Shown piece by piece: positions 1 through 27,912 of a stretch of 27,912 nucleotides of DNA. This DNA comes from a virus. The DNA is taken from positions 1-27,912 of the IMG/VR virus record IMGVR_UViG_3300032284_000714. The stretch is one strand, 5' to 3'. Numbering within the stretch: position 1 is the first letter of the stretch; each line of letters opens with the position of its first letter. Made by a program: the position numbers and the translations under genes. The notes beneath the pieces were generated by a model. The model searched no databases. It was not told the DNA's origin and was given only the letters and a program-made list of their open reading frames with translations.

Positions 1-687
1 AGAACCTGTCTCTGAGTACTTGTGGTCGTCGCGCCATGCGTTTTCGCCTGTTTCTGCGCGAAGGTCATGTGAAACATCTGGTTGGATACCACACCAGTAG
101 TATTCGCCTTGACGTGGAACAGCCTTGTTTGCACGCAACTTAGCAACACCTTGACGGATTGCAGCAGCCTTGATGTAGTCAGTTCCGAGGATTGACTTCT
201 GTGTTGTTCCGTTTGTGTATGTACCTGCATAGGTAGTTACAAGAGAACCGTTGACTGTAGCAATTGCGTTTGGTCCACCAACGAGGGTAGCCAATGCAAC
301 TGTGTCAAGTGAGTCTGCCATGTTGAAGGCAATGATGTCAGCGATTGCTGGGTCAACATCGGAAAGTGAGAAAAGTTCCAACTTGCGTGTAGCAAGAGAA
401 GCGTTTCCGTATTCCTGAAGTGTAACAGTAATCGGTGTTGTGTTACCGAGTGCAACTGCATCTGGGTCAGTAGACTCAGAGAGTGCTGTTGTTGCTGGTG
501 CTAGGTCTGTGTAAATCTGGAAGACTACAGAAGAACCTGGCATTGCTTGTTGTACTGGACGCTTGTCTGCAACATCGCGAACTAGCGGTACAGCACGGAG
601 AGCGAATTCTACATAACGGTCATACGCGGTTTGTACTAGGTAGTTACCTAGGGAGCCGCTGGATGTATCTGTATATGCGTTGCTCAT
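1..687 (-). CDS. Major capsid protein, N4-gp56-like (partial, C-terminus beyond the window)
   Basis: The frame opens with ATG at 687 and stays open to the window edge, giving 229 residues beginning MSNAYTDTSSGSLGNYLVQ. The stretch VEFALRAVPLVRDVADKRP, the following GSSVVFQIYTDL and the later TVTLQEYGNASLAT are the pattern I associate with the N4-gp56 family of HK97-fold capsid proteins: an N-terminal helix, the E-loop region, then a conserved EYGN segment. The product would build the icosahedral shell. It lies directly downstream of the scaffold-like gene, as expected for a capsid gene, and is the last gene of the leftward late operon visible here. The family call is recognition from memory of the pattern. 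The missing C-terminal third prevents a length check. Confidence 0.85.
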   Translation of the reverse strand, partial: MSNAYTDTSSGSLGNYLVQTAYDRYVEFALRAVPLVRDVADKRPVQQAMPGSSVVFQIYTDLAPATTALSESTDPDAVALGNTTPITVTLQEYGNASLATRKLELFSLSDVDPAIADIIAFNMADSLDTVALATLVGGPNAIATVNGSLVTTYAGTYTNGTTQKSILGTDYIKAAAIRQGVAKLRANKAVPRQGEYYWCGIQPDVSHDLRAETGENAWRDDHKYSETGS

Positions 688-723
688 GTGTCACCTCTTT
701 CTATAAGGTTTGTGCGGATGGGA

Positions 724-1212
724 TTATTTGCCGCGAAAACGTGTAGACGGATTGCCAGTTAACGCATTGAGTTCATCTATTGACTTTGCCCCTGCCAATT
801 TTGCGGCCATATCCTGGTCGCGGCTAGGAGTGTTTGCGTTTGCTGTGGCAGCATTGATTCGTTGATACGAAGCAACATTCGCCTGTTGTTCTTCATCGGC
901 TTGAGCAGTTTCTGCAGTCTTAGCAAAGCCAAATACATCGGCATTTTCTGCTAACCATGCATCAATCTGTTCTGGCGTACTGACGTCGCCTGGTATAAAT
1001 TTGGCTACCTTGTCAGGTACGCCTTTCTGTGCCAATACTTCTTTGACGGAGCGAGAACGAAGGTCGGATTGAATACTAGCCAATTGCTCAGCAAGTTCCT
1101 TCTTTTCTTTCTCGGCACGCTTCAATGCCTTGCGAAGATTCGCAGGACCATTAGAATCTTGTGTTTCATCGGTGACATCAAAGTCATCGTCTTCATCATA
1201 TTGGTTTGCCAT
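724..1212 (-). CDS. Scaffold-like capsid assembly protein
   Basis: The product has 162 residues. It has an acidic N-terminus (DEDDDFDVTDE), then a strongly charged coiled-coil segment at about residues 25-60 (RKALKRAEKEKKELAEQLA), and an Ala/Gln-rich C-terminal half ending in the basic FRGK. A small, acidic, coiled-coil protein immediately upstream of the major capsid gene is the usual profile of a phage scaffolding protein, which templates procapsid assembly and then leaves the particle. The middle segment resembles the 'VKEVLAQKGVPDKVAKFIP...WLAENADVFG' pattern common in actinophage scaffold genes. Function rests on composition and position, not on a catalytic motif. About 120 bases without a convincing gene separate it from the next gene upstream. 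Confidence 0.65.
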   Translation of the reverse strand: MANQYDEDDDFDVTDETQDSNGPANLRKALKRAEKEKKELAEQLASIQSDLRSRSVKEVLAQKGVPDKVAKFIPGDVSTPEQIDAWLAENADVFGFAKTAETAQADEEQQANVASYQRINAATANANTPSRDQDMAAKLAGAKSIDELNALTGNPSTRFRGK

Positions 1213-1334
1213 GTGGCACTCCCTTTCATTAGTTGTGACGCAGGCCGCAATGCATCCCAGGGGAAGGATGTTTGGCTCCTACTACCAGTCTTTAATACGC
1301 GTCATCCATGCTGGTCAGTGGTGACGGATTTTAT

Positions 1335-2666
1335 TTAGGAGAGGCCTGCCTCTGTACCCATTAGGCTGCCTTTAGATACACCAGAGGAGCCACCAAATTG
1401 TGATAACTCTTGTGCCTTAAGACGGTCAAGTTCTTGTTGCGCTTGAACAGCGCCAGTTGTTCCAAAGGTTGCTGCTTCAAGTTGAGAGCCAACTTGTCCT
1501 GCTGGACCAAATGCGTTGTAACGTGTAGCAAGTGCTTGCGTTCCGCCGATTTGTTGAGCAACTGATTGGAAGCCTTGGTTGGCTTGTGACTGAGTAATAC
1601 CCAAAGCATTAAGTTGTCCAGCGTAAGCCTCGTTAACATCAACGCCATAACGGGCTGCTTGTGTACCAATTGCAGCAGTACTAATCTGCTTTTCAATAAT
1701 TGGTGTAGCAATGCTTGGGTCAAGCACGTGGGCAATCATGTCGCCTTGTGTCAATCCATAATAAGTTTGAAGTTGTTGTGTAAGGGCTGGGTCTGTGTTT
1801 TCAATGACAGCCTTAGCGGTACTAGCGCGTGAGTTCAACTCACTTGGGCTAATGTCATTGGAAAGCAATTTAGTAAACACATCTTTGTTTGTGGCAAAAT
1901 TATTGCTTAAGCCATAAGATGTAAGTACTTGAGCATACGCTGCTTCTGTTTGAATGTATTGACCTGGTGACAACACAGGAAGCCCTGCTGCCAAACGAGC
2001 AGCATTTGCTGGAAAGCGTTGTTGGAAAGCAACAGCAAGAGGGTTAGTACCCTTTGGGTCTTGAGCCATTAATTGAATGGTGTCCGAGGTATAACCTTGT
2101 TGAACCAATTGAGTAACAGCGTTTGCTACATCAGCACCAAGGCCTAAGTCGGTAAATGTTGTTGTTAAAAATTGAATTGCGTTTTGCTGAGTAGCAGCAG
2201 TAGTAGCCGCAGTCTGCGCAGCGGTTGTTGCATTTGCTGCCTGAAGGTCTGTTATTTGTTGTTGCAACGCAGCAAGTGTTGGGTCAATAGTTCCAGTTGA
2301 ACCAGTAACTGCTGGTCCAGTTGCTCCACTAGCGCCAGTTGCAGCAGGTCCTGTGGGGCCAGTATTTTTTGTACCAGCCTGTGTGGTTTGAGTATATGTT
2401 CCACCCTTGCCGTCTGCATAAACTGTAGTAACAGTATAAGTGCCATCGCCATTTGGAACAGAATTAGAACTAACAACCGTACCCGCTGCTGGATATTGCG
2501 TTTCAGTAACAGTTCCGCCATATTGTTTCACAACTGCATTAAATGCTTCACCGCTTGTAGTACTTGACGCTGCTACGGCAGCAGATGCTGCTTTGTCTGG
2601 GGATACGCCCAGATTAATCATGCGCTCTACTTGAATATCTGAAGCCACTATGCCATCACCTGCCAA
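1335..2666 (-). CDS. Virion-associated protein with collagen-like stretch (443 aa)
   Basis: I do not recognise a family. Residues 9-17 (ASDIQVERM) match the start of the neighbouring 2648-3646 product (ASDVQVERA), so the two share an N-terminal tag. Residues of about 100-125 form a Gly-X-Thr/Pro rich, collagen-like run (GPTGPAATGASGATGPAV). The rest is Ala/Gln/Thr-rich and apparently helical, without Cys or a transmembrane segment. Position between the giant virion protein and the scaffold suggests a structural or ejected internal protein. It overlaps the upstream gene by 19 bases, so the two are probably translationally coupled. Alternatives are a minor capsid or tail-fibre-like component. 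Confidence is high that it is a gene and low on its function. Confidence 0.8.
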   Translation of the reverse strand: MAGDGIVASDIQVERMINLGVSPDKAASAAVAASSTTSGEAFNAVVKQYGGTVTETQYPAAGTVVSSNSVPNGDGTYTVTTVYADGKGGTYTQTTQAGTKNTGPTGPAATGASGATGPAVTGSTGTIDPTLAALQQQITDLQAANATTAAQTAATTAATQQNAIQFLTTTFTDLGLGADVANAVTQLVQQGYTSDTIQLMAQDPKGTNPLAVAFQQRFPANAARLAAGLPVLSPGQYIQTEAAYAQVLTSYGLSNNFATNKDVFTKLLSNDISPSELNSRASTAKAVIENTDPALTQQLQTYYGLTQGDMIAHVLDPSIATPIIEKQISTAAIGTQAARYGVDVNEAYAGQLNALGITQSQANQGFQSVAQQIGGTQALATRYNAFGPAGQVGSQLEAATFGTTGAVQAQQELDRLKAQELSQFGGSSGVSKGSLMGTEAGLS

Positions 2667-3646
2667 GAACGAGCAAGGTTTGCACCAACGTTACTCAATG
2701 TATCCATTGCATCCTTACTTGTTGCCCAACGTGGGTCTTGCATTGCTGCAGTTTCAAAATTCCACAAAGGCATACCTGATGGTTTGGTTGGGTCCGTACC
2801 CTGCAAACCTTTGTTAAGAAGAGCATCGTCAAGGGTGATAGAGGCTGGGTCAACGCCAAACTTTGTAGCCATTGTTTGAATGTATGGTTGTGCTATTTGT
2901 TTTATTGTCAACCCTGCATCAATTTGACTACCCCATGCAGCATATTTGCTTTTAGCAAGGTTCTTGATTTGGTCAGTCCAGTATTGTTCTGTTGTTAAAC
3001 CATCAGCAACGGATGTTGCTGCTTGATTAACCCAATCAGAATTATACTTGACGCCATAATCAGTTACTGCAGTATTAAGGTTTTGACGAGTCGTAGAAGC
3101 CAAACCGCCTTGAATACCAGTAATATAAGATTGACCAGTTGTTGGGTCAGTGCCACGAATAAATTGAAGAACTGCTGGAGAACTTGTAGTAAGTCCAGTA
3201 GTAAATGCCCTATCGGCAATTGTTAATAAACTTGCATCACTTACTTGTAAACCAAGTTGAGTCACTTCACTACGAAGGGCTGGAAGCCATTCTTGTTGTA
3301 GTTTTTGTTGATAAACAGCAGGTTGATTTGCTTTTAATTGAGCGTTAGTAAATGCTGCTGGACCAGTTGATTTATAAAAATTTGTTGCATATAATGCATT
3401 AAGCGCACCAGCATAATTGCCAGCAAGATAAAGTGAACGCACTTGAGCAAGTTCAGGATATGCCGCAACCATTGCCTCAGTAATACCTACAAGCATTGGG
3501 TCAGCGACTGCTCCAGTTGCTGCTGCTGTGGCACCAGTTGAACCTGTGACACTGCCAGTACTGCCTGTTATAGCGGGGCCTTGCGGTGCAGGTGTTGCTG
3601 CTTTAGCAGCATTGATTGCACGCTCTACTTGAACGTCACTAGCCAT
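2648..3646 (-). CDS. Virion-associated protein with collagen-like N-terminus (332 aa)
   Basis: No family recognised. The N-terminus MASDVQVERAINAAK repeats the tag found in the 443-residue neighbour. Residues of about 18-45 are Gly-X-Thr/Ala repeats (GPAITGSTGSVTGSTGATA) resembling a short collagen-like or flexible linker. The remaining 280 residues look like a globular helical domain with many aromatic residues (YPELAQVRSLYLAGNYAGAL; KYAAWGSQIDAGLTIKQIAQ), ending LARSWQVMA. It overlaps both neighbours by a few bases in a leftward late operon and is probably a virion structural or internal protein. The start at 3646 is supported because the shared tag begins right there. Confidence 0.8.
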   Translation of the reverse strand: MASDVQVERAINAAKAATPAPQGPAITGSTGSVTGSTGATAAATGAVADPMLVGITEAMVAAYPELAQVRSLYLAGNYAGALNALYATNFYKSTGPAAFTNAQLKANQPAVYQQKLQQEWLPALRSEVTQLGLQVSDASLLTIADRAFTTGLTTSSPAVLQFIRGTDPTTGQSYITGIQGGLASTTRQNLNTAVTDYGVKYNSDWVNQAATSVADGLTTEQYWTDQIKNLAKSKYAAWGSQIDAGLTIKQIAQPYIQTMATKFGVDPASITLDDALLNKGLQGTDPTKPSGMPLWNFETAAMQDPRWATSKDAMDTLSNVGANLARSWQVMA

Positions 3647-4337
3647 TTAATAATCCCCCTGCTGCATTTGAACCACCAGTTATTGCTTGATTAATCCAAG
3701 ATGCAAAACTAAGATTTTGCATACGTCCACGTTCTGCTTGATACTTTGGGTCAGATGCAAATTCAGAAGAGGCAATTTGTTCTGGCGTTAAATCTGGGCT
3801 TGATTGAGTCACAGCACCACCAGTACCATAAGTTGTTCTATTGACAGTGCCTGCTTGAGCATTTGCTTTAGCAATGATGTCATTAATGTCATCTTGGTTG
3901 GCTAAACGTCCAAGCCATTTAACTGCTGCTGCATGAATAATTGGTGCTTGAGCAACAGGGTCATACATTTCTTTTTGAGTTGTGGTGTATGTTGTAGGCT
4001 GATTACCTTGTTGTTCTTGAAGAATTTGCCAAGGAGTTTTAAGTTGCCCAGCAGCGTATGATTGAGCAGAAGCATCAACCAATTGCCCCCATACAGTTTT
4101 TGCTTGAGAAATTCGCATACCGCGCGCAGCGGTAAAATCCATAATTTGTTTTTGTTCATCGGGAGTAAGGTTAAGCCACATTGCCTTGGCTTGAGTAGAA
4201 AGAACTTTCTTTCCATCAATGTAAGCATAAGATTTAACCGCTTTAGATTTGCTTGTTGGAAGATTAGATAGGTTTAATGTAAACCCTGGAATTCCTCCAG
4301 GACCAGATGCCGCTGGTGGTGGTGTATTCATTTCCAT
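3639..4337 (-). CDS. Virion-associated protein, Pro/Gly-rich N-terminus (232 aa)
   Basis: No family recognised. The first 25 residues are Pro/Ser/Gly-rich (TPPPAASGPGGIPGF), followed by a Lys-rich segment (TSKSKAVKSYAYIDGKKVL). A soluble helical body follows, containing WLNLTPDEQKQIMDFTAARG and WLGRLANQDDINDIIAKANA. Its ATG overlaps the last base of the stop of the giant 1658-residue gene, and its end overlaps the next gene by 8 bases, so translation is probably coupled along the operon. Third in line after the giant gene, it is most likely a minor virion protein delivered with it. There are no catalytic motifs, Cys clusters or membrane spans that I can see. Confidence 0.8.
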   Translation of the reverse strand: MEMNTPPPAASGPGGIPGFTLNLSNLPTSKSKAVKSYAYIDGKKVLSTQAKAMWLNLTPDEQKQIMDFTAARGMRISQAKTVWGQLVDASAQSYAAGQLKTPWQILQEQQGNQPTTYTTTQKEMYDPVAQAPIIHAAAVKWLGRLANQDDINDIIAKANAQAGTVNRTTYGTGGAVTQSSPDLTPEQIASSEFASDPKYQAERGRMQNLSFASWINQAITGGSNAAGGLLNG

Positions 4338-7300
4338 TACATTGTCCCCTTTAGGCTGTCATTTACAAAATATCTATCTATAATTTCTTGCAATTGTGGG
4401 TTCCACAATCCAGCAGTATCATTTTGCAAGTATGATTGCCATGCTTGCTTAAGAGCAGTAGTGGCTTTAGCATCCTTAACTTCAGGACTTGCTAATGCAG
4501 TAACTACTTTATTACGATAAGTAATAAATGTTTTGGCTTGTTGCCAAAAATCACTTGAACCGTTTTTTTGCATAAACTTTGGATTATTAATAATATCTTG
4601 CAAACCTTTAGCCATCGTGTATGAATTGTCGCCATTAGCACTCTTTTGGTATTCATCCCACCATTCTGGGCTGTACTTAGACAATTGAGCCAAACGCGCA
4701 TCCCATTGGGCTTTAACCTCTGGATAGTCTGCAACACGGGCTTTTGGATTATTGGTTGCTTTACGCAATTGGTCCAATAGGTTTTGCTTATCATTGCGGT
4801 AAGCAGACCAAACTCTGTTAATTTTGAGGTTAGTTTCGTATTGTTGCGGAGTTAAAGATTCTTTATTAAGAATAGTATTTCCAGGAAGTTTAGTTCCTGG
4901 GTTTGAAAGAAATTTTTGAACTTGTGGGTCTGGGTCTCCAGTCACATCTGCGGTAAGCAATCCAACAGCCTTAGGGTCAAGTTGTTCTAGTTGCTTGGCA
5001 AGGTCTGTATTATTTTGCCATACACGCGCATAACCTTCTACAGTTGGAGAGATAAATGCTGACCTTGTGCTACCACGATAAAGGTAACGGTCTGCTGGAA
5101 AAGCATCTCCAAGCACTTGACGCATTTGAACTTGAGCCTTATTGGCATCACCATTGTATTTTTTCAACAAAAGGGTTGCATAATCTTGAAATAATTGACC
5201 TGGTTTGTCTTGTTTGGGGGCAATACCAATTGGTGAACCAAAACGCCATAGCGCACGTTCTCCAAACCAATTCTTGGTATCACGCATAACGCTGTCCATT
5301 GTTGGCTTAGGACCAAGGCCCATTTCCCATTTAGTCATTTGATAATCTAATTCCATGCGATGTATTTGTAAAAAGTCTGCACTAGAATCAGAACCCATCA
5401 AATATTTTTTAGCGTCACTAAGCCATGAAGGAACAAAATTTGAGCCTACACTAGAGTCAACACCCATTGGAAATAGGCTGTTGTAGTCCATGCCAGGAAT
5501 ATGGCCAATAGTATTATCAACAAGGCTTTTGACAACTTGAGAGTTATCTGGACGAAACTTAGTTAATTCGCCAACAGCCATTGTTGTAAGCCATGATGGA
5601 CCAGGAAGGTTGGCTAAGAAACCAACTGCTTTTGTACTAAGACGTACGCCTTGACCACCGTATAATCCCATTTCCTTTGTGCCAGGAATAACAATATACG
5701 CAGCATCACTTGGATTTGCTACTGGGTTACCATCTTTGTCAACACCAAATGTTGTATACATGGCGTTATAGTTACGAAGCAATCCAGCCATACGTTCTGG
5801 ATATTTAATACCTAAGCGGCCAAAACGATACAATGAATTTGCCGAAGCAGAGGGGAAGGCTGCTACCGTGCGTGCTGCATAAAGAGCACGATTCTGACGA
5901 CGAATGTTGTAAAAAATCTTGCCTGCTTCATCAAGTGCTTCACGATATGAAGCCTGACGAAGAGCATTAACAGATTCTGCTGTAAGCGGTACGCCTTGTT
6001 GATTAAGAAGATTTAATTTCTTTTCAATAACAGTGCCAAACTTTTTATCTGCCCAAATCCAACGATATGGATTTTCCGCAGATGCAAGATATTTCCATGC
6101 ATGGTTCATTGAATCTGTAACGCTTTGGCCAAGTGCTTGCATTTTACCAAGTGTTGCCGCAGAACCATAATCAATATCTAATGGGTGAATTGGTGACAAA
6201 ACTGTTGTTTTATCGCCAAGTAATTTTTGCAAACCTGCTGATGTTACGTCACCCTTAGTTGCATAAAGACGAGCAGCATCATCTGGAAGATAGCGTTTAA
6301 CAAAGTTAATGCGGTCAGCAACAATTGAAGTCATATCTGATTCTGCTGTAAGACCGAATTGACGAAGGTAAGAAACGCCTTCACGCGTACGCGCCCAATT
6401 GTAAATTTCTTGATTGCTTTGGCCTGAAAGAACTTTATCAACAAGCGGGTCTCCACGCATTTGACGGTTAACCACATAAGCAAGTTCTTCAAAATAAATA
6501 GGGTTGTTAACATCTACAACACCAGTTGGACCTTTACGAGCAAGAAGTCCTACTTTTGAACCCGTACGTAATTCTCCAAGAAAATTTAGTTCCTGTGTAT
6601 CTTCATTAGAAAATTCACTGCGAAGGGCTTCGCCAAATTTATTTGGGTCAAAAAGATTTTCGGTTGTTATATCTCTTCCGCCAATGTTAAAAACATGGCC
6701 CTCAGTTGAACCGTAAAAACGTTTTTTATTCGCTTCACGCTCAGCAAGATATTCGCCTTGTTCTTTGACGGCAACCCCTGCTTTTGATGCTACGTTATCA
6801 AGAACTTTCCAAGCCTTTTCAACAGCAAGGTTGCGTTCTGCAATGTTTGGTGAAAGAGTAGTTATATTACCAACAGCCTTTTGAAGTAATACTTTTGCTG
6901 AGTTAATTTCAGAACCATATTTACCAGCAACACTTGGTTGGCTATTAAGAAAATCAAGACGACGAGTTAGTCCGTACACTGAAGGTACACGCTCAACAAC
7001 ACCATAGTTTTTAGCAGCGGTAACGGCTTGAACCTCAATACGGCCTACAAGTCTTTCAGCATCACGAAGATTTGCTTTAATTGTTTCAAGGTGTTCAGCC
7101 TTTGCTGCAGGTGAAAGATTGTTGGTATTAAAAGCATCTTCATATTCAGCAGCAACTGTATCTAGGTAATCGGTTGCCTCACCATAACGTTGAAATGTAT
7201 TGTCAAGGTTTTGGTTAATAGCCTTTAGTTGAGTTGCTCCCAACTTATCACCAATTTTTAACGCACCATTCATAATACGATTTTTATTATTTTTAATAAA

Positions 7301-9313
7301 ATTAGATGCTGTTGAGCCAAGTGTATCTTCAGCAGCCTTTGTTCCAAGTGAAAGAAATGATGCAGTCAAAGGTTCAATCATGCTGTTTTTAGGTATATAT
7401 GCAGGACGTCCAAGCACGCTCATTGAAAACAATTTATTAAGTGACTCAAATCCACTATGTGCATTTCCTGGTAATTTTTCTGTAATTTTTCCAAATGTTT
7501 GAATTTGAGATTTCATGTCACGTTCAATTTTACCCCAAGGCAACATTGGCATTGAGTCAGCCAATTGACGTTGTGTTTGTGGGTCAACAACAATGCGATG
7601 AGCAGAACTATCAAAAGCAAAACCATCTTTAGAAAGAGTATTATGCATTTCCATCATTTTATTGCGAGCCTTAATAACAAAAGATTCCATTTCGCTCTTG
7701 TCGTAAAAACCAAGAGTGCGACCCAAATCATGTCCAAGTTGTTTGTCAAGTTCATCAATAACTGCAGCCTTTTCAGATGGACCCTGAGCATCCATAAACT
7801 TTTGAAGCCATTGATTACGGTATTGAGAAGCAGGAATTTTTGTTGGAATAAGTTGCCCATTAACTTCTTCGTATCCAATATGAATAGGTGTATCACCTTG
7901 AGTAAATGTACGAATATCGTCAAACATGGCGTTCATTTCATCTACGCCATCCCAGGCACGGGCACCAGTAAATGTAATGTATCCACGTGGTTTGTATGTT
8001 CCAACAAAACGAATTAATTTAGTTATTGGACCTTTAAGATTATTACCAAGAATAGTTTCTGTTGTGCCGCCAATACCACCAAAATCACGTGTGGTTGTAG
8101 CAGCCTTAAGTTCATCCATACGGTTGCGCATAGAGCCAATCTGGTCAGCAAAAAACTTTGGGTCAACTGGCTTATAATCATTTCCCAGGCCTTTAAGTTC
8201 CCCAGTTGGAGTCATAAAAGCATCATAAATTTCTTTATGTGCTGGACTTTCAGCAATAGCAGAATCAAATGCTGCAAGAGTACGTTGAAGCGCCTCTCCT
8301 TCAAATACAGGTAATTTATCTGTTGCCGCTACATTGCCAGCAATAAATGAATTGGTATCGTTAACTGTCCACAAATCATGCGGTGCAGTATTACCAAGAG
8401 CCTCAATTGCAGGCATGTAATTTTTATCAGCAAGGATAAGATTTTTAACAACAGTAGGATTATCTGCTTTTTGAATAAGGCTAGGAAGTAATTCGTTGTT
8501 AGAATATTGACGAACTTTATTTACAATAAGATTCATGTCTTTGGTATCAGCCAGTTGCTGAACATCTGCACCAAATACTGTTGGCTTACCCATAAGTTGT
8601 TTTGTTTGCACAAATGAAATATGAGAATCGGCCATTGCATCCATGCGAGCAAGGTCAGCAGCGCTAGTAATAGATGTTGTAAGGTTAGTTGCTTTTAACG
8701 CTCCACCAATAGCGCTTTTAGTAACTCCACCAACAGCACCCAACGCAACGTTGCTTAAAACAAAATCTCCAGTACCTGTAAACCACTTACCAACAGGATT
8801 ATCAACAAAATTATTTTGGATATTTTTGTCATCCCAAAGGTTTACCTTTTGAAGATTAACATTGCCCTCTTTAAGAAGAGGGTCTGCAAGCATGCCAAAT
8901 GGGCTGTCTTGAAAAATGCTGCTTTTTGTTAAAGCCTGAAAAGGTGATACTTTGGCTGAACGGTCATAAGCCTTTTTAACATCAGAGAGTTGAAAACCAT
9001 CTTGATATAAAGGACTGTTTGGGTCTGTTAATAAACCAATTGTAGAAATTGGACGATTTACAAATTCAGAAACTGCTTTACCTACTGGTTTAGAAGCAGC
9101 CAGCAAAAGGTCAGAAGAAGCCTGAGGCGCAGTCTTTACGCCAGCATTAGCAATTGCTTGTTGGGCTGCACCCTGTAAAGCCTGTACAGTTTGAGGTGCT
9201 TCTGTGCCAGCAACTTGCTGTGAAGCAATTTGAGTACCAGCAGTGGTTGCACTGCCTACAAGGCTTGAGCCCCAACCTTTAATATCATTGAGAATACTAT
9301 CCCAGAGCGACAT
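4337..9313 (-). CDS. Giant virion protein, possible internal/ejection protein (1658 aa)
   Basis: This is by far the largest gene here. The N-terminal 110 residues are Ala/Gln/Ser-rich and low complexity. Around residues 180-210 there is a Gly/Ala-rich, weakly hydrophobic stretch (LSNVALGAVGGVTKSAIGGAL). The body is long, mixed helical and rich in Lys/Asp/Asn, with no HExxH, Walker or lysozyme signature that I can identify. Proteins above 1000 residues in a phage late operon are usually tape-measure proteins or ejected internal virion proteins. Here it lies between portal and scaffold, which is not the usual place for a tape measure, so an internal or ejection protein carried in the head is my preferred inference. 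Large polyvalent proteins with hidden enzymatic domains are an alternative that profile searches would resolve. Confidence 0.85.
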   Translation of the reverse strand: MSLWDSILNDIKGWGSSLVGSATTAGTQIASQQVAGTEAPQTVQALQGAAQQAIANAGVKTAPQASSDLLLAASKPVGKAVSEFVNRPISTIGLLTDPNSPLYQDGFQLSDVKKAYDRSAKVSPFQALTKSSIFQDSPFGMLADPLLKEGNVNLQKVNLWDDKNIQNNFVDNPVGKWFTGTGDFVLSNVALGAVGGVTKSAIGGALKATNLTTSITSAADLARMDAMADSHISFVQTKQLMGKPTVFGADVQQLADTKDMNLIVNKVRQYSNNELLPSLIQKADNPTVVKNLILADKNYMPAIEALGNTAPHDLWTVNDTNSFIAGNVAATDKLPVFEGEALQRTLAAFDSAIAESPAHKEIYDAFMTPTGELKGLGNDYKPVDPKFFADQIGSMRNRMDELKAATTTRDFGGIGGTTETILGNNLKGPITKLIRFVGTYKPRGYITFTGARAWDGVDEMNAMFDDIRTFTQGDTPIHIGYEEVNGQLIPTKIPASQYRNQWLQKFMDAQGPSEKAAVIDELDKQLGHDLGRTLGFYDKSEMESFVIKARNKMMEMHNTLSKDGFAFDSSAHRIVVDPQTQRQLADSMPMLPWGKIERDMKSQIQTFGKITEKLPGNAHSGFESLNKLFSMSVLGRPAYIPKNSMIEPLTASFLSLGTKAAEDTLGSTASNFIKNNKNRIMNGALKIGDKLGATQLKAINQNLDNTFQRYGEATDYLDTVAAEYEDAFNTNNLSPAAKAEHLETIKANLRDAERLVGRIEVQAVTAAKNYGVVERVPSVYGLTRRLDFLNSQPSVAGKYGSEINSAKVLLQKAVGNITTLSPNIAERNLAVEKAWKVLDNVASKAGVAVKEQGEYLAEREANKKRFYGSTEGHVFNIGGRDITTENLFDPNKFGEALRSEFSNEDTQELNFLGELRTGSKVGLLARKGPTGVVDVNNPIYFEELAYVVNRQMRGDPLVDKVLSGQSNQEIYNWARTREGVSYLRQFGLTAESDMTSIVADRINFVKRYLPDDAARLYATKGDVTSAGLQKLLGDKTTVLSPIHPLDIDYGSAATLGKMQALGQSVTDSMNHAWKYLASAENPYRWIWADKKFGTVIEKKLNLLNQQGVPLTAESVNALRQASYREALDEAGKIFYNIRRQNRALYAARTVAAFPSASANSLYRFGRLGIKYPERMAGLLRNYNAMYTTFGVDKDGNPVANPSDAAYIVIPGTKEMGLYGGQGVRLSTKAVGFLANLPGPSWLTTMAVGELTKFRPDNSQVVKSLVDNTIGHIPGMDYNSLFPMGVDSSVGSNFVPSWLSDAKKYLMGSDSSADFLQIHRMELDYQMTKWEMGLGPKPTMDSVMRDTKNWFGERALWRFGSPIGIAPKQDKPGQLFQDYATLLLKKYNGDANKAQVQMRQVLGDAFPADRYLYRGSTRSAFISPTVEGYARVWQNNTDLAKQLEQLDPKAVGLLTADVTGDPDPQVQKFLSNPGTKLPGNTILNKESLTPQQYETNLKINRVWSAYRNDKQNLLDQLRKATNNPKARVADYPEVKAQWDARLAQLSKYSPEWWDEYQKSANGDNSYTMAKGLQDIINNPKFMQKNGSSDFWQQAKTFITYRNKVVTALASPEVKDAKATTALKQAWQSYLQNDTAGLWNPQLQEIIDRYFVNDSLKGTM

Positions 9314-9531
9314 TACTTAGAACCGCCCTTCTTCATGATATTGGAAAATAAATTACCTTCACCACCTGATGGGTCCTTGTCGGTAAGAGCACGAATAAAT
9401 GCGTCTCTATCATCAGTTGATTGCCAAGGAACCATAGCAAGAGGAATTACTACACCAGCGTTTTCATAACCAAGGCTGTTAGCAAACTTGTCAATGTTGT
9501 CAAAGACTGTTCCTTCAGTCCATTGAGTCAT
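9313..9531 (-). CDS. Small hypothetical late protein (72 aa)
   Basis: The 72-residue product starts MTQWTEGTVFDNIDKFANSL and ends in a basic Gly/Lys tail (IMKKGGSK). Its stop overlaps the start of the giant gene, and its start overlaps the end of the gene upstream by 4 bases, which argues for real, coupled translation. It has no recognisable domain, no Cys and no clear transmembrane segment (VVIPLAMVPW is short and hydrophobic). By position it may be a co-factor or chaperone for the giant virion protein. Confidence 0.7.
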   Translation of the reverse strand: MTQWTEGTVFDNIDKFANSLGYENAGVVIPLAMVPWQSTDDRDAFIRALTDKDPSGGEGNLFSNIMKKGGSK

Positions 9532-10019
9532 TGAGCACTCTTACTTAAGTAGTTAACAAACTTACGGTATGAATCTGGCACACCAGGAAGGTTTGTTGCT
9601 GCTTGTAAATCTGGCAAGTAACGCGCTACCAAGTCATTAACTTCTTGTTGGCGTTGGTCTTGGGATTGAGGAAGGATTAAAGAATCTGACTTCATCAATG
9701 GGTGTGCATCTGAACCGTGAGTGACATCTTGTCCAGGTAATTGTGAAGGTGCATCAAGTGGAATTGCTTGAGGGCCTTGTTGGCCTTGACCCTGAGCAGC
9801 AGCGGCTGCTATTGCAGACGGTGCCATACCTTTAACATCAGGAGTCTTGTTCATTGCTGCTTGACCTTGTAAATCGTAAAAATCTCCAGCGCCAGGCTCA
9901 CCTGCAGCGTAACGCATTGCTTGCTTTGAAGCAACTGCCTTACCTACTGGGCCATCGGTACGAGAACTATTAGCGCCAGAAAGAGATGGGGTTGTCGCTG
10001 GCTTTGCGGGTGTACCCAT
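9528..10019 (-). CDS. Low-complexity late protein (163 aa)
   Basis: No family recognised. The product is rich in Ala, Gln, Gly and Pro, with an Ala/Gln run at about residues 72-85 (AIAAAAAQGQGQQGPQA). A more ordered C-terminal helix pair follows (QRQQEVNDLVARYLPDLQAA; DSYRKFVNYLSKS). It overlaps the next gene by 4 bases and follows 10022-10240 after 2 bases, so it is an internal member of the late operon between portal and the giant protein. A disordered structural or assembly factor is the likeliest role. Confidence 0.72.
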   Translation of the reverse strand: MGTPAKPATTPSLSGANSSRTDGPVGKAVASKQAMRYAAGEPGAGDFYDLQGQAAMNKTPDVKGMAPSAIAAAAAQGQGQQGPQAIPLDAPSQLPGQDVTHGSDAHPLMKSDSLILPQSQDQRQQEVNDLVARYLPDLQAATNLPGVPDSYRKFVNYLSKSAQ

Positions 10020-10021
10020 AG

Positions 10022-10240
10022 TTATTCTCCTTCTTGCAATGTTTCAATTGTACGCGCTGCGTACTCATGGAATGTTTCTTTTTCTTCTACAAAATTTGCG
10101 TGTGTCTGTAGCATTTGACTTGCTACTGCTAAACCGCCAGCAATATCAGTTAAAATATCTGCAGCGGTTTCAACGATAAGGGCAAGAACGTCATACTTGG
10201 TTACCCTCGTAGCAATCTTGCCCTCGTCGTTAATATTCAA
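10022..10240 (-). CDS. Small acidic late protein (72 aa)
   Basis: The product begins MNINDEGKIATRVTKYDVLA and appears largely helical, with an Ala/Ile/Leu-rich middle (LIVETAADILTDIAGGLAVA) and an acidic tail ending EGE. The middle could be an amphipathic helix or a weak membrane segment. It contains no Cys and no known motif. It is packed between two late genes with gaps of only 2 and 3 bases, consistent with an operon member. Function unknown. Confidence 0.68.
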   Translation of the reverse strand: MNINDEGKIATRVTKYDVLALIVETAADILTDIAGGLAVASQMLQTHANFVEEKETFHEYAARTIETLQEGE

Positions 10241-10243
10241 TTT

Positions 10244-10450
10244 TTACTTCATTGGCTTTCCAGCAGTGGTTCCTGAACCACGTGTGCCTGAAGGTTGCTT
10301 TGTGTAAAGAACTGAAGATGCGCCAGGCTTTGATGAACCAGCCTTTGGTTGAATCTTTGTCTTCTGTGTTGTTGCATCAGAGGAACCGTGTCCACCTTGA
10401 TTCTTTGGTGAAGGAACCTTTGTAGTCAATGATGACTTCATTGTTGCCAT
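10244..10450 (-). CDS. Small basic disordered protein (68 aa)
   Basis: The product is unusually basic and disordered: Lys, Ser, Thr, Gly and Pro dominate, with no hydrophobic core (for example TTQKTKIQPKAGSSKPGASS), ending GKPMK. A DNA-binding or head-internal role would fit such a composition, but nothing more specific can be said. It lies 43 bases downstream of the portal gene and 3 bases upstream of the next gene in the late operon. The second codon context, MATMKS, offers an alternative start three codons in. Confidence 0.62.
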   Translation of the reverse strand: MATMKSSLTTKVPSPKNQGGHGSSDATTQKTKIQPKAGSSKPGASSVLYTKQPSGTRGSGTTAGKPMK

Positions 10451-10493
10451 TTGTTATTCTCCTATAGGATTAGTTTGACAGCCAAAACGCGTT

Positions 10494-12335
10494 TTAGATT
10501 GGCTGCCTTCTGACAGTACCCGCAGACATCTGCGCGTTGCCAGAAGATGAAAGGCCTGCAAGTAATGTTTGCAGTGCTGGACGACCACCAGGGGCCATAC
10601 CTTGTTGACCAGGAGCAACTCCTTGCATACGTCCTGAAGCACTCAATCCTTCAGGTAGTTGTCCTTGCTCACTAGGAGCCCCACCAGGAGCCTGTCCTGG
10701 GGCACCTTGTGCCTCGCCAGCGGCTGCGACTTGTGGGGATTCTGGTTGTGGTTGAGGAGCAAATGCTAGAGCAATCACTTCTTCAACTTCTTTACCTTCT
10801 TGACGTCCAGAAATAATGGATGCCATAGCGGTAAGTATTTGAGATGGGTCCTGACCTTGTGAGATAAGAGCAGGCAAAGATTGTGCGTAACCAGATACTG
10901 CTTGGATGAGAGCATCGCGAAGTTCTTCAACTTCAACTTTCTCTTCTTCCATTGAGACGTTCATTTCCCAAGGCATTTGACGACGTAGGAAGTCACGAGA
11001 GATTAACTTGTCACCACGTGCTTGTAGTCCAAAGACAAGAGCACGGTTTGGGTCAAGCCCAGCCATTAGGCCGTAAGTCACATCACACCAATAGTCACCA
11101 GCAATATCTTTCTCTGGAACATAATTGATTTCATAAGGAGCGCCAGCGTTTACGCCACGTACTTCCTTCTCAACTTTACCAAATAACTTTTCATCTGTCA
11201 TAAAACACAAACGCATAACATGACGGAAGGCTTCAGCAAATACAGCCTGTGCTGTTTTGACTTGTGTATCAAATCCACCCATAAGGGCTTCAACACCACG
11301 TCCAGTTACAATAGAACCAGATTGAACGCCAAGGCGTCCTTGTGGGTAACGTGAGCCTACACGTAGTTCTTGGTCAAGGTTTTGACCTTCTTGGAACATT
11401 GAGGCTGGAACATCAAGAGAGACACGACGAATCTTTTCTGGATTAGCAGAACGGATTGTTGCGTCTGGTCCAATTTCAAGTACGTTAACATCAGAAGGCA
11501 AAGCAAATGGTGCTTGTACTGACTTCTGTGCTGCTTCTAGTTGAAGGGTAGCAAAGCGTGAGCGTGCAACTTGTACCCACATAATGTCATCAAACTGACC
11601 ACGTTGGTGTTCATCTGAATCCACACCAGGGCGTACGGCAATAACTACTGGAATCTCACCAAGGAAATTCTTAGCACGGTCAAGAACAAGGTTTTTGCGC
11701 TCTGGGATAAAAAGAATTGTTTCGTCTTTGTCTACATAGCGAAATACTTCAAGTAGACGCTCTGAGCCACGTTGCTCATAAGGGCCACGAATGACTGGCT
11801 CATGCTCAGGGAATTCATTGCAAAGTTCGCGTACTGTCTTTTGGTAGCGGCGTGTGTATGAGCGCAACTTGTTGAAGCGGTCAAACTCTGGGTAAGCACC
11901 AATTGGGTTATCAATACGAATCATTGGGCGCTTGTTTTCAAAGTCTGGCTCAATGACAAATGCCAACATACCAAAGGTTACATAGCGGTCAGCGCCTGTA
12001 TACATCTGTGTCTGAAGGTTACAAGAGTCACGATAGCCAGCGGCAATCATTGTGCGCTTATCGGCACGCTTGCGTGCACGGTCTGAGATAGCGTCTGTTG
12101 TATCGCAATTGAAAGCAGGTAGTGGAGCAATAACTTCTGCTACGTCACGAGCAGCGACGTCAATGAAGTTAGCAACCATTGGCTTAGGAAAATCTGATGA
12201 AAATAGTTCTGGGAATACTTGTTGGATGTTACCTTGACGGATTGACAATAGGTCAGCCCAGCGAGCATCGCGAAGATGGTAGTGGTCACGCAGTTTGCGT
12301 ACCCTTACACCTAACTCATCTATATCCAGCGCCAT
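10494..12335 (-). CDS. Portal protein (613 aa)
   Basis: The dodecameric portal occupies one capsid vertex and is the channel for DNA packaging. The call rests on length (613 residues, in the usual range), position directly after the large terminase with a 20-base overlap, and content. Charged helices at the N-terminus (VRVRKLRDHYHLRDARWADL), a wing/stem-like middle (DDIMWVQVARSRFATLQLEAAQ) and an Ala/Gln/Gly/Pro-rich C-terminal tail from about residue 540 are typical of portals from non-contractile phages. An ATG at 12335 is the natural start, and coupling to the terminase is likely. No frameshift or internal stop is seen. Confidence 0.8.
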   Translation of the reverse strand: MALDIDELGVRVRKLRDHYHLRDARWADLLSIRQGNIQQVFPELFSSDFPKPMVANFIDVAARDVAEVIAPLPAFNCDTTDAISDRARKRADKRTMIAAGYRDSCNLQTQMYTGADRYVTFGMLAFVIEPDFENKRPMIRIDNPIGAYPEFDRFNKLRSYTRRYQKTVRELCNEFPEHEPVIRGPYEQRGSERLLEVFRYVDKDETILFIPERKNLVLDRAKNFLGEIPVVIAVRPGVDSDEHQRGQFDDIMWVQVARSRFATLQLEAAQKSVQAPFALPSDVNVLEIGPDATIRSANPEKIRRVSLDVPASMFQEGQNLDQELRVGSRYPQGRLGVQSGSIVTGRGVEALMGGFDTQVKTAQAVFAEAFRHVMRLCFMTDEKLFGKVEKEVRGVNAGAPYEINYVPEKDIAGDYWCDVTYGLMAGLDPNRALVFGLQARGDKLISRDFLRRQMPWEMNVSMEEEKVEVEELRDALIQAVSGYAQSLPALISQGQDPSQILTAMASIISGRQEGKEVEEVIALAFAPQPQPESPQVAAAGEAQGAPGQAPGGAPSEQGQLPEGLSASGRMQGVAPGQQGMAPGGRPALQTLLAGLSSSGNAQMSAGTVRRQPI

Positions 12336-14238
12336 ACCAAGTTCCTCCGTTGTTTGCCATCTCCTCTTGGAGTTTGGCGTATTCCTCTAGGTTGACAACT
12401 TTGCGTCTAGCAATTTGTCCCTTTGTTGCGAATGGGTTCTTTACGAAAGAACCACCGTATGCGCCCATCTGATTGATGTAGTCACGCATTTGGGTCTCTG
12501 CAAACCAGAGAGCCATCGGTCCGTCTTGTTTTGATTTCGTGCCTGCGGACCAGGTAATCAACTGCTCAATAAGAGCCTTGATGTGTTCGTTATCGGAACG
12601 AGGCAACTCCAAGAGATTTGAACCTTTTATGTGTTTGCCTTGGTTGTCCGTCGTTCCGAATAGTGGTGCCATAGATGCTACGCCAAACTCGGCGTCCATC
12701 TTGTTTGCGCCCGTGTAGTGTTGAACTAGACGGATGCCTCGTGTTGCTAAAAACTTATTAATCTGTTCGTCTTGAGTCAAGAACAACTGAAAGGCGTTCT
12801 TCTCAATCACCCATACTTTTGGCTTGTACTTCTCGGTCCAACTGAAGATGAGTTCACGAATTTGCTGAGGGGTAGGTGCTGGCATACGTGATGCTTCTAG
12901 CAGGTACCGCTTTTGGGTTGTCTTATCTCCAGCCATTACAACTGAGAAAGTATCACCAGACATGGCTGGGTCCATAGAGGCTACGATGTACTGGTCATTC
13001 AATTGAGCAGGTTGACCTGGGGCACCTACGATAAGAGGACCGATAGGTCTCATTCCAGATACAGAGCCACGTACACACTCAGGTGCAAAGATTGCTGAGG
13101 ACTCAACATCTTGCTGTTGGTAAACCATTGCCCAGGTCTTTGGGTCTAAGACACCGCGACGCTTCTTAAGATTAATTCCATCCCAGCGAGGATAGAGGCC
13201 GTTCTCATCTGCTTCGGTCTCATCAGCAGACCAGGGTCTATCTGACTTAGGCCATAACGTTACCCAGTCTTTGGCATTATCTGCAAACTCAAGAACTGCT
13301 GGCATAGCCAGGTATGTCCAAGGCGAGGTACCATCTGGGTAACGGTCTGGGTTACGCATCTCGCGATACATGTCTACAGGGTCTACGCGAGTGCCAACTA
13401 CTAGAATCTTTCCTGTTGGTCCCACACGAGTAATGACTTCCTGTTGAATCCAACGGATTTGCTTTTCGTATTCGTTAGCGTTAGCCAAAGTAACACAGTC
13501 GTCCAAAATAATATAATCGGCACGTGCACCGTAAATCTGACCGCCAATACCCAAAGCCTGGAGGGTAGGGTCTTTTTCACCTGAGTCTCGTTCAATGTAG
13601 ATTGCGTCTTGGGTCCACTTTTCAGCAGTTGCTTTGTAGCCCTCAACAGGAGCATAGCGTCTTTGAAGTTCTGCCCACTGCGGGGAGGTAAGTCTTTGCT
13701 TGACAGCATAGAGGAATTCCTTTGCCATCTGTTGTGTCTTAGATACCAACTTGATACGGACGTTGGGATTGGTCGCAATCAGGTAGGTCACAAAATCAAT
13801 GGAGACGGTCATGGACTTGGCATGCTCGGGAGGCATGTTACATAAGACATAATTTTTGAAGCCAGGCTCGTAAATCATGTTGCCGTGTAGCCAGGCAGGC
13901 TCCCCTTCTTCAAGGAGGGAGATGATGTTACGTTGGTGCGGGAAGGTCTGGCTGTTTAGATACTTGAGCCTAAACTCCTCAAAGGAGATATTTTTGTCTT
14001 CGTCAGAAACTTTACCTGCTCGCTTTTTGATGACGCGAGCGAGGTCAATGGCTTCTTTGAACTGTGGGTCACTAGCGCGATAATATTCGTAGGACTTAAC
14101 TGACTTCCCTACAGCGCGGCATGCATCTTCAACCGTGATGCCGTCCTCAATAAGCGCGACAAGGCGCTTCTTCGCATCAGGTGCCGAGAGCGTGGCACCT
14201 GGCGCGAGTTTATAACTATTGCTTTTGTCGTTAATAAT
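12316..14238 (-). CDS. Large terminase with N-terminal small-terminase-like HTH; apparent ATT start
   Basis: This is the ATP-driven DNA packaging motor and nuclease. The first ATG in frame is at 13878, but the frame continues upstream with clearly homologous-looking protein (TFPHQRNIISLLEEGEPAWL is the segment that precedes the ATPase in terminases) back to a TAG at 14253-14251. With ATT at 14238 as residue 1 the product is 640 residues. Residues of about 18-68 form a helix-turn-helix (ALIEDGITVEDACRAVGKS, then YYRASDPQFKEAIDLAR) like small-terminase DNA-binding domains. Walker A is PPEHAKS (136-142), Walker B YIILDD (about 242-247), the coupling motif VVGTR about 280, and the nuclease acids Asp423 (SMDPAMSG) and Glu479 (VIEKN). 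No ATG, GTG or TTG precedes 13878. AGGGGG lies 8 bases before the ATT. A frameshift or sequence error near 14240 is the alternative. Confidence 0.85.
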   Translation of the reverse strand: MINDKSNSYKLAPGATLSAPDAKKRLVALIEDGITVEDACRAVGKSVKSYEYYRASDPQFKEAIDLARVIKKRAGKVSDEDKNISFEEFRLKYLNSQTFPHQRNIISLLEEGEPAWLHGNMIYEPGFKNYVLCNMPPEHAKSMTVSIDFVTYLIATNPNVRIKLVSKTQQMAKEFLYAVKQRLTSPQWAELQRRYAPVEGYKATAEKWTQDAIYIERDSGEKDPTLQALGIGGQIYGARADYIILDDCVTLANANEYEKQIRWIQQEVITRVGPTGKILVVGTRVDPVDMYREMRNPDRYPDGTSPWTYLAMPAVLEFADNAKDWVTLWPKSDRPWSADETEADENGLYPRWDGINLKKRRGVLDPKTWAMVYQQQDVESSAIFAPECVRGSVSGMRPIGPLIVGAPGQPAQLNDQYIVASMDPAMSGDTFSVVMAGDKTTQKRYLLEASRMPAPTPQQIRELIFSWTEKYKPKVWVIEKNAFQLFLTQDEQINKFLATRGIRLVQHYTGANKMDAEFGVASMAPLFGTTDNQGKHIKGSNLLELPRSDNEHIKALIEQLITWSAGTKSKQDGPMALWFAETQMRDYINQMGAYGGSFVKNPFATKGQIARRKVVNLEEYAKLQEEMANNGGTWYGAGYR

Positions 14239-14257
14239 TTTTGTAACCCCCTAATAT

Positions 14258-14289
14258 AAAGACGCCCATCTGCACCCTAGGGCGTCTTT
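14258..14289. terminator. Strong hairpin, bidirectional terminator-like
   Basis: The arms AAAGACGCCC (14258-14267) and GGGCGTCTTT (14280-14289) pair perfectly over 10 bases around a 12-base loop. On the plus strand the stem is followed by a T (four in all), and on the minus strand by TTTATATT, so either direction could terminate. Its place is odd: it lies about 20 bases upstream of the apparent terminase start, so leftward transcripts begun further right would have to read through it. It may insulate the late operon or be a structural DNA element. Confidence 0.65.
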
Positions 14290-14305
14290 TATGGGTATTC
14301 ACTAC

Positions 14306-14324
14306 GGCGGCCCCTAAGGCCGCC
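14306..14324. repeat. Perfect GC inverted repeat
   Basis: The arms GGCGGCC (14306-14312) and GGCCGCC (14318-14324) pair perfectly around a 5-base loop, followed by TTCGTT. It sits 17 bases from the terminator-like hairpin and belongs to the palindrome series beside the terminase gene. Confidence 0.6.
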
Positions 14325-14345
14325 TTCGTTCATTTCAATTGTGGA

Positions 14346-14365
14346 GCAAGGCCTTAAAGCCTTGC
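14346..14365. repeat. Perfect inverted repeat GCAAGGC/GCCTTGC
   Basis: The arms GCAAGGC (14346-14352) and GCCTTGC (14359-14365) flank the loop CTTAAA. It is the third hairpin in about 110 bases. A longer-range pair follows, CCGTTCG (14374-14380) with CGAACGG (14423-14429), enclosing a small CCTC/GAGG hairpin, so the whole 14258-14429 stretch could fold as consecutive stems. Confidence 0.6.
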
Positions 14366-14499
14366 GAACACAGCCGTTCGTCTCAACAGCAACCTCGCTG
14401 TGAGGCTCGGTGTGCTTAGAGCCGAACGGGTAGAGGTAATTTATTTTAACCCCTATATATATTAAGGTGGTGGATTTAGTGTTTATCCCGCCCTAAGGT

Positions 14500-14543
14500 G
14501 TGTGATGTTAGTCACACGTTGTAAAGCCAGTATTTTATACTGG
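14500..14543. repeat. Two adjacent inverted repeats in the divergence region
   Basis: GTGTGA (14500-14505) pairs with TCACAC (14512-14517) around 6 bases. CCAGTAT (14527-14533) pairs with ATACTGG (14537-14543) around TTT. Both have operator-like sizes. The second, with its 3-base loop, is equally well read as a 17-base palindromic protein-binding site. Confidence 0.55.
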
Positions 14544-14742
14544 TTAGGGGCCACCGTTTAGAAAAAATATTTGGGTTGATAGTAACGGTAGGTAGGCGCG
14601 CGAGTTAAAAACCCTCGGGTTGCCCTATGCCCGTTTCGTCTCTTTTGTGTCTTAAGTCCTAATTGCCCCGCCATAGGATTATTCGCCCGAGCCCCGTTTC
14701 CATTGTGACTTAAGTCAGACGTGCCGAGCCCTATTAAGGTTG

Positions 14743-14795
14743 TATCGGGGCGGAACTCGTATCATCTCGGGGGGAATGGGCAAGTTATCGGGGCG
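14743..14795. repeat. Direct repeat TATCGGGGCG, two copies
   Basis: TATCGGGGCG occurs at 14743-14752 and again at 14786-14795, 43 bases apart, within a tract that also repeats CCCGAG-like words. Such spaced direct repeats can be initiator-binding iterons, but only two exact copies are seen. Confidence 0.4.
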
Positions 14796-14939
14796 CGGTG
14801 GTGTAACTCTCAATCCGCCCCTAATCTCAAGCGCCCCCGAGCCATGTCCGAATTGCCCGAGTTGTTCCCTCGAACTCGATTAGACATTTTACCCCTATTA
14901 TGTCCAAGATGAACAGTAGGTGAACAGATTAAAATTGGC

Positions 14940-14993
14940 TTGTGTTTCTGACTTAAACACGATTTAATTCTCTCATGCGTAAGATTTACGCAT
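14940..14993 (+). promoter_or_regulatory. Leader of the rightward operon: weak promoter candidate and inverted repeat
   Basis: TTTAAT at 14963-14968 is a good -10 element, with only a weak -35 (TTGTGT, 14940-14945) 17 bases upstream. Transcription would start at about 14975, exactly where a perfect inverted repeat begins (ATGCGTAA 14975-14982, TTACGCAT 14986-14993). The ribosome site GAAAGGAC (14996-15003) follows. The hairpin-then-GAAAGGAC layout repeats that of the leaders at 15629 and 16649, although this palindrome has a different sequence. Confidence 0.4.
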
Positions 14994-15006
14994 AAGAAAG
15001 GACAAC

Positions 15007-15624
15007 ATGAAGACCAGCACAATTGAGAAAGTGGAGACACTCTCAACAATCACGATTGCACTCGAACAAGCACACGAGATTATCAAAACAGAAACAGGGG
15101 CGCCCCGCGCAACCATTCTGGTGACCCGTAATCTTAAGAACGCTCGCGCCCACTTCACAACTTGGGAGGCATGGCATGCCGAGGGCGAGGGCTTCCATGA
15201 AATCGCTTTGAATGGTGAAATCTTCGAAGAGGGTGCCGAGAGTGTTCTCGGTTCTCTTCTCCATGAAGTGGCTCACTCAATCAACAATAAAAAAGGAATT
15301 CAAGATTGTTCAAGTAACCAATACCACAATCAACATTTCAAGCGCGAGGCAGAAGCCCTCGGATTGAATGTAACCGAGGTAAAGGGCAAGGGACACGCAA
15401 GAACCGCACTAGCCCCCGAGGCAATTCTTCGCTGGTCAATCCCGCTGGCGATAATCCGCGAGGCATTGAGACTAGGCGCTTTTCAAATGGAGGCTAAGCC
15501 TAAGGGCAGAAACACTAATCTCATCAAAGCGGTCTGCCCTTGCGAGAACTCAATCCGCGCAAGTCGCTCGGTCATTGACTCTGGTGTCCGTTGCGACTCA
15601 TGCGAGGAGAACTTCATAGGATAG
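15007..15624 (+). CDS. SprT-like zinc metallopeptidase (205 aa)
   Basis: The zinc-peptidase motif HEVAH is at residues 86-90 in LLHEVAHSINNKKGIQD. The third ligand is probably in YHNQHF (His107 or His110). A C-terminal zinc-ribbon pair lies at Cys177/Cys179 and Cys196/Cys199. This is the SprT/Spartan-type arrangement: peptidase core, then a zinc ribbon. In cells, family members cleave proteins bound to or cross-linked to DNA; the role in phages is not established. Length fits the family. It is the first gene of the rightward operon, preceded by GAAAGGAC 3 bases from the ATG. An early, host-directed or DNA-repair role is my inference. Confidence 0.78.
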   Translation: MKTSTIEKVETLSTITIALEQAHEIIKTETGAPRATILVTRNLKNARAHFTTWEAWHAEGEGFHEIALNGEIFEEGAESVLGSLLHEVAHSINNKKGIQDCSSNQYHNQHFKREAEALGLNVTEVKGKGHARTALAPEAILRWSIPLAIIREALRLGAFQMEAKPKGRNTNLIKAVCPCENSIRASRSVIDSGVRCDSCEENFIG

Positions 15625-15628
15625 TTGC

Positions 15629-15705
15629 TTGACTATCGGGCAGGGTAGCGGTACCCTGCTCGGTAGCCTAGAAACTAATCTAGGACTACGAAAGGACACG
15701 TAAGA
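15629..15705 (+). promoter_or_regulatory. Promoter module 1: TTGACT-N17-TACCCT with overlapping palindrome
   Basis: The -35 TTGACT (15629-15634) and -10 TACCCT (15652-15657) are separated by 17 bases. A perfect palindrome with arms GCAGGGTA (15640-15647) and TACCCTGC (15652-15659) overlaps the -10, as an operator would. Downstream, CCTAGA (15667-15672) pairs with TCTAGG (15679-15684) in the presumed 5' leader. CGAAAGGAC (15689-15697) is the ribosome site for the gene at 15707. The same order of elements recurs at 16649-16722. Confidence 0.7.
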
Positions 15706-15706
15706 A

Positions 15707-15967
15707 ATGGCACTAAAATACGAAATTGAAATCGTACACGAGGGACATAGTGAGTCACTCAATTACAGTTTCTACTCTGGTGAAGAGATGACACCCGATG
15801 AAATCTTTAATGCTTTCATTGCCGAACTTTCAATTATCCCTAACGCGGAAGAGGTAGACGCGGTTCAATGCGAAACATGCGCTGATTGGACCGAGGACTA
15901 TCAACAACGCGAGGACAACGGGCTCAACCTATGCCCAGCATGTTACAACTTAGCAGAGGAGGCATAA
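15707..15967 (+). CDS. Small acidic zinc-ribbon protein (86 aa)
   Basis: No family recognised. The N-terminal half (MALKYEIEIVHEGHSESLNY) looks like a beta-rich domain and is strongly acidic overall. The C-terminal part carries CETC and CPAC, about 22 residues apart, a four-cysteine zinc-binding pair. It is the first gene behind promoter module 1, with a CGAAAGGAC ribosome site 9 bases before the ATG, and is followed after one base by the next gene. Protein-protein or nucleic-acid contact through the zinc ribbon is plausible; nothing more can be said. Confidence 0.75.
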   Translation: MALKYEIEIVHEGHSESLNYSFYSGEEMTPDEIFNAFIAELSIIPNAEEVDAVQCETCADWTEDYQQREDNGLNLCPACYNLAEEA

Positions 15968-15968
15968 C

Positions 15969-16331
15969 ATGGGAGCACGGATAAACTTCTGTTTTAAGAC
16001 AGACGAAAGCGACATGTACATTTACTTGTACTCACATTGGGGCGAGACAACATGGAGGCAAGACCTAGCCCACGCGCTGGATAGGGCAAAGCCTCGCTGG
16101 TCAGATGATAACTACTGCCTAAGAATTATCGTTGACCAATTGAGCAAGTCGGGGCGGGATGAAGAGACAGGATACGGGCTCGGCTTAGTGCAAGAGTCAG
16201 ACATTCTGCTCATGGATTACCCCGTAATAGTTGATGTCTTAAGTCAGACAATAAATAATGAGGGAACGCTTCACTCATGGGAGGATTTCATTCAGTACCA
16301 AAGAGGGTACAAGGCAGGGCTGACAGTATGA
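15969..16331 (+). CDS. Hypothetical protein (120 aa)
   Basis: Not recognised. It begins MGARINFCFKTDESDMYIYL and contains a YSHWGETTWRQDLAHALDRA segment, then a hydrophobic ILLMDYPVIVDVLS stretch and a C-terminal WEDFIQYQRGYKAG. The look is of a compact alpha/beta protein, rich in Asp, Tyr and Trp. It starts one base after the upstream stop and ends in an ATGA overlap with the next gene, indicating coupled translation in the rightward operon. No catalytic motif is evident. Confidence 0.75.
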   Translation: MGARINFCFKTDESDMYIYLYSHWGETTWRQDLAHALDRAKPRWSDDNYCLRIIVDQLSKSGRDEETGYGLGLVQESDILLMDYPVIVDVLSQTINNEGTLHSWEDFIQYQRGYKAGLTV

Positions 16332-16495
16332 AGTGCCTAGATTGTGAGAGCGTAATCACCGCCACTTTCACCCCTTACGGGGTGGGAGTAATGGCAAAGT
16401 ATGATTGCCCTCAATGCGGTGTGTCTTATGACACAAACATAGACGCAACCGAGCAAGAATTAGCCGAACTATTAACGGGAGGATTTCACGCATGA
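16328..16495 (+). CDS. Tiny zinc-ribbon protein (55 aa)
   Basis: The product starts MKCLDCESVITATFTPYGVG and has two CxxC knuckles, CLDC (residues 3-6) and CPQC (about 28-31), typical of a single zinc ribbon, followed by an acidic helix (ATEQELAELL). I chose the ATG at 16328, which overlaps the previous stop as ATGA; a longer version in the same frame would begin inside the upstream gene at 16277. The end again overlaps the next start as ATGA. Unknown role, possibly a nucleic-acid- or RNA-polymerase-binding peptide. Confidence 0.7.
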   Translation: MKCLDCESVITATFTPYGVGVMAKYDCPQCGVSYDTNIDATEQELAELLTGGFHA

Positions 16496-16644
16496 AACTT
16501 ACACAAAGGGGCAAGGTAGTCCTGCTCATCACCGCCCTCTTAGGGCTGGTGCTTATGTTCTACGCAGTTGACCATCTTAATTGGATGGGAGACCATTGGT
16601 GTCTTAAGTCATTACTGGAGTGTGACTTTCCGACACAACCATAG
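16492..16644 (+). CDS. Small single-pass membrane protein (50 aa)
   Basis: The start is a basic MKLTQRGK followed by a hydrophobic helix of about 17 residues (VVLLITALLGLVLMFYA). A short polar tail then ends ECDFPTQP with two Cys. This is a typical N-in single-span membrane peptide. Its ATG overlaps the previous stop, and its stop at 16642-16644 is just before promoter module 2, so it closes the first transcription unit. A host membrane or exclusion function is possible but unproven. Confidence 0.65.
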   Translation: MKLTQRGKVVLLITALLGLVLMFYAVDHLNWMGDHWCLKSLLECDFPTQP

Positions 16645-16648
16645 GTGC

Positions 16649-16722
16649 TTGACGAAGGGAGAGGGTAGGTATACCCTCTCTCTTAGCCTCTCACCGAGGA
16701 CAAACAAACGAAAGGACAGAAC
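16649..16722 (+). promoter_or_regulatory. Promoter module 2, matching module 1
   Basis: The -35 TTGACG (16649-16654) and -10 TACCCT (16672-16677) are again exactly 17 bases apart. The palindrome arms GAGAGGGTA (16659-16667) and TACCCTCTC (16672-16680) occupy the same place as in module 1 and also flank a 4-base centre. A small CCTC/GAGG hairpin (16687-16699) and CGAAAGGAC (16709-16717) follow before the ATG at 16723. The arms differ from module 1 in a compensated way, so pairing or symmetry is kept. Confidence 0.7.
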
Positions 16723-16857
16723 ATGGCAATTGAATGGCAAAGCAAGTTAACCAGCAAGATGATTAAACACTTAACGGATAATGAGGCTTCCCTGCTCATT
16801 AACCAATTAAATGACGCAGTAATGGAAATCTGCCAGAGTTTTGAGGTGCCAGCATGA
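16723..16857 (+). CDS. Very small helical protein (44 aa)
   Basis: The product begins MAIEWQSKLTSKMIKHLTDN and continues as predicted helices (ASLLINQLNDAVMEICQ). It has no metal or membrane motif. It is supported by the strong CGAAAGGAC ribosome site of promoter module 2, 5 bases upstream, and by the ATGA overlap with the next gene. First gene of the second rightward unit; function unknown. Confidence 0.62.
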   Translation: MAIEWQSKLTSKMIKHLTDNEASLLINQLNDAVMEICQSFEVPA

Positions 16858-17231
16858 ACACGAGCGACACACTTACAATCACAAAGACCATTACAGTTGG
16901 TCAATTGTGGGAGGCAGTATGGGGAGCAGACGGGGCTGGCATGGTCTATTGGTGCCCTAAAATCCGCAAGCCAAACGGCGAAGACATTGACCTATGGAAA
17001 GAGCAAGACGGCGAACTCGTAGCCAATCCGCAAGACGTGAAGATTTATGACGCGGAAAAAGGCAAAACTCATGTCGTAACAATTGAAGACATGCGCCGAG
17101 GATACGAGCAAGCACTCGCCGTTGGGCAGACACATTGTGGAAGTCACATGCTAGACCCTGAGGATTATGACTCATGTTTTGGAGACATGATTATTCAATA
17201 CGCAATCTTTGGCAAACTAATCTACGGATAG
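16854..17231 (+). CDS. Hypothetical protein (125 aa)
   Basis: A domain of unknown function. The N-terminus (TITKTITVGQLWEAVWGADG) is followed by CPKIRKPNGEDIDLWKEQDG, and the C-terminus ends in a conserved-looking DMIIQYAIFGKLIYG. I recall similar 'QYALFGEVVYG'-type endings in actinobacterial plasmid and phage proteins of unknown function, but cannot name a family. It starts in an ATGA overlap with the 44-residue gene. Its stop lies inside a perfect 9-base inverted repeat (17219-17241). Confidence 0.75.
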   Translation: MNTSDTLTITKTITVGQLWEAVWGADGAGMVYWCPKIRKPNGEDIDLWKEQDGELVANPQDVKIYDAEKGKTHVVTIEDMRRGYEQALAVGQTHCGSHMLDPEDYDSCFGDMIIQYAIFGKLIYG

Positions 17232-17241
17232 CCCGTAGATT
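17219..17241. repeat. Perfect 9-base inverted repeat over a stop codon
   Basis: The arms AATCTACGG (17219-17227) and CCGTAGATT (17233-17241) surround a 5-base loop and include the TAG stop of the upstream gene. No T-run follows (ATTACTTAAGAC), so it is not a classic terminator. It may be an mRNA-processing or stability stem, or a partial attenuator between genes. Confidence 0.55.
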
Positions 17242-17265
17242 ATTACTTAAGACAGAAAGGCAAAC

Positions 17266-17385
17266 ATGAGTTACGGAAAATGCTGGGTATGTGCCCGTGT
17301 TATGACAGGCGACAGCCAGACAGAAGAAGGCAAGGTAACGTGTGACGGATGTGGCTGGGTATCTAGTAAAGACGGGAGTTATTAA
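17266..17385 (+). CDS. Tiny zinc-ribbon protein (39 aa)
   Basis: The product MSYGKCWVCARVMTGDSQTE... carries CWVC (residues 6-9) and CDGC (about 26-29) with a TCDGCGW turn, a minimal zinc ribbon. AGAAAGGC lies 6 bases before the ATG. The next gene starts one base after the stop. Very short, so the call rests on the paired CxxC motifs, the ribosome site and the operon spacing. Confidence 0.6.
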   Translation: MSYGKCWVCARVMTGDSQTEEGKVTCDGCGWVSSKDGSY

Positions 17386-17386
17386 C

Positions 17387-17617
17387 ATGAGTGAAACAAC
17401 TTACTACGAATACAAAGTGCAATTTGTGGGAAACTATTGGGATTTTAACGCCCGAGTACAACTAGCACTAGACGAGGACACTGGCAATACCAGCGATTGG
17501 GCAAAGACCGAGGCTATTAACGAGGCATTGAACATTGACTGGATAGAAGAACTATGCGCCATGTCTCATGAAACTAACGTAACATTACTGCTAGACGGAG
17601 AGGAAGTAGAACTATGA
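17387..17617 (+). CDS. Hypothetical small protein (76 aa)
   Basis: I place the start at the ATG at 17387 (MSETTYYEYKVQFVGNYWDF), directly after the upstream stop; an earlier in-frame ATG at 17342 lies inside the zinc-ribbon gene and is less likely. The product is acidic and aromatic, with alternating beta-like segments (VQFVGNYWDFNARVQLALDE; NVTLLLDGEEVEL). Its end overlaps the next start (ATGA). No family recognised. Confidence 0.66.
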   Translation: MSETTYYEYKVQFVGNYWDFNARVQLALDEDTGNTSDWAKTEAINEALNIDWIEELCAMSHETNVTLLLDGEEVEL

Positions 17618-17796
17618 AAAATCAAGGGCGCATTGACTACTGGAGGGCGAAGGCAAAGGTGTGCCAAGTGGCATTGGAAAACGAACTTGCCAAGCCAACA
17701 GAGGAACAGAACCAACTAGCAATTGACGCGAATGTCAATCGCATTATCAACGCGTATAACAGCGCTTCACTACTAGCACTTATGGGGGAAGAATGA
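17614..17796 (+). CDS. Small helical protein (60 aa)
   Basis: It begins MKNQGRIDYWRAKAKVCQVA and is nearly all helical, with a charged heptad-like pattern (ALENELAKPTEEQNQLAIDA), so a short coiled coil is possible. Both ends overlap neighbours by 4 bases (ATGA), strong evidence for translation within the operon. Function unknown. Confidence 0.65.
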   Translation: MKNQGRIDYWRAKAKVCQVALENELAKPTEEQNQLAIDANVNRIINAYNSASLLALMGEE

Positions 17797-18101
17797 ACAC
17801 AATAGAAACAGTTTCAATGCGTATTCAATGGCACGGCGACAACCGCGAAGAGGTTAAGACTTTCGCCCTTATCCCTGACGAGTGGCGGGGCAAAGACTTA
17901 TCTAATCACCCGCAAGACGAGGAAGTGTTCTATTGGCTAGAACCTGCCGAGTGGATAGCACTAGGGGCAGGAGAAATCTTCGCCGATTTTGATGTTACAG
18001 GTTGCGCTTGTGATGAGTGCGAAGCAGAACTCACAGACGAAACAGACACTAGCGGAATTGTGGAAACTTTCCTAAGTGTATTTGGTAAGGAGACAGTATG
18101 A
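17793..18101 (+). CDS. Acidic hypothetical protein with CxCxxC (102 aa)
   Basis: The product starts MNTIETVSMRIQWHGDNREE and is very acidic. It contains a Trp-rich middle (YWLEPAEWIALGAGEIFADF), then CACDEC at about residues 71-76, a possible metal site lacking a second pair. The first part resembles a beta-sheet domain. ATGA overlaps at both ends tie it to its neighbours. No family recognised; a DNA-mimic or inhibitor role would suit the acidity but is only a guess. Confidence 0.68.
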   Translation: MNTIETVSMRIQWHGDNREEVKTFALIPDEWRGKDLSNHPQDEEVFYWLEPAEWIALGAGEIFADFDVTGCACDECEAELTDETDTSGIVETFLSVFGKETV

Positions 18102-18286
18102 CACAGACACTAGGCGAGAAATTAGCCGAAAGAGTAGCCGACTTAGTGCATGAGGTGGTACAGATAGCCTACCAAGCAGGCTACGACCAAGCCACTCATG
18201 ACTTAAGCAATGATAAAGATTTAGGTGGTGGGCGCATGCTTCACCTCAAACTAGTATCTGAATTGGAGGTGGATGATAATGAGTAA
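18098..18286 (+). CDS. Small acidic helical protein (62 aa)
   Basis: It begins MTQTLGEKLAERVADLVHEV and looks like one long amphipathic helix followed by GYDQATHDLSNDKDLGGGRM and an acidic tail ending DDNE. No metal or membrane motif. Its ATG overlaps the previous stop, and its end overlaps the start of a tiny membrane protein by 8 bases. Unknown function. Confidence 0.62.
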   Translation: MTQTLGEKLAERVADLVHEVVQIAYQAGYDQATHDLSNDKDLGGGRMLHLKLVSELEVDDNE

Positions 18287-18389
18287 CTGGAAACTATTCT
18301 TTTTTGTTGTTGGTATTTGTAGCGTAACTGTCTTTATGGCGTTAACGCTCACCGCAATCTTAGAGATAAAGGATAACAAAGATGCTTAG
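18279..18389 (+). CDS. Tiny single-pass membrane protein (36 aa)
   Basis: The product begins MSNWKLFFFVVGICSVTVFM and continues through ALTLTAILEI to a charged KDNKDA tail: one transmembrane helix with little else. GGAGGTGG lies 5 bases before the ATG, a good ribosome site. It overlaps genes on both sides by 8 bases and is followed by WhiB and a secreted transglycosylase. That placement near a cell-wall enzyme could fit a holin-like or spanin-like helper, but it is only 36 residues long. Confidence 0.55.
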   Translation: MSNWKLFFFVVGICSVTVFMALTLTAILEIKDNKDA

Positions 18390-18750
18390 CCCTGATGACC
18401 TGCCATTGTGCGCCGAGGTTGACCCTGAAATCTTTTTTCCTGAACCTAGCCACAACGAGACCGACCATAAGCAGATGTTTAAGAACTCGGTCCTTGCATT
18501 AAGTCTCTGCGCACGTTGTGACTTACAACACAAATGCTTAGAGTTTGCACTCTCTAATTTTGATACAGTTAATTGGGGTATCTACGGCAACACGTTGCCA
18601 AACGAGAGGTTACAATTGACAGGCATGACTAGGATAAACAACAATCACAACAGCACGCTGGAAACTATACGAAGACTAGCAACGGAGCAAGGTGTACCCG
18701 TTCCCACTCTAGGAGGTAAGCCATTAAACGTTTTAGGAAAGACAGCCTAG
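18382..18750 (+). CDS. whiB-like: WhiB-family Fe-S transcription factor (122 aa)
   Basis: The four WhiB cysteines are present: Cys10 (LCAEVDPEIFFPEPS), Cys43, Cys46 and Cys52 (CARCDLQHKC), followed by the family turn GIYGNT at about residues 66-71. These ligate a [4Fe-4S] cluster, and WhiB proteins bind the primary sigma factor to control promoters. WhiB occurs only in actinobacteria and their phages, so this strongly fixes the host phylum. Mycobacteriophage TM4 WhiB is a known precedent that blocks host WhiB2 function. The C-terminal part (RLQLTGMTRINNNHNSTLET) is weakly basic; a typical AT-hook is not obvious. It may switch host or phage transcription. Confidence 0.88.
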   Translation: MLSPDDLPLCAEVDPEIFFPEPSHNETDHKQMFKNSVLALSLCARCDLQHKCLEFALSNFDTVNWGIYGNTLPNERLQLTGMTRINNNHNSTLETIRRLATEQGVPVPTLGGKPLNVLGKTA

Positions 18751-19157
18751 CAATTTTGTCGGTAGGAATAGTAGTCTCAAGCCTATTTACAGCCCTTAGC
18801 ACGCCTCTGAAGCCTGCTGATGGGTTGCCTGCGACCTCTTATGTCTCACTTGTAGAGGACTTAAAGGCATACGCCAAAGCACGATACAAGGCTGACGAGA
18901 TACAGACTTCATGTCTTAATACATTATGGACAATGGAGTCGCATTGGAACTATCGTGCACGTGGGGGCAAGACCTCGCTGGGCAACGCTTATGGTATTGC
19001 GCAAGCACTACCTGCTAGTAAGATGAAGGTGTCAGGTGTAGACTACATGACTAACCCATACACGCAGATTGAATGGGGATTGAAGTATCTGAGGGAACGC
19101 TACAAAGGGCGCGCCTGCTGGGCGCTTAAACACGAACTCAACAAAGGGTGGTATTGA
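18723..19157 (+). CDS. Secreted lytic transglycosylase-like lysozyme, apparent ATT start (144 aa)
   Basis: The catalytic core is TMESHWNYRARGG with the likely catalytic Glu72, followed by NAYGIAQALPASKM (about 89-101) and a C-terminal TQIEWGLKYLRERYKG, the layout of small SLT/lysozyme-like transglycosylases that cut peptidoglycan. In-frame start codons of the ATG/GTG/TTG type are absent until TTG at 18756, which has no ribosome site and would remove the basic KRFRK. ATT at 18723 sits 6 bases after a perfect AGGAGG (18711-18716) and yields a textbook signal peptide: basic n-region, hydrophobic LAILSVGIVVSSLFTAL, small residues near 24-32. It overlaps whiB by 28 bases. Role: cell-wall degradation at lysis or entry. 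Confidence 0.78.
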   Translation: MKRFRKDSLAILSVGIVVSSLFTALSTPLKPADGLPATSYVSLVEDLKAYAKARYKADEIQTSCLNTLWTMESHWNYRARGGKTSLGNAYGIAQALPASKMKVSGVDYMTNPYTQIEWGLKYLRERYKGRACWALKHELNKGWY

Positions 19158-19158
19158 A

Positions 19159-19305
19159 ATGACATACACAACACATACAGTTCCTGCTGTGTGGGATTGC
19201 AACACATGCGAGAAAGAGAACGAGGAAGATGTAGCAGTGGGCGGGGACTATGCCCACGTTAAGTGTCGCTTCTGTGGAAGCGAGACAGAGGTGATGGTTG
19301 GATAA
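19159..19305 (+). CDS. Tiny zinc-ribbon protein (48 aa)
   Basis: The product MTYTTHTVPAVWDCNTCEKE... has CNTC at residues 14-17 and CRFC at about 36-39, a clear four-Cys zinc ribbon, then an acidic C-terminus. It starts one base after the transglycosylase stop (TGA at 19155-19157) and overlaps the glycosyltransferase start by 8 bases. Same class as the proteins at 16328 and 17266. Function unknown. Confidence 0.62.
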   Translation: MTYTTHTVPAVWDCNTCEKENEEDVAVGGDYAHVKCRFCGSETEVMVG

Positions 19306-20062
19306 GCCACTTGTCTTCGTAGCCATACTTGCCAAGCAGAAAGAGAAGATGTTACCTGCATGGCTTAAGTCATTAGAACAATGGGATTACCCAAAGGACA
19401 GAATGATTTTGTATGTACGCAGTAACAACAACACGGATTACACGCAAGCCATACTTAAAGATTGGGTACATAAGAACCGCAAGTGGTATCGGCTAGTGGT
19501 TGAGGATTATCAAGACATTGACGCGCCAGTGCATGAGTACGATGTACATGAGTGGAACCCGACACGCTTCAAGGCACTCGGTGCCATACGCGAGCGCAGT
19601 GTAGAGGGAGCATGGCATGCTGAGGCAGACTTCTATTGGGTTGTAGATGTGGATAACTTTGTTAAGCCTCATGTCTTAAGCAAGATGGTTAGTCACAACC
19701 TACCTGTGGTTGCACCCATGCTACGCATGGCTGACCCCGAGCAACCTGCCTACTCAAACTTCCATTTACTAGCAAACGTTCGCGGTTATTTCCTTGACGA
19801 CATGCGCTATTACCAAGTGTTAAAGCAAGAGATTAGAGGGCTGATTATCTGTGATGTGGTGCACTGCACCTATCTCATACGCAAGGATGTCTATGAAGAC
19901 ATTATCTATGTAGATGGCACAGATGATTACGAGTATGTAATCTTTAGTCGTAACTTAAGACAGAAAAACATACCGCAGTATCTAGACAACACCGAGGTGT
20001 ATGGTTGGCTCTCTACTAGAGAGAACCTTGACGCTATCTTGGAGCAGATGAATGGAAATTAG
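19298..20062 (+). CDS. GT-A glycosyltransferase resembling collagen galactosyltransferase N-terminal domain (254 aa)
   Basis: The start is TTG at 19298 with GAGG 7 bases upstream; the N-terminus is DKPLVFVAILAKQKEKMLPA. It shows the GT-A nucleotide-sugar fold pattern: LVFVAILAKQ at the first strand, YPKDRMILYV at 31-40, the metal-binding DVD motif at 117-119 (FYWVVDVDNFVKPHVL), VVAPML at 137-142, VHCTYLI at 188-194 and a DDYEYVIFS segment at 209-217. The order and spacing match my memory of the first domain of collagen galactosyltransferases (ILAR...LDYPKSRM...IDVDNF...VAPML...VHSTFL). It probably adds a sugar to a protein or a surface polymer. The acceptor is unknown: virion proteins or the host envelope are options. 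Confidence 0.78.
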   Translation: MDKPLVFVAILAKQKEKMLPAWLKSLEQWDYPKDRMILYVRSNNNTDYTQAILKDWVHKNRKWYRLVVEDYQDIDAPVHEYDVHEWNPTRFKALGAIRERSVEGAWHAEADFYWVVDVDNFVKPHVLSKMVSHNLPVVAPMLRMADPEQPAYSNFHLLANVRGYFLDDMRYYQVLKQEIRGLIICDVVHCTYLIRKDVYEDIIYVDGTDDYEYVIFSRNLRQKNIPQYLDNTEVYGWLSTRENLDAILEQMNGN

Positions 20063-20270
20063 TTACGAAGAACTAGAAGTCATGCTTAAAGATAGGTATA
20101 AGTTTGGGCTTGCTGAAAACATAGACATACATAGACCTAAGATACGTGAGCATGCTGCTCAGGAGATTGAGTCTAAAGTTAAAGACCCTACTTACGAAGG
20201 CAAGAGTGGTGATTTTTGGATAGGCATGCGTACTGCTGCCAAGATTATTAGGGAAATGAATGGCGCTTAA
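20052..20270 (+). CDS. Hypothetical protein (72 aa)
   Basis: It begins MEISYEELEVMLKDRYKFGL and is charged and helical, containing KIREHAAQEIESKVKDP and a FWIGMRTAAKIIREMNGA end. It overlaps the glycosyltransferase by 11 bases and the next gene by 11 bases, so it is part of the same unit. No known motif; function unknown. Confidence 0.66.
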   Translation: MEISYEELEVMLKDRYKFGLAENIDIHRPKIREHAAQEIESKVKDPTYEGKSGDFWIGMRTAAKIIREMNGA

Positions 20271-20556
20271 ACCTACCGAGTTAAAGAAACTTGTTGCCTT
20301 GTTAGATGACGAGGCACCAAGCGCGGAGTGGTTAGCCAAAGCCGTATGGGAATTGGTTGAAGAGTTGATGGCACAACGCCATCAGTATGTAGTCTTTGCT
20401 GTACACCCAAGTCTTAACTTAATACAGGCTGTTGGTCCATACAGTACAGTTGAGAAAGCAAAGAAGGATTACGCCAAGCGTATCCATGCTTACGACAACC
20501 AATCCTTTGCCCGACTTGCATTACTACGCCATCCTGATAGTATTACGAAAGATTGA
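20260..20556 (+). CDS. Hypothetical protein (98 aa), last gene of the rightward operon
   Basis: The product starts MALKPTELKKLVALLDDEAP with an acidic helical N-terminal part, then a beta-like HQYVVFAVHPSLNLIQAVGP and a basic KAKKDYAKRIHAYD helix. This has the look of a small winged or alpha/beta domain, but I cannot name one. It overlaps the upstream gene and ends within an inverted repeat that leads to the convergent terminator. Confidence 0.66.
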   Translation: MALKPTELKKLVALLDDEAPSAEWLAKAVWELVEELMAQRHQYVVFAVHPSLNLIQAVGPYSTVEKAKKDYAKRIHAYDNQSFARLALLRHPDSITKD

Positions 20557-20588
20557 CGCGAGGGTTATGTCCTTTCGCTCGTGTCAAT
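20546..20588. repeat. Nested inverted repeats in the 3' end of the rightward operon
   Basis: ATTGACGCGAG (20552-20562) pairs with CTCGTGTCAAT (20578-20588), allowing one G-T pair. The alternative CGAAAG (20546-20551) pairs with CTTTCG (20572-20577). The loop exposes GTCCTTTCG (20569-20577), the exact reverse complement of the CGAAAGGAC ribosome box of the leaders at 15689 and 16709. Confidence 0.5.
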
Positions 20589-20630
20589 AGCCTGCTCGCA
20601 GAACCCCAATCTGCTTGTAGCGGCAGAATA

Positions 20631-20659
20631 AAACCCTCGGATTCGTGACCCGAGGGTTT
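20631..20659. terminator. Bidirectional intrinsic terminator between convergent operons
   Basis: The arms AAACCCTCGG (20631-20640) and CCGAGGGTTT (20650-20659) form a perfect 10-base stem around 9 bases. TTTT then GTCTTTT follows on the plus strand, and four A residues precede it, giving U residues for leftward transcripts. It lies between the stop of the rightward operon and the last genes of the leftward replication operon, exactly where both need to end. Confidence 0.85.
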
Positions 20660-20664
20660 TGTCT

Positions 20665-20741
20665 TTTGCGTCTTCTCCTTACGCAAAGGGATGGTGTAGG
20701 CGCCACTTAAGGCCTAGCATATATCGCTTTCCCCCTACACC
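20665..20741. repeat. Two further hairpins in the convergent intergenic region
   Basis: TTTGCGT (20665-20671) pairs with ACGCAAA (20681-20687), loop 9. GGTGTAGG (20693-20700) pairs with CCTACACC (20734-20741) over a 33-base loop. They may add to termination or stabilise the 3' end of the leftward transcript. The outer pair is too close to be a tRNA acceptor stem. Confidence 0.45.
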
Positions 20742-20745
20742 AAAT

Positions 20746-20925
20746 CTATCTCTTAGGATTATCAGTTGAATAAAATCCGCCAGCATTAAACTTAACAGGT
20801 GGTACAGAATACACCCTATTCATTTGTGTATTACAACATAAAGGGTCAGAGGCTTCAGCATGTATGCTTCGCTCAACCTCATACTGTATGCCACAAGTGC
20901 CACACTTATACTCATAGGTAGGCAT
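20746..20925 (-). CDS. FmdB-type zinc-ribbon protein (59 aa)
   Basis: The N-terminus MPTYEYKCGTCGIQYEVERS is the signature of FmdB/CxxC-SSSS zinc-ribbon proteins, with CGTC first and DPLCC later as the second metal pair, and the common ending VKFNAGGFYSTD. Such proteins are putative regulatory or chaperone-like factors of unknown exact role. The start overlaps the upstream stop (TAATG). It is the last gene of the leftward replication operon, and the terminator region follows. Confidence 0.78.
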   Translation of the reverse strand: MPTYEYKCGTCGIQYEVERSIHAEASDPLCCNTQMNRVYSVPPVKFNAGGFYSTDNPKR

Positions 20926-21053
20926 TACTTATCCCAAATCTCAAAGCCAATGTACCAACGAAAAGCGTTCATCATAAACGCCCTGTCGTGCGGGTCATAG
21001 TCAATACCAAAACCCCAGTAACTTGTTACGCCATGAAAGAATACAATCTTCAT
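20925..21053 (-). CDS. Tiny hypothetical protein (42 aa)
   Basis: MKIVFFHGVTSYWGFGIDYD followed by DRAFMMNAFRWYIGFEIWDK: very aromatic, possibly a short alpha/beta unit. It is flanked by overlapping starts and stops (ATGA upstream, TAATG downstream), the main support for translation. Function unknown. Confidence 0.55.
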   Translation of the reverse strand: MKIVFFHGVTSYWGFGIDYDPHDRAFMMNAFRWYIGFEIWDK

Positions 21054-21193
21054 TTGTCCCACCTAATTACAATTTCATAGCCCAATTCGTAGGCAAACTC
21101 TTGCGCTTCTAGAAATGTAACTTTCTCAAACATAGCCCATGCCAAGTCTTCAAGAGTTAATTCCTTTGGTCTTACCCAGGGTTTACGCTTCAT
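21050..21193 (-). CDS. Tiny hypothetical protein (47 aa)
   Basis: The product starts with a basic MKRKPWVRPKE, then a helix LTLEDLAWAMFEKVTFLEAQ and FAYELGYEIVIRWDK. AGGTGAAGA lies just before the ATG, inside the end of the sigma-like gene (4-base overlap), so translation is probably coupled. No domain recognised. Confidence 0.55.
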   Translation of the reverse strand: MKRKPWVRPKELTLEDLAWAMFEKVTFLEAQEFAYELGYEIVIRWDK

Positions 21194-21813
21194 TCTTCAC
21201 CTTTCTCAAACGGATTAGTACCACCCAACTTCTCAGTCAGGCGCCTGATAGCGCCATCCACCTTGCGGTGTGCGGTTGTATCAGATACACCCAGCGCTTC
21301 AGCCAACTCCTTGTAGTTAATCTGCTCATAGAACTTAAGACGCAAAACTTTTCTATCATCTTCTGATAAGTGCAACATGGCACGACGAATGTCAAAGAGT
21401 TGTATCACATAGTTGCCACCCTCAGCAGGGTTACCACCACCTGATACACGTGGCTTTGTACTATCCCGTGTCTCTAATACTTCTTCCCATACAAACGGAA
21501 GCAACTCAGCCAGTGTGATAGGTGAGTAGAACTGCTCATCTCTAATCTCATAGCCCAGCCGTTGTGCCTTAAGACGTCTACAATATTTGTCAGCGTGGCG
21601 AGTCAGAGTCTTACCCAATTTACGCACGCCCATCTTGTAGTCCTCAGTATCAAGGGAATGGTCAAGCCATTCCTGTACCTTGTCTTGCCTGCGTAATATC
21701 CACACAGTTAACTCTTGTGTGACATCTTGTACGTCAAAGTATGTGTGATACTTGCGATGCACCTTGCGAGCAACAGTTGCTGCAATTTCATGAGACTCAT
21801 CAAACCATGTCAT
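21190..21813 (-). CDS. Sigma-70-like RNA polymerase factor (207 aa)
   Basis: The C-terminal 50 residues (about 148-197) are a canonical sigma region 4 / LuxR-like helix-turn-helix: LSEDDRKVLRLKFYEQINYK, then ELAEALGVSDTTAHRKVDGA. The N-terminal part (ESHEIAATVARKVHRKYHTY, then FDVQDVTQELTVWIL) resembles a shortened region 2, as in ECF-type sigma factors. A Gly-rich linker (VSGGGNPAEGGN) lies between. Such a factor could direct host polymerase to phage promoters, for example the late leftward ones. The alternative is a sigma-like anti-factor or a terminase-like HTH protein. It sits near the end of the replication operon with 4-base overlaps on both sides. Confidence 0.7.
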   Translation of the reverse strand: MTWFDESHEIAATVARKVHRKYHTYFDVQDVTQELTVWILRRQDKVQEWLDHSLDTEDYKMGVRKLGKTLTRHADKYCRRLKAQRLGYEIRDEQFYSPITLAELLPFVWEEVLETRDSTKPRVSGGGNPAEGGNYVIQLFDIRRAMLHLSEDDRKVLRLKFYEQINYKELAEALGVSDTTAHRKVDGAIRRLTEKLGGTNPFEKGEE

Positions 21814-21959
21814 GATGCACTCTTGTCACCAGTAAGTATACGGATAGCCCAGTCTAAGCCATGATTAAAACCATCAAGCCATTCCCTATCTTTGTTATCA
21901 GGCAGGGATGTCTTGGCACCTTCAATCTTGGCTATGAACTTTGCTAGTTCTTCGGCCAT
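21810..21959 (-). CDS. Tiny hypothetical protein (49 aa)
   Basis: MAEELAKFIAKIEGAKTSLP followed by DREWLDGFNHGLDWAIRILT: a small helical protein resembling short phage peptides with a W..GFN.G.DWAI motif. AGAGGGG lies before the ATG. It overlaps the upstream gene by 16 bases and the sigma-like gene by 4. Function unknown. Confidence 0.58.
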   Translation of the reverse strand: MAEELAKFIAKIEGAKTSLPDNKDREWLDGFNHGLDWAIRILTGDKSAS

Positions 21960-22321
21960 GTGCCCCTCTGTACCATCAACGCAATGACTGCGTAGTTTGC
22001 CATGTCTTTGAAACTATCCTCTACACTCTCGTGCTTAGGTAGTGTGCCACTCTTGAATAAATTCTTAAGGCGTTCAAACTTATCGCCAATGCGTACAAGA
22101 AGACCGTTGATAGGCCCACCAAAAGCGTTATTAACATTACCTGGACCATAGTCCGACTGCTTCGTAATGAGGAGGTTACCAATTTCATCCATCACTTCCC
22201 AGACTGCGGATGCAAAGGCGGGATTTGAATTGTGATTTGATTTGGGTTTTGAATCTTCACTATGTTGAATCCCAAATCGGTCAACAACTTTAACGCTATT
22301 TCCATATCCTCGCTCACTCAT
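21944..22321 (-). CDS. DUF1599 / nucleotide-modification-associated protein (125 aa)
   Basis: The core LLITKQSDYGPGNVNNAFGG (about 51-69), LVRIGDKFERLKNLF (75-89), ESVEDSFKDMANYAVIALM (98-116) and the end GTWPKN match the DUF1599 pattern (K-x-x-DYG, R-x-x-DK-x-x-R, E-S-x-x-D-x-x-x-D-x-x-NY). This is an all-alpha family related to MazG/dUTPase-type nucleotide pyrophosphatases; the acidic residues would bind Mg-NTP. In phages it is associated with nucleotide or DNA-base modification. The N-terminal 35 residues are disordered. It starts in a 4-base overlap with the gene upstream, in the replication operon. Confidence 0.78.
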   Translation of the reverse strand: MSERGYGNSVKVVDRFGIQHSEDSKPKSNHNSNPAFASAVWEVMDEIGNLLITKQSDYGPGNVNNAFGGPINGLLVRIGDKFERLKNLFKSGTLPKHESVEDSFKDMANYAVIALMVQRGTWPKN

Positions 22322-22524
22322 TTTTCCTCCTCTGGGCTGTATACCCCTGCGTAGTAGTATGACTTGTCATCATAATTTAAGACATAAAGATGCACAATTG
22401 TAGCACCACTAGTCTTTTCTTGTAGTTCAATCTCATCAAGTGCCCATAACATTTCTGGTACAGGTGAACCATCCTTTGGTCCATACATAAACGTTGGATA
22501 CTTAGGCGCCACGTTGTACTGCAA
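22318..22524 (-). CDS. Hypothetical protein (68 aa)
   Basis: It begins MQYNVAPKYPTFMYGPKDGS and continues PVPEMLWALDEIELQEKTSG with beta-like strands (ATIVHLYVLNYDDKSYYYAG). A small acidic, tyrosine-rich beta protein. It overlaps the nuclease-like gene upstream by 23 bases and the DUF1599 gene by 4. Function unknown. Confidence 0.65.
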   Translation of the reverse strand: MQYNVAPKYPTFMYGPKDGSPVPEMLWALDEIELQEKTSGATIVHLYVLNYDDKSYYYAGVYSPEEEK

Positions 22525-22882
22525 TCAACTCATGAAGAGTGATGAGAAAACCTTTACTTGGGTTTGGCTCTTTCTTATTTTCAATTGCTCTGCCATGTTT
22601 TTCAACCGTCTTGCGAAGAATATCTATTGTAACAATAACAACAAGAGTTTCAAGTACAAATGCCCAATGGTCAGCCTTGGTCTTGTTTAAGCCAGAAGGT
22701 ATCCACTTATGTGTAGAACGTGAATAAAACTCAGTTTCTATATAAATGTTGCCTGTCTCAATCCAACGCCTGTCGCGCTTGACTTCAACTGTTAAACCAC
22801 CAGTCAGGATGTCTCGGACTAACTGCTCACCCTCATGCCCGTAAGCAAAGTCTAAGTCAAAGTCTGATAAGTCTCTAGTCAT
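22502..22882 (-). CDS. PD-(D/E)XK-like nuclease (126 aa)
   Basis: The N-terminal half fits a minimal PD-(D/E)XK core: Glu19 in GHEGEQLVRDIL, then TVEVKRDRRW with EVK at 33-35, and GNIYIETEF with Glu49. It is followed by SGLNKTKADHWAFVLETLVV, a pattern I associate with phage and archaeal resolvase-like nucleases. The C-terminal half is a helical and basic region (ILRKTVEKHGRAIENKK). It may process recombination or replication intermediates. There are two further nuclease-like genes in the operon, so redundancy or specialisation is possible. 4-base overlap with the peptidase gene upstream. Confidence 0.62.
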   Translation of the reverse strand: MTRDLSDFDLDFAYGHEGEQLVRDILTGGLTVEVKRDRRWIETGNIYIETEFYSRSTHKWIPSGLNKTKADHWAFVLETLVVIVTIDILRKTVEKHGRAIENKKEPNPSKGFLITLHELIAVQRGA

Positions 22883-23448
22883 TTAGATTCCTGTACTAAA
22901 GATACAGTTATCTTACCGCCAGTGTATGCGTCATATTTACTAGCAATTTGAATTGCCTTTGTAATAATCTTGCGTGCCTTAACTGAGTCATCAATCAATG
23001 CACCATTAGATAGGGCAGCCATTGCACCAAGAGCAAACTTCTCACCACTGCCAGCCACATACATGTTGTCGGCTGAACGCTCCCACGAGTAGTCCTCGTT
23101 GATACGATAGAGGTTACCTTTGGCTACCACCAAGATAATGTTGTCTTGTTCAACAGCACCCTCTTTCGCAAACTCATAGCCACCATCAGCAAACGCCTTG
23201 CGAATGGAAGGTATGAGTTGGCGAGTAATGTATTTGTCTATGTCCTTGCCGTTGATTTGTGGCGGGATAAAGTCATGCTCAAGAATGTTAATGCCACGCA
23301 CTGACCCAGCCATAGCAAAGACAATGTTATTGTTCTTAAATATCTTGCCGTTGGGAATCATGATGGCAAAGCCATCCTCATCAGAAGACTGCGAGTCTGC
23401 CCCAATCATTACCCAATCAGGACCTTGGATGGCAGCAATAGTTGTCAT
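22879..23448 (-). CDS. HslV / proteasome-beta-like Thr-peptidase (189 aa)
   Basis: The N-terminus MTTIAAIQGPDWVMIGADSQ is that of an Ntn-hydrolase: after removal of Met1, Thr2 would be the nucleophile, and Asp18 falls at position 17 of the mature chain, as in HslV. NGKIFK (33-38) supplies the Lys near position 33, AMAGS (45-49) the glycine turn, and YVAGSGEKFALGAMAAL (about 129-145) the GSG segment with the active-site Ser. The end (KAIQIASKYDAYTGGKITVS) resembles the family's C-terminus. Size fits HslV (about 175). No HslU-like ATPase is in the window. It may assemble as rings and use a host unfoldase, or act on its own. Located between primase and nuclease genes. Confidence 0.8.
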   Translation of the reverse strand: MTTIAAIQGPDWVMIGADSQSSDEDGFAIMIPNGKIFKNNNIVFAMAGSVRGINILEHDFIPPQINGKDIDKYITRQLIPSIRKAFADGGYEFAKEGAVEQDNIILVVAKGNLYRINEDYSWERSADNMYVAGSGEKFALGAMAALSNGALIDDSVKARKIITKAIQIASKYDAYTGGKITVSLVQESK

Positions 23449-23451
23449 GTC

Positions 23452-24087
23452 TTAAGCCACCAAGCGCTCATCAAACCAGTCTTTACCATGCCTTAAGTAT
23501 ACATCATTGACGTCCGTATTGTCTGGTAAGTGTATTATGTCCGCTTTTTCTAAATCTTCTTTGATACGTTTGGCAAGTTCTTGGCCAGGATTTCGTCCAT
23601 CTTCCTTGACATCATTGTCTGCGAAAACGAGGATACGGCTGTAGGATTCAAAAAGTTGAGGGAACCAGGGCTTCCATTGAGAAACGCCAGCAACTCCCAC
23701 CGCAGGTATGCCGACCATGCCCGAGAGAACAACGGTGTCAATCTCTCCTTCGCAAATGGCAATCGTGTCACTTGGCTTATGCAAATCAACCACATTAAAT
23801 AAGCCAACCTTTTGGCCTGTAGGCCATAGAAATCTAGGCGTACCATCATCTAACCTCCTGAACTTAAGACCGACTACACCCGCTGGTGTGCGGTATGGAA
23901 TGGATAACATGCCTGTTGCTAATTCGTGTCCCGCTGCGGGGTCAACCACGCTTCCAAGAAGGAACGTACTTGCGACTTCCTCCGTTACTCCTCGTCCCTG
24001 TAGGTAAGAGAGAGCCTGTGGTGTTAGATTTTTGGAGTATCTTTCGGCTGCGTCCGTTAGCAATTGTCTCTGCTTTTCGTTTAGCAT
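23452..24087 (-). CDS. DNA primase TOPRIM domain protein (211 aa)
   Basis: The TOPRIM motifs are clear: CEGEIDTVVLSG with Glu113/Glu115 (112-123), then VFADNDVKEDGRNPGQEL with DND at 157-159, the metal-binding acids for primer synthesis. The N-terminal part (AERYSKNLTPQALSYLQGRG, IPYRTPAGVVGLKFRRLDDG) matches the region preceding TOPRIM in DnaG/phage primases. The zinc-finger domain expected in front is encoded by the upstream gene, which overlaps by 146 bases in another frame. So the primase is split in two. The start at ATG 24087 has no upstream SD that I can see, so expression may depend on reinitiation or a frameshift. Confidence 0.82.
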   Translation of the reverse strand: MLNEKQRQLLTDAAERYSKNLTPQALSYLQGRGVTEEVASTFLLGSVVDPAAGHELATGMLSIPYRTPAGVVGLKFRRLDDGTPRFLWPTGQKVGLFNVVDLHKPSDTIAICEGEIDTVVLSGMVGIPAVGVAGVSQWKPWFPQLFESYSRILVFADNDVKEDGRNPGQELAKRIKEDLEKADIIHLPDNTDVNDVYLRHGKDWFDERLVA

Positions 24088-24304
24088 GTTGAAAATCCAA
24101 CCCTTCTTTTGCTGCTACTAGTGTGTACACATCGCCAAGTACTTGACATACTAAGCAATTGTATCCTTGTTCATCTAAATTGTATGCTGCACTACTGTGC
24201 GTGTCTTCGTGTATGACACACTTACACGCTACCCAACCATGCTTGTCAATTATGTTTAAGCCATAATGTTCTAGCACTACTGCAATGTCAGGTTTAGATA
24301 TCAC
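23942..24304 (-). CDS. DNA primase CHC2-type zinc-finger protein (120 aa)
   Basis: Residues 22-82 form a CHC2 primase zinc finger: CVIHEDTHSSAAYNL (Cys29/His32) and YNCLVCQVLGDVYTLVAAKE (Cys50/Cys53), followed by EGLDFQHAKRKAE. This domain recognises template DNA. From about residue 85 onward the product becomes basic and low complexity (RSRKILQKSNTTGSLLPTG), a region that overlaps the TOPRIM gene's N-terminus in another frame. The tail may be incidental, and a +1 or -2 shift near 24087 would fuse the two halves into a standard primase. It overlaps the resolvase-like gene by 11 bases. Confidence 0.8.
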   Translation of the reverse strand: MISKPDIAVVLEHYGLNIIDKHGWVACKCVIHEDTHSSAAYNLDEQGYNCLVCQVLGDVYTLVAAKEGLDFQHAKRKAETIANGRSRKILQKSNTTGSLLPTGTRSNGGSRKYVPSWKRG

Positions 24305-24650
24305 CCTGCACCCTTAGCCATTGTTCTAAATCTTGTATGACCCATGACTGTTCCAAGCCAGCCATACGCCTTTTGACAATGACGTAGGCTGGTGGAACCG
24401 CATCAAGATTTCTAGCCTTGGCATAGTTGGCTGCCTCTAAAGTAGCCTCACGCCAAAACTGTGGCAGGTCCATCTTGATTGTTGCTTTCAGTTCAAAAAC
24501 ATACGGTTGACCTGCGACAATAGCAACGATGTCACCCTCATCATCTTTGCCAGCCAACCGTAATCTCTCTGCGCTTACGCCTTTAGAGCGTAGCCATTTT
24601 AATATGCCCAACTCAAACCCTGCGCCTTTACGTTTATTCGCTGCGCTCAC
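24294..24650 (-). CDS. Holliday-junction-resolvase-like nuclease (118 aa)
   Basis: The core is that of an Hjc/VRR-type PD-(D/E)XK nuclease: GAGFELGILKWLRSKGVSAE with Glu13, DDEGDIVAIV with Asp40, VFELKATIKM with Glu53 and Lys55 (E-x-K). Such enzymes resolve four-way DNA junctions or branched packaging substrates. The basic N-terminus MSAANKRKGAG fits DNA binding. It overlaps the helicase-like gene by 17 bases. The alternative is a different structure-specific nuclease of the same fold. Confidence 0.76.
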   Translation of the reverse strand: MSAANKRKGAGFELGILKWLRSKGVSAERLRLAGKDDEGDIVAIVAGQPYVFELKATIKMDLPQFWREATLEAANYAKARNLDAVPPAYVIVKRRMAGLEQSWVIQDLEQWLRVQGDI

Positions 24651-25476
24651 CGTAGTAACTCCTTACTTCTTCCGAGACTTTCATCTCTCTAAACTCCGAG
24701 TACATGGTCATTCTGCTGGCGTCAGCCCATAAAGTTACATAGTTATTACCACCTGCAGAGTGTTTAGCAAAGCGGTTCTTTACTGCAGCAACCCTGAACT
24801 CACCGTTGTATGGCACAAGGGCAACTGTTAAAATCATTTCAGGCAACTGTGCAATCTTGCCTTGGATAGCCTTACGGCTTGGTGGCAGGTCAGGCCTACC
24901 TTCGTTCTCTGATGTGTGGTGCAGTAGGAATACAGCAGCACCAGTCTCACGTGCTATGTGGTGCATAGCCTTAGCAATCTCTCTTAAGCCAGACCATTCA
25001 TCATGGTGCATAGAGACTACGTTCATAGCGTTGTCAACAATAATCAAGTGTGGGTATTGCCCATAAGCCTCACCGTATGCACGGATAGACAAGTCAACCT
25101 CATCTAGTGTGGGGCTTGGTGTGAAATCAAACTGTAGGAAATCAATACTAGACAACTCGTTAGTATAAAAATCTTTACCGACACCAGTGATAAACGCTTC
25201 TTCAACTGTAGATGTTTGATGTCCAGTAATCATTGCAGCAGCACGGATAGATGTTGTGTATGCATCTGTATCTGCAGAGATGTAGAGGGTTGGTACCTTC
25301 ATTTGCACAGCCATATAAAGAGCAATTAAAGATTTACCAGCGTTAGGTTGACCTGCAATCATGGTCAACTGTCCCCTACGAAACCTTATTCCCTCCTGCT
25401 GCAGAGGAGGGAAAAGGTCAGGTAGTAACTGAAAGTCGTTATTACTCTTTGCTGCTGCTTGGGTGAGCGACAGCAC
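24634..25476 (-). CDS. RecA/DnaB-like ATPase, probable replicative helicase or recombinase loader (280 aa)
   Basis: Walker A is AGQPNAGKS (41-49), Walker B LIIVDN (144-149), with a following HHTSE (186-190) sensor-like segment. The rest (ADTDAYTTSIRAAAMITGHQ; LPPSRKAIQGKIAQLPEMIL) matches the single-domain RecA-fold ATPases of the DnaB/RadA/RepA type. At 280 residues it is shorter than DnaB (about 450), with no DnaB N-terminal domain, consistent with a hexameric RepA-like phage helicase. Neighbouring primase, resolvase and zinc-ribbon proteins support a replication role. It starts 8 bases after the 25485 gene. Confidence 0.84.
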   Translation of the reverse strand: MLSLTQAAAKSNNDFQLLPDLFPPLQQEGIRFRRGQLTMIAGQPNAGKSLIALYMAVQMKVPTLYISADTDAYTTSIRAAAMITGHQTSTVEEAFITGVGKDFYTNELSSIDFLQFDFTPSPTLDEVDLSIRAYGEAYGQYPHLIIVDNAMNVVSMHHDEWSGLREIAKAMHHIARETGAAVFLLHHTSENEGRPDLPPSRKAIQGKIAQLPEMILTVALVPYNGEFRVAAVKNRFAKHSAGGNNYVTLWADASRMTMYSEFREMKVSEEVRSYYGERSE

Positions 25477-25484
25477 GTTCTACC

Positions 25485-25859
25485 TTAGCGGAGGAACTTA
25501 GGAGCGCATTGGTCAGCGGTGCCTTGTGGAGATGGGCAGAACCATCCCTTCCAAGACTTTGCTGCACCTGGCTTTGATTCACGGTAAACCAATTTGCCAT
25601 GCTTACAATGTCCCTCTTCAATAACTGCAGAGGTTGGTGTTGGAGATGAAACAGTAGTTGCGTTAAATGCTTGACGCACTACGTTTGCTGCGCTTGATGC
25701 TCCAAGTGCAGATGATGTTGCGGAGATGAGTGTTGCAGCGTCTTGAAGAGTTGTTAATGAACTCTCCAATTCAGCCTGTGTAGTTGCATAGATGTTGAGC
25801 AAAGTTCCATCAGCCGTCTTGAAGTTGATTTGGAACTTGGTGCTTTCTGATGCTGCCAT
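25485..25859 (-). CDS. Zinc-ribbon protein of the replication operon, possible SSB-like factor (124 aa)
   Basis: The N-terminal half (FQINFKTADGTLLNIYATTQ) is beta-rich, then Ala/Ser/Thr-rich and flexible. The C-terminus holds a zinc site: HCKHGKLVYRESKPGAAKSW followed by GWFCPSPQGTADQCAPKFLR. A 'C..HG...R....W.G.FC....QC.P' tail of this type occurs in several actinophage proteins of unknown function. Position between the nuclease and helicase genes makes a single-stranded-DNA-binding or helicase-accessory role plausible. That is inference only. Confidence 0.68.
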   Translation of the reverse strand: MAASESTKFQINFKTADGTLLNIYATTQAELESSLTTLQDAATLISATSSALGASSAANVVRQAFNATTVSSPTPTSAVIEEGHCKHGKLVYRESKPGAAKSWKGWFCPSPQGTADQCAPKFLR

Positions 25860-25860
25860 G

Positions 25861-26529
25861 TTATTTTCCTTCTTTCGTTATGTTTGCTATTGGGTCAAAG
25901 ATAGGGGCTAACTGTCCACCGACAGCGTAGCAGTATTCCTTTACACCGCATGTACCACATGACATGCCAATGTTAGGTAAAAATATTTCTGCCTTAAGTC
26001 CTCTTTCAAACTGCGCAAAGAGTTCATTAAAAACAGGGATGGTCCAGCGGTCAAGGCCAGGGGCCTCAATGAACTGAGCGTTACGTGCATCGTAATAGTA
26101 ACCCTTAGTTGGGCGTACACCAAACTGCATCTCCATAGCGCAGGCATACAAGCCCAACTGCATAGCAGACTCGGGCATGTAGGCACCTGTCTTAAAGTCA
26201 ATGACTGCCAATTCATTACCACGTGTGGCAACAGCATCAGCAAATGCTTTAATAGGTACATCACCAAAACTATTATTAAATTCTATTTCAATTCCAGGTA
26301 CACCTTGAGGTGATACCCAAATTTCAAAACCTGATTCACTCCATGCGCTGATGAAGTTAAAGAACATCTCCTTACCAGCGGTGTCCCACCAAGCCTTGTC
26401 TTCCTTGTTAGGCTTTAACTTGGAACTGCGTCCACCGATACGCCAGTCAACTGGATTAGACCCAGCCTTTTGTTCTGTCTCGGCTATCTGCTCTAAGAAA
26501 GACTCATCCCAAATTGTGTCCCATGTCAT
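25861..26529 (-). CDS. Cas4/RecB-like nuclease, C-terminal part (222 aa)
   Basis: This carries the second half of a PD-(D/E)XK nuclease. AFADAV has Asp98, AVIDFKTG has Asp111 and Lys113 (motifs II/III), AMQLGLYACAM has Gln124 and Tyr128 (motif IV). A C-terminal iron-sulfur triad follows, Cys191, Cys194 and Cys200 (CGTCGVKEYC). The first half, with His48 and the fourth Cys, is on the separate gene at 26934-27149. Joined, the two give about 293 residues, a normal Cas4-family phage exonuclease. The start overlaps the gene upstream by 4 bases. It probably resects DNA ends during replication or recombination. Confidence 0.78.
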   Translation of the reverse strand: MTWDTIWDESFLEQIAETEQKAGSNPVDWRIGGRSSKLKPNKEDKAWWDTAGKEMFFNFISAWSESGFEIWVSPQGVPGIEIEFNNSFGDVPIKAFADAVATRGNELAVIDFKTGAYMPESAMQLGLYACAMEMQFGVRPTKGYYYDARNAQFIEAPGLDRWTIPVFNELFAQFERGLKAEIFLPNIGMSCGTCGVKEYCYAVGGQLAPIFDPIANITKEGK

Positions 26530-26717
26530 TTTTCTTCCAACTTCCCGTAAACAATTTCTTGTGCTTTCTTCAAGCCTACAATTGTAGCAGGGTTGGTTTC
26601 TTTCTTAATCTCTTCTTGAATAAGCAATGCTAAGTTACGGCGCATAATCATTTCGCCCTCAACAAATGCTTTTTCAAATGCAGTTTTGCTGATAATACGT
26701 GCGTGCTTCTTACCCAT
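26526..26717 (-). CDS. Small helical protein inserted in the nuclease locus (63 aa)
   Basis: It begins MGKKHARIISKTAFEKAFVE and is wholly helical and charged (RRNLALLIQEEIKKETNPA, VGLKKAQEIVYGKLEEK). I chose ATG 26717, which overlaps the upstream stop (TAATG); an upstream TTG at 26729 is a weaker alternative. It overlaps the nuclease C-terminal gene by 4 bases. One of two small genes lying between the two nuclease parts. Function unknown. Confidence 0.62.
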   Translation of the reverse strand: MGKKHARIISKTAFEKAFVEGEMIMRRNLALLIQEEIKKETNPATIVGLKKAQEIVYGKLEEK

Positions 26718-26932
26718 TAGTAGTCCCAATCTGGTACTGGTGCGACTGCAAGGCTACCACAGAGCGCACAACGCATGTCAAGGAAGTAAAGTCCGATTTC
26801 TCCGTCATCGTCAAACTTACACTTGACGTCCCAGATATCACTGTCACAGGGACAGATTCTAATTGGGCCAAGAGAGCGATAGTCTCCCTCAGTTCCTGAC
26901 GTTGGGCGTAGGTTGGCAATGTCTTCAGCCAT
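26717..26932 (-). CDS. Small zinc-ribbon-like protein inserted in the nuclease locus (71 aa)
   Basis: MAEDIANLRPTSGTEGDYRS leads into RICPCDSDIWDVKCKFDDDG and MRCALCGSLAVAP. The Cys residues (CPC, CKF, CALC) suggest a zinc ribbon. It is acidic overall. It starts one base after the stop of the N-terminal nuclease gene, and its stop overlaps the next start. Not recognised. Its being sandwiched between the nuclease halves may indicate an accessory factor or a passenger insertion. Confidence 0.64.
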   Translation of the reverse strand: MAEDIANLRPTSGTEGDYRSLGPIRICPCDSDIWDVKCKFDDDGEIGLYFLDMRCALCGSLAVAPVPDWDY

Positions 26933-26933
26933 A

Positions 26934-27149
26934 TCAAAATGGTGGCTTATCTAGTGGGATGCGTGCGTTTTCAAATTGTTGTAGAAGATACTTCTCTGCA
27001 GCGCGGTGAAACGCTGAACCTCCAACGAACCACCATGCAGGTTCGGTAGGTGCTTGAAGTTGACGTTCCAATTGCCATGCTTTACCGCAGCGAAGCCACG
27101 ATGTGAATGATGAAAAACTTCTGTGTGCTATTTGCGTTTCTTTTTTCAT
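26934..27149 (-). CDS. Cas4/RecB-like nuclease, N-terminal part (71 aa)
   Basis: HRSFSSFTSWLRCGKAWQLE is the N-terminal signature of Cas4/AddB-type nucleases, and Cys21 is in the place of the first Fe-S cysteine. GGSAFHRAAEKYL (43-55) provides motif I with His48 and Glu52. The C-terminal DKPPF runs straight to a stop. I chose ATG 27149 (MKKETQIAHR), because the extra 21 residues of a longer reading from 27212 are Cys/Trp-rich and unlike the family. No clear ribosome site precedes this ATG, but TACAGT lies 6 bases upstream, suggesting a leaderless transcript. First gene of the leftward replication operon. Confidence 0.74.
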   Translation of the reverse strand: MKKETQIAHRSFSSFTSWLRCGKAWQLERQLQAPTEPAWWFVGGSAFHRAAEKYLLQQFENARIPLDKPPF

Positions 27150-27155
27150 GTGATA

Positions 27156-27161
27156 ACTGTA
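27156..27161 (-). promoter_or_regulatory. -10 element TACAGT of a probable leaderless gene
   Basis: Read on the minus strand, TACAGT ends 6 bases before the ATG at 27149, so transcription would start at or beside the start codon. No Shine-Dalgarno sequence and no good -35 are seen. The geometry (TAnnnT-N6-ATG) equals that of the divergent HNH gene. Confidence 0.45.
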
Positions 27162-27279
27162 GCACCAATTGCAAGGGCGTGAACATAGCGCGACACGCCA
27201 AGGGCATTGCAATTGTGTAAAAAATTTCTAGTGTGGTTATACTACGAGCGTAAGCACGGGAGCGAGTAGTACGGGACAA

Positions 27280-27333
27280 GAGCGCCTGAAGGGCGCTCGC
27301 CAACGGTAGGCGCGGCAGCGCGGATAGCGCCTA
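27280..27333. repeat. Two inverted repeats in a GC-rich divergent intergenic region
   Basis: GAGCGCC (27280-27286) pairs with GGCGCTC (27292-27298), loop 5. TAGGCGC (27307-27313) pairs with GCGCCTA (27327-27333), loop 13. They lie between the divergent replication operon and the HNH gene and could be operator or terminator-like stems. Confidence 0.5.
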
Positions 27334-27353
27334 TAAGAAAAACGCTTTTATGG

Positions 27354-27359
27354 TACAAT
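27354..27359 (+). promoter_or_regulatory. Extended -10 element (TGGTACAAT) for a leaderless HNH gene
   Basis: TACAAT at 27354-27359, preceded by TGG, is an extended -10 (TGnTACAAT). The ATG at 27366 lies 6 bases further on, which puts the predicted start of transcription at the ATG itself. No ribosome site is present. Leaderless mRNAs are common in actinobacteria. Confidence 0.55.
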
Positions 27360-27365
27360 TCGGAC

Positions 27366-27707
27366 ATGGATAAACCTCACCATAGGTTACTTCTTAAACA
27401 CTCTGCCACACGCACAGGCATCTGTTCGGTGTGTGGACCGACTCGCCTTAAAAAGAAACAAAGTGGTTGGGCTTGTCGCACTAGATACAACGAGTATCGC
27501 TCACGTCATTCTAAAATTAAAAAACCTCATTGTGAAATTTGTGGGTTTGTTGCTGAACATAGAAGTCAATTGGATGTTGACCATGTGGACGGTAACCATG
27601 ACAACAATGACCCGTCTAACTTGCAGACTTTGTGTGCCAATTGTCATCGTCTTAAGACACAAAAAAATAAAGATTGGGAAAACAAAAAAAACCCCCCACC
27701 GAATTAA
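27366..27707 (+). CDS. HNH endonuclease (113 aa)
   Basis: The C-terminal half has the HNH fold: a zinc pair CEIC (about 55-58), DVDHVDGNHDNNDPSNLQTL with the catalytic His, and LCANCHRLKTQKNKDWENKK with CANCH completing the second zinc pair. The N-terminal region also has a CSVCGPTRLKKKQSGWACR stretch (a possible further zinc knuckle). Free-standing HNH genes in phages may be homing endonucleases, nicking enzymes or packaging helpers. The gene is alone on the plus strand, leaderless, and its stop lies inside the following terminator. Confidence 0.84.
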   Translation: MDKPHHRLLLKHSATRTGICSVCGPTRLKKKQSGWACRTRYNEYRSRHSKIKKPHCEICGFVAEHRSQLDVDHVDGNHDNNDPSNLQTLCANCHRLKTQKNKDWENKKNPPPN

Positions 27708-27721
27708 CGGTGAGGGGTTTT
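27688..27721. terminator. Bidirectional terminator between HNH and the holin-like gene
   Basis: The arm ACCCCCCACCG (27691-27701) pairs with CGGTGAGGGGT (27708-27718), one mismatch, loop AATTAA. TTT follows on the right and seven A residues precede it on the left, so both directions get a U-rich tail. It overlaps the last codons of the HNH gene and lies between two convergent genes. Confidence 0.82.
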
Positions 27722-27734
27722 ACTTTATTAAGTT

Positions 27735-27912
27735 TTACTTAGTTGATGCGGGTACAATCTTATGGTCTACTGGCGGTAGTGTTTTATTAAATAGTGAGTA
27801 TGGGTTGATGCGAGCCACGATTGGACCAAGCACACCAACAAGAGCAGCCCAAGCAACATGCTTGAGATTATGGTTGCCAGTTTGATAAATAGCAACGCCA
27901 GCAGCGATAGTC
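27735..27912 (-). CDS. Putative holin-like membrane protein (partial, N-terminus beyond the window)
   Basis: The last 58 residues are visible, with a hydrophobic segment TIAAGVAIYQTGNHNLKHVA, then WAALVGVLGPIVARINP and a polar tail ending VPASTK. Small phage membrane proteins of the holin type often show a short helical hairpin followed by WAAL.GV..P..R..NP and a hydrophilic tail, which this resembles. The start is outside the window, so the total length and number of spans are unknown. An alternative is another small membrane protein. It is on the minus strand, convergent with HNH. Confidence 0.5.
   Translation of the reverse strand, partial: TIAAGVAIYQTGNHNLKHVAWAALVGVLGPIVARINPYSLFNKTLPPVDHKIVPASTK

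Follow-up and report, generated by a model that had tools for sequence, protein, structure and literature searches.

A predicted Cas4/AddB-type nuclease divided between two phage genes, with its four-cysteine metal site shared between the two products

Cas4 (Sso0001, type I-C Cas4) and the nuclease domains of AddB and AdnA are single-chain enzymes with a PD-(D/E)XK core and four cysteines that bind a cluster (PMC3466216, PMC5704561), and in Cas4 and AddB one N-terminal and three C-terminal cysteines hold this nuclease-stabilising cluster (PMC3466216). Cas4-like exonucleases are already known from phages (PMC5704561), and those termed 'Cas4 family exonuclease' (PF12705; PHROG 1870/69) in Mycobacterium, Rhodococcus, Gordonia, Cutibacterium and Thermobifida phages are encoded beside a DnaB-like helicase, in Thermobifida phage P318 also with a Holliday-junction resolvase. 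Split phage enzymes are known as well, i.e. NrdA of Aeromonas phage Aeh1, which is reported to be functional, and NrdJ of Thermus phage phiYS40 (PMC3653736). Here we describe a phage locus in which two genes, designated N and C, together carry the core, the motifs and the one-plus-three cysteine pattern of these nucleases with a predicted metal site. They share the operon position of the actinophage exonucleases, with the gene order seen in P318, and have a similar length (71 + 222 aa versus 269-314 aa of the fused enzymes); whereas the latter are one continuous polypeptide (11 annotated loci) and Cas4, AddB and AdnA are single chains, the pair would form two chains from two genes that are frequently separated by others. 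Like Aeh1 NrdA and phiYS40 NrdJ, the N/C pair would be one enzyme from two genes; however, Aeh1 NrdA is split by a homing endonuclease while the N/C break holds no homing gene, and unlike both, the N/C split is common to a large family and would divide a metal site between chains.

The window, i.e. the whole stretch of DNA analysed here (27,912 nucleotides), is a 27.9-kb viral contig that encodes a WhiB regulator, a sigma factor and a glycosyltransferase. All three have been described for a phage family that includes isolates infecting Ca. Planktophila (PMC10202952), and because this trio matches that family, an aquatic actinobacterium is the likely host. On the minus strand, transcription runs through N, two small genes (Z and K), C, a 124-aa gene, a DnaB-like helicase, a Holliday-junction resolvase-like gene and a two-ORF primase, and the features up to the resolvase-like gene are as follows:

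26934..27149, minus strand: N subunit gene (71 aa), predicted to encode the initial helices of a Cas4/AddB-type nuclease, including Cys21 and His48
26717..26932, minus strand: inserted gene Z (71 aa), whose small product has paired cysteines and by eye resembles a zinc ribbon
26526..26717, minus strand: inserted gene K (63 aa), predicted helical
25861..26529, minus strand: C subunit gene (222 aa), predicted PD-(D/E)XK core with Asp98, Asp111, Lys113, Gln124, Tyr128 and Cys191/194/200
25485..25859, minus strand: neighbour gene (124 aa), weakly related to mycobacteriophage L5/D29 gp49 (PF25690 E 5e-5, below cut-off)
24634..25476, minus strand: DnaB-like replicative helicase (280 aa; PHROG 243 E 9.9e-69)
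24294..24650, minus strand: Holliday-junction resolvase-like protein (118 aa; PHROG 244 E 5e-20)

The 124-aa gene, the helicase and the resolvase-like gene are replication/recombination operon neighbours of C. No CRISPR gene was seen near the nuclease among the selected window genes scanned (no cas1/cas2), its neighbours being phage replication genes, and the isolated host of related phages lacks CRISPR-Cas (PMC10202952). The two small genes between N and C, which the initial annotation had described as joined by neat start/stop overlaps, are indeed so arranged: the N stop is separated by 1 nt from the Z ATG, Z and K share TAATG, and K and C share ATGA, in which the K stop overlaps the C ATG. 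Neither Z nor K matched a Pfam or PHROG family, and Z had no match among annotated phages, yet both are conserved ORFs of small families that accompany the split nuclease. Elsewhere in the window, the DnaG-type primase likewise consists of two overlapping ORFs in different frames (23452-24304), with the CHC2 zinc-finger part at 23942-24304 and the Toprim part at 23452-24087; positions 22879-23448 encode a phage relative of the proteasome/HslV peptidase family (PHROG 1040 E 2.4e-32; PF00227 E 3e-7); and a free-standing HNH endonuclease gene (27366-27707, plus strand) lies just upstream of the operon, divergent from N.

The initial annotation had read N as the family N-terminus and C as the later motifs with a CxxC-x5-C triad, together one Cas4-type enzyme of normal combined size, and the searches bear this out. 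The N product carries SFSSFTSWLRCGKAWQLER, Cys21 and GGSAFH(48), while the C product carries Asp98 (FADAV), Asp111-x-Lys113 (VIDFKTG), QLGLY and C191-x2-C194-x5-C200. N matched PF12705 over positions 3-52, below the 22-bit cut-off (E 0.003, 17.8 bits), and the 'exonuclease' families PHROG 69/1870/31737 with a best E of 3.9e-12 (PHROG 69); C matched PF12705 above the cut-off (positions 83-246, E 1.3e-10) and PHROG 1870 at E 3.6e-32 (positions 77-297). PHROG 1870, a profile of the uninterrupted phage exonuclease, was tiled by the two products in the right order (N 14-71, C 77-297), the hits lying only about five profile positions apart. The proposed search for fused relatives recovered such forms, and in an alignment with four fused actinophage enzymes, from Cutibacterium, Thermobifida and Rhodococcus phages, both parts aligned end to end with the uninterrupted enzyme and no segment was missing at the N/C junction, the combined 293 aa equalling the size of the fused relatives. 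The Cas4 profile PF01930 was not reached (15.6 bits versus the 22.7 cut-off), and PDB sequence searches returned only distant helicase-nucleases and Cas4. A complete stand-alone relative of N or of C, which had been named as evidence against a shared enzyme, did not turn up, and no relative could be confirmed when bacterial genomes were scanned with the N profile. By sequence, N (71 aa) and C (222 aa) represent the two ends of a single Cas4/AddB-type PD-(D/E)XK nuclease.

Relatives were collected by scans with C, with N and with the fused enzymes, which yielded 238 split and 23 fused loci, the latter belonging to other phage groups; several contigs are present twice among the 238, so that the relevant number is 175 distinct N/C pairs. 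These pairs form three clades (the window type, the LanE43 type represented by L058, and the L054 type), within which no fused member was found. LanE43-AprE7 and -F5, two cultivated lytic phages that infect Ca. Planktophila (PMC10202952), also have the split form; their records carry no annotation, and their complete genomes contain no PF12705 copy other than N and C. One contig (L126 in G008, 45,547 b) holds two different split N/C copies near its two ends (1708-2437 and 41003-41729). A quick tree needed two state changes, with the long-branched Cutibacterium fused proteins falling among the split clades; constraining the split rows to one clade raised the likelihood (p-AU 0.55), and a single origin of the split is compatible with the tree, being neither rejected nor proven. 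An assembly or sequencing frameshift was ruled out by recurrence of the split in independent contigs and in isolate genomes. The split is thus general, old and maintained.

The two genes travel together. Among 80 loci with the N gene, C lies downstream in 77 and the remaining three stop at a contig edge, while all nine loci with C only start at contig edges, so N and C appear to be obligate partners; their being kept together in 175 distinct pairs is more than chance. The division of the cysteines, one in N and three in C, which the initial annotation had pointed out, proved invariant in the split family: Cys21 is present in 172/172 pairs with a complete N gene, the three pairs without it being cut by contig ends, and His48, Asp98, Asp111, Lys113, Gln124, Tyr128 and Cys191/194/200, counted over both proteins, in 175/175. 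Median dN/dS was 0.07 for N and 0.11 for C (1,470 pairs at moderate synonymous divergence), rough values given that N synonymous divergence is often near saturation, and both genes are under purifying selection. That C works as a nuclease alone with N as a distinct partner or regulator would accord with the catalytic Asp/Asp/Lys core lying on C and with N being a small separate product. However, N retains exactly the residues that the nuclease needs (Cys21, His48), always occurs with C, and is constrained at least as strongly as C, which makes such a division of labour improbable.

The layout of the junction argues for N and C being made as two separate polypeptides, given the overlap and insert arrangements, the varying frame offset and the lack of an intron or intein signature. 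In 73 pairs there is no insert and the end of N overlaps the start of C by a few bases, the form of the overlap differing by clade, from ATGA in the L054 type to up to 17 nt in the LanE43 type. In the other 102 pairs, 145-955 bp of other genes lie between the halves and both halves are still conserved; such repeated insertion at a single point, with neither half lost, is the pattern expected of independent genes. Across the 175 pairs the inserts show stages, with nothing in the break in 73, Z only in 8, K only in 1, Z + K in 83 and unrelated gene families in 10, so that Z is found in 91/102 and K in 84/102 of the insert-bearing pairs; the unrelated inserts include a ∼110-aa protein (L100/L128/L134), a 114-aa protein (L147-L150), a 50-aa ORF (L152) and a 72-aa ORF (L157/L160). 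In addition, a Shine-Dalgarno-like motif precedes C's own start in 113/175 pairs, versus 19% at random positions. The 73 overlaps, being in different frames, could by their layout permit programmed ribosomal frameshifting across the N/C ends to give one polypeptide, with the insert-bearing loci as decayed versions. But the offset varies between clades (+1 in 64 pairs, +2/-1 in 9), inspection of the junctions by eye showed no common slippery sequence, and the halves stay conserved in the 102 pairs with inserts, including the window phage, where they lie 404 nt apart in different frames; frameshifting is accordingly very unlikely.

The initial annotation had left a functional heterodimer, a spliced gene and decay side by side, and of these the latter two did not stand. 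Splicing of the two parts by an intron or intein has a precedent in this family, a known target of such elements: in Mycobacterium phage Traft412 (L281 1228-3042), the fused Cas4 exonuclease is 604 aa long and bears a LAGLIDADG-containing insert, probably an intein, in its nuclease core. The HNH gene is also close by, but it is divergent and lies outside the split; no Rfam intron was matched in the window or in 15 split loci, neither half has intein residues beyond the nuclease, which speaks against protein trans-splicing as well, and the inserts are unrelated small ORFs that 73 pairs do without, so that splicing is without support and marginally less credible still than frameshifting. Split genes in phages are at times remnants, but decay into two functionless pieces is excluded by the dN/dS of ∼0.07 and 0.11, by the persistence of the split with invariant catalytic and metal residues in 175 pairs, and by its presence in two isolated lytic phages with no other copy.

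A structural model was obtained for L009, a close relative of the window locus in which the N and C genes share a frame, so that reading through the stops gives N, 136 disordered residues and C; the N/C alignment (A6) was likewise built from natural read-through frames. In this AlphaFold model, one chain with an artificial linker for which about 16 alignment rows cover N, the N and C parts were confident and the linker disordered. Superposed on AdnA (789-1039), the model reached Z 15.1 with 227 residues aligned (rmsd 3.9), and it also matched ACE1 (Z 14.6), AddB (Z 14.2) and Cas4 (Z 11.8). Since 227 aligned residues exceed the at most 203 aligned residues of C, N residues are part of the AdnA fit; docking of N on C in the manner of the single-chain enzyme gains support from this, though not proof; alternatively, AlphaFold may have rebuilt a known single-chain fold. 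The fused relative L261 was modelled well (pLDDT 85), and on it the split point falls in loop 52-57, between helices 34-51 and 58-79.

Taken together, we consider it probable (roughly 0.85) that in the window phage two obligate subunits make up a single Cas4/AddB-type PD-(D/E)XK nuclease, joining into the fold of the fused enzymes with a four-cysteine metal site across the chains. The N gene would give the first three helices, the active-site His48 and one metal-ligand cysteine (Cys21), and the C gene would give everything from helix 4 on, including the catalytic Asp98/Asp111/Lys113 and three further cysteines. In the uninterrupted enzyme a loop connects helices 3 and 4, and it is to this loop that the chain break corresponds. 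The subunits would be translated separately from a single operon and adopt the fold of the fused relatives on assembly, and the four-cysteine site would staple both chains together. Clusters between subunits are known in other enzymes, e.g. nitrogenase. The physical assembly, the metal, the activity and the role are what we infer from sequence, model and gene context. The metal is probably a 4Fe-4S cluster and possibly zinc; cysteine conservation does not tell these apart, as the four-cysteine enzyme 3L0A binds zinc (PMC3466216). Since the fused relatives are likewise placed next to a DnaB-like helicase in their operons, the nuclease probably serves in end resection or DNA end processing during phage recombination and replication, together with the adjacent DnaB-like helicase and Holliday-junction resolvase. 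More speculatively, and in our estimation doubtful, the metal site may act as an assembly switch, in which iron supply or oxidation joins or releases the N subunit and so turns the nuclease on or off.

Searches of the open-access literature turned up no description of a split Cas4/AddB-type nuclease, and a survey of the Cas4 family (PMC5704561) does not mention such a form; a predicted Fe-S 'staple' nuclease divided between two genes thus appears not to have been described previously. In the annotation of abundant aquatic phages the enzyme is missed, because its N part resembles an unremarkable ORF of 60-76 aa. As a natural split of a Cas4/AddB-type enzyme, the predicted pair offers a break point tested by evolution, with many variants that carry foreign genes at the break. 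The purpose of the cluster in this family is debated, and should the metal be required for N and C to assemble, the role of the cluster as a structural staple would become measurable as subunit binding.
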